The notes under the pieces: model-generated
What the model was told of the DNA's origin: nothing
Database searches by the model: none
Seen by the model: the letters and a program-made list of their open reading frames with translations, nothing else
From: a virus
DNA: 64,000 nucleotides
IMG/VR virus record: IMGVR_UViG_3300032240_002285
Coordinates: 1 to 64,000 of that record
Strand: one strand, 5' to 3'
Position numbers and translations under genes: made by a program
In this document: positions 1 to 64,000 of the stretch, piece after piece
Numbering within the stretch: position 1 is the stretch's first letter
Layout: every line of letters starts with the position of its first letter

Positions 1-160
1 ATAATATTATATAATAATTCACCAATAGGTATATCTAAACTTTCTAAATTGTTTGACGGTATAATATTATATAATAATTCACCAATAGGTATATCTAAAC
101 TTTCTAAATTACTTAATGGAATATTATTATACATTAAGTCTCCTATTGGAATTAATTCGT
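1..160 (-). repeat. 60-bp tandem repeat inside the surface protein gene
   Basis: Bases 1-50 and 61-110 are identical; the last 10 bases of each 60-bp unit differ. A third, more diverged copy follows to about base 155. On the minus strand each unit encodes 20 residues (IPIGELLYNI followed by IPSNNLESLD or a variant), so the repeat keeps the reading frame. The array continues past the left edge, so its copy number is unknown. Confidence 0.9.
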
Positions 161-2072
161 ATGTTAGTGATGGACAAGGGACTGAAACGTATGACAAATC
201 GTTATTTGGAATTGTGATTCTACAATTAATACAATTAGGGTCAAGTAAATTATACTTACTCTTTTGAATTTTAAAGTTATGTCTAATTTGAGAGGCGTTC
301 AATGGCTCAGTATACATTCTAAATGCACTGATGTCACCAATCATACTACCGCCAAATAATTCTTCTAATCTTATTTGAGTTGTAAGACCTGAATATATTG
401 TGTGGTCTAAGTCATAAGTTGTTAAAGATTCGGGGTCTTGTTGGTAAGTAAGTCCACTCAATTCCGCAGGACAACCTCCTGAGAATGTTAAGTTATCGTG
501 AAGACCTTGAGTACCACCACCAATTGAAATATTGTAACCAACACCAATTTGTTTTTCTTTTTCTACGTTTAAAAGTCTTGGAATAATTTCTTCAAAGTTT
601 TCCGCAACCATAAACAATTTACCATTAACATAAAACTTAAGAGTACCTAATCTGTACTTTTGTTCTACAGTCCACATGTCGTTAAACGTAACAACTTCAG
701 TACTTGCTGGGTCATAAGGTTGCTCGTGAGTTAAAGGAGGCTCAACTAAAGTATTACTTCTATTTTCTATTGTTGCAAAATATGTGTTTTTAACCAATAG
801 ACCAAGTCCACCTTTGTCGTATAAATCACATTTATCCAACCACTCGTTTCGTTGGAATACCGTATCTATTTGAACCCAATGTTCAACATTTGGATATGTA
901 GTTCCACTACAATCATCAAATATACCTCTTGTAGAACACCATTCTGTAACTGATGTTCCTGTTTGATATGTTACTCCAGTCAAACACACACCACTAAATT
1001 CACACCCTCCTGTTATTCTATATGTCTTGACACATAATCTTGGGCTACCTGTATCACCACTTAATCTTAATGATAGTGCGTTAGAAACTTCATCATATAA
1101 AGGGCCTTTTTCAGGGTATTTTGCAGTTGTATGACAATCACAAGGACAACCACAATCGCAGTGAGTTATTGTACCACCTGATGGTTGATAAACTTGAAGA
1201 CACATAGATGATGTGTTTGCACTACTAGCACAACCACAAGTGTGCATACAAGTTAAACCTGAAGTTACTCTTGTATATCCCGTATCTTGTTTTGGTTCTC
1301 CGTCCGCATAATGATAAAATTTATTCTCGGCTCTTGCCCCCATATAAAAGAATGTTCCTTTATTATTAGGGTATCTATTATTTAAGCCAACCGAAGTATC
1401 TCCAGTCCATCTATATCTTAACATAAACTCAGCGGTCCAACCTAAACTAACTCTTTCAGGAAAAACTTGGTAATTATATCCAGCAATCTTATAAAATCCT
1501 TGATAGAATCCTCCATCTAATCTTGAGAAGTATCCAACAGGATTACCATCCGTTGCGTAATACATATCGTAGTTATATGAATTATCGTCCCATAATCTAT
1601 TTTCGGTTGTGGTAAAACCAGTGATAGGATGTAATTTCATCCTTCTATCGTACTTGTATCTACTAAACTTGTCTGACTCTGATTCGTAAAGTCCTGTGGT
1701 GATTTGAATTGTTTCACCCGACATATTTTTTACCAATCCATTATCAATACCCGTCAATCCAACATCACATAAATTAGTAACGATTGGACAAAAGTTAGGG
1801 TCAATAAGTAATGGGTTCCAATAATTTTCAGAAACTATTGTATTGTTATCAAAAGTACAAGCTGATGTTTGACATAAAGTTGTACTCGAACTGTTGAAAT
1901 CAAATTTAAACGGCATTCGGTTACCATCGTCCTCTCCAATCAATAGAGGAGAGAAAACAACCTCTTGGTCGTAATCTTTTTCGTCAGAAGCTAGACAAAT
2001 ATCTGTTATTTCATTAACAGGTTTTAGACCAAATCTTCTAAAATTATACTGATTTATATTTTGATATGCCAT
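1..2072 (-). CDS. Large cysteine-rich virion surface protein, partial
   Basis: The frame opens at ATG 2072-2070 and stays open to the left edge, giving about 690 residues with no stop, so the C-terminus lies outside the window. The protein begins MAYQNINQYNFRRFGLKP and is rich in Gly, Thr, Tyr and Asn, as virion surface proteins often are. A central stretch (bases about 1140-1260) is unusually rich in Cys (CDCGCPCDC). Toward the C-terminus the run LKFYVNGKLFMVAENF resembles the strand-turn-strand of LamG/concanavalin-like domains. The last visible part is built of 20-residue repeats (IPIGELLYNI...NNLESLD). A sense-strand TATTTATC lies 8 nt before the start. Adhesin or fibre-like function is inferred from composition and the lectin-like segment; no family is recognised with certainty. 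Confidence 0.75.
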   Translation of the reverse strand, partial: MAYQNINQYNFRRFGLKPVNEITDICLASDEKDYDQEVVFSPLLIGEDDGNRMPFKFDFNSSSTTLCQTSACTFDNNTIVSENYWNPLLIDPNFCPIVTNLCDVGLTGIDNGLVKNMSGETIQITTGLYESESDKFSRYKYDRRMKLHPITGFTTTENRLWDDNSYNYDMYYATDGNPVGYFSRLDGGFYQGFYKIAGYNYQVFPERVSLGWTAEFMLRYRWTGDTSVGLNNRYPNNKGTFFYMGARAENKFYHYADGEPKQDTGYTRVTSGLTCMHTCGCASSANTSSMCLQVYQPSGGTITHCDCGCPCDCHTTAKYPEKGPLYDEVSNALSLRLSGDTGSPRLCVKTYRITGGCEFSGVCLTGVTYQTGTSVTEWCSTRGIFDDCSGTTYPNVEHWVQIDTVFQRNEWLDKCDLYDKGGLGLLVKNTYFATIENRSNTLVEPPLTHEQPYDPASTEVVTFNDMWTVEQKYRLGTLKFYVNGKLFMVAENFEEIIPRLLNVEKEKQIGVGYNISIGGGTQGLHDNLTFSGGCPAELSGLTYQQDPESLTTYDLDHTIYSGLTTQIRLEELFGGSMIGDISAFRMYTEPLNASQIRHNFKIQKSKYNLLDPNCINCRITIPNNDLSYVSVPCPSLTYELIPIGDLMYNNIPLSNLESLDIPIGELLYNIIPSNNLESLDIPIGELLYNI

Positions 2073-2080
2073 AGACTATT

Positions 2081-2088
2081 GATAAATA
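2081..2088 (-). promoter_or_regulatory. Late-type motif TATTTATC
   Basis: On the minus strand the sequence reads GGTATTTATC, ending 8 nt before the ATG at 2072. It matches the TATTTAT[A/T/C] motif found before many structural genes of this window. Confidence 0.45.
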
Positions 2089-2101
2089 CCTTATATCCTA
2101 G

Positions 2102-2109
2102 TATTTATA
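2102..2109 (+). promoter_or_regulatory. Late-type motif TATTTATA
   Basis: TATTTATA on the plus strand, 15 nt before the ATG at 2125. Together with the minus-strand copy at 2081-2088 it forms a divergent pair between two genes, each motif in sense orientation to its own gene. Confidence 0.5.
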
Positions 2110-2124
2110 GAATAAAAAATAGAG

Positions 2125-2940
2125 ATGATTGCAGCAGATTCAGAATTTTATTCATCACCATATTATTTTTTCCTTAGAGACAAAGGAGACAAATACTCGT
2201 TATATTTCTCTGTAGAGGGAAGTTTGAACGAAGCACGTAAAAAAGATGAGGTTATTCACTTCCCTAAAAAGGATGGTGAGAAAGTAAAAAACCACATTAA
2301 AAAAATCGCCAAAGAGAAAAAAATTAAAACAACTAAAGGTGTAAAGAAAGATTTGGAAGAATTGGTTAATTTGGACGGAGCAATGTCAAATTCCAAAATA
2401 CCAATTTTAGACCCTAAATTACATCCAAAGAAAACAATGGACCAAACTGTTGCCGCAGCTAGAATCACTAATGACCCAATTTCTCGTGGTTATAGGACTT
2501 ATTATGGTGAATCTGTTGAAGAAGAAGTTAATGAAATTGATTTATCGGGAGCGTTTGGTTATGAAGAAACTGAAGACATGGATGGTCCTGAAACTTACAA
2601 ATACTTGGTTAAGAAGATGAACTTAGAACCAGATGATGCTAAGGAAAGAACAAAACAACAAGGTAAAGACCCTTCAGGTAAGAAAGATAAAAAATCAAAA
2701 TACTACCACGATAAGAATTTTATAACAAGAGCAACTCTTTCAGAAATTCAAAAACAAAAAATGATTAAGGTGGTTGAAGATATTTTGATGGGTAAAAAAA
2801 ATTCTGATACATCAGAAGTTGGAAAAAAAGAATCTGAAGTTTCTAGTATATTAAAGAAAAATATTTCTTCATTAAAGAAACAAGCTGAGAAAGAAGGATT
2901 AACGGTTGCAGAATTAATTAAATTATTAAAGAGTGAATAG
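2125..2940 (+). CDS. Unknown lysine-rich phage protein
   Basis: A 271-residue protein starting MIAADSEFYSSPYYFFLRDK, with no family I recognise. The N-terminal third looks globular (aromatic residues, FSVEGSLNEA), while the middle and C-terminus are strongly charged and Lys/Glu rich with predicted helix (KKNISSLKKQAEKEGLTVAE). Such composition suggests a DNA- or protein-binding tail, but that is inference only. It is the first gene of a plus-strand run whose next member overlaps its stop codon. A TATTTATA motif 15 nt upstream suggests late expression, and a virion or assembly role would fit. Confidence 0.8.
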   Translation: MIAADSEFYSSPYYFFLRDKGDKYSLYFSVEGSLNEARKKDEVIHFPKKDGEKVKNHIKKIAKEKKIKTTKGVKKDLEELVNLDGAMSNSKIPILDPKLHPKKTMDQTVAAARITNDPISRGYRTYYGESVEEEVNEIDLSGAFGYEETEDMDGPETYKYLVKKMNLEPDDAKERTKQQGKDPSGKKDKKSKYYHDKNFITRATLSEIQKQKMIKVVEDILMGKKNSDTSEVGKKESEVSSILKKNISSLKKQAEKEGLTVAELIKLLKSE

Positions 2941-3400
2941 TAGTTTATACGATAAAGAAATTGAATTCCCTTCGGATAAAAGAAGACATATGAAAATATG
3001 TTTTGATAAAGCCGTTGGTGCAGATGCAAATACTGAAGGTTATCTTAGAAATAAAGAACTTCAAGACCAAAAATTTATTTCATATAAGCAACTTAAAAGA
3101 ATTAAAAACTTTTTTGATAATTTTAAAGGTAATGAAAAAGAACTACCATTTATTTTAAATGGAGGTGTTGAAATTAAAAATTGGGTTGACAATGAGTTGA
3201 GAAGAATGAGGGATTTTATCAAGATGACCAAAACCAACAAGATGAACACAGGAATGCAAAACCAATTCTTAGACCCTCATGAAAAGAAAGATTTTAATAA
3301 CGTAAGAGCGTCTCAAAAACATTTAAAGACTACCGACAAATATGATGTTGCGGTAACTGAAAGCCTAAAAAGAATAAATGAAATAATGTCAAAACTATAA
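2933..3400 (+). CDS. Unknown protein, GTG start
   Basis: 155 residues beginning at GTG 2933, which overlaps the end of the previous gene by 8 nt; the first internal ATG is at codon 20 (2990), so the start is not certain. The sequence is basic and helical (KQLKRIKNFFDNFKG; NWVDNELRRMRDFIKMTK) and ends with a charged helix. A segment DKAVGADANTEGYLRNKEL precedes the helical part. I do not recognise the family. The tight overlap indicates cotranscription and translational coupling with the upstream gene. Confidence 0.75.
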   Translation: MNSSLYDKEIEFPSDKRRHMKICFDKAVGADANTEGYLRNKELQDQKFISYKQLKRIKNFFDNFKGNEKELPFILNGGVEIKNWVDNELRRMRDFIKMTKTNKMNTGMQNQFLDPHEKKDFNNVRASQKHLKTTDKYDVAVTESLKRINEIMSKL

Positions 3401-3404
3401 AAAC

Positions 3405-3698
3405 ATGGCAAACGAATTAACAGTTGATTTAAGTCAAAATGAACCAAATGCATTGACAGCAATTGCAGACCAAGAAAGAGCTAGACTTATACCTAGAAAT
3501 GATTACAATGGAATTGGAAATCCATATTCGGCAACCAATCAAGATGCGGTCGCTAACGGTGATGATAAAGGTAGAGGTACTGGCGTTTTTCTTGATGTTT
3601 ATAATCCCGCAGCAGGGACTATTACAGATGTTGTAGAAAGAAAAAATGAAATAAAAATAAATAAATTTAACTCATCAAAACCCTACCCTAATTTCTAA
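3405..3698 (+). CDS. Small unknown protein, probably structural
   Basis: 97 residues, MANELTVDLSQNEPNALTAI..., rich in Asn, Asp and Gly with little hydrophobic core. The middle (RLIPRNDYNGIGNPYSATNQ) looks like an extended, loop-rich segment. It starts 4 nt after the previous stop, and its last base is the first base of the next start codon. No known domain is visible. Small polypeptides of this composition are often minor virion or adaptor proteins, which is only an inference from composition and context. Confidence 0.75.
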   Translation: MANELTVDLSQNEPNALTAIADQERARLIPRNDYNGIGNPYSATNQDAVANGDDKGRGTGVFLDVYNPAAGTITDVVERKNEIKINKFNSSKPYPNF

Positions 3699-4123
3699 TG
3701 AAACTTCAAGAGTCATTAAAAGGATTACTTTGTGAAATTGCTTCTATTGGTAGTGTACAAGATGCTATAAATAAAAAGCAAGTAATTACAATTTACTATG
3801 ATGGCGATGAACCTGGTGGTAGAGGTATTCGTGAAGTTGAACCCGTAGCTTTAGGTAAAAGTAAAGCAGGAAATTTAGTGATGAGAGGTTGGGACCGTGA
3901 AGGTGCTTCTCATACGGCATATAAAGGCGAAAAGCCATTACCAGGATGGAGATTATTTAGATTAGATAAAATCTTATCGTTGAAACCTACTGGTGAGGTT
4001 TACAATCAACCCCATCCAGGTTATAATTTTAACGGGGATAAAAGCATGGCTAGTATTATTACAATTGCAAAATTTGATAACAATCCTGTCACACCACCAA
4101 CTCCTGAACAACAAACAGTTTAA
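3698..4123 (+). CDS. WYL-like domain protein
   Basis: 141 residues. After a short N-terminal helix (MKLQESLKGLLCEIA), residues 25-110 follow the pattern of a WYL/Sm-like barrel: VITIYYDGDEPGG, then REVEPVALGKSKAGNLVMRG, a segment with W...G, and a closing RLFRLDKILSL. WYL domains normally bind ligands or nucleic acid in regulators and defence proteins, where they accompany an HTH or nuclease; here the domain stands alone. The N-terminal peptide ends LLCE, compatible with the [L/I]xE cleavage site of T4-type prohead proteases, so packaging into the head is possible. The domain call rests on the spacing of the beta-strand pattern. Confidence 0.75.
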   Translation: MKLQESLKGLLCEIASIGSVQDAINKKQVITIYYDGDEPGGRGIREVEPVALGKSKAGNLVMRGWDREGASHTAYKGEKPLPGWRLFRLDKILSLKPTGEVYNQPHPGYNFNGDKSMASIITIAKFDNNPVTPPTPEQQTV

Positions 4124-4132
4124 TTTAAAAAC

Positions 4133-4771
4133 ATGGACCAATTAATGCAAAAACTTATGGTATCTAAAGCCATAATGGACAAGACAGAAGGAATTTCTAA
4201 AAGTGATTATAGACCACAATCTAATCAAATGTTAACGCCAGAGTTTGATATCCCTCAAGCAAAATATAATATTCCTCAAGAATTCTTACAGGAGGCACCC
4301 CAACAAGGACAAATGATGCAACCTTATTTGTCAGAAGCACCAAGAGTTAATACAAAACCTGTGGGTAATCCAACTGTTGACGCCATTAAAAATTCAAGAC
4401 TTCCTGACGAAATTAAAAAGTTAATGATGGAACATCCCATTGCACAACCTCAACAACCAACAGCTACATTATCTGATGATTTAATTGAAAGAGCTTCAAG
4501 ATTAATGAAAGAAAACGGTAACAGTTATTTACCTGATTCCGCAAAACCTCAAACGGCTCAAATTCCTCAATCAAAAACTCAAACACACACAACCTCATCA
4601 TCTATTGATTATAAGCTAATCCAAAAGATGATTAAAGAAGCGGTTAAAGATGCTTTGTCCGAAAATGGATTAATTGCCGAAAGTACTGAAAAATCTAACG
4701 AAGTATTCAGTTTCAAAGTTGGTAAACACGTTTTTGAAGGTAAGGTAACTAAAATTAAAAAATTGTCTTAA
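4133..4771 (+). CDS. Unknown Gln/Pro-rich protein with C-terminal globular part
   Basis: 212 residues. Residues about 15-150 are rich in Gln, Pro, Thr and Ser and are probably disordered. The C-terminal 60 residues look folded: a helix (LIQKMIKEAVKDALSENG) and then a short beta unit (FSFKVGKHVFEGKVTKIKKL). It is the last gene of the 2125-4771 run and is followed by a 55-bp AT-rich gap before the glycosylation operon. I recognise no family. A virion scaffold or linker role would fit the disorder but is not shown. Confidence 0.75.
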   Translation: MDQLMQKLMVSKAIMDKTEGISKSDYRPQSNQMLTPEFDIPQAKYNIPQEFLQEAPQQGQMMQPYLSEAPRVNTKPVGNPTVDAIKNSRLPDEIKKLMMEHPIAQPQQPTATLSDDLIERASRLMKENGNSYLPDSAKPQTAQIPQSKTQTHTTSSSIDYKLIQKMIKEAVKDALSENGLIAESTEKSNEVFSFKVGKHVFEGKVTKIKKLS

Positions 4772-4826
4772 CCCCTTTCTTTATCTGACATAAATTATTA
4801 TATTTTATTGAATACAATAATTTAAT

Positions 4827-6038
4827 ATGTCAAAAATCAAAGTTTTAGTAGTACCATCCGACCGTACAGGTGTTGGTAAATTTAGGTCTGTAGACCCTCA
4901 CGTTTTTCTTCAGAATTTATACGGAGATGATTTCCACGTAGATATCGTATATGAACCACCATATGATGATGTTAACTTTTGGACTGATTATCAAATAGTA
5001 TCTTTCCACAGAAGTATTGGTCCTGATTTTGATAAGGCAAACCGATTAATCCAAATGTTAAATTCATTAGGCGTTATCACTGTTGGTGATATTGATGACT
5101 ATTGGATGCCAGGTAAAGAACACCCTATTCACGATGTTATTAAATTTAATAAGATTAATGAAAAGATTGTTGCCAACCTTAAAGTTGCAAAATATGTGAC
5201 AACAACCACAGGGTTATTTGCAGATGAAATCAAAAAGATTAATCCTAATGTAGTTGTGTTCCCTAACGCAATTAATCCAAATGAGTCTCAGTTTAAAGAA
5301 CCGACAATTGAATCGGACAGATTACGTTTTGGTTGGTTAGGTGGTTCATCTCACTTACACGATATTCAGTTATTAGACCAATCTTTAGGTAAAATTACTC
5401 ACTTAAAAGACAAATTCCAATTTGTTTTATGTGGCTTTGATACAAGAGGAACGGTTACTGAAATCAATTCAGCAACAGGAGAACATAATAAAAGAAACAT
5501 TTTACCTCATGAAACTGTTTGGGCATCTTATGAAAAAATATTTACCCAAAATTATTCAACAGTTTCTGAAGAATATAAAAAACATTTATTAACTTACGGA
5601 CAAGAAACTTATGCGAATGAAAACAGCGAAGCGTATTCAAGAGTATGGACAAAACCTGTTACGTCTTACGCTAAAAATTATTCAAAGTTTGATGTTTCTT
5701 TAGCACCAATTAAGAATCACATGTTCAACAGAATGAAGTCACAGTTAAAAGTTATTGAGGCAGGATTCTACAAGAAAGCAATTATTGCATCAAACTTAGG
5801 TCCATATACAATTGATATTAAACATTGTTTAGACCACGGTAACTTTGTTGATGGTAATGGTTTATTGGTTGATGAGCAAAGAAACCACTCTGACTGGGCG
5901 AAGTATATTGAGAAACTAATTAAGAATCCTAATATGGCTAAAGATATGGGAGAGAGGTTATATGAAACAGTTAAAGACACATACGATTTAAACGTAGTTA
6001 CAAAAAACAGAGCAGAATTTTATAAATCAATTATATGA
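4827..6038 (+). CDS. GT-B fold glycosyltransferase (GT4-like)
   Basis: 403 residues. The N-terminal Rossmann half starts IKVLVVPSDRTGVGKFR; the second half opens with FGWLGGSSHLHDI (from residue 168), the usual beginning of the donor-binding domain of GT4-type enzymes, and continues through APIKNHMFNRMKSQLKVIEA, where the donor-binding Glu region is expected. It should transfer a sugar from a nucleotide-sugar donor; donor and acceptor cannot be read from sequence. It is the first gene of the 20-kb sugar operon, and its stop overlaps the next start by 4 nt (ATGA). Confidence 0.9.
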   Translation: MSKIKVLVVPSDRTGVGKFRSVDPHVFLQNLYGDDFHVDIVYEPPYDDVNFWTDYQIVSFHRSIGPDFDKANRLIQMLNSLGVITVGDIDDYWMPGKEHPIHDVIKFNKINEKIVANLKVAKYVTTTTGLFADEIKKINPNVVVFPNAINPNESQFKEPTIESDRLRFGWLGGSSHLHDIQLLDQSLGKITHLKDKFQFVLCGFDTRGTVTEINSATGEHNKRNILPHETVWASYEKIFTQNYSTVSEEYKKHLLTYGQETYANENSEAYSRVWTKPVTSYAKNYSKFDVSLAPIKNHMFNRMKSQLKVIEAGFYKKAIIASNLGPYTIDIKHCLDHGNFVDGNGLLVDEQRNHSDWAKYIEKLIKNPNMAKDMGERLYETVKDTYDLNVVTKNRAEFYKSII

Positions 6039-6739
6039 TAAACATACCTATTACCAAATTATTATTCATTGATATTGAAACCGTTGGAGTTCAACCTGAT
6101 TGGGATTCATTAGTCAAAAATAACGAGGCTCTTTCGTTCCAATTTGAAAATTATTTAGATTGGTTCCAAAAAAGATTCCCTGAAGATGCTGACAAACCTG
6201 TTGGAACAATGTTTGTTAATAGGTCTGCATTAGTTCCTGAATTTGCACGAATTGCATGTGTCAGTGTTGCATTTGTGATGGACAATGGTGAAGTTAAAAT
6301 GCAATCATTCAGTGACCCTGACGAAGGTAAAATGTTATTAGATGTTCAAAAACTTTTATATAGAGTTGGAGAACTTGGATTTTTCTTGTGTGGACATAAT
6401 GTAAAAGGATTTGATATTCCAATGTTGGCAAAAAAAATGATTATAAATGGAATCCTACCTCCAAAAATATTACCAGGTCATGATACTAAACCTTGGGAGG
6501 TTAAAGCGTTAGATACCAAAGAATTATGGCAATACGGTAGTTACGGTTCTATCGCATCTTTGGAACTTATGTGTGTTTCTTTAGGCGTTGAGTCTTCCAA
6601 AAATATGGAGGTTACAGGAAATAAAGTTCACGAAGCGTTTTGGATTAAGAAAGACATTAAAGGTATTGTAGAATATTGTGAAAAGGATGTATCAGTATTG
6701 ATAGATGTAATAAAAAAAATAGTAGAATTAAAACGATGA
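6035..6739 (+). CDS. DnaQ-like 3'-5' exonuclease
   Basis: 234 residues with the three Exo motifs of DEDD nucleases: FIDIET (Asp13/Glu15), GHNVKGFDIP (Asp127) and EYCEKDV (Tyr214/Asp218, the DEDDy arrangement). The whole resembles the stand-alone PolB-like exonuclease domain family (DNA_pol_B_exo2). It should remove nucleotides from 3' DNA ends, for proofreading, repair or host DNA breakdown. There is no polymerase domain. The gene overlaps both neighbours by 4 nt and sits with dUTPase inside the sugar operon, forming a small nucleotide/DNA metabolism pair. Confidence 0.9.
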   Translation: MINIPITKLLFIDIETVGVQPDWDSLVKNNEALSFQFENYLDWFQKRFPEDADKPVGTMFVNRSALVPEFARIACVSVAFVMDNGEVKMQSFSDPDEGKMLLDVQKLLYRVGELGFFLCGHNVKGFDIPMLAKKMIINGILPPKILPGHDTKPWEVKALDTKELWQYGSYGSIASLELMCVSLGVESSKNMEVTGNKVHEAFWIKKDIKGIVEYCEKDVSVLIDVIKKIVELKR

Positions 6740-7347
6740 AAAACACATTAGACCCAAACTTACTTAATCAAATTCAACAACAGTTTGAATCTTTAAAGAA
6801 TCAAATGGGTATCGAACCAGATGAGCAATCTTTTGCAGGATTAGAAAGTCTTATTGGCAATATTTCTTTTGATGAAATTCAACAAGAAATGGAAACTGCC
6901 ATGAAAACAAAAACTATAAAAATAGAAACAATTCATGAAGATGCGATTCTTCCAGGATATGCATACCCTTCAGATTCTGGATTTGATTTATATTCTGTTG
7001 AAGAATTAGATATGGCTCCGTTTTCAAGAGCATTAGTTGCAACAGGATTAAAAGTTTCTTTTGATGAGGGATATGAAATCCAAGTTCGTCCAAAGAGCGG
7101 ATTAGCCATTAATTATGGTATTACTTGTTTAAATACACCTGGTACTGTTGACCAAGGATATACTGGTGAAATTAAAGTAATATTATTCAATACATCAAAT
7201 GAAAAATTTACAGTTAAAAAAGGAATGAAAATAGCTCAAGCAGTTTTATGTCCTGTTATGAATGGTAAATTTGTTAACATTGAATTAGTTGAAAAAGTAG
7301 ATAATAAAGACCGAGGAAATAACGGATTCGGTAGCACAGGAATTTAA
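6736..7347 (+). CDS. dut: dUTPase with N-terminal extension
   Basis: 203 residues. The last 148 carry all trimeric dUTPase motifs: SGFDLYS (I), RPKSGLA (II), GTVDQGYTGEIKV (III, catalytic Asp), KGMKIAQAVLCPV (IV) and the Gly-rich C-terminal arm RGNNGFGSTG (V). It hydrolyses dUTP to dUMP and PPi, keeping uracil out of phage DNA and supplying dUMP. About 55 residues precede the core and look helical; the ATG at 6736 overlaps the upstream stop (ATGA), which supports this start, although ATG 6901 would give a normal-length enzyme. Confidence 0.97.
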   Translation: MKNTLDPNLLNQIQQQFESLKNQMGIEPDEQSFAGLESLIGNISFDEIQQEMETAMKTKTIKIETIHEDAILPGYAYPSDSGFDLYSVEELDMAPFSRALVATGLKVSFDEGYEIQVRPKSGLAINYGITCLNTPGTVDQGYTGEIKVILFNTSNEKFTVKKGMKIAQAVLCPVMNGKFVNIELVEKVDNKDRGNNGFGSTGI

Positions 7348-7352
7348 TACAA

Positions 7353-8981
7353 ATGATTACAGTAGGTTATTCAACAAGAGAACATAATCCAAAGTTTATT
7401 GAGTATCTCAAAAAAAGTTCAGGATTTAAAAAATTAGAAGTAATTGAAAAAATAAACAATGGTGAGAAATCTCTTGCCCAAGTTTATAATGAAATACTTG
7501 AAGAGTCTAAAACTGATATTGTAATACTTTGTCACGACGACATTTATTTTGAGGCAACTGGTTGGTACAACAAAATATTAAAACACTTTGAAAAAAGTGA
7601 TTTTGGTATTATAGGTATGGCTGGTTCCACATCTATGCCGACAAGTGGACAATGGTGGGAAGATAGAAAGAAGATGGTTGGTATTGTAAACCATGAACAC
7701 GAAGGGAAAAAATGGGAATCAAAATATTCTGAATCGTTCCATAATAATGTATTTGAAACTGTTATTGTTGATGGTTTATTTATGGCAATTCACAAAAAAA
7801 GAATCAAATCAAACTTTATTGAGGACTTTAAAGGGTTTCACTTTTATGACATTCCTTTCTGTTTTGAAAATTATTTACAAGGAGTTAAGGTTGGTGTAAT
7901 CACTAACATTAGAGTTACTCACAAATCTATTGGTCAGACAAACGAACAATGGGAAGAAAATAGAAAATTATTCTCAGAAAAATATAAAGATAGTTTACCT
8001 ATAAAACTTCCATTTGACCCCACAAGAAGAATCAAAGTCTTAATTTCTTGTCTATTCTTCAGAACTTTTACAGGCTCTGAATTATATGTGTACGAACTTG
8101 CAAAAAGTTTGATGAAACTTAATTGTGATGTTACAGTTCTATCTCAAATTGGAGGGCCATTGACCGACATGGCTAAAAGAATCGGTATTAAATGCCTTTC
8201 ATTTGAAGAATCACCAGGATTTAGACTTGGTGATGGGAAATGGGGATTTACTACTCCTGAAGGTTTTAAACCTTCAACTGAAAATGTAATGTATAGAGTT
8301 TCAGAAGTTAACTATGATATTATTCATATGCAACACAAACCTGTTGCTGAAAGAATGATTCAATTCTATCCTGAAATAGATAAAATATATTCAATACATT
8401 CTGAAGTAATTGAACTAGAAGACCCCATCAAACACGAATCAATTAAAAAATATATTGCAATTAGACCTGAAATTAAGGAACATATTGTAAATAAATTTGA
8501 AATAACTGAGGAGTCTGTAGACGTTATTTATAATCCATTAGATAATGAAAAATTTAAACCAAAATCAAATGTAAAAACTGAAAATTCAGTTTTATTTGTT
8601 GGGACAATTGATTACTTAAGAAAAGAAACAATATTAGATTTAATGGAAAGAACCAAAGAAGAAGGAAAAGAACTTTGGTTAGTAGGTGAAGATAAAGGAA
8701 ATTATTTAGAACAAGTATTGTTTGAACCTCACGTAAAATATTTTCCACCAATTTGGTCGGTTGAAAATTTTATATACAAGTGTGAGGAAACTGCAGGGAT
8801 TCAATTAGGTAGAACAACTATAGAAGGTTGGTTATGTGGAAAACCAAGTTGGATTTATAAAGTAGATTCTAATGGATTTATATTATCAAAAGAAAAATTC
8901 AATCCACCATCAGATTTAGAAAAGTACCACACATTAAATGTTGCAAACCAAATAAAAAAAGAATATTTAAAAATTTTATAA
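7353..8981 (+). CDS. Two-domain glycosyltransferase: GT-A plus GT-B
   Basis: 542 residues that look like two enzymes fused. Residues 1-215 form a GT2-like domain (MITVGYSTREHN; acidic metal site CHDD at 60-63; a later DGLFMAI segment). From residue 225 a GT-B domain begins (RRIKVLISCLFFRTFTGSEL), with a DIIHMQHKP acceptor-side segment and a donor half (VLFVGTIDYLRKE...). Such fusions add two sugars in sequence or make a repeating disaccharide; the linkages cannot be inferred. The gene starts 5 nt after dut, and its stop overlaps the nadE start. Confidence 0.88.
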   Translation: MITVGYSTREHNPKFIEYLKKSSGFKKLEVIEKINNGEKSLAQVYNEILEESKTDIVILCHDDIYFEATGWYNKILKHFEKSDFGIIGMAGSTSMPTSGQWWEDRKKMVGIVNHEHEGKKWESKYSESFHNNVFETVIVDGLFMAIHKKRIKSNFIEDFKGFHFYDIPFCFENYLQGVKVGVITNIRVTHKSIGQTNEQWEENRKLFSEKYKDSLPIKLPFDPTRRIKVLISCLFFRTFTGSELYVYELAKSLMKLNCDVTVLSQIGGPLTDMAKRIGIKCLSFEESPGFRLGDGKWGFTTPEGFKPSTENVMYRVSEVNYDIIHMQHKPVAERMIQFYPEIDKIYSIHSEVIELEDPIKHESIKKYIAIRPEIKEHIVNKFEITEESVDVIYNPLDNEKFKPKSNVKTENSVLFVGTIDYLRKETILDLMERTKEEGKELWLVGEDKGNYLEQVLFEPHVKYFPPIWSVENFIYKCEETAGIQLGRTTIEGWLCGKPSWIYKVDSNGFILSKEKFNPPSDLEKYHTLNVANQIKKEYLKIL

Positions 8982-9775
8982 TGAATAGAATCGTTGATTA
9001 TCAAAACTTGGCAAAAGAAATTAAGTTGTGGATTTCAGACTATGTCACCAAAAATAATTTAAAAACTTTAGTTGTTGGTGTTTCAGGTGGAATTGATTCT
9101 GCAGTTGTTTCAACACTTTGCAGTGAAACAGGACTTCCTACTATTTTAGTAGGAATGCCAATTAATTCAAATGAAAAAAATACGGAGTTATCTGAAAAAC
9201 ATATGGAATTTTTAATTGCGAAGTATAAAACAAATGTTTCAGGGTACAACGTTGATTTAAGTAAAACATTTGGTGAATTTCAATCACACCCAATATTCAA
9301 AAATAAATTTAATTCTGAATTAGGATTTGCTAATACAAAATCACGACTGAGGATGATTACACTTTATCAAATCGCAGCATCAGTAAGTGGTTTAGTAGTT
9401 GGTACTGGAAATAAGGTCGAAGATTTTGGTGTTGGGTTTTATACCAAATATGGTGATGGTGGAGTTGATATTTCTCCGATTGCAGACTTGTATAAAACTG
9501 AAGTTAGAGAACTTGGACGTTACTTGGGCATACCTCAAGAAATTATTGATGCGGAACCCACGGATGGTTTGTGGGAAGATGATAGAACAGACGAAGACCA
9601 AATTGGTGTCACTTATGAACAATTAGAATGGGCTATGGAATATGGTTTAAATAAGTTGACATACACAAATAAAGAATTTGAAGTTATGGAAAAATACTGG
9701 AGCTTTAACTTTAAGAATAAACATAAAATGGTTCCAATACCAATTTTTGATTTAAAAGAAAAAGAAATTATATGA
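8981..9775 (+). CDS. nadE: NAD+ synthetase (ammonia-dependent type)
   Basis: 264 residues. The pyrophosphate loop of the N-type ATP pyrophosphatase family, VSGGIDSAV, lies at residues 34-42. TGNKVEDFGVGFYTKYGDGG and DISPIADLYKTEVR are hallmarks of NadE, and ends with DGLWEDDRTDEDQIG. It converts nicotinic acid adenine dinucleotide to NAD+ with ATP and ammonia. There is no glutaminase domain. It overlaps the NAD-dependent sugar dehydrogenase that follows (ATGA), so it may support that enzyme, restore NAD depleted by infection, or counter NAD-consuming defences; the last two are inference. Confidence 0.96.
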   Translation: MNRIVDYQNLAKEIKLWISDYVTKNNLKTLVVGVSGGIDSAVVSTLCSETGLPTILVGMPINSNEKNTELSEKHMEFLIAKYKTNVSGYNVDLSKTFGEFQSHPIFKNKFNSELGFANTKSRLRMITLYQIAASVSGLVVGTGNKVEDFGVGFYTKYGDGGVDISPIADLYKTEVRELGRYLGIPQEIIDAEPTDGLWEDDRTDEDQIGVTYEQLEWAMEYGLNKLTYTNKEFEVMEKYWSFNFKNKHKMVPIPIFDLKEKEII

Positions 9776-10932
9776 AAATAGGAGTAATTGGTGCAGGTAG
9801 GTTAGGTCTTACATTTGCACTATTATGTGAAAAAAATGGTTACGAAGTTTTAGTGTCTGACGTTAGAGAAGATTATGTTTACAATCTTAATCAAAAAATT
9901 TGTGTTACAAATGAACCGTTAATACAAGATATGTTGTTTGAGTCAACTAAACTAAGTGCAACAACAGACAACATAGAAATTATAAAGAATTGTGATACTA
10001 TTTTCACATTTGTTGCAACTCCTTCAACAATTGAAGGTAACTATGACGTATCGAAAGTTTTTGAAGTTTCAGGAAATTTTAATACTGCATCAGCACTTGA
10101 TATACCTCTTTATAATAAAAAATTCATTATTGGTTGTACAACAAACCCTGGTGACGTGGAACAAATTCAACAAAGATTGAATATGTTTAATATTCAAGTT
10201 GCTTATAATCCCGAGTTTATTGCCCAAGGTGAAATTGTAAAAGGATTAGAACAATCTGATATTTTGTTAATTGGTACGGAATATCAAGAATTAGCAAATG
10301 AGCTTATTGAAATTTATAATAGAATTCAGACTACACCTGTTAACGCTTATATTATGTCTCCCAAAGCTGCAGAAATTACAAAAATAGGTATAAATTGTTT
10401 CTTAACAACTAAAATCAGTTACGCTAACATGATGGGTGACATCATGACAAAGGCTGGGATTAAGGGTGAGATAGATATGGTATTAAGCGCTATTGGTGGT
10501 GATACAAGAGTTGGTAAAAAATACATGAAATATGGATTTGGTTTTGGGGGACCATGTTTACCAAGAGACAATAGGGCTTTAGGACATTATGCTAAAAATT
10601 TAGGTATGGAGTTGAATTTACCATTAACTGTAGATTCATTCAACAAAGAACACGCGACTTTCTTAAAAGATTATTATGTTAGTTTGAATCCCGATAAATC
10701 TAATCCATTCGTGATGAACTATATCACATACAAAAGGGGAACTGATATTTTGGAAGAGTCACAACAATTTCAGTTGTGTATAGATTTGTTGAATGAGGGG
10801 TACATGGTAAACGTAATTGAAATTGACGCAATTAGTTCAAAACTGAACTATTTGTCAGAAAGTTATGATAATAGATTAAAATTTTATAAACAAGGTACTA
10901 AACCTGAAGGATTTATAATTAATTTACAATGA
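9772..10932 (+). CDS. UDP-glucose/GDP-mannose 6-dehydrogenase family protein
   Basis: 386 residues. It has an N-terminal NAD-binding GAGRLG motif, a central helix with Lys204/Asn208 (KAAEITKIGINCF), NPEFIAQGEIVKG, and the catalytic cysteine in GFGFGGPCLPRD (Cys262). These enzymes oxidise C6 of a nucleotide sugar twice to the uronic acid, using two NAD+. The C-terminal third is diverged from bacterial Ugd, so the exact substrate (UDP-Glc, UDP-HexNAc or GDP-Man) is open. NadE is directly upstream and overlapping. Confidence 0.93.
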   Translation: MKIGVIGAGRLGLTFALLCEKNGYEVLVSDVREDYVYNLNQKICVTNEPLIQDMLFESTKLSATTDNIEIIKNCDTIFTFVATPSTIEGNYDVSKVFEVSGNFNTASALDIPLYNKKFIIGCTTNPGDVEQIQQRLNMFNIQVAYNPEFIAQGEIVKGLEQSDILLIGTEYQELANELIEIYNRIQTTPVNAYIMSPKAAEITKIGINCFLTTKISYANMMGDIMTKAGIKGEIDMVLSAIGGDTRVGKKYMKYGFGFGGPCLPRDNRALGHYAKNLGMELNLPLTVDSFNKEHATFLKDYYVSLNPDKSNPFVMNYITYKRGTDILEESQQFQLCIDLLNEGYMVNVIEIDAISSKLNYLSESYDNRLKFYKQGTKPEGFIINLQ

Positions 10933-11657
10933 TAAAATTTGTTTGTTGTTTTTGGAATGCCGAAAAATACATAAAAAATTGTATTAAAACTATTAAATCA
11001 CAGTCTGACAAAGACTTTGAAGTTTACTTAATAGATGATATGTCAACTGATAATACAGTTGAAATTACTAAAAAATTAATTGAGGGAGACTCTCGTTTCA
11101 AACTAATTGTCAATCAAGAAAAAAAATTCAAGTTAAAAAATTTGGATGAATTGATTTATCAGTTTGACGATGAAGATATTGTGATAGAAATTGATGGAGA
11201 TGATTTTTTGTTAAACCCTGATGTTGTTTCAGACATTAGAAAAATGTATTCAGACGGTCAGGTATGGTTAACTAATGGCTCATTTATGTACTCTCACGGT
11301 GACTTAGGTTTTTCAACAAAATGTAATCCTGATACTGTTAGAAAAGACGTTTTTACCTTTTCCCATTTAAGAACTTGGAAAACTTTTTTATGGAAAGCAA
11401 TACCTGAAAGTTATTTGAAAGATGACGATGGTACTTACTTCAAGTCTGCAGCAGACGTTGCATATACTTTTTCATTATTAGAGTTAGCAGGGGAAGAAAA
11501 TTATAGATTTATACCAAAACTTTATTATGTTTATAATGCCGAATCACCATACAATGACCATAAAATTGGTAGTGCAACTGGCGGGGGACATAGAGAACAA
11601 GAAAGATGTTCCAATATAATCAGAAATAAAACTAAACTAAAAAAATTAATTAGATGA
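10929..11657 (+). CDS. GT2 family glycosyltransferase
   Basis: 242 residues of GT-A fold: MIKFVCCFWNAEKYIKNCIKT at the start, the nucleotide-binding LIDDMSTDNT (residues 35-43) and the metal-binding EIDGDD (residues 87-92). It would add a sugar from a nucleotide donor by inversion. It lacks membrane segments, so it probably acts in the cytoplasm. Both ends overlap neighbours by 4 nt, placing it firmly in the sugar operon between a sugar dehydrogenase and a GT11 enzyme. Confidence 0.93.
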   Translation: MIKFVCCFWNAEKYIKNCIKTIKSQSDKDFEVYLIDDMSTDNTVEITKKLIEGDSRFKLIVNQEKKFKLKNLDELIYQFDDEDIVIEIDGDDFLLNPDVVSDIRKMYSDGQVWLTNGSFMYSHGDLGFSTKCNPDTVRKDVFTFSHLRTWKTFLWKAIPESYLKDDDGTYFKSAADVAYTFSLLELAGEENYRFIPKLYYVYNAESPYNDHKIGSATGGGHREQERCSNIIRNKTKLKKLIR

Positions 11658-12463
11658 GTAATTTGATATCCTGTAATTTAATGGGAGGACTTGGAAACCA
11701 ACTTTTTCAAGCAGCACATGCCGTCTCACATGCAATGAAATTAAACAGAGAGGCGGTTTTTGTACCACATTCGTGGACTCCAATGCAAGGGAGACAAACC
11801 GAAAATTATCTTGACAACATTTTCAGAAATTTGAAATTTGTTGAAAGTATTGATGGATTTGAAAAAGTTAGTGAAGGTCCATGGGAATACATAGATGTTT
11901 ATGCGAAAGAACACAATACAGTTTTTGATGGATACTTCCAAAGTAGTAAAAACTTTTTTGGATTTGACGACGAGATTAGAAAAATCTTTTCACCGACAGA
12001 AGAATTTATTCAAGAAATGTATGTGAAACATCCAGAACTTAATCAAGAAAAAACTTTATCAATTCACATTCGTAGAGGAGATTGTTTTATGAATCCTGAC
12101 ATTCATCCAATCGCAAATAAAAAATATGTGGAAAGGGCACTAAAAGAGATTGGAGAATATTCTCATGTATTTGTTTTCAGTGACGATAAAGACTGGGTTA
12201 AAGAAAACTTGAAATTTGAAAATGTAACTTATGTTGATGATGTGGACTATAAAGAAATGTGGTTAATGTCACTATGTAAAAATCATATAATGGTTAACTC
12301 TACATTCTCTTGGTGGGGAACTTTTTTAAACCCAAATAAAAATAAAAAAATAGTCGCCCCTTCAATTTGGTTTGGACCAAGAGGCCCAAGAAATTATCAA
12401 GATATCTACGAACCATATTGGACGGTATTAGAGGTTAATTACGAAGACGGATGGTTAAGTTAA
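11654..12463 (+). CDS. GT11 alpha-1,2-fucosyltransferase-like enzyme
   Basis: 269 residues with the three conserved GT11 regions: MGGLGNQLFQAAHA at the N-terminus, IHIRRGD (residues 137-143, the HxRRGD donor-binding motif) and FVFSDDKDWV with NSTFSWWG near the C-terminus. Family members transfer L-fucose from GDP-fucose in alpha-1,2 linkage. No GDP-fucose synthesis genes (gmd, fcl) are in the window, but a GDP-mannose 3,5-epimerase is, so the donor may be host GDP-fucose or phage-made GDP-L-galactose. The gene overlaps the next fucosyltransferase-like gene by 13 nt. Confidence 0.94.
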   Translation: MSNLISCNLMGGLGNQLFQAAHAVSHAMKLNREAVFVPHSWTPMQGRQTENYLDNIFRNLKFVESIDGFEKVSEGPWEYIDVYAKEHNTVFDGYFQSSKNFFGFDDEIRKIFSPTEEFIQEMYVKHPELNQEKTLSIHIRRGDCFMNPDIHPIANKKYVERALKEIGEYSHVFVFSDDKDWVKENLKFENVTYVDDVDYKEMWLMSLCKNHIMVNSTFSWWGTFLNPNKNKKIVAPSIWFGPRGPRNYQDIYEPYWTVLEVNYEDGWLS

Positions 12464-13269
12464 ACATGTTATCGAGAAATTTCGCACATGACAAAGGGTC
12501 AACTGCGAACAAGGCACCTGTTCATATCGAATGGTGTTTTAACAGTTACGATAATCCAATTTCTGTTTATTTGGATAACGATTTGTTTAAAGGTATTGAA
12601 GACCACAAAGTTGATGGTGGAGAAAAAAAGAAATTTCTTTGGGTTATTGAATCAAGAAAGTTTGATGGTGGTGCAATAGACAATATCAAAAATAATTTAG
12701 ACGCAGTACTTGAAACATTTGAGCAAATTTGGACTCATAATGATGAACTATTACAGTTAAGTTCAAAATTCAAATGGACACCAGCATATGGTAGTTACAT
12801 TAAAGAATTTGGTATTCATCTCAAAACTAAAATGGCTTCTATGATTACTTCCGATAAAAGATGGACACGTCAACATGAAATCAGACACGATTTTGCTATG
12901 GCAAACAAAGACAAGATTGATGTATTTGGAAGAGGAATTCAAGAAATTCCAAACAAAGAAATTGGTTTGAAAGATTACCGTTTTTCTTTTTGTGTTGAAA
13001 ATGATACGTATGACACTTACTTTACTGAAAAAATATTAGATTGTTTTGCAACAGGAACTATACCTGTTTATATGGGTACTCCAAAAATTGTAGAGTACTT
13101 TAACTCGGACGGTATTATTTTTTTCGACGGTAATTTTGATGTATCAACATTGACAGAGGAATTATATAATTCCAAAATAGATGCAATAAAAGATAATTAT
13201 GAAAGAGTACAAAAATATAGTGTACTTGACGATTGGATTTTTGAAAACTATCTAACTTACTATGTCTAA
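12451..13269 (+). CDS. GT10 (alpha-1,3-fucosyltransferase)-like enzyme
   Basis: 272 residues. The C-terminal half has the GT10 signature: YRFSFCVENDTYDTYFTEKI (from residue 176), then LDCFATGTIPVYMG, matching the family's F-x-ENS...YvTEK...G-PVy-G pattern. GT10 enzymes use GDP-fucose. DVFGRGIQEIP resembles the family's vD-yG-g segment just before it. The start at 12451 lies inside the GT11 gene; a second in-frame ATG is at 12466. Adjacent GT11 and GT10 genes suggest a branched or doubly substituted glycan. Confidence 0.88.
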   Translation: MVKLNMLSRNFAHDKGSTANKAPVHIEWCFNSYDNPISVYLDNDLFKGIEDHKVDGGEKKKFLWVIESRKFDGGAIDNIKNNLDAVLETFEQIWTHNDELLQLSSKFKWTPAYGSYIKEFGIHLKTKMASMITSDKRWTRQHEIRHDFAMANKDKIDVFGRGIQEIPNKEIGLKDYRFSFCVENDTYDTYFTEKILDCFATGTIPVYMGTPKIVEYFNSDGIIFFDGNFDVSTLTEELYNSKIDAIKDNYERVQKYSVLDDWIFENYLTYYV

Positions 13270-13966
13270 AATTTGTTTGATAAGACAACCCGCAGGTATT
13301 GGAGACATTTTCTTTTGTCAAAAAATTGCAAAAGATTGTATTTTCAAAGGGTATGAAGTTTGGTGGCCAGTTATATCTGAGTTTGAATTTATAAAGGATT
13401 ACATAAAAGTTGATGGATTAAACTTCATTAATGAAAATGATAATTTTCCTCATAAAAACATCTATAGGGAAGGTTATAGTAAACCTCTACAAATTTCAGA
13501 TGATTCTGTTTATTTACCGATTCAACATTTTGATAGACACTTTGACTGTTCGGTAATGCACGCAAAGTACAAAATGTTAAACATGGACTATTCGGATTGG
13601 ATGGACCATTTTTCTTTTGAAAGAAATCTTGAAAGGGAACAAAAATTGATTGACTATTTCGGTGTTCAAGATAAAGAATTTGTGTTAGTGAATCGAATGT
13701 TTGGTTCACCTCCAGATTCTAAACCATGTATTCATATGGGAGAATATGAAAACTCAGTTGAGATGAAATATCTTGGTTGGGATAATTTATTTGATTGGAT
13801 TGGATTATTGTTGAAAGCTAAACACATTTATACTGTCGAGACTTCAATATTATATATTATTACAAAACTTGGATTGAAAAACGTAACTGTTTATTCAAGA
13901 CACAACCCACCAAGTTTCCATCAAGTAGAACACATGTTTGATAAAGATTTAACTTATATATTATGA
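13262..13966 (+). CDS. GT9 (heptosyltransferase)-like protein
   Basis: 234 residues, beginning ICLIRQPAGIGDIFFCQKIA, the N-terminal signature of ADP-heptose:LPS heptosyltransferase-type (GT9) proteins. The later IYTVETSILYIITKLGL resembles their donor-side segment, where a Ser/Thr-rich loop precedes a helix. It is shorter than typical GT9 enzymes (about 320-350 residues), so it may be a reduced or diverged member. It overlaps both neighbours by 4-8 nt. Confidence 0.75.
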   Translation: MSKICLIRQPAGIGDIFFCQKIAKDCIFKGYEVWWPVISEFEFIKDYIKVDGLNFINENDNFPHKNIYREGYSKPLQISDDSVYLPIQHFDRHFDCSVMHAKYKMLNMDYSDWMDHFSFERNLEREQKLIDYFGVQDKEFVLVNRMFGSPPDSKPCIHMGEYENSVEMKYLGWDNLFDWIGLLLKAKHIYTVETSILYIITKLGLKNVTVYSRHNPPSFHQVEHMFDKDLTYIL

Positions 13967-14346
13967 TTTATACACCAGTAAGTGTAGGGGAATTGATTGA
14001 CAAATTATCAATCCTACAAGTAAAAAAAACAAAAATTACTAACAAAGAAAAGTTAGATTACGTAAATAAAGAGTTCGAATTGTTGTATAATTTATCTTCG
14101 GTTTATTTAGATAACAAAGAACTTGAAACATTATATCACATATTAGTAAAAACAAATTCAAAACTTTGGGACATTGAAGATAAACTTCGAGTTTTGGAAA
14201 GTAAAAAAAAGTTTGACGATGAATTTGTTGAATTAGCAAGAAATGTTTATTTTACCAATGATGAAAGATTCAGTCTAAAAAATCAAATAAATAAAATTAC
14301 AGACTCTGAAATCAGAGAAATAAAAGAGTACATTGAATACCAATAA
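13963..14346 (+). CDS. DUF6165 family protein
   Basis: 127 residues starting YTPVSVGELIDKLSILQVKK, which is the hallmark of DUF6165, a helical family commonly found beside glycosyltransferases. The rest is helical and charged (KLDYVNKEFELLYNLSSVYL; KLWDIEDKLRVLE). Its biochemical role is unknown to me; its co-occurrence with sugar genes suggests an accessory part in glycan building. It overlaps the upstream gene by 4 nt. Confidence 0.8.
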   Translation: MIYTPVSVGELIDKLSILQVKKTKITNKEKLDYVNKEFELLYNLSSVYLDNKELETLYHILVKTNSKLWDIEDKLRVLESKKKFDDEFVELARNVYFTNDERFSLKNQINKITDSEIREIKEYIEYQ

Positions 14347-14347
14347 G

Positions 14348-15019
14348 ATGATAGAGAACATTAAAGAATCACTGAAAAATTATTTTGAAGACGAAAGTTT
14401 GATTAACCCTGAAGGAACGCCAGGCTCTGAAACTGGTTATCCCGAAAGAGATGTAAATTGGATGAGAGAAAACTTAATCCCAAGAATTAATAATTTAATC
14501 GATAAAACCATAAATAAAAATTGTTTGGACGTTGGATGTGCTCAAGGATATTTTACAAGGGTTTTGAATGAAACTTTTGAAAAAACTTATGGTATTGATT
14601 TATCAAACAACAGAATTAATTATGCTAAAAAATATGAGACTGAAACTTTGAAATTTGTTCAATCAGACTTGACTGAAAGTTTTATTGACAAATTACCTAT
14701 AAAGTTTGATTTTATGTTCACAAATGCGGTTCTTCCACATATTCCTTTAGAATTTAAATCAGATGTTTTAAAGAATTTGGCAGAGGTTGCAAATCCAGGT
14801 TGTATTTTTGTAATGTATGATGGAATGTTAGATGATGAGGGAAAACATAAACACGATGGAAACAAACAAGCCGATTTTGAAAATTGGAATGGAAAACAAA
14901 TTATAAGAGTTGTTTTTATTAGTGAAAAATGGTTACGTGAAAATGCTAAAGATTGGGAAATATTACAAATTAATAACATCGGTTACGGAACTGAAGAAAT
15001 AGTTTTGAAAAGAAAATAA
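14348..15019 (+). CDS. Class I SAM-dependent methyltransferase
   Basis: 223 residues from ATG 14348 (an upstream in-frame TTG at 14333 would overlap the previous gene and is less likely). Motif I is CLDVGCAQGYFTR, followed by the acidic residue in YGIDLSNNRINYAKK, and motif IV-like FDFMFTNAVLPHIP. It transfers a methyl group from S-adenosylmethionine to a small molecule or sugar; in this context O- or N-methylation of the phage-made glycan is the best guess. Confidence 0.9.
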   Translation: MIENIKESLKNYFEDESLINPEGTPGSETGYPERDVNWMRENLIPRINNLIDKTINKNCLDVGCAQGYFTRVLNETFEKTYGIDLSNNRINYAKKYETETLKFVQSDLTESFIDKLPIKFDFMFTNAVLPHIPLEFKSDVLKNLAEVANPGCIFVMYDGMLDDEGKHKHDGNKQADFENWNGKQIIRVVFISEKWLRENAKDWEILQINNIGYGTEEIVLKRK

Positions 15020-15056
15020 TTTCAGAATAAGTTTGTAAAAAACTCAGAGATAATAT

Positions 15057-15887
15057 ATGAAAAAATCGGTAATTTTAACATCAAGGAATGATAACTATGG
15101 AGGTAATTTACACCAAAGGACTACTATGGCGATTAGTTCACTAATAGAAAATCATGACGAAGTTATTTTTGTTGATTGGAAAACAAAAGATGGTGAAGGT
15201 GTAATTTCAAGTATTAAATACAAATTACCCCACACTAAAAAGTTAAAATGTGTTCAAGTCTCAACTGATTTTTTGAATGAAAAATATCCTGATATTTCAA
15301 ACTACACAATAGTAGAATCTATTGGTAGAAATATTGGTATCAGAAGAGCGGATAATGATTATATTATTTCAACTAACATAGACATTGTTACAACACCTTT
15401 AGATAATTCAGTATTAAAAGAAAACATTTTTTATACAGTACCTAGAAGAGATGTTGATGAAGCTTTTCATTTAGGATTTCAATCATACGAGGAGTTGTAT
15501 AATACACTTTGGAACAATAAAGAATCTTACAGACCAAAAGAAAGAATTGAAACTAACGAAGATAAGTGGTCTTTGATTAATTGTTGTGGAGATTATCAAG
15601 TTGGTCATAGAAATGTTTGGAATCAAATGAAGGGATTTGAAGAGTCAGTTTTGTTTGGTTGTGGTATTGACACTAATGTAATGAAAAAAGCATCTTGGTA
15701 CTCAACTATTGAAGTTTTAGACCATTACATTTTCCATCTCAATCATGGAAAAAATGGAAATATGGAAGAAAATGAATCTATACCTCCCATGTCCGAACAA
15801 AATTCAATCATTAAAGATTTCAACGAAACTACAAACTCTGATAACTGGGGAATGTTTAATGAAGATTTACCAATAGAATTAATTTAG
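15057..15887 (+). CDS. GT-A type glycosyltransferase
   Basis: 276 residues. MKKSVILTSRNDNYGGNLHQ resembles the start of GT2 and related GT-A enzymes, and the metal site is in IISTNIDIVTTP (a DxD-like NID). CGDYQVGHRNVWNQMKGFEE corresponds to the acceptor-side helix with its conserved G-F-E ending. It is preceded by a 37-bp gap, one of the few gaps of that size in the operon, and followed at 1-nt spacing by the acyltransferase gene. Confidence 0.85.
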   Translation: MKKSVILTSRNDNYGGNLHQRTTMAISSLIENHDEVIFVDWKTKDGEGVISSIKYKLPHTKKLKCVQVSTDFLNEKYPDISNYTIVESIGRNIGIRRADNDYIISTNIDIVTTPLDNSVLKENIFYTVPRRDVDEAFHLGFQSYEELYNTLWNNKESYRPKERIETNEDKWSLINCCGDYQVGHRNVWNQMKGFEESVLFGCGIDTNVMKKASWYSTIEVLDHYIFHLNHGKNGNMEENESIPPMSEQNSIIKDFNETTNSDNWGMFNEDLPIELI

Positions 15888-15888
15888 A

Positions 15889-16533
15889 ATGGCAACAGTA
15901 TTAAGAATTCCAAAAACAATTTTTATCGTTGGTGGTAATGCTGGTGCTAAAATAGTAACAAACATTTTTAAGATGACACACCCTAATCATGGGTTACGTT
16001 ATGTTGAATGTTTCTGTGATGAGATAACAACTAATCGGTTATTCCGAACAGTTGAAGAATCTTTGGATACATTAAAAGATGAAAACATAGACTATTTTAT
16101 TGCAACTGGGGATAATGAATTACGAAAAAAACACTACGAGTTAATTAAGAATTACACTAATAAAGAACCTATTAATTGTATTCACCCTACCGCAGTTATT
16201 GAATCAAGTTTGGTTGGACATGGTAATTTAATTTGTCCAAATGCGGTTACACATATAGATTCTAAAATCCATAACTGTACTATAATCAATACTGGTTCAG
16301 TTGTTGAACATGATTGTGAAGTAAAAAGTTTTTCTCAAATTTCTCCTAATGTAACTTTATGTGGATACGTTAGTATTGGTGAAGGTTCATTTATTGGAGC
16401 AGGAAGTACCATAATTCCAAAAATATCGGTAGGGTACGACTCTATTGTTGCCGCAGGTTCTGTTGTAATAAAAGATGTCCAACATTGTACCATGGTTGCT
16501 GGTGTACCAGCAAAAATAAAAAAACATTTATAA
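15889..16533 (+). CDS. NeuD/PglD-like sugar O/N-acyltransferase
   Basis: 214 residues. The N-terminal half is a small Rossmann-like domain (IFIVGGNAGAKIV); from residue about 95 comes a left-handed beta-helix of hexapeptide repeats (HPTAVIESSLVGHGNLICPN; IGEGSFIGAGSTI; DSIVAAGSVVIKDV), ending VAGVPAKIKKHL. The catalytic His of the family is likely in VVEHDCEV. Such enzymes acetylate amino sugars using acetyl-CoA. The aminotransferase gene directly follows, so an N-acylated amino sugar product is likely. Confidence 0.92.
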   Translation: MATVLRIPKTIFIVGGNAGAKIVTNIFKMTHPNHGLRYVECFCDEITTNRLFRTVEESLDTLKDENIDYFIATGDNELRKKHYELIKNYTNKEPINCIHPTAVIESSLVGHGNLICPNAVTHIDSKIHNCTIINTGSVVEHDCEVKSFSQISPNVTLCGYVSIGEGSFIGAGSTIIPKISVGYDSIVAAGSVVIKDVQHCTMVAGVPAKIKKHL

Positions 16534-16535
16534 TA

Positions 16536-17699
16536 ATGAAAAATTTTAATATACCTATCTTCAGACTTAAATTTGATTTTATGTCAAAGATTAAATTCTT
16601 AAAAGGTTCATGGGACATCTTATCATCAGATAGACCATTAGGAGAATCAAAATATGTAAAAGAATTTGAAGACAAATTTGCAAAACTTTCTGATTCAAAA
16701 TATTCTTTAGCTTGTTCTAATGGAACAACCGCAATTGAATTGGCTTTGAAGTCAATTGATGTTAGAGGTAAAAAAGTTTTAATACCGTCAAACACATTCT
16801 TTGCAACAAGTGTTGCGGTTACAAATGCTGGTGGTAGTGTAGAACTTGTTGATATGGAATCAGATTCATTTTCAATGTGTCCTGATGATTTAGAAAAAAA
16901 AATAACACCTGAGGTTGGAGCGGTTATTATTGTTCATATTGGTGGAATCATATCTAACAAAATGACTAAAATAGTTAACTTGTGTAAAAAAAATAAAGTT
17001 CATTTAATTGAAGATGCTGCACATGCACATTGTTCGGTAAGTGGAAATTATAAAGCTGGCACCATAGGTTCGATTGGTTGTTTTTCATTTTTCCCTACAA
17101 AAGTTATGACAACAGGTGAAGGTGGAATAATAACAACAAATAACCAAGAGTTATATGAGAAAATGAAGTCACTCAAAAATTTTGGTAGAGACAACAAAGA
17201 CGGTGGTATCATCATCAATGATGGAGGTAACAATTTCAAAATAAATGAATTTACTGGATTGTTAGGAAGTATTGAGTGTGATAGAGTTCTTTCAAGAATA
17301 AGTAAAAGAACGGAGTTACTAGAAAGATATTTTACTAATCTAAAAGAAACAAAATACTTTGTTTTGAAACAAAAGGGAAAGGGAGTTTGTTCTTATTATA
17401 AGGCTATTGTTAAGACCCCAATTGATAGTGTTTGGTTGAAAAAATACTGTAAAGAAAAGAATATTACATTGACTGGAGAAGTATATAAAATACCTGTTCA
17501 TCAACAACCTCTATACAAAAGTAAATTTTCCTATGTAAATTTACCAAAAACTGATTATTATTGTAATCATCATATATGCCCACCACTTTATCCTGAATTG
17601 TCTTTTGATGAAATTGATTACATATGTGATGTATTAAAACAAGCATTAGTTGATTATGAAGAACAGAGTCGCAAAACTAACTCAAATAAGAAAAATTGA
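16536..17699 (+). CDS. DegT/DnrJ/EryC1 sugar aminotransferase
   Basis: 387 residues from ATG 16536. The fold type I PLP site is clear: Lys189 in FSFFPTKVMTTGEGG, the Asp/His segment IEDAAHAHCS, and the substrate-loop SNGTTAIELAL. It transfers an amino group from glutamate to a keto sugar or keto-cyclitol. An in-frame TTG upstream at 16485 lies within the acyltransferase gene and is rejected as start. The dehydrogenase that could make the keto substrate is the next, overlapping gene. Confidence 0.95.
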   Translation: MKNFNIPIFRLKFDFMSKIKFLKGSWDILSSDRPLGESKYVKEFEDKFAKLSDSKYSLACSNGTTAIELALKSIDVRGKKVLIPSNTFFATSVAVTNAGGSVELVDMESDSFSMCPDDLEKKITPEVGAVIIVHIGGIISNKMTKIVNLCKKNKVHLIEDAAHAHCSVSGNYKAGTIGSIGCFSFFPTKVMTTGEGGIITTNNQELYEKMKSLKNFGRDNKDGGIIINDGGNNFKINEFTGLLGSIECDRVLSRISKRTELLERYFTNLKETKYFVLKQKGKGVCSYYKAIVKTPIDSVWLKKYCKEKNITLTGEVYKIPVHQQPLYKSKFSYVNLPKTDYYCNHHICPPLYPELSFDEIDYICDVLKQALVDYEEQSRKTNSNKKN

Positions 17700-18684
17700 A
17701 ATCTTTGAAGAAGAGATTCCATTATTAAAAGAAGGTCAAATACTTGTCGCCATGAAATCCGTAGGAATTTGTGGTTCCGACATGCACTATTTCAAAGAGG
17801 GTGGACTTGGTTCTTTCAAAAATCCATTACCAATGTACATGGGGCACGAACCATCAGGTGTAATTGTAGATAGTAACGGTTCAACTAAATTTAATGATGG
17901 GGATAGAGTTGCTGTAGAACCAGGTATGCCGTGTGTAACATCATATTGGTCAATGAAAGGTAAACACAATCTTTGTGAGAAAGGTACATTCATGGGAGCC
18001 AACGCACAGGGAGCGTTTTCAGACTATGTCGTTGTTGAAGAATTACAACTGGTTAAAATTCCTGATTCAATGTCATATAATTTAGCGAGTTTACTTGAAC
18101 CTTTAGGGGTTTGTTTACACACTGCTAATTTAATTGAACCTAAATTTACAGAATCTGCAACAATTTTTGGTTCAGGACCAATAGGTTTATGTATGTTTTC
18201 TATTCTAAAGAAGGCGGGATTAAAAGACATTTTCATGATTGATAAGTTACCTTACCGAGTTAAATTTGCAAAAGAATTTGGTGCAACAGATTCATACTTA
18301 CTTGCTGACGATTACAACAAAAAAATCAAAGAAATGACTAATGGTATGGGTACAACAATTACTGTTGATACAGGAGGTACTGCAGAGTCAATTGACGGGT
18401 GTATTAATGTTGCGTCAGTAAATGGTAAAGTTGCTTTGATTGGTATACCTGAATCTGACATGGTAAATTACAATCCTCATAGAATGAGAACAAAAGAATT
18501 AACAATCAAAAATGTTAGACGTTCAAATCAAACATTAGATGATTGTGTTAAAAACTATACAGGTGATATAGATATTGAAAAGATTATTTCTCACGAATTT
18601 AAATTTGAAGATATTCAAAAAGCCTTTGATTTAGTTGCCGATTATGGTGACGGAGTATTAAAATGTATTATAACTAATAACTAA
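17656..18684 (+). CDS. Zinc-type medium-chain dehydrogenase (MDR)
   Basis: 342 residues from ATG 17656, overlapping the aminotransferase by 44 nt. Catalytic zinc ligands are in SVGICGSDMHY and MGHEPSG, and the NAD(P)-binding motif is IFGSGPIGLC. It resembles sorbitol/threonine dehydrogenase-type enzymes that oxidise a polyol or sugar hydroxyl. The structural zinc loop, normally with four closely spaced cysteines, is changed to PCVTSYWSMKGKHNLC with only two, so that metal site is probably lost. Oxidation followed by transamination by the neighbouring DegT enzyme is a plausible pair. Confidence 0.93.
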   Translation: MKNRVAKLTQIRKIEIFEEEIPLLKEGQILVAMKSVGICGSDMHYFKEGGLGSFKNPLPMYMGHEPSGVIVDSNGSTKFNDGDRVAVEPGMPCVTSYWSMKGKHNLCEKGTFMGANAQGAFSDYVVVEELQLVKIPDSMSYNLASLLEPLGVCLHTANLIEPKFTESATIFGSGPIGLCMFSILKKAGLKDIFMIDKLPYRVKFAKEFGATDSYLLADDYNKKIKEMTNGMGTTITVDTGGTAESIDGCINVASVNGKVALIGIPESDMVNYNPHRMRTKELTIKNVRRSNQTLDDCVKNYTGDIDIEKIISHEFKFEDIQKAFDLVADYGDGVLKCIITNN

Positions 18685-18685
18685 T

Positions 18686-19294
18686 ATGAAATTAAATTTA
18701 GACTATACTGGTGACAGTAGATGGGAACAAATGTCTAGTATACATAAAACTAGCCTCCCTATCCCAAACTTATTTGTAAGTTTACTTTACAGATATCAAG
18801 ACCAAATTCCTAATCTTAAAGATATCAATTTTGCAATTGAGACTGGAACTCATGATGCTAGAACTTCTATTTTCTTGGCGGAACATTTTGACGCAGCATT
18901 TACTGTTGAATTATTTCCTGACCATAATCCATATGATGGAAAAAGTTATAGACAATTATATGAAGAAATTAATCAAAAACATAAAAATTTAACTTTCTTG
19001 TTTGGTAATTCAAATAAAGTACTATCTTCAGTTTTAGAAGAATTACCTGACGAAAGATTTTTCATTTTACTAGATGCTCACAGCATGTTAGATGGCCCTT
19101 TGAGAGAAGAATTAATTGCTATTAATAAATCAAGTAATAGAAAAGACCACGTAATGTTAATTGATGACTGTAGAGATTTAGGACAAGGTAACTTTCCGTC
19201 ATTACAAGAATTCAAAGAATTACTTTACGCAATTAACCCTGACTATACTATCATTAACACAGAAGAGGGTAACCACATTTATTTAGTTTATTAA
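18686..19294 (+). CDS. Class I methyltransferase-like protein
   Basis: 202 residues. The SAM-binding region reads NFAIETGTHDARTSIFLAEH with the acidic residue after strand 2 in AFTVELFPDH. RFFILLDAHSMLDGPLREEL and HVMLIDDCRDLG follow the pattern of the cephalosporin-hydroxylase/FkbM-like methyltransferase group. Methylation of a sugar or cell-surface component is inferred from the family and operon. It starts 1 nt after the dehydrogenase and stops 1 nt before the next gene. Confidence 0.8.
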   Translation: MKLNLDYTGDSRWEQMSSIHKTSLPIPNLFVSLLYRYQDQIPNLKDINFAIETGTHDARTSIFLAEHFDAAFTVELFPDHNPYDGKSYRQLYEEINQKHKNLTFLFGNSNKVLSSVLEELPDERFFILLDAHSMLDGPLREELIAINKSSNRKDHVMLIDDCRDLGQGNFPSLQEFKELLYAINPDYTIINTEEGNHIYLVY

Positions 19295-19295
19295 A

Positions 19296-20231
19296 ATGAA
19301 AAAATTTATAGTTACAACAACAATTAATTCACCAACAGAAGCAACTCACAAATTCTGTGATATTGCCGATAAAAAAGATTTTATTTTTGTTATAGTTGGT
19401 GATACAAAAACTCCTCACGAAGAATATGAAAAATTGGTTGAGGAACATAAAAATGTGGTTTATTTAACACCTGATGTTCAAGACGAACTTTATCCCGCAC
19501 TGTCAGAAATAATTGGTTGGAAAACAATTCAAAGAAGAAATATTGGTTTTGTATTTGCTTACCAAAATGGTGCTGACATTGTTGCAACAGTTGACGATGA
19601 CAATATTCCTTATAGTTCCTGGGGTGACAATATTTTACTGGGACAAGAAATTGAGGTTGACGAATATGAAAACATCTCATGTCCGTATTTTGATGCAATA
19701 TCAACCACAGAACATAATGACCTTTGGCACAGAGGTTTCCCTATTGAATATCTACAAGTTAAAAACAATATTGAATACAAGGGAAAAACAAAAATCACTC
19801 CAATGGTTCAAGCAGAGTTTTGGGATGGTGACCCTGATATTGACGCAATCTGTAGACTAAGTAAAAAACCAATCGTAAAATTCAATCCATTTGACCCGTT
19901 CACAACAAAACAACTTACGCCATTTAATTCGCAAAACACTTTCTTACACAGAGATGTTCTTAAATATTATTCTGTCTTTCCATATACAGGTAGAATGGAT
20001 GATATTTGGGGAGCATATGTTATGCAACATTATTTCCCTAACTCTGTCATCTTTGCAAAAGCTTCGGTATACCAAGCAAGAAATCCACAAGATTTGGTTA
20101 AGAATTTAGAGAATGAAGTTATTGGTTACAGAGGGACATTAAACCTTATAGATAATATAAAAGACTACAGGGATTTACTTCCTGCTAAAACTGTTGAATA
20201 TTTTAACATATATCAAAAACATTTCAATTAA
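19296..20231 (+). CDS. STELLO/DUF288-type glycosyltransferase
   Basis: 311 residues starting KKFIVTTTINSPTEATHKFC with FVIVGDTKTPHEEYE, the beginning of the DUF288/STELLO family; the DxD-type metal site is TVDDDNIPYS. The following GFPIEYLQVKN and FNSQNTFLHRDVLKYY segments continue the family pattern. Plant STELLO proteins sit in the Golgi and act in cellulose synthesis; phage and bacterial members are uncharacterised to my knowledge. It has no membrane segment here. It overlaps the epimerase gene by 1 nt. Confidence 0.82.
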   Translation: MKKFIVTTTINSPTEATHKFCDIADKKDFIFVIVGDTKTPHEEYEKLVEEHKNVVYLTPDVQDELYPALSEIIGWKTIQRRNIGFVFAYQNGADIVATVDDDNIPYSSWGDNILLGQEIEVDEYENISCPYFDAISTTEHNDLWHRGFPIEYLQVKNNIEYKGKTKITPMVQAEFWDGDPDIDAICRLSKKPIVKFNPFDPFTTKQLTPFNSQNTFLHRDVLKYYSVFPYTGRMDDIWGAYVMQHYFPNSVIFAKASVYQARNPQDLVKNLENEVIGYRGTLNLIDNIKDYRDLLPAKTVEYFNIYQKHFN

Positions 20232-21322
20232 TGAAAAAAATAATAGTATTAGGTGGCGGAGGGTTCATAGGTGGACACTTAGCAAAAAGGTTAAAAGAAG
20301 AAGGTAATCATGTAAGAATATGTGATATAAAGAAACACGAATATTTTTTTCAAGATGAAATATGTGATGAGTTTATTGTTGGTGATTTAACAGACCCAAG
20401 AGTTGTTGAACTTGTTATAGAAGAAGGTGTAGATGAAGTGTATCAATTAGCTGCTGACATGGGTGGTGCATTATACATCTTTACAGGAGAAAATGACGCA
20501 AATGTAATGCACAACTCAGCAACAATTAATTTAAATGTGGCTCACGAATGTGTTAAAAAGAAAGTCAAAAAAGTATTCTACTCATCTTCAGCATGTATGT
20601 ATCCTGAACATAATCAGTTAGACCCTGAAAATCCAAACTGTAAAGAATCATCTGCATATCCTGCAAATCCTGATTCAGAATACGGATGGGAAAAGTTATT
20701 CTCTGAAAGACTTTATTTGGCTTACAACAGAAACTACGGTTTAAATGTTAGAGTTGCAAGATTCCATAACATTTTTGGACCACAAGGTACATGGCAAGGT
20801 GGTAAAGAAAAATCACCAGCGGCAATGTGTAGAAAGGCTGCGGAATCTAAAGAGGGTGATGTGATTGAAGTATGGGGTAACGGATTACAAACTCGTTCAT
20901 TCTTGTATGTTGACGAATGTGTGGAGGCGGTATTAAGATTAATGGATAGTGACTTTACTGGACCAGTTAATATTGGTAGTGAAGAAATGGTTACTATTAA
21001 TCAACTCGCTGAAATGGCAATTAGTATCTCAGGTAAAAACATTAATATTAAAAATATTGAGGGTCAAGAATTTATTAACAAATACGGGTTCAAATGTCCT
21101 TTAGGTGTTAAAGGTAGAAACTCCGATAACAAACTTTATAGAGAGAAAATTGGTTGGGAAGTTAATCAACCATTATTAGTAGGACTTACCAAAACTTACA
21201 ACTGGATTAAATCTCAAGTTGATGACAGAGAGTTAAACACAGATTGGATTTTTGAAAGTCCTGACGGTAAAACCGTTTATAGAAGAGAACCAGGTAGCTT
21301 AGATAAGCATAAAGTTAAATAA
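20231..21322 (+). CDS. GDP-mannose 3,5-epimerase-like SDR enzyme
   Basis: 363 residues. NAD-binding GGGGFIGG (residues 8-15), catalytic YGWEK (Tyr151, Lys155) and stretches closely like plant GDP-mannose 3,5-epimerase: YQLAADMGGALYI, SSSACMYPE (with the active-site Cys122 region), RFHNIFGPQGTWQGGKEKSP, GNGLQTRSFLYVDECVEAVL and GVKGRNSDN. The reaction turns GDP-D-mannose into GDP-L-galactose (and GDP-L-gulose) without net redox change. It ends the first half of the sugar operon, 7 nt before phoH. Confidence 0.92.
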   Translation: MKKIIVLGGGGFIGGHLAKRLKEEGNHVRICDIKKHEYFFQDEICDEFIVGDLTDPRVVELVIEEGVDEVYQLAADMGGALYIFTGENDANVMHNSATINLNVAHECVKKKVKKVFYSSSACMYPEHNQLDPENPNCKESSAYPANPDSEYGWEKLFSERLYLAYNRNYGLNVRVARFHNIFGPQGTWQGGKEKSPAAMCRKAAESKEGDVIEVWGNGLQTRSFLYVDECVEAVLRLMDSDFTGPVNIGSEEMVTINQLAEMAISISGKNINIKNIEGQEFINKYGFKCPLGVKGRNSDNKLYREKIGWEVNQPLLVGLTKTYNWIKSQVDDRELNTDWIFESPDGKTVYRREPGSLDKHKVK

Positions 21323-21329
21323 AAAGTGA

Positions 21330-22064
21330 ATGGCGACAAGACCAAAAAAGTACCCAACACCAACTCCTTCAGGTGAAGAGAAAGTTGTAAAAACAAAAAA
21401 AGAACTAATATGTTCTATTGTTAAAAAGAAAACTAAACAAAAATTCTTATCTGACAATCAAAGAATTTATTACGAGCAGTTAACCAAAAATCAAATAACA
21501 ATTTGTTCAGGTCCTGCGGGTGTTGGTAAAAGTTATATCGCAATGAAAAGTGCGGTTGACCTATTAAGTGACCCCGAAACTCCTTATGAAAAAATTATTA
21601 TTGTAAGACCAGCAGTTGAGGCTGAAGAAAAACTTGGTAGTTTACCTGGGAACGTTGAAGAGAAACTAGACCCGTATATTTTTCCATCTTATTATTTGTT
21701 AAATAAAATTATTGGAAAAGAATCACGAGATAAATTAAAAGAAATTGAGGCTGTTGAAGTTTTTGCTTTGGCTTTTATGAGAGGTATGAATATTGATAAC
21801 TCAATATTAATTTTTGAAGAAGCTCAAAACTCAACTCCAAACCAAATGAAGTTATTACTAACAAGAATTGGTTTTAATTCTAAATTTTTTATTTCAGGTG
21901 ATTTAGAACAAACGGATAGATACAAAGATATTAAACATAGTGGATTGTATGATGCAATCCAAAAGTTTAAAAATATGGATGATATTGGAGTTTTTGAATT
22001 TCAAGCTGAAGATATAGTTAGAAATCCATTAATTACTAAAATATTAAAACGATATGACGAATGA
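21330..22064 (+). CDS. phoH: PhoH-like ATPase
   Basis: 244 residues. Walker A is CSGPAGVGKSYIA (residues 59-71); IIIVRPAVEAEEKLGSLPGN and the Walker B segment ILIFEEAQNSTPNQMKLLL are characteristic of PhoH (here Glu-Glu replaces the usual Asp-Glu). FFISGDLEQTD follows. PhoH proteins are ATPases with helicase-like folds, linked to RNA turnover and phosphate stress, and are very common in T4-like phages. About 40 basic residues precede the ATPase core. The next gene overlaps by 4 nt. Confidence 0.95.
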   Translation: MATRPKKYPTPTPSGEEKVVKTKKELICSIVKKKTKQKFLSDNQRIYYEQLTKNQITICSGPAGVGKSYIAMKSAVDLLSDPETPYEKIIIVRPAVEAEEKLGSLPGNVEEKLDPYIFPSYYLLNKIIGKESRDKLKEIEAVEVFALAFMRGMNIDNSILIFEEAQNSTPNQMKLLLTRIGFNSKFFISGDLEQTDRYKDIKHSGLYDAIQKFKNMDDIGVFEFQAEDIVRNPLITKILKRYDE

Positions 22065-22663
22065 GAATTGCAATAGAACTTAATGGTGTACTTAGAGATA
22101 CTTTAAAAAAAATTCAAGAACAGTATGAAAAGTGGTATATTGAAAATCCGTTTAGAGAAGAAGAGGAAAAATCTGAGTTTGAATATAAAGTTATTTCGGA
22201 TTTAACAACATTAAATATCAAAGAACATTTAACATTCAAAGATAAAAATGACTTGTATGATTTTTTATACAAAGAACACACAATGGAAATTTTTGGACAT
22301 GCTGGTTCAGTAGAAGTATCAAGTATGATGGATTTCAATGATTTTTATTTAGACATTAGAGATGAACACGATGTTTTAATAGTTTCTGATGAAATTGGGA
22401 AATCAAAACCTGCTTCATTATTTTTTATATCTAAATTTGGATGTTTAGTAGAAACTGTGAAGTTTTATAGTGAATCGACAATAAATTCTATGTGGGATTC
22501 AATAGATGTTTTACTTACAGCAAATCCTAAACTATTATTAGACCATCCACAATCAAAGATTGTTATTAAGTATGATACTTCTTACAACAAAGATGTTGAA
22601 GTTGAGCATTCAATAACAAATTTAAAAGAGTTAAAAACAAAAATTGAAGAAATATATGCTTAA
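22061..22663 (+). CDS. HAD-fold protein with degenerate motif I
   Basis: 200 residues. The layout is that of a HAD hydrolase: MRIAIELNGVLRDT in place of the DxDGVLxDT motif, an inserted helical cap, HDVLIVSDEIGKSKPASLFF as the Lys-containing motif III, and DSIDVLLTANPKLL as motif IV. The nucleophilic aspartate is replaced (IELNG), so phosphatase activity is doubtful and a binding or regulatory role is more likely. It overlaps phoH upstream and a small gene downstream. Confidence 0.72.
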   Translation: MRIAIELNGVLRDTLKKIQEQYEKWYIENPFREEEEKSEFEYKVISDLTTLNIKEHLTFKDKNDLYDFLYKEHTMEIFGHAGSVEVSSMMDFNDFYLDIRDEHDVLIVSDEIGKSKPASLFFISKFGCLVETVKFYSESTINSMWDSIDVLLTANPKLLLDHPQSKIVIKYDTSYNKDVEVEHSITNLKELKTKIEEIYA

Positions 22664-22961
22664 TGTCCTAGGAGAAAATTATTATATAGATTTAGATGAG
22701 ATTGAAAATTACTTGGATATGAACGACCCTGTCCTAAGCGATTCTTCACAATACGATGAGTTTTCAGGAGGAACCGAAACAAAAATCAATATCATCAAAT
22801 TTGAAATGGTAAAATTATTATTAGAAACTATACTATCAGAAAGAGACGAAATTGATGATAATTTAGGCCTTAAAAAATCTGAAACCGCATCAAAGGCAAG
22901 TATACCATTCAAACTAGCATTTAATAGTTTATTAAACAAAAAACTTATCAATCATTATTAA
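22656..22961 (+). CDS. Small acidic unknown protein
   Basis: 101 residues from ATG 22656 (an in-frame TTG at 22644 is a less likely start). Sequence: MLNVLGENYYIDLDEIENYL, then an acidic loop and a helix KFEMVKLLLETILSERDEID. The C-terminus looks helical (PFKLAFNSLLNKKLINH). It overlaps the HAD-like gene by 8 nt and precedes a glycosyltransferase by 1 nt. I do not recognise it. Confidence 0.75.
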   Translation: MLNVLGENYYIDLDEIENYLDMNDPVLSDSSQYDEFSGGTETKINIIKFEMVKLLLETILSERDEIDDNLGLKKSETASKASIPFKLAFNSLLNKKLINHY

Positions 22962-22962
22962 T

Positions 22963-24015
22963 ATGGAAAACACATTACAAGAAAAAGTTAAACAATCAAT
23001 TCAAATTCTTAGAGATAAGAAGGCAAGAATTTATTTTCTTGTCCAAGACACAAAAGGGAATGCAAAGGCATCTATAAAGTTAATTTATCAGATGGCAAAA
23101 ACTCTTTTAGATAACGGATTTAATCCAATCATTCTTCATGAAAAAGCAGATTACGCTGGAGTTGTCGCTTGGTTAGAAGAAGAATATATGGAAATTCCTC
23201 ACAAAGCCATTGAAGGGCAAAATTTAGAAATTTCTCCTGAAGATTTTATTGTTGTACCAGAGCTATTTGGTTATGTTATGGAACAAATTAAAAATTTACC
23301 TTGTGCTAAAATAGTATTGGCTCAAGCATATTCTCAAATTGTTGAGACATTACAACCAGGTCAAAATTGGGCTCAATATGGTTTTTTAAAATGTATTACA
23401 ACAAGTCCAATACAACAAGAATATATTGAAAAAGTAATGAGACAAACTACTTTTGATATTGTCAAACCTTTAGTCTCTTCAGAATTTTCACCTAAAACAT
23501 TACCTGCAATGCCAATCATTGGTGTTCATACAAGAGAACAATCAGACACTATCAACCTTATCAAAACATTCTATTTGAGATTTCCTCAATATAGATGGTT
23601 CACTTTTAGAGATTTGCGTGGTTTGTCTGAAAAAGAATTTGCCAATTCATTAAGAGAATGTTTTGTAAGCGTTTGGGTTGATGATAAAAGTGGGTTTGGT
23701 ACATTCCCATTAGAATCTATGGCTTCTAACGTACCTGTAATTGGTAAATTGCCAAACATTAAACCTGAGTGGATGAATGACGATAATGGTATATGGATTA
23801 CTGATGAAACATTATTATGTGATGTAATTGCGGATTTCATCCAAAATTGGTTAGAAGACAACATATCACCAGAACTTTATGACAGTATGAAACAAACTGT
23901 TGAAAACTATACGAATAAACAAGAATTTGAATCTAAAATCATTTCGTTATTTGAAAATTACTTAACCGTTAGAGCGGATTCATTTGAACAACAAATTTCT
24001 AAAACTGAAGAATAA
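22963..24015 (+). CDS. GT-B glycosyltransferase-like protein
   Basis: 350 residues. After a helical N-terminus, KARIYFLVQDTKGNAKASIK begins a Rossmann-like half; the second half has IIGVHTREQSDTINLIKTF and the donor-binding part SGFGTFPLESMASNVPVIGK, in which the conserved E of the GT4 E-x7-E motif region and G-x-P-V-I-G are seen. It probably transfers a sugar, although the N-terminal half is diverged. It lies in the second, shorter glycosyltransferase block after phoH. Confidence 0.85.
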   Translation: MENTLQEKVKQSIQILRDKKARIYFLVQDTKGNAKASIKLIYQMAKTLLDNGFNPIILHEKADYAGVVAWLEEEYMEIPHKAIEGQNLEISPEDFIVVPELFGYVMEQIKNLPCAKIVLAQAYSQIVETLQPGQNWAQYGFLKCITTSPIQQEYIEKVMRQTTFDIVKPLVSSEFSPKTLPAMPIIGVHTREQSDTINLIKTFYLRFPQYRWFTFRDLRGLSEKEFANSLRECFVSVWVDDKSGFGTFPLESMASNVPVIGKLPNIKPEWMNDDNGIWITDETLLCDVIADFIQNWLEDNISPELYDSMKQTVENYTNKQEFESKIISLFENYLTVRADSFEQQISKTEE

Positions 24016-24016
24016 T

Positions 24017-24823
24017 ATGAGCAACAAATTATCACTATCAATTATACTACCAATTAAATCATCTAAGGCAAGAAACTTTGATGAATATTTTGAAAAAGCA
24101 ATTAAATCAATTCAATCTCAAACTGTTGAAATTGAAGAATTAGTAATTGTCCATACTTCTGAGGAATCGTTAGTAACTCTTTTAGAAGGGTATGATTTCG
24201 GTACTTTGAATGTAACTAAATTATTATGGGACAAAAATCCAAATTATGCAGACCAAGTAAACTTTGGTGTTAAAAATGCCAAAGGTAAATGGATTTCATT
24301 ATTTGAATTTGATGATGAATATTCATCTATTTGGTTCAAAAATGTTGAGAAATATATTGCGGCATATCCTGAAGTTCAAATGTTCTTACCTGTAGTTGTT
24401 GAAACGGACGAAAAAGGTATGTTTGCAGGTTTTACTAATGAAGCAACATTCGCAGCCAACTTTAGTCAAGAAATGGGTATCTTAACAAATGAAACATTAC
24501 AAGATTACCAAAACTTCCAAACTGCAGGTTCTGTAATTAAAAAAGAAGTATTTGAAGACTTTGGCGGATTTAAACCAACAATTAAATTAACGTTTGTTTA
24601 TGAGTTCTTATTAAGATTATCTTATAACTCAGTAACAATCATGACAGTTCCAAGATTAGGTTATAAACACACAAATATGAGAGAAGGTTCTATCTTCTAC
24701 AACTACAAATTTGGTGAAGATAAAATGGTTGATGATGAAGTTAAATTTTGGATTCAAACAGCGAAGAAAGAATTTTTCTTTGTGGACGATAGAGCCATAA
24801 AATATCAATCAGAAACAGTATAA
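24017..24823 (+). CDS. GT2 family glycosyltransferase
   Basis: 268 residues from ATG 24017 (the upstream in-frame TTG at 23984 overlaps the previous gene). LSLSIILPIKSSKARNFDEY opens the GT-A domain, EFDDEYSSIW holds the metal-binding acidic residues, and GSVIKKEVFEDFGGF is the typical acceptor-loop segment of GT2 enzymes. It overlaps the sigma factor start by 1 nt, so the last sugar gene and the late sigma factor are probably cotranscribed. Confidence 0.9.
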   Translation: MSNKLSLSIILPIKSSKARNFDEYFEKAIKSIQSQTVEIEELVIVHTSEESLVTLLEGYDFGTLNVTKLLWDKNPNYADQVNFGVKNAKGKWISLFEFDDEYSSIWFKNVEKYIAAYPEVQMFLPVVVETDEKGMFAGFTNEATFAANFSQEMGILTNETLQDYQNFQTAGSVIKKEVFEDFGGFKPTIKLTFVYEFLLRLSYNSVTIMTVPRLGYKHTNMREGSIFYNYKFGEDKMVDDEVKFWIQTAKKEFFFVDDRAIKYQSETV

Positions 24824-25572
24824 TGTCTGAAACTCTATCTGCAACAACAGAAGATGTTTTATCTAAAAAAAGAGGAAGAAAGGCTGTAAAAGAAAATTAT
24901 TTTGATGTTAGGGAAGAAACCGCCGTTAGAAACTTTCTATTGGCGGAAACTTCTGAAGAAAAGAATAAAATATACAATCAGTTTTTAAGAGGTCCTTTAG
25001 ATAAAATGATTTCATCTATCATAAGGCGTTATAAACTATATCGCAAAGATATGGATTTTACTGAAATCCATTGTGATACCCATTCTTTTTTAATGACAAA
25101 AGTTGATAAGTTTAAACCGTCAAAAGAAAAGAAAGCGTATTCTTATTTTGGAACAATATGTAAAAATTATTTGATGGGTCAAATCATCAAAGACCAAAAA
25201 GAAATTAATAGAAAAGTTTCATATGAGGATATGTCTGAGAGTATCGAGGAAAGACCTGATATGATGTACAGAATAGATGAAGAGATTGTAGATACTAGCG
25301 TAATCATTACAGAATATATTAGAGAGTTAAAAGAGTTTATTGAGTCTGAAAATTTAAATGACAACGAAAGAAAACTGGGATATGCATTAGCCGATTTATT
25401 TGACAACTATGAAACCATATTTTCAGGGGCCGATAATAACAAATTTAATAAAAATGTTATTTTATTATCTTTAAGAGAAATGACTAATTTAAGTACAAAA
25501 GAAATTAGAAGTTCAATTAAAAGATTTAAAAAATTATACTTAGTCATTCAATCACGAATGAAAACGGATTAA
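24823..25572 (+). CDS. Late-transcription sigma factor, gp55-like
   Basis: 249 residues. Residues about 45-140 resemble sigma-70 region 2 as reduced in T4 gp55: a helical KIYNQFLRGPLDKMISSIIR, a core-binding helix (HSFLMTKVDKFKPSK) and the aromatic YSYFGTICKNYLMGQIIKDQ that would contact the -10 region. A C-terminal helical part (LSLREMTNLSTKEIRSSIKR) resembles a second helix-turn-helix, longer than in gp55 (185 residues). It should direct host RNA polymerase to late promoters, probably the TATTTAT[A/T] motif of this window. A helix-rich N-terminal tail starts with a basic KKRGRKAVKE. Confidence 0.82.
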   Translation: MSETLSATTEDVLSKKRGRKAVKENYFDVREETAVRNFLLAETSEEKNKIYNQFLRGPLDKMISSIIRRYKLYRKDMDFTEIHCDTHSFLMTKVDKFKPSKEKKAYSYFGTICKNYLMGQIIKDQKEINRKVSYEDMSESIEERPDMMYRIDEEIVDTSVIITEYIRELKEFIESENLNDNERKLGYALADLFDNYETIFSGADNNKFNKNVILLSLREMTNLSTKEIRSSIKRFKKLYLVIQSRMKTD

Positions 25573-25576
25573 AAAG

Positions 25577-25584
25577 TATTTATA
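25577..25584 (+). promoter_or_regulatory. Late-type motif TATTTATA
   Basis: TATTTATA directly after the sigma factor stop codon and only 3 nt before the ATG at 25588. If it is a -10-type element, the transcript for the next gene would start at or within its start codon. Confidence 0.5.
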
Positions 25585-25587
25585 GAT

Positions 25588-25956
25588 ATGCCTAGACCAC
25601 AACGTAAAGAAATTAATTTTAGTAAGGAATCTATATTATCTTTAATGCAAGAAATCTACAATGAACTTGTAGAACAAAGACAGACTGCCATCAGAATTCA
25701 AAATAAGATGTTGGCTCTGTTAAAAAATCCATCAGACATGACAACTATCGGTCCTGTTATTGAAAAACAACAAAAAATTGTTAATGATTGTGTGGAAAAA
25801 AAAATTAGTTTGTCAAAACTTCAATCAAGTATTTGGGAAAAATCAAACAGTGGTAATAACGAATCTTTTTCTTTGGCTGATTTAGATGATGATTTGATTC
25901 AAAATCTTATAGAAAAAGATGTTTCTAACGACGAAGAAACATATAAAATGAAATAA
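25588..25956 (+). CDS. Unknown helical protein following the late sigma factor
   Basis: 122 residues, almost wholly helical and charged: SKESILSLMQEIYNELVEQR, then KQQKIVNDCVEKKISLSKLQ, ending in an acidic tail (DLDDDLIQNLIEKD). I recognise no family. Its place between the late sigma factor and the structural genes would suit a transcription accessory protein (T4 has gp33 for this) or a small virion assembly factor; both are guesses. A TATTTATA motif ends 3 nt before the start. Confidence 0.78.
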   Translation: MPRPQRKEINFSKESILSLMQEIYNELVEQRQTAIRIQNKMLALLKNPSDMTTIGPVIEKQQKIVNDCVEKKISLSKLQSSIWEKSNSGNNESFSLADLDDDLIQNLIEKDVSNDEETYKMK

Positions 25957-25957
25957 T

Positions 25958-28072
25958 ATGGCAATAGATTTATCACAAAGTTGGGGTGCTGCTAAAAGTA
26001 GAACCAAAGCCATAGTCGCTTTTACAAAAGCGTCCGCTGGAGCTAAAGAATTAAAAGCATCGGCAGGTAATTCTGAATCTCCAAGTAACAACGCGTTAAA
26101 CACTCAGTTAGACAAAATACAAAATCAACAAAAAAGATACTTAAGGAATCCACCTACATCTTTTACACAAATGTTAGAACTAATTGGACTGGTGAGCGGT
26201 TCAGGTGGTAGTACTATTAGTTATTTACGAAGAAAGTTAATTGAGACTAGTGTTGCAATAGAACCTGAAGTAAGAAAAATTATTTCTGATGAAGCAATAC
26301 ATGCCATAGGTTGTTCACAAGAACAAACATTTAATGGATATTCAGTATCCAATTTAAATTTAAATCCACTTTCAACTTTACCTGAAGGTGAGGGTATATA
26401 TGTACCTGTTGAATCTTTAGACATCGGTAATCTATTAAAAAATGCACCAGACTCTACGCTTGGCAAATCTTTATATGAAGCTCCTGAAGTTACCACTCAA
26501 GCTGGATTTTTGAGGCCTTACGGAGGAAAAATAGCTTTTCCGATGAATAAACAATTGAATCAAAGAATGGATTCATCTAATTTAGGTAGGTCTTATTATA
26601 CTGAATTTGGAAAATATTACCAAGGCACATCAGGTCAACCATTGTTTGATTTTGAATACTCAAAAACAAATCAATATGGAATAACTCAAGATTGTTATAG
26701 ATTTGCACTAATAGATAAAGAACCAATAACTGGAGACAATGAACAATCAGGTAACAACGTTGGAGATTTTTTAAATGATTACTATAGTACAATTAAAATA
26801 ATTGATAGTGTTGACATGACAGCGGCTATCATGAATTTGTTATCAGGAGCCATTTCCATGAAAGCGAATATAAGTGCCGATGAAATAACGGAGAATTCAA
26901 AATTTTATTTGTTACTCCAAAGAATATTAGGGCTTTGTTTTGATTCAAGAAAAGAAATTGATGTTAGTGGTATTTCAAAAATTGCAGAATTAGATGGTGT
27001 TGATGAAAGTTTTTTTGAATTTACTGAAGTTGATTTAAGAAATATTGATGTTGAGGTTACAAATATTCAAAATAAAGTTGTTGAATTTGAAGACTGTAAT
27101 AACATTAAATTACCTGTTGACTACGAAAATATTGTAGCTCAGTTAGTTGAGTTTAGAAGTACTTTAAGCGGTCAAACTACAGAACAACAAGTAAATACGA
27201 TTACTTCAATTATTGATAGCCTTTACCAAAATCCCGATTGGAAACTTTTTATACCAACAAATTTAAATGTTGAGGTTGCAATTAATAAAGATGTATTGAA
27301 ACAAATACCTATAGCGGTTGCATCAGCAATATTGTCACCAAAAGTTTTATTACCTATTTTTGTTTTGTTAAAAGTGGTGGAAAGTAATGCATTATCACAA
27401 TATAATCAACTTATAACTTCAGGTAACACATTTATTCAGTCAGGTAATAATAGTTTAGGAGGTGTTAATAATATAGTCAACAATTCAGTAGACTTTCTTA
27501 GAGTGTTTAAAACATTTAGTATTCAAGTGGTTTCTAAAATTGGGGCCATTTATTTGAAAACTTTGTATAAAATTTTAGAAAAAGATATTATTAATTTAAT
27601 ATATTTTGTAAATCAAGATATAATAAAAAGTAAAATACTCAAAAAGTACCAAATTATATCTGCACTATTACAGATATTAAATTATTATTTAATTATATCT
27701 CAATTAGTTGATGATTATAGACGATGCAAATCGTTAGTAAATGACATTTTAATACTCTTAAATTTAATATCTCAAAGTAGTGGACTAACAAGTAATGATA
27801 TTCCAGCTCCTTTGTTAGCGTTATCAGGATTTTTACCAGGAACTGACCCTAATAGGTCGACAATAAACACAATAGAATTTTTACAAGAGTTAGGTTTACC
27901 GACAAATGCTTTACCTGATGGTTCACCAAATTTAATGGTGTTATATAACTTGGCAACACACAAAGGAGCCGACAAAGAAAATTCTGAAAACGGTAAAGTT
28001 CAGGCGACTATTGATGCAAACTGTGCATTTAATCCAGCGGCTTGTACAAGAATTGTAGGAAAAGCGACGTAA
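25958..28072 (+). CDS. Large structural protein, probably baseplate or tail
   Basis: 704 residues with no recognised domain. The N-terminus is Ala/Ser rich, the centre is mixed alpha/beta (DCYRFALIDKEPITGDNE), and residues about 490-600 contain several long hydrophobic helices (IPIAVASAILSPKVLLPIFV; IISALLQILNYYLIISQLVD) that could be membrane-active or buried in an oligomer. The C-terminus has two Cys in NCAFNPAACTR. It starts the run of late structural genes; size and neighbours suggest a baseplate or tail component. Confidence 0.75.
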   Translation: MAIDLSQSWGAAKSRTKAIVAFTKASAGAKELKASAGNSESPSNNALNTQLDKIQNQQKRYLRNPPTSFTQMLELIGLVSGSGGSTISYLRRKLIETSVAIEPEVRKIISDEAIHAIGCSQEQTFNGYSVSNLNLNPLSTLPEGEGIYVPVESLDIGNLLKNAPDSTLGKSLYEAPEVTTQAGFLRPYGGKIAFPMNKQLNQRMDSSNLGRSYYTEFGKYYQGTSGQPLFDFEYSKTNQYGITQDCYRFALIDKEPITGDNEQSGNNVGDFLNDYYSTIKIIDSVDMTAAIMNLLSGAISMKANISADEITENSKFYLLLQRILGLCFDSRKEIDVSGISKIAELDGVDESFFEFTEVDLRNIDVEVTNIQNKVVEFEDCNNIKLPVDYENIVAQLVEFRSTLSGQTTEQQVNTITSIIDSLYQNPDWKLFIPTNLNVEVAINKDVLKQIPIAVASAILSPKVLLPIFVLLKVVESNALSQYNQLITSGNTFIQSGNNSLGGVNNIVNNSVDFLRVFKTFSIQVVSKIGAIYLKTLYKILEKDIINLIYFVNQDIIKSKILKKYQIISALLQILNYYLIISQLVDDYRRCKSLVNDILILLNLISQSSGLTSNDIPAPLLALSGFLPGTDPNRSTINTIEFLQELGLPTNALPDGSPNLMVLYNLATHKGADKENSENGKVQATIDANCAFNPAACTRIVGKAT

Positions 28073-28073
28073 C

Positions 28074-28280
28074 ATGACAACAGAAGAATTTGACAGTATT
28101 TTAAAAGAACAAGCGGATTTAAAAAATTTACCTAATTCAAAATTAATAGAAATAATGGATAAATTATCCACCGATTTTGATTTAACAAGAACTAATATTA
28201 TAAATCTTACTATGTATTTAGATAGTGTTGAAGAGCTTTATAATAAAACATTAAAAGAGTACGAGTTAAGAAATAAATAA
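28074..28280 (+). CDS. Small helical protein
   Basis: 68 residues: MTTEEFDSILKEQADLKN followed by two helices (KLIEIMDKLSTDFDLTRTNI; MYLDSVEELYNKTLKEYELR). It lies 1 nt after the large structural gene and its stop overlaps the start of the baseplate gene by 1 nt. It could be a chaperone or small structural subunit for one of them; no family is recognised. Confidence 0.75.
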   Translation: MTTEEFDSILKEQADLKNLPNSKLIEIMDKLSTDFDLTRTNIINLTMYLDSVEELYNKTLKEYELRNK

Positions 28281-29845
28281 TGACAGGACCGATATTTTTT
28301 CAAGTAGTAGTTATGGATAATCAAGACCCAATGATGTTGGGTAGGATTAGAGCCAAATTATTGACTGATAATTATAACGATATTGTAAAAAGTATTACTG
28401 ACCCACCTTGGGACGAACAGAAGGATGTATGGACAAGTAGAGACCCATTTATTTTTAATCCTTTAATGCCCTACTTTATGTACCAAGTACCTAAAGTAGA
28501 AGAATTAGCGCAAGTTATTTATGTTAATAAAGATTTCAAATACCAAAATCAATATTACATTCAAAACACATTTTCATCACCAACTGCAATTTTATTTGAA
28601 TATTATGTCGGTGGAAATAAATTTACAGGTACAGGTACCCAACTATCAAATCCTAAACCTTTAAAAAATCAAGATGGTACTTATGCTGACAAAGCAACTC
28701 ATAAAGGTGTATTCCCTGAGCCAGGTGATAACGCAATTTTAGGAAGAGGTAGTGCGGATTTAATTGTTAAAGAAAATGAGGTTTTATTAAGAGCAGGTAA
28801 ATTTAAATCAGCAACTTTACAACCAAACGTTATACCAAGTGGTAATTCACAAAGAGGTTTTTTACAACTCTCAAGAGTTAATACAACGAAGGTTAAACAA
28901 GAAGACAAAACTATTGTAGAATTTAACGAAAAAGTAATTGCCGTAAAATATTTGGTTGAGTGGGTAATTATTAATCCTGAAAATACTCAAAACAAATTTT
29001 CAGGTAATGTTTATCTATATGGATTAAAACCTGATATATCAACAAATTCAAAAAACTTGACAGTAGGAAGTGTTGTTGATGAAAAATTGAAATCTTTAAT
29101 TGAATCCGTTCCGTTTACATCTTTATCAATAACTGACACTGCAAAGTTTATTAACAATTTTATAAATAAATGTAATGGAACGCCAAGTGTTACAGACCCA
29201 TTAACGGGCTCTGAACTTTCACCTACTCTTGAAAATAATTTATCTTTAAGATTAAATGGAAGTTTTCCATTTTTTTACAGACCAAATAATTTAACATATT
29301 CGTACTTAAAACCATCATTGTCTTCAAGTTATTTGAATCCAACGGGTGTTGAAGTACAAAATATTCAAAATATATTCAACAATGTTAAATTATTTTCCGC
29401 CCTCAAACAAGGAGGATATGGATTAGTTTATGCTAAAAGTAAAGTTGGTATACCACTTGAAACAAAAACAAGTGTTATCCCTAATTCAACTTTTGTGAAT
29501 AGTCCAACAACCTTTGGTGCGTTAGGAAGTGATAACGTATTTTTACTTTCTCATCAATCGTCAATTCCAGGTAAAGGTAAAATCAATTTTGATAATACAC
29601 TGTATGGCATAACAGGAGACCAATTTGTTGATGAAATTATTCCAAAAACATCAAGTTTAGTTAGAGGCGAAGAGCTCATGGAATTAATTAATTTGATTGT
29701 TAGATTCTTGGTAACCCATACTCACGCATTCCCAGGACTACCACCAGTACCTGTAACTCAGGACGGAAGTAACGTTCAAGATATCTTAACTGAACTTCAA
29801 AACGCAGCAAATAAGATTCTTAACAAAAATATTAGACTTAACTAG
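28280..29845 (+). CDS. Putative baseplate hub protein with OB-fold-like N-terminus
   Basis: 521 residues. The beginning, GPIFFQVVVMDNQDPMMLGR followed by IRAKLL, has the pattern (V...DP...GRIR-K) of the OB domain in gp5/VgrG hub proteins. FPEPGDNAILGRGSADLIVK and ENEVLLRAG look like the end of such a barrel. The C-terminus includes VRFLVTHTHAFPGLPPVP, a His-rich loop seen in tail spike or hub proteins. No lysozyme domain is present. A hub or spike role in the baseplate is inferred; certainty is moderate. Confidence 0.65.
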   Translation: MTGPIFFQVVVMDNQDPMMLGRIRAKLLTDNYNDIVKSITDPPWDEQKDVWTSRDPFIFNPLMPYFMYQVPKVEELAQVIYVNKDFKYQNQYYIQNTFSSPTAILFEYYVGGNKFTGTGTQLSNPKPLKNQDGTYADKATHKGVFPEPGDNAILGRGSADLIVKENEVLLRAGKFKSATLQPNVIPSGNSQRGFLQLSRVNTTKVKQEDKTIVEFNEKVIAVKYLVEWVIINPENTQNKFSGNVYLYGLKPDISTNSKNLTVGSVVDEKLKSLIESVPFTSLSITDTAKFINNFINKCNGTPSVTDPLTGSELSPTLENNLSLRLNGSFPFFYRPNNLTYSYLKPSLSSSYLNPTGVEVQNIQNIFNNVKLFSALKQGGYGLVYAKSKVGIPLETKTSVIPNSTFVNSPTTFGALGSDNVFLLSHQSSIPGKGKINFDNTLYGITGDQFVDEIIPKTSSLVRGEELMELINLIVRFLVTHTHAFPGLPPVPVTQDGSNVQDILTELQNAANKILNKNIRLN

Positions 29846-29853
29846 TATTTATA
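29846..29853 (+). promoter_or_regulatory. Late-type motif TATTTATA
   Basis: TATTTATA, 13 nt before the ATG at 29867 and overlapping nothing else of note. The spacer of 13 nt recurs at 47533, 49508 and 57224. Confidence 0.55.
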
Positions 29854-29866
29854 TTAAAAAACATTA

Positions 29867-31369
29867 ATGTCAATCTTAAGGTCATACATAGATAAGAATA
29901 ATACTATCATATCAAATTCTTACGTCAACACGGGAAGAAACCCTGTTATTGAATTAAATTTTGGTGCATCAGATTACGTAGTACCTAACTACGGATTCAC
30001 AAGATTCATCTTTGAATTAGATTTAGCATTACTTAGAGAAAATATTACTTCAGGGGTAATTTCAACAGGGTGTACTTCGGCGATGACTCATACATTAAAA
30101 ATGACAAACACATCGTCATTTGATAATGAACTTTTAAATTCGTTTATGTCAAACAAAAGAAGACGAGCGACATCATTCGACCTAATTTTATTTAGAATCC
30201 CTCAGGCGTCAGGTACGACAGGTCCATCTCAACAATGGGATGAAGGAGTAGGTTACGATTACAATGATTTTAACTTAGCTCAGAATAGTGCCATAGGAGG
30301 TTCATCCCCTTTAACATATGTAGATAGTAGAGCATACTCTACAAGACCATCAAACTGGTACCAAACATCTACAATTTCAAATTGGACCCAACCAGGAATT
30401 TATGACAACAAAGACCAAGGAACTGTTAATTACTCAGGTCTAACGATTATTGCAAGACAACATTTTGAATTGGGTAATGAGGACATTAACATGGATATGT
30501 CGGATGAAATCAACGGTATTCTTAATGGTTCAATCACAGGTGTTACAGGATGGGGATTGGCTTATTTACCTCAAATTGAAAACTTGACAGGTTTAACTGA
30601 AAGTTATAGTGTGGCATTCTTTTCAAGACAAACACAAACATTCTATCAACCATATATGTTAACAAATTATGATGACATAATCAAAGACGATAGAAATGTA
30701 TTTCTAAAGAATCAAATAAATAAATTATACCTTTATGTTTATCAAAATGGTGACTTGGTTAATTTAGATTCTGACCCGTTTGTTAGAATTGAAGATAGAA
30801 ACGGGGATGCCGTTAGTGGTATGTCTTCATTAAACACATGTTTGAGAACCAAAGGAGTTTATGAAGTTGTTGTTCCCAACGGGTTTACAAATCAACCTAC
30901 ACCGTGTTTATTCTACGATGTATGGTCAGGATTAACAATTAGTGGACAAAGTCTTCCAAACGTAACAAATCAGTTTACCCTACAACCATATTCCGCGGGA
31001 ATTCAAATTGGTTCAGTATCTCAAGACCCTACCAAATTTGGTTTTGATTTCTATGGTATCTTACAAAACGAACAAATACTTAATTCCGACATAAGAAAAG
31101 TAGGGGTTACAATTAAGAAAGCCTACACAGGACAAGTACCATTACAAAATATTTCAGCATTCTATAGAGTGTATGTAAGAGAAGGTACGACAGAAGTTCA
31201 AGTTCAAGATTGGACTCCAATCAACAGAACTCCAAATGAATATTATTTTATCTTTGACATGAGAGATAAAATTCCAAATCAATATTATGTTGATATTCAA
31301 GTGAATACATCAGGTGAGAAAGACACCTATAAAAAACAATTAACATTTAATATCGTAAATAAAAAATGA
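29867..31369 (+). CDS. Structural protein, probably tail or baseplate wedge/fibre
   Basis: 500 residues, beta-rich and full of Asn, Thr, Gly and Tyr. It starts MSILRSYIDKNNTIISNSYV and has a long middle region with tyrosine- and tryptophan-rich loops (SNWYQTSTISNWTQPGIYDN). The C-terminal 100 residues resemble a small immunoglobulin-like or fibronectin-like beta domain (YRVYVREGTTEVQVQDW...YVDIQVNTSG). It has its own late-type motif and is followed by a 4-nt overlap. Virion role is inferred from composition and position. Confidence 0.78.
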   Translation: MSILRSYIDKNNTIISNSYVNTGRNPVIELNFGASDYVVPNYGFTRFIFELDLALLRENITSGVISTGCTSAMTHTLKMTNTSSFDNELLNSFMSNKRRRATSFDLILFRIPQASGTTGPSQQWDEGVGYDYNDFNLAQNSAIGGSSPLTYVDSRAYSTRPSNWYQTSTISNWTQPGIYDNKDQGTVNYSGLTIIARQHFELGNEDINMDMSDEINGILNGSITGVTGWGLAYLPQIENLTGLTESYSVAFFSRQTQTFYQPYMLTNYDDIIKDDRNVFLKNQINKLYLYVYQNGDLVNLDSDPFVRIEDRNGDAVSGMSSLNTCLRTKGVYEVVVPNGFTNQPTPCLFYDVWSGLTISGQSLPNVTNQFTLQPYSAGIQIGSVSQDPTKFGFDFYGILQNEQILNSDIRKVGVTIKKAYTGQVPLQNISAFYRVYVREGTTEVQVQDWTPINRTPNEYYFIFDMRDKIPNQYYVDIQVNTSGEKDTYKKQLTFNIVNKK

Positions 31370-31833
31370 CAAAGGTAGTAAAACTTACAGAACAAGATTT
31401 AAATAGACTTGTTAACAAAGTTCTTAAAGAACAAGATGAAGCGAATTATATGCTTTTTAGCAATTTAGAACAAATTAAAAGACAATGTGAAATGATGTTG
31501 GAAATGGACCCCCATATGATTGACCAGTTAATCAATAATGGACACGATTGGGCCGATGACCATATCACTGAAGCAAAGGTCAACATAGACCAAGTATTTG
31601 ATTTTTTCAAAAATGAATTTGCTAAAAAAGACGAATACGTAGATTACGAGGAAATGATGGCAGAAAGCAGAAAGAAAACAGGAACTCCACTTTGCGCTAG
31701 GGGAAAAGCTTCAGCGAAGGCAAAATTTAAAATTTACCCTAGTGCTTACGCAAATGGTCACGCTGTTCAAGTTTGTAAAGGTAAAATTAAAGGATTAGAC
31801 GGTAAGAAACACTGTTCAGGTGCTTATTGTTAA
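31366..31833 (+). CDS. Putative virion protein with C-terminal YPSAYANGHAVQVCKG motif
   Basis: 155 residues. The N-terminus VKLTEQDLNRLVNKVLKEQ forms an amphipathic helix ending in VLKE, a possible prohead-protease site. The C-terminal 50 residues (CARGKASAKAKFKIYPSAYA, then NGHAVQVCKGKIKG) are a short Cys-containing motif that I have seen in uncharacterised proteins of large phages and giant viruses; function unknown. A bidirectional terminator follows. It overlaps the previous gene by 4 nt. Confidence 0.75.
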   Translation: MTKVVKLTEQDLNRLVNKVLKEQDEANYMLFSNLEQIKRQCEMMLEMDPHMIDQLINNGHDWADDHITEAKVNIDQVFDFFKNEFAKKDEYVDYEEMMAESRKKTGTPLCARGKASAKAKFKIYPSAYANGHAVQVCKGKIKGLDGKKHCSGAYC

Positions 31834-31838
31834 TTAAT

Positions 31839-31884
31839 AAAACGCTTTAAGGAATTCTATTATAATGTTCTCTTAAAGCGTTTT
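31839..31884. terminator. Bidirectional terminator between converging operons
   Basis: AAAACGCTTTAA (31839-31850) pairs perfectly with TTAAAGCGTTTT (31873-31884), with a 22-nt loop and T-runs on both strands. The left arm contains the stop codon of the minus-strand gene at 31847, so the hairpin overlaps the 3' end of that coding sequence. Confidence 0.8.
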
Positions 31885-32545
31885 TTATTGTATCTCTAAG
31901 AGATTCATTTTTCGGCTCGTAGTGAGTCATTTTTGGTTGGTTGCCAGTACCACTTTTGGAATGTGTTTTTTCGGCTTTTCTTTTTTGTTGACACGCAGCT
32001 TTCTTTTGAGAATCGCTCATTTTACTTGCTACACCTGCAGCCCTACATTTAGGATATCCTTTATCACTAGCTTCAGGTCTACCACATGGCGGATGTTTAC
32101 CACCTTCTTTTTTACGACAAATATTGACCCATGGCCCCTTTGGTTGTGAACTGCCTTTTGGAGCTTTCTTTTTACCAAACCAAACTGCCAAATCCTCTTT
32201 AAGAAATCCAACGGCTTTGTCAATAACCTCATCAGGATTTTCAATGTCACCAATACTACTACCTTCGTCGTCGTTCTGACCAGTATAAAAACTTTTCAAG
32301 TATGTATCAATTTTAGATAATATTTCAGTTTTATCTTCAATTTTTGCTCTTTCTTCGGGAGACTCTTTATAATCGTCTCCACTAGCCTCTTCATATGCTA
32401 ATTCTGCATTGGTGTATTGATAAACAGGAATATTAAATGGCCCTAATTGGTCTTCAGTCCATGCTTGGGGTGCTAAAACAATTGGTACTTTAAAATGACC
32501 AGCACTTCCTGACCCTGTCGCTTCACTAATTCTTTTATTTTTCAT
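31847..32545 (-). CDS. Unknown protein with Cys-rich basic C-terminal domain
   Basis: 232 residues. The N-terminal half is acidic. The C-terminal half carries GPWVNICRKKEGGKHPPCGR, then YPKCRAAGVASKMSDSQKKA and a basic KRKAEK stretch, a four-cysteine module that recurs in proteins of large phages and giant viruses without a known function to me; metal or nucleic acid binding is plausible. The last residues (LRDTIKNALREHYNRIP) form a helix encoded within the terminator hairpin. It is convergent with the tail operon. Confidence 0.75.
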   Translation of the reverse strand: MKNKRISEATGSGSAGHFKVPIVLAPQAWTEDQLGPFNIPVYQYTNAELAYEEASGDDYKESPEERAKIEDKTEILSKIDTYLKSFYTGQNDDEGSSIGDIENPDEVIDKAVGFLKEDLAVWFGKKKAPKGSSQPKGPWVNICRKKEGGKHPPCGRPEASDKGYPKCRAAGVASKMSDSQKKAACQQKRKAEKTHSKSGTGNQPKMTHYEPKNESLRDTIKNALREHYNRIP

Positions 32546-32550
32546 ATTAT

Positions 32551-32558
32551 TATAAATA
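32551..32558 (-). promoter_or_regulatory. Late-type motif between divergent genes
   Basis: On the minus strand this reads TATTTATA, 5 nt before the ATG at 32545. On the plus strand it reads TATAAATA, 15 nt before the ATG at 32574, so it is the only site where the T4-orientation could also apply. Confidence 0.45.
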
Positions 32559-32573
32559 TATCAAAGAAACATT

Positions 32574-32798
32574 ATGTTACAAGAAAAAAAACCATTAGGA
32601 TTACTTTTTAATAGTGTTGCATATTATAAACCTGAAGATATTGAAATGATAGTTGACAACTTAAATTTTGACCAGGCATTTTATATGTTAATACAATCAT
32701 TAGAATATGCTCACCAACACAATGTGTATTCGTTACAAGAAGCAGAAATAATTTCAAAATCAATAAGAATATTAAATTCAAAAAAAACTGAAGAATAA
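32574..32798 (+). CDS. Small unknown protein
   Basis: 74 residues: MLQEKKPLGLLFNSVAYYKP then helices NLNFDQAFYMLIQSLEYAHQ and VYSLQEAEIISKSIRILNS. It looks like a compact all-helical protein. It stands alone on the plus strand between two minus-strand genes, bounded by a divergent motif upstream and a strong hairpin terminator just after the stop, which supports a real transcription unit. Function unknown. Confidence 0.7.
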   Translation: MLQEKKPLGLLFNSVAYYKPEDIEMIVDNLNFDQAFYMLIQSLEYAHQHNVYSLQEAEIISKSIRILNSKKTEE

Positions 32799-32828
32799 AA
32801 AAAGGGACAATTACTTGTCCCTTTTTTA
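32797..32828. terminator. Bidirectional terminator
   Basis: AAAGGGACAA, loop TTAC, TTGTCCCTTT: a perfect 10-bp stem flanked by A-run and T-run, so it can stop transcription from both sides. It separates the small plus-strand gene from the end of the capsid gene on the minus strand. Confidence 0.9.
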
Positions 32829-32847
32829 CTATCATCAAGAATATTGA

Positions 32848-34653
32848 TTATCTCAATTCTCTTAAGTCGAAAGTTCTAACACCATCAACTGTGATACGTC
32901 CGTAGAATCTGTTATTAACCATTTTCTTAGCGTATCTAGTCATGATACCTTTGATTGGTGTAAAGTTAAACGGATTGTACATCGTTGGTGTTAATTGTAA
33001 TGGTACGTATGGTGCGTAAATGTAACCAGTATCTAATAAAGATGTACCTTTGTGACCTAATAACACTTGGTTAGCAGGGAAGTAAGGGTCTCTATAAACT
33101 TGGTAACGACCAGCTAAAGTACCTACTCTTTCAATACCCATGTTATATTGGTCTTGCTCAGGAGCTGCGTTTGATACGTGGAAGTACTCCAAGTCATCAA
33201 AGATAGCACTGATTTCAGAAGAAACAACAATCCAGTTAGCTCCACCTCTTAAAGTAGACTTGTGGATTTGAGCTGAAATTTGGTTGATAGCTGTAATTAA
33301 AGTTTGATTCCAGTCTTTTTGAGTATAAGGTTGTGCTTGACCACCTAGTCTCTTCCAACCATTGTAATCCCAACGTAAGTTCCATGCTGCACCTTTACGT
33401 AAATCTCTTAAGATTTCACGGTCAATTTCTGCAGCAACTTGTTCAGATAATAAAGCTGTTAATTCAGCTTCAGCATCAATATTATGGAATGCTGCAACGT
33501 CTTGTGCCATTTCTGGAGACCATTGAGCTCTTAATTTTCTTTCAGTTACAGAAACTGTTACTGACATTAAATCAAATGAAACTTCACCGATTTTATCTTC
33601 AAATTCTAAGTTTTTGTAGATTCTATAAGTAGCTGTAAACGCTTGGTTTACTGCTGTTGTAGAAGCAAATGTAGAACCTGTGTAACCGTCCATAGAACCA
33701 CCACAAGTAATACATACTGGTACTTGTAAATCAACCTCTAAGTAAATTTTACCTTGAGCATCACAGATGTTGTCATATTGACCACCATCAGTTTTACTGT
33801 TAGGGAATACTAATGTTGCGTTGTTATCACCGTATTGAACAATACCTTTACCATATCTTTGAGTTACAACTCTGAATAAATAATTGTTAGATGTGTTAGC
33901 TGAAGTATAAATGTTTCCAGCAGCTCCACGAACTGTCAAATCAGATAAGAAAGCTTCGTTGTCCATAGGTTGACCATCTGGACCAATCAATTTACCTGCT
34001 CCGTCAGAAGCGAAACCAGACATTACGATAAGAACTTTTCTATAGTCTGATAAAGAGTAAGCTGAAACAACTAATTGGTCAGCTAACCAAGCTACAGTAG
34101 CAACATCTGCAGTGATAGCAGAATATTGTCCCTTAGAATAATCAAATAATCCTGGTGGGTCTAAAGCTGGTTCGTTACCTTCGTAGAATCTATCGTAAAG
34201 GTCTTTAGTGTTATTGTAATCATAACCACTGTTTGGAGTTTGGTCCGCGTTAGCGTTCGGTGAACCGTACGGTGCGTAGTGTGCTCCACTATTTGCGTTA
34301 GAAAACGCTGGGTCGTATGACTGAATGTTTGGTACAAAGTAGAATAATTTACCGATAGGTAAATTCATAGCTTGTACAGAAACGATATCATTCGCTAATA
34401 ATTTAGAGAATACACGTCTAACAATTGGGAAAACAACTGTTTCAAATGCACCTGTGTCAGATGTAGATGATGCTTCGTTAATCAAATACGATGCTTGGTT
34501 TTCATATAATTGTGCAACGTTTTCTCTCATGTGACCTTTAAGACCCTCTAAGAATCCTAATTTGTCCCACTTACTAATTGTGTCTTCTTTGATAACCTTA
34601 AGGTGCTTAAGACCGATGTTACCTACAAGACCTGATTCTAATAATGCTCCCAT
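32848..34653 (-). CDS. gp23: Major capsid protein, T4 gp23-like
   Basis: 601 residues. The segment FETVVFPIVRRVFSKLLAND then IVSVQAMNLPIGKLFYF matches the conserved early region of T4-type gp23, and the C-terminus (RYAKKMVNNRFYGRITVDGV, then RTFDLREL) is also typical. It forms the hexameric shell. The N-terminal 60 residues resemble the removable propeptide and end in SYLINE-A (residues 56-61), matching the [L/I]xE cleavage consensus of gp21-type protease; processing would leave about 541 residues. The scaffold gene lies 43 bp upstream, and a terminator follows downstream. Confidence 0.95.
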   Translation of the reverse strand: MGALLESGLVGNIGLKHLKVIKEDTISKWDKLGFLEGLKGHMRENVAQLYENQASYLINEASSTSDTGAFETVVFPIVRRVFSKLLANDIVSVQAMNLPIGKLFYFVPNIQSYDPAFSNANSGAHYAPYGSPNANADQTPNSGYDYNNTKDLYDRFYEGNEPALDPPGLFDYSKGQYSAITADVATVAWLADQLVVSAYSLSDYRKVLIVMSGFASDGAGKLIGPDGQPMDNEAFLSDLTVRGAAGNIYTSANTSNNYLFRVVTQRYGKGIVQYGDNNATLVFPNSKTDGGQYDNICDAQGKIYLEVDLQVPVCITCGGSMDGYTGSTFASTTAVNQAFTATYRIYKNLEFEDKIGEVSFDLMSVTVSVTERKLRAQWSPEMAQDVAAFHNIDAEAELTALLSEQVAAEIDREILRDLRKGAAWNLRWDYNGWKRLGGQAQPYTQKDWNQTLITAINQISAQIHKSTLRGGANWIVVSSEISAIFDDLEYFHVSNAAPEQDQYNMGIERVGTLAGRYQVYRDPYFPANQVLLGHKGTSLLDTGYIYAPYVPLQLTPTMYNPFNFTPIKGIMTRYAKKMVNNRFYGRITVDGVRTFDLRELR

Positions 34654-34696
34654 TTTTTAGTATAGTTTGTTTTTAAGTTTTATTTTATTTTTTACT

Positions 34697-36220
34697 TTAT
34701 TGTAACTTACTCATTAAGTCCTTCATTCTCATGAACTGAGGATTCTCATAAGTTTTAGATTCAATTAAAGTAGTAGATGAACCTGTAGAAACTGTGTTAT
34801 TAATTTTTTGTCCTACCGACTCATTTATTGATTTTGAGTCAATCTTAGTTAATTCTTCTTTGATTGATTTATAAAGACCTTTTGATTCTTTAAGTGTCTC
34901 AACATCGTCAAATCTTCTAAGAATGTTAATTTTTTCTTTTTTAGTTGTAGAGTGTTCAGTGAACAATCTAGTTGCGTAAGCTAAGTTAGAGTTGAATATA
35001 GCAACTTCCGTTAATTTTTCTCTGAAAACATTTAACGCTTTTCTATACTCTTCATTTTTTTCTCTTAACATAGAAACTTCCGCTTCTAAAGATTCAACAG
35101 TTACACCGTTATTTCCATAAACATAGTTTCTGTTGTTTGTAATGCCCTTTCTTAATCCTCTACCTTCTTTGGAACCACTTCCATAAGTTCTTGCAGCTTC
35201 TTTTGTTTCTTCTTTTTCAAACGCTTTTCTTTTTAAAGTATCACCTTTTTTAGTAGTGTAATCTTCATCATCTTTGTGAGTCTTAGATTTGTCACCCTTA
35301 TTCATTCCGTAATCACCCTCTTTTGTTTCAGCTTTAACAACTTTAGATTTACCTTCCATGTTAGCACCTTTCTTGTATTCAAATTTAGCTTTACCAGTAC
35401 CAACTGCCTTTGGACCTTCTTTTTTGTCCTCGTCAAATCCTCCTTTAGCCTTATTGTCATAAGAGAATTTTGGTCCTTTACCAATTCCAACACCTTTAGG
35501 TTTTACCGAAGATTTTGATTCATTAGTGAAATATTCTTCCTCTAATTCTTCTTCCATTTCTTCGTACATTTCTTCGTCCATTTCTTCATCCAATTCTTCT
35601 TCCTCATCTTCGTCTAATGAAATCTCATAAACAACTTCTTCGTCGTCTTCTTGTTCTTCCATTTCAGATTCGTATTTAGGAGAATTTATTCCTGACATAT
35701 TACCATCAAAAATTGCTTTGATAACCTCGTCAACTGATTCATCTGAATCGTCAGCGTAATCCATTTCATTCATTGTTTCTTCCTCTTCTTCTGATTCACC
35801 AAGTTTAACAAGATATTCTACATCGTTATTATCATCTGATAAATGAATTTCGTTACCATCTTTTTTAACGATGATTCCGTCATCTTCACCCATCGCTTTA
35901 AATACTTTCAGAATTTCTTCGTCAGTAGCGTCAGTTAAATCTATTGGACTGTCAGAGTCAATGTTCATGTCCATATCAATGTTCATTCCCATATCGTCAT
36001 TATCAACCGCATCTCCTTCATCACCTAATGATGGGATAGCAGCATCTATTTCAACCTCATCTTCTTCATTTTCTTGTTCAGATAGAGATTCTTTTACTAA
36101 TTGATTGATTTCTTCCTTCATTGTTGAAGCAAGTATTCCTTTTGCATTTTCGGCAATTGCCTCTTCAACGTTTTTCATTTGAATGAGTGCCTCTTGTACT
36201 AATGATTTATTTTCTTGCAT
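34697..36220 (-). CDS. Acidic prohead core/scaffold protein (gp22 position)
   Basis: 507 residues. The middle is extremely acidic (long Glu/Asp runs around residues 60-240), followed by a Lys/Gly-rich low-complexity part (residues about 245-350) and a C-terminal coiled coil (SLEAEVSMLREKNEEYRKAL). This composition and its place between the prohead protease and the capsid gene are those of the T4 scaffold gp22, which is degraded by gp21 during maturation. Sites such as LVQE fit the protease consensus. It is nearly twice the length of T4 gp22 (269 residues). Confidence 0.8.
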   Translation of the reverse strand: MQENKSLVQEALIQMKNVEEAIAENAKGILASTMKEEINQLVKESLSEQENEEDEVEIDAAIPSLGDEGDAVDNDDMGMNIDMDMNIDSDSPIDLTDATDEEILKVFKAMGEDDGIIVKKDGNEIHLSDDNNDVEYLVKLGESEEEEETMNEMDYADDSDESVDEVIKAIFDGNMSGINSPKYESEMEEQEDDEEVVYEISLDEDEEEELDEEMDEEMYEEMEEELEEEYFTNESKSSVKPKGVGIGKGPKFSYDNKAKGGFDEDKKEGPKAVGTGKAKFEYKKGANMEGKSKVVKAETKEGDYGMNKGDKSKTHKDDEDYTTKKGDTLKRKAFEKEETKEAARTYGSGSKEGRGLRKGITNNRNYVYGNNGVTVESLEAEVSMLREKNEEYRKALNVFREKLTEVAIFNSNLAYATRLFTEHSTTKKEKINILRRFDDVETLKESKGLYKSIKEELTKIDSKSINESVGQKINNTVSTGSSTTLIESKTYENPQFMRMKDLMSKLQ

Positions 36221-36243
36221 GAAAAATTATTTTTTTTATACCT

Positions 36244-36251
36244 TATAAATA
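36244..36251 (-). promoter_or_regulatory. Late-type motif TATTTATA
   Basis: On the minus strand the sequence reads ACTATTTATAAGG, 23 nt before the scaffold gene start at 36220. It would drive scaffold and capsid protein synthesis. Confidence 0.55.
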
Positions 36252-36277
36252 GTATCAAAATTCAAAAAGTTTATTTT

Positions 36278-36607
36278 TTAGATGGCAATAAACGACCTTT
36301 TTTGATATTGAATGCTTACAACATCTTTATTTGGTTGGTTTTGAGCCCAAGTTGATGAATTATCAAATGTATCGTAAATGATATTATTTGAAGTTTGTGG
36401 TGATGTTATGTCTTTCAATATTATTTGATATAACCCACTCAATGATGTGTCATTTAAAATAATATTATCAACATTTAATAAGTTGATACTTTGAATTTCT
36501 TTTTCAGTACCTTCAGCGTAGGCTAAACAATTTGACCATGATGAACCACTTACGATAAGTAAGTCAATAGATGAATCAATATTCTTAAGAGATAAATTAA
36601 ATAACAT
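36278..36607 (-). CDS. Small unknown protein in the head module
   Basis: 109 residues: MLFNLSLKNIDSSIDLLIVS, then NLLNVDNIILNDTSLSGLYQ and a C-terminus SIQYQKRSFIAI. The sequence is rich in Ser, Asn and Ile and probably beta-structured. A TATTTATT motif lies 15 nt upstream of the start, and an intrinsic terminator precedes it, so it seems to begin a new transcription unit that continues into the scaffold gene. No family recognised; a small head or decoration protein is possible. Confidence 0.65.
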   Translation of the reverse strand: MLFNLSLKNIDSSIDLLIVSGSSWSNCLAYAEGTEKEIQSINLLNVDNIILNDTSLSGLYQIILKDITSPQTSNNIIYDTFDNSSTWAQNQPNKDVVSIQYQKRSFIAI

Positions 36608-36622
36608 ATTTTTTGTGTTTAC

Positions 36623-36630
36623 AATAAATA
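36623..36630 (-). promoter_or_regulatory. Late-type motif TATTTATT
   Basis: The minus strand reads TATTTATT 15 nt before the ATG at 36607. Confidence 0.4.
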
Positions 36631-36639
36631 TGTTGAAAC

Positions 36640-36668
36640 AAAAAAAAAGTGGTCAGAGACCACTTTCA
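36640..36668 (-). terminator. Intrinsic terminator after the DUF4494 gene
   Basis: AAAGTGGTC (36646-36654), loop AGA, GACCACTTT (36658-36666): a perfect 9-bp stem, followed on the minus strand by a run of nine T. It lies just after the stop of the gene at 36672. Confidence 0.88.
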
Positions 36669-36671
36669 TAA

Positions 36672-36881
36672 CTATTCAATAACTTCGTCAATCTTACTTT
36701 CAGAAACTGAAGTAATTCTCCAATCGTGTGTAAAACCTTCATACTTTTTTGTGACTTTAGCTTCAACATCTGTCACGGAGTAACCTTTAACAAGTTTTTC
36801 CTCTCTAATTTTTTTAATCTTTCCTGAATTTTCGTCAGGTAAATCATACTGAACTTTTGCTACAAAATATTTTTCTTCCAT
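36672..36881 (-). CDS. DUF4494 family protein
   Basis: 69 residues: FVAKVQYDLPDENSGKIKKI, then EEKLVKGYSVTDVEAKVTKK and YEGFTHDWRITSVSESKIDE. This follows the DUF4494 pattern, a small family known mainly from Bacteroidota and their phages, and is therefore a clue to the host. Function unknown. It sits directly after the prohead protease gene (9 bp) and is followed by a strong terminator, so it ends that transcription unit. Confidence 0.8.
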   Translation of the reverse strand: MEEKYFVAKVQYDLPDENSGKIKKIREEKLVKGYSVTDVEAKVTKKYEGFTHDWRITSVSESKIDEVIE

Positions 36882-36890
36882 TTTTTTATT

Positions 36891-37610
36891 TTATTTTCCT
36901 AAATAATCGTTCAATTTTTTCATTAAGTCAAGGGATTTATTTGATGAAGTATCCATTGATTGTTTTATCTTTTTTTCTTCATCTAAATTTTCTTCATATT
37001 TTCCTCTGTCTTCAGGGTTTGAAAATAAATAAGCACCAGGTGTTGAAGGCGAAGACACTAAGTCAAAACAAATTAATTCAAAATCATCTTGTACTTCATT
37101 TCTTTCCCCAACTTTTTTTAATGAACCAACTCCTCTTGATGAAACTCCCATAGTTACTCCTTGTCTCATTAAATTAGCTGCTTGGTCTCCTTTTGTTGAA
37201 ACAATTCCACTTTCATGAAATCCTGGTGAAGTTAATAGTTTGAGTTTACCCATCAATATATTTTTATCCCACCATATATCAGTGATAATATGAGATACTC
37301 TGTCTAAGTCAATCAATGACGACTCAGGGTGGTTAAGTTCTGATGTTGATAAACCTTTAGCAATAGCCTTCTTATAATTGTCAGCTTCTCTTTTTAAAAT
37401 TCTTTCAGGGTAGAATCTACCGTTTCTATTTGGGGTGTCATACTTTTGTAAAACCGCATAGAATTCAAAAGGATTTCTATAATCAAGTGTCGCAGCCTCT
37501 TTTAGAATTTCAAAATTACGATGGTCTTTAGGCGATACCAAACCAGCATCCATTTCAATTAATATTCCGTGACCTAATTCGTTGGCCTCTAAGATTCTTA
37601 AATTTTTCAT
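36891..37610 (-). CDS. gp21: Prohead core protease, T4 gp21-like
   Basis: 239 residues. The herpesvirus-protease-like fold is indicated by the T4-phage features: TPNRNGRFYPERILKREADN, the His of ELNHPE (His94) and MGVSSRGVGSL (catalytic Ser157 or Ser158). It cleaves scaffold and capsid propeptides at [L/I]xE sites during head maturation. Its own gene lies between the scaffold/capsid genes and the portal, as in T4. A C-terminal Lys/Glu tail probably is removed by self-processing. A TATTTATC motif lies 14 nt upstream. Confidence 0.92.
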   Translation of the reverse strand: MKNLRILEANELGHGILIEMDAGLVSPKDHRNFEILKEAATLDYRNPFEFYAVLQKYDTPNRNGRFYPERILKREADNYKKAIAKGLSTSELNHPESSLIDLDRVSHIITDIWWDKNILMGKLKLLTSPGFHESGIVSTKGDQAANLMRQGVTMGVSSRGVGSLKKVGERNEVQDDFELICFDLVSSPSTPGAYLFSNPEDRGKYEENLDEEKKIKQSMDTSSNKSLDLMKKLNDYLGK

Positions 37611-37624
37611 TAATTCTTTTTTAA

Positions 37625-37632
37625 GATAAATA
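37625..37632 (-). promoter_or_regulatory. Late-type motif TATTTATC
   Basis: The minus strand reads TATATTTATC, 14 nt before the start of the prohead protease gene at 37610. Confidence 0.45.
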
Positions 37633-37651
37633 TACCAAAAGAGTATCTTTA

Positions 37652-38089
37652 TTAGATTTCCTCATTTTTTGAAATTGAAAAATTAAAATATTTGTTATTT
37701 TCAACCGCGTTATTGAATATATTTTTAATAATAATTTTGACAGATTCTTTAATTTCTTGGGATTTAAAGTCAATTTCTTGATTTGTGTATAAATTAACTT
37801 CAAGATTTAAAAATGATTTTTTACCATAAGATAAACCACTTGTTCTTAAATCTAAGTCAATAATACTTCTTTCTTTGAATATTGACATATCAATAGAATT
37901 GAATACTGATGTTTTAATGTCTCTGTTTAAACTTGACACAACTCGGTTCCAATTATCATACTCTTTTTTTGGTGTTACCCAAGATTGAATATTTATATAG
38001 AGTGATTTTAAATTTTTTGAATCTACAGTCCCATATACCGATTTAATTGGATTATATAGATTTAATTTTACGCTTTTACCTTTTTTCAT
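37652..38089 (-). CDS. Unknown protein in the gp68 position
   Basis: 145 residues, basic, mixed alpha/beta: VKLNLYNPIKSVYGTVDSKN, LNRDIKTSVFNSIDMSIFKE, and a regular helix KESVKIIIKNIFNNAVENNK. In T4 the two small prohead core genes 67 and 68 lie between portal and protease; this gene and the one at 38371 occupy those places, and T4 gp68 has nearly the same length (141). I see no sequence similarity that would prove homology. Confidence 0.7.
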   Translation of the reverse strand: MKKGKSVKLNLYNPIKSVYGTVDSKNLKSLYINIQSWVTPKKEYDNWNRVVSSLNRDIKTSVFNSIDMSIFKERSIIDLDLRTSGLSYGKKSFLNLEVNLYTNQEIDFKSQEIKESVKIIIKNIFNNAVENNKYFNFSISKNEEI

Positions 38090-38188
38090 TAACCTTTACA
38101 TTGGTAATCATTTATTATATATGTAAAAAATAACACATTTTATAACGATTGTCAAAAATTTTGTAAAAATTATAGATATTTGTATTAT

Positions 38189-38374
38189 ATGTTAATAGTA
38201 GAAATTAAAAATAACGAGAGTATTGAAAGAGCCTTAAAGACTTTAAAATCTAAAGTTATCAAGACTAAGCAAAATCAAATACTTTTTGAAAGAAAACAGT
38301 TTGTTAAGAAATCACTGACAAAAAGAGTGAAAAAATTAAAAGCTATCTACAAACAAAAATTAAATAACGATTAA
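38189..38374 (+). CDS. rpsU: Ribosomal protein bS21
   Basis: 61 residues from ATG 38189: MLIVEIKNNESIERALKTLK, then SKVIKTKQNQILFERKQFVK and KSLTKRVKKLKAIYKQKL. The N-terminal beta strand with E-N/E-S-I-E-R-A-L-K, and the basic helical tail with FVKKSLTKR, are the pattern of bacterial bS21. This protein binds the small subunit near the 3' end of 16S rRNA. The gene stands alone on the plus strand within the minus-strand head module, and its stop overlaps the end of the opposite gene by 4 nt. No Shine-Dalgarno sequence is seen. Confidence 0.88.
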   Translation: MLIVEIKNNESIERALKTLKSKVIKTKQNQILFERKQFVKKSLTKRVKKLKAIYKQKLNND

Positions 38375-39069
38375 AGAGACTCCTCTAAATTTTTTATTTT
38401 TAAAAAATTCATTTGGTCAAACTTCTCGTTTTTAATTCTATCAATTGTTTCTGATAACTTTGTCTTCATTTCAAACTCATCTTCTTTTTCTAAAATTGTT
38501 TGAAGCTTAGATACTGCGCTCTCACGGATAGTTTCAAACTTAGTTTCAAGTGAAGCGGTATCTTCTGAAATGATTAAGAAAAATTCTTTTTTAGAATTCT
38601 CATCAAGAGTATCAATGTAATTCTTTAATGTTTGGTTAGCAATACTAACCATAGATTTTAATGGAATGTTAATAGATTCCTTTATAGTACGATTAGTTGA
38701 CGTTAACAATTTAATAATATTCTTTTTTGAATTAATTCTCTCGTGTATATCCAATTTATTTAGATAAACAATAGAATCAATGTCAGAATATTTATTTTCA
38801 ACATTTTCGGATAATGTTGATGGCAATTTAATACTTGGTAATAATTTTTGAATTAAATTAATACCTTCTTCTAAAAAATCTTTAGCGTCGGATTCGGATA
38901 AACTTTGGGGTGTACTTAACTGGTCGTACAAAGAATATATCTTTGACATAGTTTTATTACTCAAAACATTATGCTTGAATTCTTTAAGTGACTTTTTGAA
39001 ATCTTTTTCATTTTGATAAGATTCAATTAAGCTGTTTTCTATTATGGATTTGATTTGTCCGAACGTCAT
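38371..39069 (-). CDS. Unknown helical protein in the gp67 position
   Basis: 232 residues, almost entirely helical: MTFGQIKSIIENSLIESYQN, KIYSLYDQLSTPQSLSESDA, and KLQTILEKEDEFEMKTKLSE. The first 20 residues contain SIIE and SLIE, which fit prohead-protease sites. It follows the portal gene as T4 gene 67 does, and a prohead core role is likely from position. Its 3' end overlaps that of the bS21 gene on the other strand by 4 nt. Confidence 0.75.
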   Translation of the reverse strand: MTFGQIKSIIENSLIESYQNEKDFKKSLKEFKHNVLSNKTMSKIYSLYDQLSTPQSLSESDAKDFLEEGINLIQKLLPSIKLPSTLSENVENKYSDIDSIVYLNKLDIHERINSKKNIIKLLTSTNRTIKESINIPLKSMVSIANQTLKNYIDTLDENSKKEFFLIISEDTASLETKFETIRESAVSKLQTILEKEDEFEMKTKLSETIDRIKNEKFDQMNFLKIKNLEESL

Positions 39070-39087
39070 TTATAAAGGTATTTTGAA

Positions 39088-39095
39088 TATAAATA
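39088..39095 (-). promoter_or_regulatory. Late-type motif TATTTATA
   Basis: TATTTATA on the minus strand, 18 nt before the ATG at 39069 and immediately beside the portal stop codon. Confidence 0.5.
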
Positions 39096-40946
39096 TTACG
39101 AGTTTAGTAACTTATCCAATTCTTTTGAAATTTCTCCTAAAGATTCTTGCCCTTGACCCAAATCTAAGAACGTTGACCCTCTGAAAATGTTGTTTTCCAA
39201 TAGGATATTCATGTTAGCGGTTTTGGATTCTGGAGTTATTTCTGCTTCAGGTCCTGCTGGAGTTTCAGGAGCTGAAGGAGTTGCTTCTTCAGGTGTTGCA
39301 GCAGTTTCAAACTCAGATGCTCCACCACTTGCTGGAGGTGCACCAATTTCTGTTTCACTACCCGCACTAGGTACTGCTGGAGTACCTGAAGCTCCGTTAC
39401 CGTATAATTTATCAATGTTGTCAAATAAACCTGTTTTAGTGATAACTGTTGGAGTGGCTTTAAGTTCTTCTCCGACTGCTCTTTCAATTCTTTGTTGTTG
39501 TAAATCAAGTCTGATTTCTTCATCAGAGAATCCAAAAATATGTTTCTTAGCCCATGTTGAAGAAGTTGGTTGTATACCATTTCCTGGGTCAGATACTAAG
39601 TCTTTATATAATAATACTTTTTCTTTCCAAACATCAATTTTTAATAAATCAGCTTGTGTAGATGGATTTGTAAGGCCTAATGTAAAGTTTTGTAATTCAT
39701 CCTCAAATCCAAGTAAAAATAAGTGAACAATTGCAATTTTATTCAATTCTGCAATCATACTTTTTTGAATTCTATTAATAGTACGAGCAAAACGAATATC
39801 TTGTAATGATAAATTTTTACCATCACCAACAACTTCTTCAAAACCTAAGAATGCTTTAGGGACACGAAGCGCTGTTAATAATTTCTTTTGGATATATTCA
39901 ATATCAGCAATCTCAGAAAGGTTAGTCGCACCAGGTAAAGTTGTAATTGGGTCTGGTGCTGCTGGGTCTCTAACAGGGATAAAGTAATCTTGGTCAACCG
40001 CCATTTGGTTGAATCTCATATCTACGTTACCTGTTTTACTATCAACAACTTGTTCTCTTTTGAATTTATTAGCAACACGGTTTACGTATGCCTCAACATC
40101 ATCGTCATTCATATTACCTACGAATACCTTGAACATTCTTCTTTCAGGTGCTCTTGATGTACGATAAATTAACATTGCATCTTCAGATAGTAATAATTGT
40201 TTCCAAATTCTTCGGGCCTTTTCTAACATAGAAGTACCGTAAGGAAGTTTTCTATCGTCACCTAATAATCTAAAGTGAGCAATTTCCCATGATTGGAACT
40301 CCATGTTTTTGTTTTTCCAAGTAAAGTGTAATGCTTTCTTGTCTTTGTCAGGTTCAGCAGTGATATCTACCGAAATTTTTTGTGTTACACCAACTTCGTG
40401 GCGTTCAATTTCAATAGTTGGTAGTTGTTGACATCCTACAACACCTTTTTCTGGGTCTAATTTTAAATAAACAAAATTGTCACCATACTTACAAGTGTTT
40501 CTTGTCCACATTGGTAAGTTGGTGTTAATATCTAAATTATTGTTGAATAAATCGGCCAACACTGATTTAATTCTTTTTGACTCAGAATAGATTTGAAGAA
40601 TAAATCCATCTTCATTTGTTGTTGTGGATTCTTCAGAATAGATATCTAACGCTGCGGAAATCTCAGGAGTATACTCCATAGATTCATAATCATACTGCGA
40701 AGACAATCTTGATGGTTCATAATAAATTGCTTGAGAGTATAAGTTGTTTTCAACCTTAGACCATTGATTAGATAAATAAAACGATTGTTGAGCTTGTAAT
40801 TTTTCTTTCTCATATTCATCACGATTTGTTGTACGCAAAAGTTCTTTCTTATCAAACTTAAAAGTTGGATAATCTTGCTTTAGTAAAGAATTCGGGCCGA
40901 ACGTTTTAGAAAGCCTCTGCCATACCGTTAAATTATTATCATTCAT
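39096..40946 (-). CDS. gp20: Portal protein, T4 gp20-like
   Basis: 616 residues. Diagnostic stretches include YTPEISAALDIYSEESTT, KYGDNFVYLKLDPEKG, LPYGTSMLEKARRIWKQLLL, YRTSRAPERRMFKVFVGNM and VPKAFLGFEEVVGDGKNLSL, which follow T4 gp20. It forms the dodecameric ring through which DNA enters and leaves. Residues about 516-575 form a Pro/Ala/Glu/Thr-rich low-complexity insertion absent from T4, followed by a helical C-terminus (GEISKELDKLLN). The terminase gene is directly upstream, as in T4-like head modules. Confidence 0.95.
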   Translation of the reverse strand: MNDNNLTVWQRLSKTFGPNSLLKQDYPTFKFDKKELLRTTNRDEYEKEKLQAQQSFYLSNQWSKVENNLYSQAIYYEPSRLSSQYDYESMEYTPEISAALDIYSEESTTTNEDGFILQIYSESKRIKSVLADLFNNNLDINTNLPMWTRNTCKYGDNFVYLKLDPEKGVVGCQQLPTIEIERHEVGVTQKISVDITAEPDKDKKALHFTWKNKNMEFQSWEIAHFRLLGDDRKLPYGTSMLEKARRIWKQLLLSEDAMLIYRTSRAPERRMFKVFVGNMNDDDVEAYVNRVANKFKREQVVDSKTGNVDMRFNQMAVDQDYFIPVRDPAAPDPITTLPGATNLSEIADIEYIQKKLLTALRVPKAFLGFEEVVGDGKNLSLQDIRFARTINRIQKSMIAELNKIAIVHLFLLGFEDELQNFTLGLTNPSTQADLLKIDVWKEKVLLYKDLVSDPGNGIQPTSSTWAKKHIFGFSDEEIRLDLQQQRIERAVGEELKATPTVITKTGLFDNIDKLYGNGASGTPAVPSAGSETEIGAPPASGGASEFETAATPEEATPSAPETPAGPEAEITPESKTANMNILLENNIFRGSTFLDLGQGQESLGEISKELDKLLNS

Positions 40947-40974
40947 AATACAATTTTACTTAAAACCTTGAAAT

Positions 40975-40982
40975 TATAAATA
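40975..40982 (-). promoter_or_regulatory. Late-type motif TATTTATA
   Basis: The minus strand reads AACTATTTATAATTTC, 28 nt before the portal ATG at 40946 and next to the terminase stop codon. Confidence 0.5.
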
Positions 40983-40983
40983 G

Positions 40984-42744
40984 TTATCTAGCGCCAAATA
41001 ACCATCCATATTTCTGGTAATCCTCTTTTGAAGAACTCCGATTATGCCCCGCACTGTCTCTACCCATTTGAGGAACCATCGGATTAAAGAACTCAGAAGC
41101 GTTTTTATTTTCATTAACCGCAGTTGACCAAGAGTTAATCATCGCTTTAGTATGGTTAGTTACTTTTTCTAATGACTGAAATGATTTCTCCGCGACATAA
41201 ATTGCCATTGACAATCCCATAATGCAATCATCATGGTGTCCTTTTTGGTGGTCTGGTCTACCATTAATGTATACAAACGTGTTCATTTCATTATAAGTTC
41301 TATTTGAATAGATTCTAAATCCATGTCTACAGGCCTCCTCAAGAGCCGATATAATTTGAACCCTTTTTGCATTAAAGTTAATTCCAGGGATTTTATCATT
41401 AATTTTCGGGTCGTATTTCCATTTATTACTTGTATCAACACCATCAATATAAAAACCTCCTTGATATGATAACTCTTGTAATTTTCTTGCTGTTGCAACA
41501 CCCATACCACCTGTTAAATCAACTACACAATAGGCGTTATACATTGTACCCCATTTGTAAGCAATTTCGGCTAAAACATCTGGTGGTACTTTTCCCACGT
41601 ACTCCAATGCCTGTTCTCTTTCGTCAAAGTCAATAATCTGAATAGATGAAAAGTCCTCAGAGTCTCCCCTTGAAACGTCAACACCCATTACGTACTTATG
41701 ACCATTAACGGGCTCTTTGAATATCCATAGTCCACTACCCATTAATTTTGCTTGGGGTTCTCTAAGTTGATTTTTGGCAATGTTTTGCATTAATTCAGAA
41801 TCAAATACGTTATCACCTGAACCCAAGAAATTACATTCTAATTCTTGTGCTACTTTACGTCTATCGTATTTTAATTTTTTAACCATACCCTCAAACCAAG
41901 CAGAACATGGTTTGTATCCATCCTCAATGTACTTTGTTACTATAGAATGGTCTCTGTCATATGGATTGTCCATAGATAAATCTACTACAACATCTTTAGG
42001 ATAATCTTCTCTATTTAATAGATAGTGAACTAAATCCTTGGTTTTAACCATATACAAGTCTTTTGTATAACGAGGGTCACGATGCCAATACATTTCAGAG
42101 ATTTTGAAATCATTCATTCCTCTTAACGCTTGGTCATAAATTTCGTAATAAATTGCATCATAACCATTTGGTGTAGATACTACAATTACTTTACCACCTG
42201 TAGATAGTGAGGCCATACAAGCCGACCAAAAATCACTATCGGCCTCAATAAATGCTGCCTCGTCAAATATAAGAATTGTTGGAGTATAACCACGTAGTGC
42301 GTCTTTTGAAGTTGCAACCGCTTTAACTTCACAATTATTATTTAGTTTGAAGTGTCTTTGTGAGTTTTTCTCTTGTGAGAATCCAATACCTACCCATGAT
42401 GGCCATTGTTCTACAAACCCTCTAACTTTATTTGCCATCTCCATTGACGTATCAAGTTTGTTGGCAATTATTAGAATTTTTTCAGGTTTGGTTTTTTTAG
42501 CAAAGGCTAATTTTTTGGACGCCCAAGCGGCCGTTACTGTTGAAACTCCCGCCTGTCTGTACTTTAAGGCAATGTTTTCATTGTAATTGTCGTAATCTTC
42601 TATTAAAGATATTTGGTCTGGGAAAAGGTCTAATGGAACATACTTTGAAACTGTGTTATCGTATGTCTGTAGATAAGTACGAAGTGCGTAAGGTGTATTC
42701 CTCATGCACTTCGTAACTTCAATTATTAGTTGTTCTTTATTCAC
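40984..42744 (-). CDS. gp17: Terminase large subunit, T4 gp17-like
   Basis: 586 residues. The ATPase domain has a Walker A variant YRQAGVST (residues 62-69), typical of T4-type terminases, and Walker B LIFDEAAFIE (residues 158-167) with the catalytic Glu, then the coupling motif VVSTPNG. The nuclease domain has its acidic residues in VMGVDVSRGDSEDFSS, CVVDLTGGMG and HDDCIMGLSMA. It cuts concatemeric DNA and pumps it into the prohead through the portal. No separate small terminase gene is recognisable nearby. Confidence 0.96.
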   Translation of the reverse strand: MNKEQLIIEVTKCMRNTPYALRTYLQTYDNTVSKYVPLDLFPDQISLIEDYDNYNENIALKYRQAGVSTVTAAWASKKLAFAKKTKPEKILIIANKLDTSMEMANKVRGFVEQWPSWVGIGFSQEKNSQRHFKLNNNCEVKAVATSKDALRGYTPTILIFDEAAFIEADSDFWSACMASLSTGGKVIVVSTPNGYDAIYYEIYDQALRGMNDFKISEMYWHRDPRYTKDLYMVKTKDLVHYLLNREDYPKDVVVDLSMDNPYDRDHSIVTKYIEDGYKPCSAWFEGMVKKLKYDRRKVAQELECNFLGSGDNVFDSELMQNIAKNQLREPQAKLMGSGLWIFKEPVNGHKYVMGVDVSRGDSEDFSSIQIIDFDEREQALEYVGKVPPDVLAEIAYKWGTMYNAYCVVDLTGGMGVATARKLQELSYQGGFYIDGVDTSNKWKYDPKINDKIPGINFNAKRVQIISALEEACRHGFRIYSNRTYNEMNTFVYINGRPDHQKGHHDDCIMGLSMAIYVAEKSFQSLEKVTNHTKAMINSWSTAVNENKNASEFFNPMVPQMGRDSAGHNRSSSKEDYQKYGWLFGAR

Positions 42745-42752
42745 TAATTGAA

Positions 42753-44066
42753 TTATTTAGGTCTTGATATACCTAAACTACCTAAGAAATCATCTAAATC
42801 GTCATCATTGTCATCATCTCCAAAATCATTAGAACTTGAAAAATCAGAAGAATCATTATCTTCTTTATATTCATCAAACTCATTTTTCATTTGAATAGCT
42901 TCTCTCATAATTTCTTCAAATCTTGATGTAGCTTTTTTAACTTTTGATTCGTCTTCAGAAATAGCGTTTCCAATAATATTTAAGAATTCTTGGGCAGGTA
43001 CTTGGTATAACAAAATGTGAAACCAGTTTATTAGACCTTTGTTTGAATCTTCAAACATTTGGTCAGGTAAAGCATGTCTTAATTTTTCGGCGATTTCAGG
43101 TCCGATTCTCAATTGCATTGGTTCATTTGGTAATATATCAACAGCTCCTTTTACTCTATCACGCATTGTATCAGATGTAGGTAAACCGTGTCTGCCTTTT
43201 GATTCCTCAATACCTTTGATAATCTCATGACAAAGAATTGGGAAAATCATTCCTTGAGCTTTAATTACAGTATCTGCATCATTCTCTTCTTCTTCAAAAT
43301 CATCATTTTCATCCTCGTCATCGTCAGGGTCTAATTCTACTTTACCCGCAACACCGTTACCTGTTTGACTCATCATTTCAATCATTTGTTCCATTGTAAA
43401 ATACAAGAAATCGTTGATTGCCATAATACCTAAATAAGCAGGATATAATCTTGGGTCAATTTTGTTTAATTTTTCTCTGATATCAGGTTTTTGAAAAACA
43501 TAGTGTCCTTTTTTCGCAGCCCCTTGAATGATGGCATTGATAATATTTCTTTTATGTTTTTCTAACTCAAATTCTTCCTCGTCTGTCAGTTCATCAACAT
43601 CAAAAGATGGAATTTGTAATTTTGGTTCTTTTGGTTCTTTTTCTTTTTTTGGTTTGTATTGGAAATTTGAAGTATCAATCCCTCCTCCTAATATTGCCTT
43701 AATTTTCACCCATCCTTCAGGTGTTTGAGTTTCTTCTAATGATGCTTCTTTTGCAAGTTGTTCTAGTTCCTCTTTGTGTCTTGCCTCAATTTGCATAATC
43801 ATTGGCATTTTGGACATCATTTCGTTATAAACCATCTCTTGAACTTGTCTAGAACTAAGATTTTCAATACCTGTTACTTCTCTTAATTTATCGGCAACTT
43901 TTTGAAATCTCTGACTTACTAATCTTTGTACGTCAGCAGGACCTTTTTTCATTGCAGGATTTGACCCGTAAAGACTTTCAGGACTTGCTAGTTTTCTTTC
44001 CAAGTTCGAGTCCATCCTTTCGGGTGTGTTACCATAATCTAATTGTTCTCTAACATTCTTAGCCAT
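42753..44066 (-). CDS. Unknown conserved-looking phage protein, acidic segments
   Basis: 437 residues. The N-terminus contains LVSQRFQKVADKLREVTGIE and coiled-coil-like helices; a central acidic loop (about 15 Asp/Glu) separates the two halves; PNEPMQLRIGPEIAEKLRHA and a helix INWFHILLYQVPAQEFLNII follow; the tail is Asp/Ser rich. It lies 8 bp upstream of the terminase gene in the same operon. Neighbours suggest a packaging or head-associated role, but I recognise no family. Confidence 0.78.
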   Translation of the reverse strand: MAKNVREQLDYGNTPERMDSNLERKLASPESLYGSNPAMKKGPADVQRLVSQRFQKVADKLREVTGIENLSSRQVQEMVYNEMMSKMPMIMQIEARHKEELEQLAKEASLEETQTPEGWVKIKAILGGGIDTSNFQYKPKKEKEPKEPKLQIPSFDVDELTDEEEFELEKHKRNIINAIIQGAAKKGHYVFQKPDIREKLNKIDPRLYPAYLGIMAINDFLYFTMEQMIEMMSQTGNGVAGKVELDPDDDEDENDDFEEEENDADTVIKAQGMIFPILCHEIIKGIEESKGRHGLPTSDTMRDRVKGAVDILPNEPMQLRIGPEIAEKLRHALPDQMFEDSNKGLINWFHILLYQVPAQEFLNIIGNAISEDESKVKKATSRFEEIMREAIQMKNEFDEYKEDNDSSDFSSSNDFGDDDNDDDLDDFLGSLGISRPK

Positions 44067-44068
44067 AA

Positions 44069-44806
44069 TTATTTTTTTAAAATGTCCATAATAGTATCAA
44101 TAACTTTATCCTTAGCAATCTCAGGACTTATTTTCTTAGCCTTAGGATTTGGTTTTTCACCAGGGTGTGGGTTTTTCATTGGATGTGAAGGCCTTGTTCT
44201 AGGCTTAACATCAGGTTTAGTTCTGACAGGAGCCGTTTTAGTGTCTCCTCCCTCAGAAAGATATTTTAATAACTCACCTTTAGTCATTTTTGGTTGTATG
44301 TGTTTTTCCACGAGCTTAGATATTTCATTTTCTAAGAACAAAGATAGTGGATTTTTTCCTTCCGACAATTGTTTTTTTACAGATTGTACACATCTCTCAA
44401 ATTTTCTTGTTTTTTTAGGTCCAACTTGTGCGTGGCATATTGCCCATGGATTTGGTTGACCTGGCTTTAAGTCTGCTTCGCTTTCAAACATACCCATACC
44501 GTCATCTTCAGTTTCGAATCCGTCATCTGATGATGGACCTACTTGTTTCGGGTCTTGAGTTTCAGTTTCTTTATTTGGGTCAACTGTAACTTCTTCTTCC
44601 TCGTCAAGTTCTTTTTCATAAACTTGGAAAGGTTTCTTTTCATTTTTTAACTTGGTAATTGTTGCAGTATCTGTTTTTGAAACATTTATTTGTTCCACAA
44701 CTAATTTCTTGTGTAGAATGTCAATTTGTGATTCAGTTAATTTTGAAACAGTTTTTGAAGATAAACCGTTTTCTATGAGTTCAAGAGCTTTTTTATTAAT
44801 TTTCAT
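44069..44806 (-). CDS. Putative virion-associated protein with NPWAICHAQVG motif
   Basis: 245 residues. The centre reads NPWAICHAQVGPKKTRKFER then CVQSVKKQLSEG, a short two-Cys motif I associate with uncharacterised proteins of large phages. It is flanked by an acidic N-terminal half and a Pro/Lys-rich stretch (KTAPVRTKPDVKPRTRP). The N-terminal helix ALELIENGL contains ELIE, a possible head-targeting cleavage site. It lies 2 bp before the next operon gene. Function unknown. Confidence 0.75.
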   Translation of the reverse strand: MKINKKALELIENGLSSKTVSKLTESQIDILHKKLVVEQINVSKTDTATITKLKNEKKPFQVYEKELDEEEEVTVDPNKETETQDPKQVGPSSDDGFETEDDGMGMFESEADLKPGQPNPWAICHAQVGPKKTRKFERCVQSVKKQLSEGKNPLSLFLENEISKLVEKHIQPKMTKGELLKYLSEGGDTKTAPVRTKPDVKPRTRPSHPMKNPHPGEKPNPKAKKISPEIAKDKVIDTIMDILKK

Positions 44807-45194
44807 ATACTACTTTTTGTTCAAATTCTAAAATCAAATCTCTTTCATAGAGTTTGTCTTTTATTTCTTTTTCGGTATTACCATATCGGAATACCAATCT
44901 TTTTTGGCCATTTTGGTCATCTTCTTCCCAAGCTAAAGCAACAACATCATCAATTGCATCTACCATAGAAAAAAAATCGGAGTTCTGAATCAATTCCAAT
45001 TTTATATTAGTATTTCTCAGAACTCCAACTTTTTTAATGTATTGTAGTTCAGGTGGTGTTGGGTAACTGTTTGATGGTTTGTTATCCCATCCGTCACCCC
45101 ACACATCTTCTAAACTATCAGAAAAAATAAACTCGTAAAGATTGTCTCCCTTATAATTAGGTCCTAAACCGTTTACGTAAGTTAAATAACTCAT
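44796..45194 (-). CDS. Unknown protein, probably head-tail or neck associated
   Basis: 132 residues: YLTYVNGLGPNYKGDNLYEF then IFSDSLEDVWGDGWDNKPSN. The rest is a compact alpha/beta sequence (IKKVGVLRNTNIKLELIQNS; DAIDDVVALAWEEDDQNGQK). This looks like a well-conserved small protein of T4-like phages but I cannot name a family. The start overlaps the upstream stop by 4 nt and the downstream gene starts 11 nt before its stop, so it is tightly coupled on both sides. Confidence 0.75.
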   Translation of the reverse strand: MSYLTYVNGLGPNYKGDNLYEFIFSDSLEDVWGDGWDNKPSNSYPTPPELQYIKKVGVLRNTNIKLELIQNSDFFSMVDAIDDVVALAWEEDDQNGQKRLVFRYGNTEKEIKDKLYERDLILEFEQKVVYEN

Positions 45195-46711
45195 AATATA
45201 TTACCCTCTGGTGAAATCTTAACTTGTCCACCTTTGTTTTCAAATACTAAATTTTTCTTATTTGTAATTCCTACAAATTTAGAGTTAGAGTTTTCTTGTA
45301 AAAATTTCTTAGCAGCCATTTCTTGTTCGAATGTCTCAGTCATTGTTACAACTGTTTCCATAACTTTTTTAACTTGTAAGTTTTTTTGAGCTTTCTTTTC
45401 TTTGCTTTCTAAAATTTCTTTTTTTGAAGTTTCAAAATATTTTGAAATTACTTTGTCTACTTTAGATTCTCCGAATATACTATCTAAAATTGCCCCATTG
45501 TCAGATTTTTTAGCAGTTCTAACTTTGAATGGTTTACCATGTTTTTCTTTATACATGTTAAAGATTTTATTACCTAATTCCCCTTTACCAAACCATCCAT
45601 GTTTTCCACCATATTTTTTTTCAAGTGATGGAAAATCTTCAAATTCTTCTTCATCATAATCAGAAAAAACATCTCCATGACTTTGAGCGTCTACGTCATC
45701 AAACCAACCATGTTCATCATCAAATGAACCAATCATTTTTGGTTTACGAGTTGGTACGTGCCAGTTAGAGCCTTTCCCAAAGTTTCCTTCTTTTTCAGAA
45801 TCAGACATATCAGATTCATCATCAGCAGCATTGAAGTAAAAATCTTCATCTACTTCACCTTCTACAGGTAAATCCATATCTGCTTGGATATCTTCTACTT
45901 CACTGTCGTCAGTTAAGTCTTCTCCACCCATGTCGTCACCACCTAAATCAACGCTATCTTTGTCAAATTTGTTTACGATATCTTCCTTATCTTCTTCTGA
46001 TAATTCTTTTAAGTTTAATGAAGATAACACCATGTTAATAACATACTTGATGTCTTCAGAAGTCATTCCTTCATTGTTATCCAGAACTCTAATTTTTTGT
46101 GTAAGTTTTCCAGTTAATTTTTGAATAGTTTTAAATGTAACTTGTTCGTCATCGTCTTCTTTCTCAGTTGCATCAATGTCAACATCTACATCAACATCAT
46201 CCACCTCAGGTGCCAACTCGTCACCCATACCCATTTCATCTCCCATTGGTGATGCAGGCAATTCAGGTGATGGTACTGCTGGAGGTGCTGCAGGTAATTC
46301 AGCAGCTGGTGCTGGTGCTTCAACCGCTGGCTTTGGAGTTTTTAATGTAAATTTCTTTTGTTCACCATATAATGAAACACCTTCTTCATTTTCATTAATC
46401 CTATTCAATTCTCCTGCAACTAAATTTAATCTTTTTAATGCTTGAGAGTATGAAGAATAGTATTTTCTATTTTTCATTGGTTCAATGTAATCTGTCTCAG
46501 ATTCAGAAATAGTTTTCTTGATGATATATCCTTGTCTTTCTCTAACAATTTGATAGTTGTTACCATCAGCCAAAGAAACTGAAAACTCAGACTTTGAAGT
46601 TTCATTAATAGGTTGTGGAAGAGTTTCGTTGAAACGAGCGATTTCCATGATTCTATTTATCTTATCTTGGCCCTGTAACTTTTCACTTCCAATTGGTTTT
46701 AAATTTGCCAT
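45191..46711 (-). CDS. Acidic multi-segment structural or scaffold-like protein
   Basis: 506 residues. A small N-terminal alpha/beta domain (FSVSLADGNNYQIVRERQGY) is followed by a Pro/Ala linker (residues about 128-160), a very acidic stretch and a helical middle (SEDIKYVINMVLSSLNLKEL), then KHGWFGKGELGNKIFNMYKE, and a C-terminal helix plus beta unit (EQEMAAKKFLQENSNSKFVG). The architecture is that of a flexible, multi-part virion or assembly protein. I do not recognise a family. It begins the 46711-40984 operon. Confidence 0.75.
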   Translation of the reverse strand: MANLKPIGSEKLQGQDKINRIMEIARFNETLPQPINETSKSEFSVSLADGNNYQIVRERQGYIIKKTISESETDYIEPMKNRKYYSSYSQALKRLNLVAGELNRINENEEGVSLYGEQKKFTLKTPKPAVEAPAPAAELPAAPPAVPSPELPASPMGDEMGMGDELAPEVDDVDVDVDIDATEKEDDDEQVTFKTIQKLTGKLTQKIRVLDNNEGMTSEDIKYVINMVLSSLNLKELSEEDKEDIVNKFDKDSVDLGGDDMGGEDLTDDSEVEDIQADMDLPVEGEVDEDFYFNAADDESDMSDSEKEGNFGKGSNWHVPTRKPKMIGSFDDEHGWFDDVDAQSHGDVFSDYDEEEFEDFPSLEKKYGGKHGWFGKGELGNKIFNMYKEKHGKPFKVRTAKKSDNGAILDSIFGESKVDKVISKYFETSKKEILESKEKKAQKNLQVKKVMETVVTMTETFEQEMAAKKFLQENSNSKFVGITNKKNLVFENKGGQVKISPEGNIL

Positions 46712-46733
46712 ATCTTGTATTATTTATTTGTTT

Positions 46734-47519
46734 TTAATTGTTTAATCCGTTGAATCCACCTAAGGCAACCGCATTTAATTGTATTAATTCTTGTGTACCG
46801 TCATTATTGGTATATACAGGGTAAGGTACTGTATTCATTGGTGGGGCTACATATGTTCCACCACTAAAACTACCTAACATATCAATTGTATATTGATATT
46901 GTGGATTCACACCTAATGGTTGATTTTGTAATAATGCATAATTGGCTGCAATTTCTTGTGCGGTTAATGCACCTCTATACAAATTTAAAGTATTAATTTG
47001 TCCATTAAATGCTCCTTCGTAGTTAGCAACTGAAAAAATTGTATTAGCAGAAATTATACAAGTTTTTGCACTAGTTGCATCTAATACACCATTTATATAA
47101 ATTTTTGAGGTTGTACCATCGTTTGTTGCAACAAGGTAAACCCATCCTGTATCATTTGCAGGAGTATTTGAAAACATTGATTGTCCTGCGGCAGTTTCCC
47201 ATCTTACATCACCATCACGTAATTGTAGATTTAAATAATTTCCTCCTCCATTATATGAAAAAATTCCTTGTACTCCTGTAACACTATTGAATTTAAAATA
47301 AGTCTCAAGAGTGGCACCTGTAACACCACCTGTTCTAAAATTAGTTAATACTGTTGCTGATGTACCAGAACTTGTACTTCCGTTGAAGCTTAACTCAGGA
47401 ATTGGATATTGATTTTGTGTTACATTTGATAATGTAATATTATAACCATTACCAGATTCATCGTTCCACGTACTTGAAGTAGCATCTGACGCATTAAGCT
47501 TAAGTATAATCGTTGCCAT
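46734..47519 (-). CDS. LamG/concanavalin-like domain protein
   Basis: 261 residues. Residues 1-190 form a lectin-like jelly-roll: ATIILKLNASDATSSTWNDE, SGNGYNITL, LSFNGSTSSGTS, TGWVYLVATNDGTTSKIYIN and GQINTLNLYRGALTAQEIAA, the last being the usual end of a LamG_3-type domain. The rest is a short Pro/Asn-rich tail. Such domains bind sugars; as part of the virion it could attach to host surface glycans. A late-type motif lies 13 nt upstream. Confidence 0.85.
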   Translation of the reverse strand: MATIILKLNASDATSSTWNDESGNGYNITLSNVTQNQYPIPELSFNGSTSSGTSATVLTNFRTGGVTGATLETYFKFNSVTGVQGIFSYNGGGNYLNLQLRDGDVRWETAAGQSMFSNTPANDTGWVYLVATNDGTTSKIYINGVLDATSAKTCIISANTIFSVANYEGAFNGQINTLNLYRGALTAQEIAANYALLQNQPLGVNPQYQYTIDMLGSFSGGTYVAPPMNTVPYPVYTNNDGTQELIQLNAVALGGFNGLNN

Positions 47520-47532
47520 CTATTTTTTTCTT

Positions 47533-47540
47533 TATAAATA
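47533..47540 (-). promoter_or_regulatory. Late-type motif TATTTATA
   Basis: The minus strand reads ATATATTTATAAAG, 13 nt before the ATG at 47519. Confidence 0.5.
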
Positions 47541-47563
47541 TATGATTAGTAGGAATAATTTAA

Positions 47564-48289
47564 TTATTCAGTTATAGTTCTTTCAATTGAAAGTTCTTTA
47601 TCTACCTCTTTGTTTGCGGTATCAAATAATTTTTGAATGTGTCCTGACCTTCTTAGGAATTTAAAAACTAAATTTTCATAAGATAATTCACCATCAGTTT
47701 CTAATCCAGACTTCCTATAATCTTTTAATTTAGTTTTGATTTTTTCTAAATCTTTTTCCTCTTCAATTGCCGAATCAATTTTTTCAGTCCAATTTTTTAT
47801 CTTTTTTTCCAATATTTTTTTGTCAACATTGTTCTTGAATTTTTCGGGTTCACTAACCCATTCGTTATTCATTACTGAATAAACTCCTGAACTATAGTGT
47901 TCTTCTTCAACATCTTGGGCATACAATTCAACATCATATCCATAAATTCTAATATTATGTTTGTCGTTGAATACTTGTTTTTTTAAATTGAACAACTCTT
48001 TATATAACTCCGCATCATTTTCATATTGTTGTAAATCAACAAGAACATGTAAATCAAAATCAGAAAACTCCGACCAATTATAATTTGCCAAAGAACCAGT
48101 CAAAACAATATCCTCAACGAAAACGTCTTCACCCAAATATTCTATAAATTTTTCCGCAATGCGTAAAAGAGTTTCCCTAACCTTGGGTATCATGACCGCT
48201 TTATCAGGGTTTTCAGGATTTTCCCATACTTTTGGATTTAAAGTTTCTTTAACAGAAAAACTATCAAGAATTTTTTGGAAATTACTCAT
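47564..48289 (-). CDS. Pol beta-superfamily nucleotidyltransferase
   Basis: 241 residues. The superfamily signature is VLTGSLANYNWSEFSDFDLH (Gly65-Ser66, Asp77, Asp79), and the third carboxylate is probably in YGYDVELYAQ. The N-terminal helix precedes it, and residues 150-230 are helical (KNWTEKIDSAIEEEKDLEKI). Members add nucleotides to RNA, proteins or small molecules. There is no HEPN-type partner. The closest overall shape is a minimal MNT-like domain with a helical extension; the substrate is unknown. A late-type motif lies 4 nt upstream. Confidence 0.85.
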   Translation of the reverse strand: MSNFQKILDSFSVKETLNPKVWENPENPDKAVMIPKVRETLLRIAEKFIEYLGEDVFVEDIVLTGSLANYNWSEFSDFDLHVLVDLQQYENDAELYKELFNLKKQVFNDKHNIRIYGYDVELYAQDVEEEHYSSGVYSVMNNEWVSEPEKFKNNVDKKILEKKIKNWTEKIDSAIEEEKDLEKIKTKLKDYRKSGLETDGELSYENLVFKFLRRSGHIQKLFDTANKEVDKELSIERTITE

Positions 48290-48293
48290 ACAT

Positions 48294-48301
48294 TATAAAT
48301 A
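48294..48301 (-). promoter_or_regulatory. Late-type motif TATTTATA
   Basis: The minus strand reads GTACTATTTATAATG, 4 nt before the start at 48289. Confidence 0.5.
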
Positions 48302-48310
48302 GTACAAATA

Positions 48311-48553
48311 CTATACTTTTTTGTATGAATATTTTTTTGATATTTCTGCAATGAAGAATTTACCTTGTGATTCGGCCTTTCTGAATTGTGTGTAGACATT
48401 ATGAGGTACGTCACTGTACTCATATTTTAATCCATTATTGAACTCAGTAACTAACTTTTTTGTTTCAACGTCGTACTCTGTTCTCTTAATGTTTGACGAT
48501 TTAATTTCATTCAAAATCTTCGTCCCCTTGATTTCCTCCTTCGTGATACCCAT
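48311..48553 (-). CDS. KTSC domain protein
   Basis: 80 residues. SSNIKRTEYDVETKKLVTEF, then NNGLKYEYSDVPHNVYTQFR and KAESQGKFFIAEISKKYSY follow the KTSC domain pattern, with the S-x-G-x-F/Y-F segment near the end. KTSC proteins are small, found in bacteria and phages next to lysyl-tRNA synthetase domains or alone; function is unclear. It begins inside the upstream gene, overlapping it by 47 nt in another frame. Confidence 0.85.
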   Translation of the reverse strand: MGITKEEIKGTKILNEIKSSNIKRTEYDVETKKLVTEFNNGLKYEYSDVPHNVYTQFRKAESQGKFFIAEISKKYSYKKV

Positions 48554-48845
48554 TTTCGCTTAGTGGTGTTAACTCGTTAATTTTTTGTAGTAGTGGTTTA
48601 ATATACTCTTGTAATTCCGCTCTACTAACTTCAAAACCATAAGCATTAACTTGATTTAATAAAGCGTTCATGGAACTTTGAAATCTTTTTTGTAACATAA
48701 ACATTCCATTAGTATATGTTGGTGGGTCAACTAAATTGGCTTCACTAAATCCTATTTCTTGAAAATGTTTTCTTAACTCAAGATAAATCTCGAGTAATTC
48801 TTTTGTTCCCAAACTATCGTTTAAAAATTTTTCAAATGGTTTCAT
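48507..48845 (-). CDS. Small unknown helical protein
   Basis: 112 residues: MKPFEKFLNDSLGTKELLEI, YLELRKHFQEIGFSEANLVD and a helical QKRFQSSMNALLNQVNAYGF. A late-type motif lies 3 nt before the start. The 3' end is shared with the start of the KTSC gene, which uses another frame for 47 nt. No family recognised; small size and late motif suggest a virion assembly function. Confidence 0.7.
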   Translation of the reverse strand: MKPFEKFLNDSLGTKELLEIYLELRKHFQEIGFSEANLVDPPTYTNGMFMLQKRFQSSMNALLNQVNAYGFEVSRAELQEYIKPLLQKINELTPLSENGYHEGGNQGDEDFE

Positions 48846-48848
48846 GAA

Positions 48849-48856
48849 TATAAATA
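48849..48856 (-). promoter_or_regulatory. Late-type motif TATTTATA
   Basis: The minus strand reads TTGTATTTATATTCATG: the motif ends 3 nt before the ATG at 48845. It also directly follows the hairpin at 48859-48883, so the upstream terminator and this promoter-like site are adjacent. Confidence 0.5.
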
Positions 48857-48858
48857 CA

Positions 48859-48883
48859 AAACCCCCACCAAATGGTGAGGGTT
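48859..48883 (-). terminator. Intrinsic terminator (twin of 49529-49553)
   Basis: On the minus strand: AACCCTCACC, loop ATTT, GGTGGGGGTT followed by TT. It terminates the gene ending at 48898. The 22-base core is the same as at 49531-49552. Confidence 0.82.
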
Positions 48884-48897
48884 ATACTTTTAACTTA

Positions 48898-49494
48898 TTA
48901 CTTTTTTTGTTTTATTTCGTTTAGTATATTCACAGGGATAATTGTTCCTACTGAATACGTTGACCCTTCAGGCGCTTGTGTTACTGATGTTTCACCAGAT
49001 TTAACACTGACCGCTCTACGTAATGGAATTGCCGCTTCGTTAAGTGGACCATAACATTCAGCTAGTTCAGTACCATTAACTGATTTAATAACCTTACACG
49101 GCATACAGAACATATTGCTCATTTGAGTTGTTGGTTCGTCACCAATTACAAATGTACGACTTACTGTAGGTGAAGTTTCCCAAGTTGGAGCTTGTGGTAC
49201 TTCATCATAATACCAAAAGAATGACCATACAGTATTTTCTGTACCATCAGGTGATTCAGATGGGTTCGGAACCAATTTAAGATTTGCAATTGATGGTCCA
49301 TTCATTACAGGGCATATAGAACGCCCTTCTTGGAATTTCTTACCTTGTACTGTAATCATCTTACCTGTAGGAACCGCGCCTGAAGCTCCACAAAATGCAA
49401 ACTTACCTTTATAAATGTTCAATGCCTTTTCAATTTTTTTTTCACGTTTGTTAAGACCCAAAAAAGTTAAAATGTTTGATAATATTTTTTTCAT
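48898..49494 (-). CDS. Unknown late protein
   Basis: 198 residues. The N-terminus MKKILSNILTFLGLNKREKK is a basic amphipathic helix; the rest is beta-rich with several Cys and Met-Pro-Cys (FCMPCKVIKSVNGTELAECY) and ends SVGTIIPVNILNEIKQKK. The bulk resembles a small virion surface domain, but no family is recognised. It forms a single-gene unit: late-type motif 13 nt upstream, intrinsic terminator 14 nt downstream of the stop. Confidence 0.72.
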   Translation of the reverse strand: MKKILSNILTFLGLNKREKKIEKALNIYKGKFAFCGASGAVPTGKMITVQGKKFQEGRSICPVMNGPSIANLKLVPNPSESPDGTENTVWSFFWYYDEVPQAPTWETSPTVSRTFVIGDEPTTQMSNMFCMPCKVIKSVNGTELAECYGPLNEAAIPLRRAVSVKSGETSVTQAPEGSTYSVGTIIPVNILNEIKQKK

Positions 49495-49507
49495 AATTTT
49501 GTTTTAT

Positions 49508-49515
49508 TATAAATA
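49508..49515 (-). promoter_or_regulatory. Late-type motif TATTTATA
   Basis: The minus strand reads AAGATATTTATAATAA, 13 nt before the ATG at 49494. Confidence 0.5.
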
Positions 49516-49528
49516 TCTTTGTAATTAA

Positions 49529-49553
49529 AAACCCCCACCAAATGGTGAGGGTC
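49529..49553 (-). terminator. Intrinsic terminator after the UVR protein gene
   Basis: On the minus strand: ACCCTCACC, loop ATTT, GGTGGGGGT and a T-run. It lies 6 nt after the stop of the gene at 49560 and is a copy of the hairpin at 48859. Confidence 0.82.
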
Positions 49554-49559
49554 TGTAAA

Positions 49560-49940
49560 TTACTTTAGTTTTCTTAATTGGTCTCTGATTTCAATAGACC
49601 TTTCAAAATTCTGTTCTTGTATTGATTGTTTTAATTCTTGTTCAAGTTTTTCAATTGTTTCTTGATTAGTTTCTAAATTTTTGATTTTATCTCTAAGAGA
49701 AACCGCTAATTCAAAATTTTCATTTTCAATTGCATTTTCAAGTTGTGATTTTAGTTTTTCAATACTGCCGTTTGAGTTAGTGTCTGAAGGTTTGTTACTC
49801 CAGTAGTGAGTTGTGATTTTAGTTGTTCCGTCAGGGGATGTTCTGGTTTGACTTTTCCATTCACCAGGAACATTAAATTGTTCAAACATTTCATCAAATA
49901 TTCTGAACATGTCATTGTAGTTTCTTCTGTTTCCAAACAT
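49560..49940 (-). CDS. UVR-repeat protein (McsA-like), divergent from clpC
   Basis: 126 residues. Two UVR motifs fill the second half: IEKLKSQLENAIENENFELA plus VSLRDKIKNLE (residues 60-90), and LEQELKQSIQEQNFERSIEI plus RDQLRKLK (residues 99-126). UVR motifs pair into helical hairpins that bind UvrA/UvrB or, in McsA and ClpC, act in Clp adaptor contacts. The N-terminal half (MFRIFDEMFEQFNVPGEW) is unlike McsA zinc fingers. Its divergent neighbour encodes a ClpC-like unfoldase with its own UVR segment, so an adaptor role is a reasonable inference. Confidence 0.82.
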   Translation of the reverse strand: MFGNRRNYNDMFRIFDEMFEQFNVPGEWKSQTRTSPDGTTKITTHYWSNKPSDTNSNGSIEKLKSQLENAIENENFELAVSLRDKIKNLETNQETIEKLEQELKQSIQEQNFERSIEIRDQLRKLK

Positions 49941-50151
49941 AATATTAATTTTTTAATTTAAGATTTATTATTTATCTTTGTCTTATCAAAAATAGTACCA
50001 ACCAAGGTTTTATCTTATATAATTATAGAAATAATTTACAACCTGTCAATATGTCAGTATATTTTTATTTAATAAAAAAAAGTATGACAATTTGACAAAA
50101 TGTTTGGCAAAGTACGAAATTTGTTAGACCTTTGTTAAAACTTATAAGAAT
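49941..50151. other. Divergent intergenic region
   Basis: 211 bp of AT-rich DNA between the UVR gene and clpC. It contains a possible host-type promoter for clpC (50103-50134); no convincing late motif in sense orientation to the UVR gene and no ORF or RNA gene was seen. Confidence 0.6.
50103..50134 (+). promoter_or_regulatory. Possible host-type promoter of the clpC gene
   Basis: TTTG (50103-50106), 20-nt spacer, GACCTTTG (50127-50134). This matches the Bacteroidota consensus TTTG-N19/20-TAnnTTTG with one mismatch (G for T). The start would be about 10 nt before the ATG at 50152. Confidence 0.4.
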
Positions 50152-52167
50152 ATGAACGACTTAATGGACGACGACGACAAAATGATGAGCAAAAAGCAAA
50201 AAGCATCCACCGAAAGCAGTACACCTGTTTTGGACAACTTTAGCCGCGACTTAAATAAACTTGCAACTGAAGGTAAACTTGACCCTGTAATTGGTCGTGA
50301 AAAAGAAATTTTGAGAATCGCTCAAATCTTATCTCGTAGAAAGAAAAATAACCCTATCATCATCGGAGAACCTGGTTGTGGTAAAACCGCTCTGGTTGAA
50401 GGTTTGGCAATCAAAATTGTTAACGGGGAGTGTCCTCGTAATTTACTTGACAAACGAATTGTTAACTTAGACTTAACTTCAGTTGTTGCAGGTACAAAGT
50501 ACCGTGGACAATTTGAGGAGAGAATGAAAGTTATAATTGAAGAACTTCAAGCGAATCCTAACATAATTGTGTTTATTGATGAGATTCATACTTTGGTTGG
50601 CTCAGGTAACTCCTCAGGTTCTATGGATGGTTCAAACATCTTCAAACCAGCTTTATCTCGTGGAGAACTTCAATGTATTGGAGCAACTACATTAGATGAG
50701 TTCCGTAAGAACATTGAAAAGGATGGAGCGTTAGAACGTAGATTCCAAAAAGTAATTGTAGATGCATCTACAGTAGTGGAGACAATTCAAATTTTGAAAA
50801 ACGTTCGTGACAAGTATGAAGATTTTCACAAGGTATCTTATAGTGATGAGGTTATTGAAACTTGTGTAAAACTTGCTGACCGTTACATTACTGACCGTGA
50901 GTTTCCTGATAAAGCATTTGATATCTTGGATGAGGTTGGGGCTAGAATGCAGACTGAGTTAAAAGTTCCTGAGGCTATTGAAGAACTTAAACGTCAGGCA
51001 GCAGACATCAAGACTCAAAAATTAGATGTGGTTAAGAAACAAAACTACGAACAAGCAGCAGAACTTAGAGATAAGGAAAAGAAGTTGTTGATTAAACTTG
51101 AAACTGAGAAGGCTAAGTTTGAAGAAAGAATGTCTAAAGACAAACAAAAGATTACACTTGAGAGTGTTTATGATGTTGTGTCTAATATGACTAAGATTCC
51201 TGTCAACAAGATGAATGCGGATGACTCCAAAGCTCTAATGAACTTGGACAAAGAATTAATGGGTAAAGTAATTGGTCAAGACGCGGCTGTCGTTAAGATT
51301 GCTAAATCTATCAAACGTAATCGTCTTGGTATCAACAACCCTAATCGTCCTATCGGGTCATTTGTGTTCTTAGGTTCAACAGGTGTTGGTAAGACTCACT
51401 TAGCTAAGGAATTGGCGAAAGAAATGTTTGGTAGTGAAGACTCATTAATCCGTGTGGATATGTCAGAGTACCAAGAAAAACATACAGTATCCAAATTGGT
51501 CGGAGCGCCTCCAGGCTACGTTGGTTATGAAGAAGGCGGATTGTTGACTGAGAAAGTTAAGAACAAACCATATTCGGTTATCTTATTTGATGAGGTTGAA
51601 AAAGCACACAAAGACGTGTTCACAATCTTACTTCAAATTATGGATGACGGTCACGTAACAGATAGTTTAGGTAGAAAGATTAACTTCAAGAATACCTTAA
51701 TTATCCTAACTTCAAACTTAGGTGTTAAGAAGCTACAAGACTTTGGTACTGGTATCGGGTTTTCAAGCTCCACTTATGGTGAAGAAGAAATGAAGAAAGA
51801 AATCTTAATGAAAGAAATGAAAAATTTCTTCTCACCTGAATTTATCAACCGTATTGACGATACGATTGTATTCAACTCTTTAACAAACGACGATATTAAA
51901 AAAATCACCGAAATTGAACTTAAGAAGTTGGTTTCCCGTTTAGAAGAAATGAAATACAAAATCTCTTACGATGAGACTTTAGTTGATTACTTATCTAAAG
52001 TTGGTTATGATGAATTATACGGAGCACGACCATTGAAGAGAGCTATTCAAGACAAAGTTGAAGACTTGTTATCTGATGAAGTATTAACAGGTAAGATTGT
52101 TGAAGGTAAGACTTATGTCCTGAAAGTGGTTGACGAAAATGTAGTTATTCAGAAAAAAGGTAGGTAG
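50152..52167 (+). CDS. clpC: ClpC/ClpA-like AAA+ unfoldase lacking the N-domain
   Basis: 671 residues with both AAA+ modules: Walker A1 GEPGCGKT (72-79), Walker B1 IVFIDEI (139-145), a middle segment with a UVR motif (about 284-314), Walker A2 GSTGVGKT (408-415) and ILFDEVEKAHKD. The middle region is short, as in ClpC, not the long coiled coil of ClpB. A GIGF loop at 534-537 (IGF) corresponds to the ClpP-docking tripeptide, so it may feed the host ClpP protease. The usual N-terminal substrate-binding domain is replaced by a short Asp/Lys-rich tail. A terminator follows. Confidence 0.93.
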   Translation: MNDLMDDDDKMMSKKQKASTESSTPVLDNFSRDLNKLATEGKLDPVIGREKEILRIAQILSRRKKNNPIIIGEPGCGKTALVEGLAIKIVNGECPRNLLDKRIVNLDLTSVVAGTKYRGQFEERMKVIIEELQANPNIIVFIDEIHTLVGSGNSSGSMDGSNIFKPALSRGELQCIGATTLDEFRKNIEKDGALERRFQKVIVDASTVVETIQILKNVRDKYEDFHKVSYSDEVIETCVKLADRYITDREFPDKAFDILDEVGARMQTELKVPEAIEELKRQAADIKTQKLDVVKKQNYEQAAELRDKEKKLLIKLETEKAKFEERMSKDKQKITLESVYDVVSNMTKIPVNKMNADDSKALMNLDKELMGKVIGQDAAVVKIAKSIKRNRLGINNPNRPIGSFVFLGSTGVGKTHLAKELAKEMFGSEDSLIRVDMSEYQEKHTVSKLVGAPPGYVGYEEGGLLTEKVKNKPYSVILFDEVEKAHKDVFTILLQIMDDGHVTDSLGRKINFKNTLIILTSNLGVKKLQDFGTGIGFSSSTYGEEEMKKEILMKEMKNFFSPEFINRIDDTIVFNSLTNDDIKKITEIELKKLVSRLEEMKYKISYDETLVDYLSKVGYDELYGARPLKRAIQDKVEDLLSDEVLTGKIVEGKTYVLKVVDENVVIQKKGR

Positions 52168-52171
52168 TAAT

Positions 52172-52202
52172 AAAAGGGAGGAATTTATTTCTCCCTTTTT
52201 TT
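52172..52202 (+). terminator. Intrinsic terminator after clpC
   Basis: AAAAGGGAG, 10-nt loop, CTCCCTTTT followed by more T: a perfect 9-bp stem 4 nt after the stop codon. Confidence 0.88.
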
Positions 52203-52203
52203 A

Positions 52204-52211
52204 TATTTATC
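52204..52211 (+). promoter_or_regulatory. Late-type motif TATTTATC
   Basis: TATATTTATC, ending 4 nt before the ATG at 52216 and directly after the clpC terminator. Confidence 0.45.
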
Positions 52212-52215
52212 TATA

Positions 52216-52869
52216 ATGATAAATTTAATTCGTAAAATTTTATTGGAAGAAACTAAAGATGAATCTAACTTTGATAGATTACTCAATAAATTCAAAAAAA
52301 ATTTCCCCGATGAATTAAAATCTAAGGCAGATGCCATCAAAAACTTTGTAGTTAATTACGTTAAAGAAAAAGGGTATACTATTAAATTTTTAAATTCTTG
52401 TAGTACAGGTTTTAGTGGTGTCAGAACAAAAAATCAAATTATTATTTGCTCACCAGCAAATATGCATACCATAGGTGATTTTCTTTACACTATTTTTCAT
52501 GAAATAAGACATGAACAACAACTAACTGAATTCAAAGAAAAAAATCCTTTAACAGATTATGATTTAGAGGATTTTGAAACTCTATACAAACAATATTGGG
52601 ATATGGAATTGGATGCTGATAAGTTTGGTAAAGAAATGATTGCAAAACTTGTAATGGCTTTAGATATACCATTAGATTTTGCAAAACAACAATTTAATTT
52701 GTCACTATACATAAAACAATACCCCTTTATGTCAGAAGTAATCAAGCGTAATATCAAAACAATTATTGAACAAATTAAAGAACTAAAAAATGCTGGAATA
52801 GAATTCACAGATATTCAAGACCATCCAATCGTAAAACGTCATTTGGATAAGTTAGAAAACTTTTTATAA
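52216..52869 (+). CDS. HEXXH zinc metalloprotease-like protein
   Basis: 217 residues. TIFHEIRHEQQL holds the zinc motif HEIRH (residues 95-99), and DMELDADKFGKEM downstream offers the third ligand (Glu131) with the ExxAD pattern of M48/M78-type gluzincins. No signal peptide or membrane segment is present, so it acts in the cytoplasm or inside the virion. The N-terminus LIRKILLEE could be a head-targeting peptide cleaved after LLE/LEE. The substrate is unknown. Confidence 0.85.
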   Translation: MINLIRKILLEETKDESNFDRLLNKFKKNFPDELKSKADAIKNFVVNYVKEKGYTIKFLNSCSTGFSGVRTKNQIIICSPANMHTIGDFLYTIFHEIRHEQQLTEFKEKNPLTDYDLEDFETLYKQYWDMELDADKFGKEMIAKLVMALDIPLDFAKQQFNLSLYIKQYPFMSEVIKRNIKTIIEQIKELKNAGIEFTDIQDHPIVKRHLDKLENFL

Positions 52870-52882
52870 TATAAATTTTCTT

Positions 52883-52890
52883 TATTTATA
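52883..52890 (+). promoter_or_regulatory. Late-type motif TATTTATA (second weaker copy at 52900)
   Basis: TATTTATA 28 nt and a further TATTTATT (52900-52907) 11 nt before the ATG at 52919. Confidence 0.5.
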
Positions 52891-52918
52891 ACTCATCGGT
52901 ATTTATTGTTAAAATTCA

Positions 52919-54934
52919 ATGCCAAATCTTGTCGCCTACAATTCTGGAAGTCCAATATCAAATGCAATTCAATTTGGAACAATCGTAATGGATGTTAACG
53001 GAGATGTACCAAAAGGTTCTCTATTATGGTGTCCTGATTTTGGTATTTGTAACCAATACATAATTATTACTGATAGTTATACCAACGGAAAAACAAACCA
53101 AGCGAACTCAAGACCTATGGGGTTCAAAACTCCAACTCTAACAACTAATGATTTAATTGAAGCGATTAATAAATTAGCAGCATCAAAATTTGCAGGTCCT
53201 TTTCTATCATTAGAAGAGGCAATCAATTGGGCCATATATCAAGGATATTTTATTACTAATCAAGAATATCCTTCAATTGTCACAAATGGTTGTGTTTTAA
53301 ATTTAGATTCAAATTTTCCTCCATCATATCCTTTAGTTTTTGATACATGGTATGACTTGACAGGAAATAACAATTTTGGTTTATTAAATAATGGGGTATT
53401 GTACGATGGCCCACTTAGAGGAAGTTTATTATTTAACGGCACTAATCAATATGTTTCATTCAGTGCAACAACAAATATTCCTGTAGGAAACTCAGACTAT
53501 ACAATTAGTGCATGGTTCAATCCAGCATCTTTAGGAACTAAAGGTATTGTGGGATGGGGTAATTATGGAACAACTAATGCGGTCAATGCCCTAAGACTTT
53601 CATCGTCAGGAATTGTAAATTATTGGCAATCAAATGATTTGTCAGCATCATATTCTTTTACTACGAATAATTGGTATAATGCTGTTGCAACATTTGATGG
53701 AACAACAAGGTCTATTTGGGTTAATGGGTCTTTAATTGGTTCAGATACTCCGTTAGGGCATAACGTTCCAAATTCTACAAATCTTACTGTGGGTGTAACA
53801 AACACAACAGAATATTTTGCAGGTAATATGGGAGAAGTTCAAATTTTTAATAGAGCGTTAAGTTCTACTGAAATTACTCAAAATTATAATGCGTTACTAC
53901 CAAGATATAATGGAACATATACGGACCCTTGTAACGGTGCACCACAGTGTACACCTACACCAACAGGTACACAAGTATTAACACCTTCACAAACTGTCAC
54001 GCCAACAGTCACTGCAACACAAACTTATACTCCAACAATTACACCAATGCCTACAGGTACACCTTTCCCAACTTTACCTAATTATCAAAGAGAATGTACT
54101 ATTTCTTTACCAGCTTGTAGAGCATCAGACCCTGCGTTTGTCAATCTTTACGAAAGCAATTATGATGGTTATAGTAATATATTAAATTGGTTGAATATTG
54201 GAAATACTCAAAATAATTACCCTTATAATATTAATAGTGAAATAGTCATTCAAAAAATATACAATAATATTGGTCAAGATATCACAATATATAACGGGTC
54301 AGGTAATGTAGAGTTAGATTTAAGTTATTACACACTTACCCAAGGAGCTCAATATTTTGTATTGTATGACGTTTATTGTAAGCCTTGTAGTTGTAATTCA
54401 GTAGCTGTTTTAACTAACCAAGTCGGCCAGTTTTCTATTTTATTTAAAGGAATTGGAAATCCTACTTCTTCACCTGTTAACTATAGTACAAGTACAGGTG
54501 GCCAAGATGCATGTTATCCTTTCAATCAATCATTATTTATATATTATGATATTGCACAAACTAACGTCGGTTTAGGTGCTCCATTGGTTGTGGGGTCTAC
54601 AATTTATTTAGATAGTGCGCGTACAACCACAGCTCCAGCGGGAGCTTATGTTATGAGAAACAATAACAAATATATTGTGAATTCAAGTGGTGTTGTAACA
54701 TCGATTGAAACAAATGTTTGTACAAACCCACCAACATTCTCACTAAAATTTAGTAAACCGACATTTACATTTAAAGTGGGAACCTCAGTGTGTACTTTCA
54801 ATGTGGGAGATTCTTATATAATCTATAATCCTAATTGTTCTTCAAGTCAAATAAGAGGTACGGTACAAAGTAAAAGTGGTGCACCTGGTGACATAACATT
54901 GACATTAATAAATTGGACCGCTTATTGTGGTTAA
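52919..54934 (+). CDS. LamG-domain tail fibre or adhesin-like protein
   Basis: 671 residues. Residues about 118-330 form a LamG_3/concanavalin-type domain: GCVLNLDSNFPPSYPLVFDT, WYDLTGNNNFGLL, LLFNGTNQYVSFSATTNIPV, TISAWFNPASLGTKGIVGW, GEVQIFNRALSSTEITQNY. A Thr/Pro-rich linker (about 345-385, TPTGT- and TPT-type repeats) leads to a Cys-containing beta-rich C-terminal half. The N-terminal 110 residues may anchor it to the virion. Binding to host surface glycans is inferred from the lectin-like fold. Confidence 0.85.
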   Translation: MPNLVAYNSGSPISNAIQFGTIVMDVNGDVPKGSLLWCPDFGICNQYIIITDSYTNGKTNQANSRPMGFKTPTLTTNDLIEAINKLAASKFAGPFLSLEEAINWAIYQGYFITNQEYPSIVTNGCVLNLDSNFPPSYPLVFDTWYDLTGNNNFGLLNNGVLYDGPLRGSLLFNGTNQYVSFSATTNIPVGNSDYTISAWFNPASLGTKGIVGWGNYGTTNAVNALRLSSSGIVNYWQSNDLSASYSFTTNNWYNAVATFDGTTRSIWVNGSLIGSDTPLGHNVPNSTNLTVGVTNTTEYFAGNMGEVQIFNRALSSTEITQNYNALLPRYNGTYTDPCNGAPQCTPTPTGTQVLTPSQTVTPTVTATQTYTPTITPMPTGTPFPTLPNYQRECTISLPACRASDPAFVNLYESNYDGYSNILNWLNIGNTQNNYPYNINSEIVIQKIYNNIGQDITIYNGSGNVELDLSYYTLTQGAQYFVLYDVYCKPCSCNSVAVLTNQVGQFSILFKGIGNPTSSPVNYSTSTGGQDACYPFNQSLFIYYDIAQTNVGLGAPLVVGSTIYLDSARTTTAPAGAYVMRNNNKYIVNSSGVVTSIETNVCTNPPTFSLKFSKPTFTFKVGTSVCTFNVGDSYIIYNPNCSSSQIRGTVQSKSGAPGDITLTLINWTAYCG

Positions 54935-54963
54935 AAAAAAATAAAATGGTAATTTAATTTTTT

Positions 54964-55806
54964 CTACAGTATACTTCTTGTTCTCCAATCGTATGGGACT
55001 GATTTTTTGTAGTGTAATTTATTACCAAGTTCATTAATTATTTTCCGACCCATATCAATCCCATTAAACACGTCATCTATAATTACGTATTCGTTTTTAG
55101 TATGGTAGTTGTAGTATCCAATTGAGAAGTTGATACATGAAAAATCAAATTTACCTCTTAATGCATAAACATCGGTATATGGATGAACCATATATTTCAT
55201 ATTTTCATTAATCATTCCTTCAGTTAAAACTTTATTACAAGCTTGAAAAAATTTAGAATCTCTATCAAATAGAATTTGTCCAAAACATTTTTCTGTAATC
55301 ATCCAGTTTTCAGGAGCATCAAATTGAATTGCGTACCCAACATTTTGAAAGAATTCTTTATCTGCCTTCATGGAACCAATACAACCTAATTCCTCTGATA
55401 CAAAGAATGCCGCTTTCAAATTAGGTAATTCTTGTAATAGGGTTAAACAAGCAAATACTCCGCATTTATCATCACCACCAATGCCTGTTGGTTCTCCTTC
55501 ATCGTTGTATGCTTTATACGCTAACTTAAGTTGATTTTGAGTATTACGTAAATTTTCTTCACGAATATTAATTGTATCAATACCATGAACAGTGTCAGTA
55601 TGAGCGACTACGCATGGAAAGTAAAAATCTTCAGGTAAAGTTTCGGATTCTTGTTTGGTGGCGTACACATTCTTGTGTTCGTCAACATAATATGGTATGT
55701 TGTTTTCGGTTAACCATTTTTCTAAAAAGGCGACCATTCGTTCTTCATGATATGTAACCGTAGGTACGCTCAGAACTTCTTTTAATAAATCTAGGTTTTG
55801 TGTCAT
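54964..55806 (-). CDS. M20/M42-like metallopeptidase
   Basis: 280 residues from ATG 55806 (an in-frame TTG at 55821 would lie in the promoter). Metal ligands follow the family order: VVAHTDTVHG (His69, Asp71 and following), GIGGDDKCGV (Asp112), FVSEELGCIG (catalytic Glu138 and ligand Glu139), IQFDAPE, and a late His in YNYHTKNEYV. Members are di-/tripeptidases or aminopeptidases using two zinc ions. It may recycle peptides made by Clp proteolysis. A good host-type promoter lies upstream, unlike neighbouring genes. Confidence 0.9.
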   Translation of the reverse strand: MTQNLDLLKEVLSVPTVTYHEERMVAFLEKWLTENNIPYYVDEHKNVYATKQESETLPEDFYFPCVVAHTDTVHGIDTINIREENLRNTQNQLKLAYKAYNDEGEPTGIGGDDKCGVFACLTLLQELPNLKAAFFVSEELGCIGSMKADKEFFQNVGYAIQFDAPENWMITEKCFGQILFDRDSKFFQACNKVLTEGMINENMKYMVHPYTDVYALRGKFDFSCINFSIGYYNYHTKNEYVIIDDVFNGIDMGRKIINELGNKLHYKKSVPYDWRTRSIL

Positions 55807-55810
55807 AGGA

Positions 55811-55842
55811 CAAATATACAAAATTATTTGTATTTGTCCAAA
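55811..55842 (-). promoter_or_regulatory. Host-type promoter TTTG-N20-TATATTTG
   Basis: On the minus strand TTTG (55842-55839), 20-nt spacer, TATATTTG (55818-55811), which matches the Bacteroidota consensus fully. It ends 4 nt before the ATG at 55806, so the transcript would have almost no leader. Confidence 0.65.
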
Positions 55843-55845
55843 TTA

Positions 55846-57210
55846 TTAAAATAACTCAGGTTGATATAAGAACAAATTAAATTGTTCTTCATTCATATAT
55901 TTTTTGACATATGTATTACCATTTTTATCTTTAAACAACGTGATTATAACCATTGGTTCATTTTTATAGTCAAATCCTGTTACACGGAATTTTTGAGATG
56001 GTTCTTTTGGAGTATCATACCACATGTTTAATTCAAACTTGGACATGATTTTATTTCTAAAATTATTGAATTCTCCAAGATTTCCTTTTTCATCAAGAAT
56101 TTCAATCATTTTATCCAAATTACCTTTAACTAAATCGTGAAACATACTGTTTTCAGGAAACGAATCTCTTGTATCAAATTTCCAATAATCATCACTCCAA
56201 CCTCCAAGATTTCTTGACCCTTGAGAAACTGCAATACGATTGAATAAAGATTTAGAGTCTATTTTTTCAAAATTAAATCTTGCGACCCACATTAATAAAT
56301 TTGCAACAGTTGTTGATACTTCATTGTCAGAATACATTTCAAAACCAATTTTATCCATGAACTCATTCATTTCCAAGCTAATTTCATAATCAGCAACTTC
56401 ATTCATATCCTTTTCTCTATAGTACCTAAATTCACTCAACAAATCTTCAATATATCCAGGAAATACTGCAAACAATGACTGTGCCAATTTTTCTCTGTAA
56501 TCTTGTCTTTCTAAAATCACAGGACCATCAACAATAATTGCAGCAATCTCTTTTATTTTTTGTAAGTTTTCTTTGTTCATAAAATCGTAAAGAGAACCGT
56601 ACCCTTCTTTAAAATCTTCTATGAGGCTATATTCATCATAAAAATCCCACTGACCTTCTTTAGAAAATGCATACATTGCTTGGTCTTGTTCATTAATATC
56701 TAAAGATTCAAATAACTCATCACGACTTTCAAATTCAATAATGATTTCTGTTTGAGCTAAAGGTATTTTTTTTGAAACCGTGGTGATTGAATCGTCTGAT
56801 AGCTTAATATCGGTTGCCTCAGCTTTACCCTTAACAAATTGTTTTAATGTTTGAACTAAATCTTGTTTACCAACCAATTCATCAATCAAGTCTTTTTGCC
56901 CACTGAAAGTTCTTTTGAACTCATCCATTTTCATAGCTTTGTTTCTTGAATCACTCATCCAATAGCTTAGACTACCGTAATTGTCATATACATATAAATT
57001 GATTTTTGTACCGTATTCCTTGTTGATAAACAAATAGATTGCTCCATTGTCCGCATAACTTCTAAAAGAATATTCAGAGTCCCGACACCATCTCGTTTCA
57101 CTTCCATAATAACAAGCATCTTTGTAAGTTAATAATCTTACAACTAAAATCTCATCATCATCAAATAAAATATTTTTTTGGAGAGAACCTTCTTCTTCGT
57201 TTAGTTTCAT
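55846..57210 (-). CDS. Large unknown protein with WC-type N-terminal domain
   Basis: 454 residues from ATG 57210 (an in-frame TTG at 57213 precedes it). Residues 30-95 contain KDACYYGSETRWCRDSEYSF, then RSYADNGAIYLFINKEYGTK and INLYVYDNYG, a pattern (YG..T.WC....F..Y...G.lY.i) shared by uncharacterised proteins of large phages and giant viruses that I cannot name. The rest is mixed and acidic, ending in a domain with VTGFDYKNEPMVIITLFKDK. A late-type motif lies 13 nt upstream. Confidence 0.75.
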   Translation of the reverse strand: MKLNEEEGSLQKNILFDDDEILVVRLLTYKDACYYGSETRWCRDSEYSFRSYADNGAIYLFINKEYGTKINLYVYDNYGSLSYWMSDSRNKAMKMDEFKRTFSGQKDLIDELVGKQDLVQTLKQFVKGKAEATDIKLSDDSITTVSKKIPLAQTEIIIEFESRDELFESLDINEQDQAMYAFSKEGQWDFYDEYSLIEDFKEGYGSLYDFMNKENLQKIKEIAAIIVDGPVILERQDYREKLAQSLFAVFPGYIEDLLSEFRYYREKDMNEVADYEISLEMNEFMDKIGFEMYSDNEVSTTVANLLMWVARFNFEKIDSKSLFNRIAVSQGSRNLGGWSDDYWKFDTRDSFPENSMFHDLVKGNLDKMIEILDEKGNLGEFNNFRNKIMSKFELNMWYDTPKEPSQKFRVTGFDYKNEPMVIITLFKDKNGNTYVKKYMNEEQFNLFLYQPELF

Positions 57211-57223
57211 CAACAGTTTTTAT

Positions 57224-57231
57224 TATAAATA
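57224..57231 (-). promoter_or_regulatory. Late-type motif TATTTATA
   Basis: The minus strand reads GGTATTTATAATAAAA, 13 nt before the ATG at 57210. Confidence 0.5.
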
Positions 57232-57277
57232 CCATTAATCTCTGTATATTTTACCAATATATTTTATAATCTACATT

Positions 57278-58039
57278 ATGAAAACTATCCAAGAAGCAAT
57301 CCAAGAGATTAAAGATTTTGATTTTAAAAATGCGACCCAACAAGAAATTGAGGCAGTCCTACCAACATTTGGTATGAATGATGAACAAACATTTGAAATG
57401 CCGCAAGAATTGAGTGAATATTTTGGATGGGGGGTTAAATTTTGGCAATACCCAAATCAACTTAGTAAACTTATTTGTTATCTTAGAGAAAAACAAATTG
57501 ATTCTTATTTAGAAATTGGTTGTAGATGGGGTGGAACTTTTATAATTTTAAATGAAGTTCTACGAAAATATAACCCACATCTTGATGCATATGCTTTAGA
57601 CCATATACCAGCTTCCGATATCCTTCATAGTTATCAACATGATTTCAAAGGAAATCCATTTGCATATATTCAAATGGATTCTAATGGTTCATATTTTTTT
57701 TATCACATGGGAGGATTCCTCACGGTTCCTACGGTACAAATGGATTGCGTACTCATTGATGGAAATCATACATATTGGGGTATTAAAGAAGATTATCATA
57801 GAGCACTTACAATGGGCGCAAAATATATAATTTTTCACGATATTGTTAATCAATCGTGTAATCCATGTAGAAAAGCTTGGAAAAATATTAAAAAAAATCA
57901 TAAGAATATTGTTGAATTCAACGACCAATATGATTCAGTTACTGGAACTTATTTAGGTATCGCAGTTGTTGAAGTAAATAAAGAAGATAAATGTTTTCCA
58001 CACTTTCAAGAATATTATCCAGATTTGTTTGGCGAATAG
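57278..58039 (+). CDS. Class I methyltransferase-like protein
   Basis: 253 residues. SYLEIGCRWGGTFIILNEVL is a clear SAM-binding motif I, and AYALDHIPASDILHSYQHDF supplies the acidic residue after strand 2. DCVLIDGNHTYWGIKEDYHR then ALTMGAKYIIFHDIVN match the Methyltransf_24/cephalosporin-hydroxylase group. Likely substrates are sugars or other small molecules; there is no nucleic acid-binding motif. It stands alone on the plus strand, directly before the tmRNA, whose promoter lies around its stop codon. Confidence 0.85.
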   Translation: MKTIQEAIQEIKDFDFKNATQQEIEAVLPTFGMNDEQTFEMPQELSEYFGWGVKFWQYPNQLSKLICYLREKQIDSYLEIGCRWGGTFIILNEVLRKYNPHLDAYALDHIPASDILHSYQHDFKGNPFAYIQMDSNGSYFFYHMGGFLTVPTVQMDCVLIDGNHTYWGIKEDYHRALTMGAKYIIFHDIVNQSCNPCRKAWKNIKKNHKNIVEFNDQYDSVTGTYLGIAVVEVNKEDKCFPHFQEYYPDLFGE

Positions 58040-58059
58040 AGTATTTATTCTTACATTTG
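58028..58059 (+). promoter_or_regulatory. Host-type promoter of the tmRNA gene
   Basis: TTTG (58028-58031), 20-nt spacer, TACATTTG (58052-58059): a full match to the Bacteroidota housekeeping consensus. The start of transcription would be near 58065-58068, leaving a 5' piece of about 15 nt to be removed by RNase P. The -33 element lies within the end of the preceding gene. Confidence 0.7.
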
Positions 58060-58082
58060 TGTTCACAAGTTCTTTAAAATAT

Positions 58083-58491
58083 GGGGATGGCCAGGCATTT
58101 GATTTCAGGTGTTAAGGGTAAGTTGCAAGTAGTCAGATTTTATCTATGACTTAAATCTATGGTAAAGAAGAATAACAGGCAATACATTTGCAAAATTAGC
58201 AGCTTTAGGTTTAACTAAAGAAGCTGGTGTTACAGTAGCTTAATAGTGAACTAACAGACGAGTCGGTGAGCATATAACTTGGGAACAGAAGCTCTTAAAG
58301 TGGATACTACTTAGTGTGTCAAAAGGTCTCGTTCAGAGGACTACCTTAATAAAAGTGAACTCGACACAGTTATTGGTAACAATGTCAAAATAGGAACCAA
58401 TTATTTTTCTATTGAGAACTAATAGAATAAACTTGTAGTAACTTGCTGTTAAGCAGGAAAGACCGCGGTTCGACTCCGCGCATCTCCACCA
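58083..58491 (+). ncRNA. ssrA: tmRNA with extended tag
   Basis: 409 nt. The tRNA-like ends pair: GGGGATG (58083-58089) with CATCTCC (58481-58487), including the G3-U70 wobble that alanyl-tRNA synthetase needs; the T-arm is CGCGG-TTCGACT-CCGCG, and ACCA is encoded at the 3' end. The tag frame begins with GGC at 58178 after AATAACA and reads GNTFAKLAA, then LGLTKEAGVTVA, before TAA TAG (58241-58246), so it is 21 residues long. tmRNA rescues ribosomes stalled on broken mRNA. Bacteroidota tags known to me (for example GENNYALAA) end at the LAA; here 12 residues follow it. Confidence 0.95.
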
Positions 58492-58497
58492 AATAAA

Positions 58498-58528
58498 AAA
58501 AGAATCTCTCTGAGGTTCTTTTTTTTTA
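58498..58528 (+). terminator. Intrinsic terminator of the tmRNA gene
   Basis: AGAATCTC, loop TCT, GAGGTTCT (one G-T pair), then nine T. It lies 9 nt after the tmRNA CCA end. Confidence 0.88.
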
Positions 58529-58541
58529 TAAAAATTTTCAG

Positions 58542-58549
58542 TACATTTG
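58542..58549 (+). promoter_or_regulatory. Host-type -7 element TACATTTG
   Basis: TACATTTG, the same octamer as before the tmRNA, ending 8 nt before the ATG at 58558. The expected -33 position is a T-run from the terminator and not TTTG, so only half the promoter matches. Confidence 0.45.
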
Positions 58550-58557
58550 TAAAAGAT

Positions 58558-58941
58558 ATGGGGACCGATTGTAATATATGTAGTGATAAGTGTTATGGTA
58601 GAATTGGTTACCACGGCAGTTGTTGTTCTCTAGAAGATAGAGATTATATAATCGGGCCCCATCCAGATACGGAGGATTTTATTAAAAAATTATCTTCAAA
58701 ATTAGGAAGAGAAATATATGAAGAAGACGTATTCATCGGATATGAGGAAGGAAGAAAACTATTCCCTTACAAGACTAGTTGGCAAAATCGAGATTCTTAT
58801 CCCGCATTTAGAATTGATTTTTTTAATCCTAAGTTACCTTGTATATTCTACAATACAAAAATAAAAGCTTGTAGTATATATGATATAAGACCTCAAACTT
58901 GTAGAGAATATGAGTGTGAGTATCTTTCCAACAACACTTAA
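58558..58941 (+). CDS. YkgJ-like cysteine cluster protein
   Basis: 127 residues with a spread cysteine cluster: GTDCNICSDKCY, GSCCSLEDRD, LPCIFYNTKIKACSIYDIRP and QTCREYECEYL. This order (C-x2-C...CC...C...C...R-P-x-x-C-R) is the YkgJ/UPF0153 pattern, thought to bind zinc or an iron-sulfur cluster; biochemical role unknown. It follows the tmRNA terminator with its own -7 element and ends 1 nt before the tRNA-Glu gene. Confidence 0.88.
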   Translation: MGTDCNICSDKCYGRIGYHGSCCSLEDRDYIIGPHPDTEDFIKKLSSKLGREIYEEDVFIGYEEGRKLFPYKTSWQNRDSYPAFRIDFFNPKLPCIFYNTKIKACSIYDIRPQTCREYECEYLSNNT

Positions 58942-58942
58942 C

Positions 58943-59016
58943 GCTCCGTTGGACAAATTGGTGAAGTCGCCTCCCTTTCACGGAGGAGATTAGCGGTTCA
59001 AGCCCGCTACGGAGTA
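58943..59016 (+). tRNA. tRNA-Glu (UUC)
   Basis: Acceptor GCTCCGT pairs with ACGGAGT (one G-T at the end); anticodon stem CCTCC/GGAGG with loop CTTTCAC gives anticodon TTC; T-arm AGCGG-TTCAAGC-CCGCT. The D-stem is short (GAC/GTC). Discriminator A, no encoded CCA. It directly follows the YkgJ-like gene and would be cotranscribed with it. Confidence 0.88.
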
Positions 59017-59066
59017 CATTTAGTTAATCACTACACAATATCAAATAAAAACCTTACTTTTATAAA

Positions 59067-59417
59067 ATGAACAAGATTATTTCTGTAATTTATATATTAG
59101 TAATATACACTATTTCCCAAGTTTTTACCTATTATCAACTTCAAGGACATTTATTCAATAAGTGGATTAAAGAAAACCCATTTATAATGGCATTGTTAGG
59201 TTTACCAATTGGTTATTTTGTAATTAAAGCAAGTAGGGTAATGGTTGAATTATGGGGAGGCCAAACATGGCCGAATCGTTTAATTGGATTCAGCCTTGGG
59301 GTTATCATTTTTACATTTATGTCTTGGTTGATACTCAAAGAACCTCTAACTCCAAAAACAATAACTTGTTTGGTGTTATGTTTCGCCATTTTAATGATAC
59401 AATTTTTATGGAAGTAA
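59067..59417 (+). CDS. Small integral membrane protein (DMT-like)
   Basis: 116 residues with four hydrophobic segments: IISVIYILVIYTISQVFTYY, PFIMALLGLPIGYFVIKASR, LIGFSLGVIIFTFMSWLILK and TCLVLCFAILMIQFLW. The four-helix layout and the PLTPK loop before the last helix resemble half-size drug/metabolite transporter-like proteins. Substrate unknown. It ends base-to-base against the convergent membrane protein gene at 59418. Confidence 0.8.
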   Translation: MNKIISVIYILVIYTISQVFTYYQLQGHLFNKWIKENPFIMALLGLPIGYFVIKASRVMVELWGGQTWPNRLIGFSLGVIIFTFMSWLILKEPLTPKTITCLVLCFAILMIQFLWK

Positions 59418-59639
59418 TTACTTATTAGATAATCTGCGAAAGTAATAATAAAGACCAAAAAAGAATACCGCAATAAAGTACAACACGCAGTTGGCTTTCC
59501 ATAAATTTCCTGTCAATAATATTAAAGAATATTGAATTGCGTCGAATCCAAAAGGATTGAAGAATAGGGCTAGCATTAAAAATAGTTGTGATAGATTGTC
59601 TTGGAAGGTCCTTCTCCAAGTTTTGGTTTTCATCGTCAT
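59418..59639 (-). CDS. Small membrane protein
   Basis: 73 residues: a basic start MTMKTKTWRRTFQDNLSQLF and two hydrophobic segments (FLMLALFFNPFGFDAIQYSL; ANCVLYFIAVFFFGLYYYFR) ending RRLSNK. The frame with two clean transmembrane helices and positive ends was chosen over the overlapping frame 59425-59643, which has weaker membrane character. Convergent with the DMT-like gene with no gap. Function unknown. Confidence 0.65.
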   Translation of the reverse strand: MTMKTKTWRRTFQDNLSQLFLMLALFFNPFGFDAIQYSLILLTGNLWKANCVLYFIAVFFFGLYYYFRRLSNK

Positions 59640-59748
59640 TCATATGTTAAAATTAATAATTTATGTCTTTTTTTTAGACTTTCTGTTTCAAAATAAATAT
59701 TCTATTATTAGATATAACCATAAAATATATTGAATTTTGCCTGAGTAA

Positions 59749-60081
59749 ATGGCCAACAAAAAAAATACAAAAATAGAAACAAAATTTTTGAATATATTAC
59801 TTTCTGAATTTGGAAATCAAAAAATTATGGATGATGTTTATAAAATTGCTGTTTGTAATTATTTAGACGGAACCGCGGACTGTATACTTATACATAAGAA
59901 AAATAAACATTACGACAGATTGTGGAATTGGGGAAAGAATTTATATCACATAAAAGGAAATAGTGGTATTTCTTTGGAAGGTGTTATTAGAACATTTAAT
60001 TTTGACCATATAGAACTTGAACCAAGACATTTTTGGGAGCGAAGACGTTTAGGTTGTAATAATTGTAAATATATAAAATAA
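59749..60081 (+). CDS. Small unknown protein with C-terminal Cys pair
   Basis: 110 residues: NKKNTKIETKFLNILLSEFG, YKIAVCNYLDGTADCILIHK, and WNWGKNLYHIKGNSGISLEG; the end ERRRLGCNNCKYIK carries a CxxC. It looks like a compact alpha/beta fold. No family recognised. It starts a string of very small genes; the next one overlaps its stop by 1 nt. Confidence 0.72.
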   Translation: MANKKNTKIETKFLNILLSEFGNQKIMDDVYKIAVCNYLDGTADCILIHKKNKHYDRLWNWGKNLYHIKGNSGISLEGVIRTFNFDHIELEPRHFWERRRLGCNNCKYIK

Positions 60082-60239
60082 TGACTGAACAAGAAATTTT
60101 AAGTGAAGTTGTCATGTTAGAATATGAAGTAACCATGGCAAATTTGCTAGGACATAGAGCATCTGACGATGATGAATATTCAGAAAAAAGAAAAAGAATA
60201 AACGAGTTAAGAAAAAAATTAAAAAATTATGACAATTAA
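60081..60239 (+). CDS. Small helical protein (52 aa)
   Basis: ATG 60081 overlaps the previous stop by one base. The product begins MTEQEILSEVVMLEYEVTMA and ends KRINELRKKLKNYDN, a charged, probably coiled-coil helix pair. The size and charged helices are common among small phage regulators or host-takeover proteins; no specific function can be given. Confidence 0.6.
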   Translation: MTEQEILSEVVMLEYEVTMANLLGHRASDDDEYSEKRKRINELRKKLKNYDN

Positions 60240-60330
60240 AATAGCAGTTGTGTTGAGTATTTTGGTTATTTTGGCAGTATCAATTTTATTGGTGGATAGA
60301 AATAATCACAACATATACCAAAGACGATAG
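60229..60330 (+). CDS. Single-pass membrane micropeptide (33 aa)
   Basis: ATG 60229 overlaps the previous gene by 11 nt. MTIKIAVVLSILVILAVSIL, then LVDRNNHNIYQRR: one transmembrane helix with a short polar C-terminal tail containing three Arg, which would place the tail in the cytoplasm. It ends 11 nt before the next gene, so it fits the operon spacing. Function unknown. Confidence 0.55.
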   Translation: MTIKIAVVLSILVILAVSILLVDRNNHNIYQRR

Positions 60331-60341
60331 TAAATTAAAAT

Positions 60342-60851
60342 ATGAAAACTATATTTTTAGATATTGATGGTGTTTTGGCAACTGATAAACAATTCAATAG
60401 AAACCGTGAAAAATTCAAATCCAATTACGAATGGGCTGCAGAATATGACGTCCCTTATCCATACGATGAAGGTTGCGTTAAAATTTTGAATGAAATAGTA
60501 GAATCTACAGGTGCCCAAATTGTATTGAGTTCTGATTGGAAATTACACTATAATTTGGATACTATGGGTAAAATTTTTGAAGCCAATGGAATCAAAACAA
60601 AACCTATAGGAACAACAGAAGATTTTGGTTATAGTGGATTGTTATTGGAAATGTGGAGAGCATCTGAAATTGTAAGTTATATTGGCAAACATGATGTTGG
60701 ACAATGGGTTGTAATTGATGACCTTAATATGCAAAAATGGTTTGATGATTATGAAGGAGGAAAAGGTGATAGATTCTTTATAACTAGAAGTCGTGATGGT
60801 TTAAAAAAATCATCCCTCAAAGATAAAATCATCAATAAATTAAACGAATAG
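60342..60851 (+). CDS. HAD-superfamily phosphatase (SAK-type)
   Basis: 169 residues. IFLDIDGVLATD gives the nucleophile Asp and the acid/base Asp; QIVLSSDWKLHY is motif II; VVIDDLNMQKWF corresponds to the acidic motif IV. The pattern matches the HAD domains found in RNA-repair (Swiss Army Knife) proteins and T4-like phages. Possible roles are nucleotide or polynucleotide 3'-phosphate removal. It is cotranscribed with a second HAD protein 23 nt downstream. Confidence 0.85.
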   Translation: MKTIFLDIDGVLATDKQFNRNREKFKSNYEWAAEYDVPYPYDEGCVKILNEIVESTGAQIVLSSDWKLHYNLDTMGKIFEANGIKTKPIGTTEDFGYSGLLLEMWRASEIVSYIGKHDVGQWVVIDDLNMQKWFDDYEGGKGDRFFITRSRDGLKKSSLKDKIINKLNE

Positions 60852-60874
60852 ACTAAAGTTATATACATATAATT

Positions 60875-61270
60875 ATGACTAAAATAATTAAAAATCCTAC
60901 ATTATTTGTAGACATTGATGGGACGATTGTTAAGTATCGTAATTTCAGTGAATTAGGAGAATCTACACTAACTCCAATTCAAGATGTTATTGATTTTATT
61001 AATGAACACCATTCAAATGGGGCAATAATTATTATTACAACAGCTCGTCCTGAAAAGTACAGACTATTTACTGAAGAGGAACTTACTACCATAGGTCTAA
61101 AATGGAATCAACTTGTTATGGATTGTGGTAGAGGAACAAGAGTTGTTCTTAACGACATTGACCCTAAAAGTCCTGAAATAAAAAGAGCCATTGGCATAAA
61201 TTTAATTAGAGATGGCGGATTCAACAATATTGAAATTCCATCCGATATCAAACCATATGAATCAGAATAA
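60875..61270 (+). CDS. HAD-like phosphatase
   Basis: 131 residues. LFVDIDGTIVKYRN is motif I with both Asp; IIIITTARPEKYR is motif II (Thr); VVLNDIDPKSPEI holds the acidic motif IV. It resembles small phosphatases of the polynucleotide kinase-phosphatase type (about 130 residues, no cap). The substrate is unknown. The next gene begins 14 nt before its stop. Confidence 0.85.
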   Translation: MTKIIKNPTLFVDIDGTIVKYRNFSELGESTLTPIQDVIDFINEHHSNGAIIIITTARPEKYRLFTEEELTTIGLKWNQLVMDCGRGTRVVLNDIDPKSPEIKRAIGINLIRDGGFNNIEIPSDIKPYESE

Positions 61271-61541
61271 AATTTCCCCTAAAAGACACATAGCAAAAAC
61301 AATAACTTATCGTATAATCAGTACCTTAGTTGGTTTTTTAACCATGTGGTCGGTGACAGGAAGTATTAAAGTTGGAACCACATTTGGTTTATTTGAATTA
61401 GTATACAAACCAATTCAATATTTTATTCATGAGAGAGTTTGGTATAAATGGATTAAATTTGGAGTTAGTGAAGAACCAAAGGTTGTTAAAGTAGAAGAAC
61501 CTAAAGAAACTATAAAAAGGTTGAATTATACTCGTAGATAA
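61257..61541 (+). CDS. DUF2061 membrane protein
   Basis: 94 residues from ATG 61257, chosen over an upstream ATG (61212) that lies deep in the preceding gene. KRHIAKTITYRIISTLVGFL, then TMWSVTGSIKVGTTFGLFEL and KPIQYFIHERVWYKW match DUF2061, two-helix membrane proteins found in bacteria and phages. The C-terminal tail is charged and cytoplasmic. Function is unknown to me. A TATTTATT motif lies just after it, before the next gene. Confidence 0.85.
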   Translation: MNQNKISPKRHIAKTITYRIISTLVGFLTMWSVTGSIKVGTTFGLFELVYKPIQYFIHERVWYKWIKFGVSEEPKVVKVEEPKETIKRLNYTRR

Positions 61542-61556
61542 ACCGATACTAATAAC

Positions 61557-61564
61557 TATTTATT
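61557..61564 (+). promoter_or_regulatory. Late-type motif TATTTATT
   Basis: AACTATTTATTTAG, ending 5 nt before the ATG at 61570. Confidence 0.45.
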
Positions 61565-61569
61565 TAGAT

Positions 61570-62289
61570 ATGAATAACGAGGTTAACAAAATTATATCGG
61601 TATATACCACAATACTTGAGAATAAATCAATATTACAGGAATTTAATTCCGTAAGCCTTGCGGATACTAATTATTCAAATGTAAAATTTAATAATGACTC
61701 AACAAGAAATGATTCGGTTAACAAAGCTCTCTTAGATGATATTCAACAAGCAGCCTCTAATGTTGGTATAGTAGCAACAATTACAACAGCAAAATCAGGA
61801 CATAGTGAAAAAACCACTACAGGTAATACAAGTAGACATTCAACAGGTGCTGGAGTTGATATTGCAAAGTTGAATGGGATTGGTTCGGATAATGCGACGA
61901 GTGCTATGGATGGTAATCCTGAATTTAGAAATTTAGGAAATAAACTCAAAGATTCTTTAGTGTCATTAGGTTATACTTGGAATACAGAGTCGGGAAATCC
62001 AAAGGCAGTTTTATGGCAAACAAACTCTGGAGGTAACCATTATAATCATTTACATGTATCCAATAATTCGGGAGAAACTTCTGAACCAACAAATTCTAAA
62101 GACTCAAGTGAATTAGGAGATTTAAATAAAAACTCGGTAACATCTACATTGTCAAATTTAATGTCGACCGCATCCAAAAGTTCTTCGCAGTCTATAACTC
62201 CTGACCCTTTGATTATGGCATTTGCAAATAAACTTACAAGTGCGTTGGGTCTCACAGAAAATATCAATAAAATTAAAAGATTATTATAA
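61570..62289 (+). CDS. M15-like peptidase (VanY/endolysin-type)
   Basis: 239 residues. The zinc-binding core is TSRHSTGAGVDIAKLNG (His90, Asp97) and GGNHYNHLHVS (His160, His162), as in D-alanyl-D-alanine carboxypeptidase/M15 enzymes and phage endolysins of that family. It would cleave peptidoglycan peptides. The N-terminal 25 residues (YTTILENKSILQEFNS) hold ILE and LQE, possible prohead-protease sites; the C-terminal third is Ser/Thr rich with a helix at the end. Late motif upstream: it may be the lysis enzyme or a virion-borne hydrolase. Confidence 0.85.
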   Translation: MNNEVNKIISVYTTILENKSILQEFNSVSLADTNYSNVKFNNDSTRNDSVNKALLDDIQQAASNVGIVATITTAKSGHSEKTTTGNTSRHSTGAGVDIAKLNGIGSDNATSAMDGNPEFRNLGNKLKDSLVSLGYTWNTESGNPKAVLWQTNSGGNHYNHLHVSNNSGETSEPTNSKDSSELGDLNKNSVTSTLSNLMSTASKSSSQSITPDPLIMAFANKLTSALGLTENINKIKRLL

Positions 62290-62318
62290 AAAAAACCCAT
62301 CGTAAGATGGGTTTTTCT
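62288..62318. terminator. Bidirectional terminator
   Basis: AAAAACCCATC, loop GTAA, GATGGGTTTTT: a perfect 11-bp stem with A- and T-runs, between the convergent M15 peptidase and nitroreductase genes. Confidence 0.9.
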
Positions 62319-62321
62319 TTT

Positions 62322-62945
62322 TTAGATGATTTTGAACAAATCGTCAGTTGATTTTCTTACTTTCGGATAGTTTTGATATTCATCAGTTGCGTCTCTCTTA
62401 CCTATTGGACAAACAATCACAGATGATGTTTCCGTCAATCCTAAGATACTATCGTATTGTCCTCTATCAAATCCCTCCATCGGACAAGAATCAATCCCTA
62501 AAACGGATAAAGAGGTTAATAAATTACCTACCGCTAAGTAGATTTGTTTTTCAACCCAAGTACTTTTTTGGTCTTCAGTTTGTGAAGATACTGCATGTTT
62601 CATCATACCTTCGTATTCCGCCAACATTTCTTTAGTTACTCCTCTTGTATTGATAATGTTTTCAACAAACAAATCAACTTCGTTTTCATCAACATTTTTG
62701 TTTTTTACAAAAATTAACAAAACACTTGCGTCAGTAATTTGTGATTGACCCCATGAAGCACCTTTTAATTGTTTTCTGATTTCAGGATTTGTTACAATTA
62801 AAATTTTGTAAGGTTGTAATCCAAAAGAAGCTGGTGATAATTGAATAACTTCTTTAATTGTGTCTAATTCTAATTCTGATAATTGATAAGTTGAATCAAA
62901 CTTTTTTGTGGCATAACGCCATTTAAGATTTTCTAAAATATTCAT
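62322..62945 (-). CDS. Nitroreductase-family FMN oxidoreductase
   Basis: 207 residues. NLKWRYATKKFDSTYQLSEL (FMN-phosphate site with R-x-T-K-K), IQLSPASFGLQPYKILIVTN, and GIDSCPMEGFDRGQYDSILG near the end match NfsB-like nitroreductases/NAD(P)H dehydrogenases. They reduce nitro compounds, quinones or flavin using NAD(P)H as dimers. Such genes are unusual in T4-like phages, and a host origin is possible; the AT-rich codon use looks like that of its neighbours. Terminators lie on both sides. Confidence 0.93.
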   Translation of the reverse strand: MNILENLKWRYATKKFDSTYQLSELELDTIKEVIQLSPASFGLQPYKILIVTNPEIRKQLKGASWGQSQITDASVLLIFVKNKNVDENEVDLFVENIINTRGVTKEMLAEYEGMMKHAVSSQTEDQKSTWVEKQIYLAVGNLLTSLSVLGIDSCPMEGFDRGQYDSILGLTETSSVIVCPIGKRDATDEYQNYPKVRKSTDDLFKII

Positions 62946-62967
62946 TTTTTTTGATTAAGGTTTAATA

Positions 62968-63004
62968 AAAACCCCCAACTTAAAATTAAATTGAGGGTTT
63001 TTTA
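62968..63004 (-). terminator. Intrinsic terminator after the lipoprotein gene
   Basis: On the minus strand AAAAAACCCTCAAT...AAGTTGGGGGTTTTT: a G/C core of about 8 pairs with an AT-rich loop and T-run, 15 nt after the lipoprotein stop. Confidence 0.82.
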
Positions 63005-63019
63005 TTTTTACAAAATTAA

Positions 63020-63175
63020 TTATTTTGCTACTGTTGTGTCTGCAACTACTGCAATTGTGTCAGCTTTCACTGAATCTGCAACTACTGCAGTTGAATCAGT
63101 TTTTACTTCAGTTGATGTTGAGCCTCCGCAAGAAGCTAATGTTAAAATTGATACTAATGCTACGATTTTTTTCAT
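63020..63175 (-). CDS. Small lipoprotein (51 aa)
   Basis: MKKIVALVSILTLASCGGST is a lipoprotein signal peptide with lipobox LASC (Cys16), followed by a Gly/Ser segment. The mature part of about 35 residues is rich in Val, Ala, Thr and Asp and contains two related units (DSTAVVADSVKA and DTIAVVADTTVA). Signal peptidase II would process it and it would be anchored in the host membrane. A superinfection-exclusion or surface-masking role is possible but unproven. A terminator follows; tRNA-Ser lies upstream on the same strand. Confidence 0.8.
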   Translation of the reverse strand: MKKIVALVSILTLASCGGSTSTEVKTDSTAVVADSVKADTIAVVADTTVAK

Positions 63176-63216
63176 AATTGTTTTTTTTGTTTTTTATATA
63201 ATAGTTAATTGTTTTT

Positions 63217-63308
63217 TGGCAGAAGGTACCAGATTCGAACTGGTGGATAGGTTTAACCCCATCCGCAGTTTAGCAAACTGCTGGTTTAAGCCACTCACCC
63301 AACCTTCT
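63217..63308 (-). tRNA. tRNA-Ser (GCU)
   Basis: On the minus strand AGAAGGT pairs with ACCTTCT; anticodon stem GCAGT/ACTGC with loop TTGCTAA gives anticodon GCT; a long variable arm (GGATGGGGTTAAACCTATCC) marks the serine class; the T-arm is ACCAG-TTCGAAT-CTGGT. Discriminator G and CCA are encoded. Confidence 0.95.
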
Positions 63309-63338
63309 ATAAATTGGTAATACAAATATAACAAAAAT

Positions 63339-63361
63339 CCCCCAATTTTTCAATAGGGGGA
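63339..63361 (-). terminator. Intrinsic terminator after the Dps-like gene
   Basis: On the minus strand CCCCC, AT-rich loop, GGGGGATTTTT, with further AAT/ATT pairing inside the loop. It lies about 25 nt after the stop at 63387. Confidence 0.75.
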
Positions 63362-63386
63362 AAGTTAATAATAGAAAATTTTAAGT

Positions 63387-63836
63387 TTATTTTAAGAATC
63401 TCAACTTATATAAAGTAGAAAAAATTAATTCTTGTACTCCATCAATTTGATTTTGAATATATGATTCTTTAACACCTTTTCTATTTTTTTCAATGTTATC
63501 ATCCAAAGCTTTGAAATAAGATATTAATTGTTCAGTTGATTTATAGTCAACCATTTGAATTGTTTTGTATCCTGTTATTATATCATATTTTCCTTGGTAA
63601 CTTTCAACAATACCATCAATTAATTCAACAATTTCATCATAATATGTCCCTAAAGCCATATGTTCTGCAAATGATGATTGAGATTTGGTTTGCCAATGAA
63701 AAATATGTGCTTGGCTTCTTGAATGAAGTAATGTTGCAATCATATCTACAACATCTCCTGTTTCTGTTGTTTCTTTTTGTTCGTTAAGCTTCATAGCTTT
63801 AAACAACTGTTCTTTAGTTATTGTTACTTTGTCCAT
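63387..63836 (-). CDS. DUF5856 / Dps-like ferritin-fold protein
   Basis: 149 residues, all helical. HSRSQAHIFHWQTKSQSSFA, then EHMALGTYYDEIVELIDGIV and ESYQGKYD carry His44, His47, His59, Asp74 and Glu78 in the spacing of Dps ferroxidase centres (HW...H...D...E). It matches the phage family DUF5856 as I remember it. Dps proteins bind and oxidise iron and protect DNA. The N-terminus ITKEQLFKAMKLNEQ resembles short head-targeting peptides (KLNE). A TATTTATT motif lies 3 nt upstream. Confidence 0.8.
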   Translation of the reverse strand: MDKVTITKEQLFKAMKLNEQKETTETGDVVDMIATLLHSRSQAHIFHWQTKSQSSFAEHMALGTYYDEIVELIDGIVESYQGKYDIITGYKTIQMVDYKSTEQLISYFKALDDNIEKNRKGVKESYIQNQIDGVQELIFSTLYKLRFLK

Positions 63837-63839
63837 GAC

Positions 63840-63847
63840 AATAAATA
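63840..63847 (-). promoter_or_regulatory. Late-type motif TATTTATT
   Basis: The minus strand reads AAGTATTTATTGTC, ending 3 nt before the ATG at 63836. Confidence 0.45.
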
Positions 63848-63861
63848 CTTGTATACGTTTG

Positions 63862-63891
63862 TTTGTTTCGCATCATCGTATTTGTTTCGCA
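63862..63891. repeat. 11-bp direct repeat, spacing 19 nt
   Basis: TTTGTTTCGCA occurs at 63862-63872 and 63881-63891, between the Dps-like gene and tRNA-Trp. It could be an operator or a mere duplication; nothing else in the window repeats it. Confidence 0.5.
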
Positions 63892-63908
63892 CAAAATTTA
63901 ATAACTTG

Positions 63909-63979
63909 CACTCCCTAAAGGATTCGAACCTCTACAAACGGTTTTGGAGACCGTTGTGCTACCGTTACACCAAAGAAGT
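63909..63979 (-). tRNA. tRNA-Trp (CCA anticodon)
   Basis: On the minus strand ACTTCTT pairs with AGGGAGT (two G-T pairs); D-stem GTGT/GCAC; anticodon stem ACGGT/ACCGT with loop CTCCAAA gives anticodon CCA; T-arm AGAGG-TTCGAAT-CCTTT. Discriminator G, no encoded CCA. Confidence 0.93.
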
Positions 63980-64000
63980 GAATAATGAGGTCAGAACAGG

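What the first reader, a model, noticed from the sequence alone, without database searches (positions are those of the whole stretch)
58083..58491. Phage tmRNA whose tag continues past a canonical-looking LAA end
Seen: a well-formed tmRNA with a 21-residue tag, GNTFAKLAA then LGLTKEAGVTVA, closed by tandem TAA TAG. Known: tags of Bacteroidota are short, begin with Gly and end LAA, and the C-terminal LAA is the degron read by ClpXP/ClpAP. Inference: the phage tag carries the usual end internally and adds 12 residues ending VTVA, which would hide the degron or redirect tagged proteins, perhaps to the phage ClpC. The phage could thus keep ribosome rescue but change the fate of tagged proteins.
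Basis: partly seen in the sequence, partly recalled or inferred. Interest (0 to 1): 0.8.

Follow-up and report, generated by a model that had tools for sequence, protein, structure and literature searches.

The report
Phage rescue RNA with long tag
Large phages that probably infect Bacteroidota carry their own ribosome-rescue RNA whose protein tag is more than twice as long as the host's, conserved, and nearly always encoded near a phage protein-unfolding machine, so these phages may tag and destroy failed proteins by a private route.

Summary
A complete tmRNA lies at 58083-58491, with a 21-residue tag (GNTFAKLAALGLTKEAGVTVA) closed by TAA TAG TGA. It is not an oddity of one phage. About 150 distinct related tmRNAs from metagenomic phages encode about 84 different tags, all 21-22 residues, with one frame open and under protein-level selection.

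No match to the tag pattern was found in 84,980 bacterial and archaeal species. Bacteroidota tmRNAs, the likely hosts' kind, carry 9-10 residue tags ending LAA or MAA.

The 'hidden LAA' reading is only partly right. Codons 7-9 sit where host tags end, but LAA occurs in 6 of 80 tags. What is conserved is a Gly-Leu core and a new hydrophobic end, usually -Ala (VTVA, VAVA, VVAA). Nothing suggests a masked degron.

The tmRNA lies 2-5.6 kb downstream of a phage ClpC in 53 of 54 informative loci. That ClpC lacks the host's N-terminal domain but keeps the ClpP-docking IGF; the phage's own record also encodes ClpP. Best explanation: host SmpB and AlaRS run ordinary rescue, and the phage tag sends products to phage ClpC with phage or host ClpP. 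That last step is inference. It is a new variant of a known kind; other unrelated phages also have long tags.

The parts
58083..58491 (+). one-piece tmRNA (ssrA) gene, CCA encoded
   Evidence: ARAGORN; RF00023 65.7 bits over the whole model
58178..58240 (+). tag reading frame, 21 codons, GNTFAKLAALGLTKEAGVTVA
   Evidence: frame shown by conservation and pN/pS; resume context
58241..58249 (+). tandem stops TAA TAG TGA
   Evidence: sequence
58083..58089 (+). acceptor stem 5' strand; G3 (58085) pairs with U (58485), the alanine identity pair
   Evidence: sequence; G3 and U kept in 85 of 85 phage copies with both ends readable
58481..58491 (+). acceptor stem 3' strand and CCA end
58052..58059 (+). 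promoter -7 box TACATTTG (Bacteroidota type TAnnTTTG)
   Evidence: the motif lies in the 60 bases upstream of 121 of 145 relatives
58069..58082 (+). GTTCTTTAAAATAT leader, boxA-like, directly upstream of the RNA
   Evidence: similar leader in 81 of 95 relatives; function not tested
58501..58528 (+). terminator-like hairpin and T run
   Evidence: read from sequence
50152..52167 (+). phage ClpC (AAA+ double ring, 671 aa): D1 and D2 domains, IGF tripeptide at residue 535, no Clp_N domain
   Evidence: Pfam, motif, comparison with host, tree
49560..49940 (-). small protein with UVR motifs, divergent from clpC; candidate ClpC partner
   Evidence: Pfam UVR E 1.3e-16; kept upstream of clpC in 39 of the 80 clpC loci

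Best explanation
This is a functional phage tmRNA belonging to a phage-specific family with a long tag. Shown: it keeps the tRNA-like end with the alanine identity pair, the resume context and a translated, selected 21-22 codon tag; it sits on its own promoter and terminator close to a phage clpC; the tag is unlike any tag found in the sampled Bacteroidota. Inferred: host AlaRS charges it, host SmpB (only one relative of 17 encodes its own) brings it to ribosomes stalled on broken mRNAs during infection, and the ribosome appends the phage tag. The tag's own new C-terminus (hydrophobic, nearly always -Ala) is the degron. Its natural reader is the phage ClpC, which has lost the N-terminal adaptor domain and so must take hold of substrates by its pore or through another partner, and which docks on phage ClpP where present or on host ClpP. 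The phage thus recovers ribosomes and routes failed proteins to a machine it controls. My sub-likelihoods: translated tag 0.97; ribosome rescue 0.9; tag read by phage ClpC 0.5; tag poorly read by host ClpXP 0.35.
For: Complete tmRNA. Long frame open in 60 of 60 sequences, protein-level selection; Leu12 is encoded by TTA, CTT, TTG and CTA and Arg14 by AGA, CGT and CGC, so the residue is kept while the codon changes. 80 different tags read by program and 4 more by eye, all 21-22 residues. G3-U pair 85 of 85. tmRNA on the same strand 2.0-5.6 kb after clpC in 53 of 54 loci with enough sequence; clpC in 23 of 24 large relatives. Phage ClpC is one clade with 100% SH-aLRT support, lacks Clp_N that the host copy has and has the IGF tripeptide. 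ClpP in 11 of 17 records, own record included, with Ser, His and Asp of the triad in place. No Lon in 20 records. Host tags are 9-10 residues.
Against: No experiment. No direct evidence that ClpC reads the tag; clpC and tmRNA may be linked for other reasons, since they descend together. ClpP was not found in two long records (G020, 304 kb; G021, 272 kb), so the phage peptidase is not always needed or not always recognised. A hydrophobic end such as -VA or -AA may also be read by host ClpXP (from general knowledge the LVA variant of the E. coli tag is unstable). SmpB is absent from 16 of 17 records, so the system is not self-sufficient.
Confidence: 0.5

Rival explanations
1. The long tag is an ordinary degron read by host ClpXP. 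The phage simply carries a spare rescue RNA, and the extra residues are a spacer or drift after the old stop codon was lost.
For: The ends VTVA, VAVA, VVAA resemble known small hydrophobic degron ends. Codons 7-9 lie where host tags end and codon 7 is always Leu or Met. Other phages have long tags too: 22 residues ending VAA in a Wildcat mycobacteriophage, 24 and 36 in two giant phages.
Against: Length is fixed at 21-22 and the added part holds the most conserved residues (Gly11, Leu12), with pN/pS 0.51: not what drift gives. Near-constant linkage to a phage ClpC is left unexplained.
Confidence: 0.25
2. The tag is not a degron. It marks or stabilises rescued proteins, or delivers them elsewhere, and so spares them from host ClpXP.
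For: The host-type end LAA is no longer terminal. A subgroup ends VVTI and one pair VTVS, without terminal Ala.
Against: Terminal Ala in 76 of 80 tags with hydrophobic neighbours; constant neighbourhood with an unfoldase; ClpP in most long records.
Confidence: 0.13
3. The RNA mainly competes with host tmRNA or SmpB (a decoy), and its tag is of little importance.
For: A tRNA-like fragment from phage DS6A is reported to inhibit host tmRNA (PMC4131195, PMC11915505).
Against: A decoy needs no selected, fully open 21-codon frame with conserved stops and resume context.
Confidence: 0.05

Closest known systems
Bacteroidota host tmRNA (tag GENNYALAA)
   Same: One-piece tmRNA, same resume context, Gly first codon, tag starts at the same distance from the 5' end; Leu or Met at codon 7
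   Different: Phage tag 21-22 residues against 9-10; different sequence and end; no match to the phage tag pattern in 84,980 species or 297 sampled genomes of the phylum
Mesoplasma florum ssrA tag and Lon (Gur and Sauer 2008, described in PMC8138137)
   Same: A long, divergent tag that, in that case experimentally, is matched to a different protease
   Different: There a cellular lineage without ClpXP using Lon; here a phage, with ClpC and ClpP and no Lon. The match of tag and protease is not shown here
Phage tmRNAs already recorded (mycobacteriophages, Bacillus phage G, Melnitz; PMC4131195, PMC9004378; huge phages, PMC7162821)
   Same: tmRNA in a lytic phage; Wildcat-type EniyanLRS has a 22-residue tag AVDTDVDFAMWEAELASDLVAA
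   Different: No sequence relation of the tag; phage G has 13 residues; no clpC linkage described in what I read
Jumbo-phage Clp components (PMC7824862)
   Same: ClpP, ClpA, ClpX or ClpS encoded by some jumbo phages
   Different: Reported as patchy and without a tmRNA tag; here ClpC without N domain, mostly ClpP, and the tmRNA occur together

Membership tests
tmRNA (RF00023) | Match to the covariance model above the curated threshold, full length | tested here: met
   65.7 bits against 47, positions 1-374
tmRNA (RF00023) | tRNA-like domain with G3-U70 alanine identity pair and CCA | tested here: met
   sequence; 85 of 85 readable relatives keep G and U
tmRNA (RF00023) | Open tag frame from the resume codon to a stop, selected as protein | tested here: met
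tmRNA (RF00023) | Helix 5 hairpin holding the end of the tag in a common register | tested here: inconclusive
   the window's RNA folds a hairpin inside the frame, but no one register holds across the family
tmRNA (RF00023) | Charging with alanine and tagging of proteins in cells | not testable with these tools
   needs experiment
Host Bacteroidota proteolysis tag | 9-10 residues ending LAA or MAA | tested here: not met
   29 host tags against 21-22 residue phage tags
ClpC | Two AAA+ domains with ClpP-docking IGF | tested here: met
ClpC | Clp_N amino-terminal domain | tested here: not met
   absent in the window's protein and three relatives, present in the Flavobacterium copy; so ClpC-like core without N domain
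ClpP | Catalytic Ser-His-Asp in a ClpP fold | tested here: met
   record 74017-74697, outside the window; Pfam and PDB sequence matches

The most novel reading that the evidence does not exclude
A phage-private quality-control route: the phage supplies both a new degradation tag, by its own tmRNA, and the matched unfoldase and peptidase, so that proteins rescued during infection are destroyed by phage ClpC-ClpP and not by the host's ClpXP. Long tags in unrelated phages would be repeated inventions of the same solution.
Probability: 0.3. Interest if true: 0.82.

Novelty: new variant of a known kind. Interest (0 to 1): 0.6.

Why it matters
Phage tmRNAs are usually explained as spare copies that keep ribosomes free. 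A tag family that is phage-specific, fixed in length, selected as protein and encoded beside a trimmed ClpC suggests that phages also change the fate of the tagged proteins. It offers a natural tag and unfoldase pair that can be tested in vitro, and a possible orthogonal degradation tool.

Tried and rejected
Sequencing error or chance frame: rejected. Same tag in hosts: rejected; the pattern is not fully sensitive, as a slightly stricter version found 48 of the copies then held. Phage-genome records of INPHARED: no homologous tag or full-length tmRNA match. The annotated tmRNA of Maribacter phage Panino overlaps tRNAs and is probably a false call. A conserved hairpin inside the tag frame: alifold gave none and no common pairing register was found. 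A prohead-protease site in the tag (L-x-x-E-A, as near the MCP N-terminus): considered, dropped because the tags do not keep it. Tag motif in other proteins of the window: none at the motif searched; no PDB match of the tag profile. Link between ClpP presence and tag type: no pattern seen by eye. TAnnTTTG is not enriched over the whole window, so only its position upstream of the tmRNA is used. Literature: no paper found on long phage tmRNA tags; the library holds only open-licence papers. Two 'of' calls and several accession look-ups failed.

Full report
OBSERVATION. ARAGORN and Rfam RF00023 find a complete one-piece tmRNA at 58083-58491. The frame from GGC at 58178 reads GNTFAKLAALGLTKEAGVTVA and ends in TAA TAG TGA. 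The acceptor stem has the G-U pair of alanine tRNAs. A Bacteroidota-type -7 box lies at 58052 and a boxA-like leader at 58069-58082; a terminator-like hairpin follows. The window is part of a 99,745-base virus record with T4-like head genes and a prohead protease.

A FAMILY. Viral contigs found through the phage's ClpC, its major capsid protein and the tag hold 151 distinct homologous tmRNAs. A loose motif read 80 different tags, 67 of 21 residues and 13 of 22; six further readable copies, read by eye so that the motif did not select them, also have 21-residue tags, four of them new. In one of these Leu12 is Phe and in another Lys6 is Asn. Some copies were fetched by a tag-like pattern, which biases that subset; the ClpC-found subset is free of that bias and shows the same lengths. 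Records of about 300 kb carry it, so these are in part jumbo phages.

THE FRAME IS TRANSLATED. In 60 distinct tag sequences the frame has no internal stop; the other frames have stops in 58 and 56. pN/pS is 0.51 against 0.74 and 0.97, and variation is highest at third positions. Leu12 and Arg14 swap between codon families while keeping the residue. The pairs used for pN/pS are related, so the ratio is descriptive. Resume context and offset agree with hosts.

NOT A HOST FEATURE. All 40 Bacteroidota genomes tested have a tmRNA; 29 tags read are 9-10 residues ending LAA or MAA. The phage tag pattern gives no match in 84,980 species genomes nor in 297 genomes of the phylum, against at least 120 stretches of viral contigs. 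A host-like tag pattern gives 7 stretches among viral contigs. The host group is inferred from ClpC relatives and promoters, not from culture.

WHAT BECAME OF LAA. Codons 7-9 lie exactly where host tags end, and codon 7 is Leu or Met throughout, as in hosts. This fits origin by loss of the old stop (inference). But LAA is present in 6 and MAA in 14 of 80 tags, so a hidden LAA is not what selection keeps. Kept are Gly1, Lys6, Gly11, Leu12, acidic or basic residues at 14-17, and a hydrophobic end, Ala in 76 of 80. One subgroup ends VVTI.

NEIGHBOURS. In 53 of 54 ClpC loci with at least 5.5 kb downstream, the tmRNA follows on the same strand at 1987-5646 bases. The phage ClpC is one clade apart from Bacteroidota ClpC (quick method, and one other phage sequence on a long branch makes the outer rooting unsafe). 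It lacks Clp_N and has IGF. A UVR-motif protein stands divergently upstream in 39 loci. ClpP is present in 11 of 17 records, in the phage's own record at 74017-74697, with the triad residues aligned to solved ClpP. SmpB occurs in one of 17; Lon in none of 20.

MECHANISM. Established knowledge of trans-translation says that a charged tmRNA with SmpB rescues ribosomes on non-stop mRNA. The features for this are present; SmpB must come from the host in nearly all cases. That the tag is read by the phage ClpC is inference from linkage, from the loss of the N domain and from the tag's new end. ClpP missing from two long records means that host ClpP may serve.

KNOWN KINDS. Phage tmRNAs are known (PMC4131195; PMC9004378; PMC7162821) and jumbo phages with Clp parts too (PMC7824862). 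A long tag matched to a different protease is known from Mesoplasma florum with Lon (PMC8138137). Long tags occur in unrelated phages: EniyanLRS 22 residues, LR756504 24 and LR756508 36 (frames read by eye from the RF00023 alignment, not tested by comparison), while phage G has 13. So the kind is known and the variant is new: a widespread, phage-specific, selected long tag tied to a trimmed ClpC. I found no paper that describes it, within an open-licence library.

Noticed in passing
window 49560-49940 (-): Small UVR-motif protein divergent from clpC, kept in 39 of 80 clpC loci; might be a ClpC activator in the manner of McsA.
   Followed up: partly
record of L016 (G003, 309 kb), 23555-23968 (-), locus L315: One long relative encodes its own SmpB as well as tmRNA, ClpC and ClpP.
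   Followed up: no
L437 1501-1947 and L438 1501-1857 (-): Giant phages LR756508 and LR756504 have unannotated tmRNAs whose likely tags are 36 and 24 residues long (ending PAAV and AVAA).
   Followed up: partly
L454 521-932: Gordonia phage GMA2 has an unannotated tmRNA (94.6 bits) with a long candidate tag frame ending ...NSEAAALV; the resume codon is not settled.
   Followed up: partly
L454 1242-1298: A Pistol ribozyme match (56.8 bits) inside the tRNA array of Gordonia phage GMA2.
   Followed up: no
window 58069-58082 and relatives: A boxA-like GTTCTTTGAAA leader directly 5' of the tmRNA in 81 of 95 relatives and in some host tmRNAs; perhaps antitermination or processing.
   Followed up: partly
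L163, L171, L168, L012, L024 upstream of the tmRNA: A subgroup lacks the TAnnTTTG box and has instead a conserved CAGGGGGCGAAAGTGATTT stretch before the leader; its nature is unknown.
   Followed up: no
L199 1939-2271: The annotated tmRNA of Maribacter phage Panino overlaps two tRNA genes and looks like a false call.
   Followed up: partly
window 60342-60851 (+): HAD-type RNA-repair domain (HAD_SAK_2) near the tmRNA and the tRNA genes.
   Followed up: no
window 52216-52869 (+): Protein with an HExxH motif just downstream of clpC, found in 24 of 80 clpC loci; possible metallopeptidase.
   Followed up: partly
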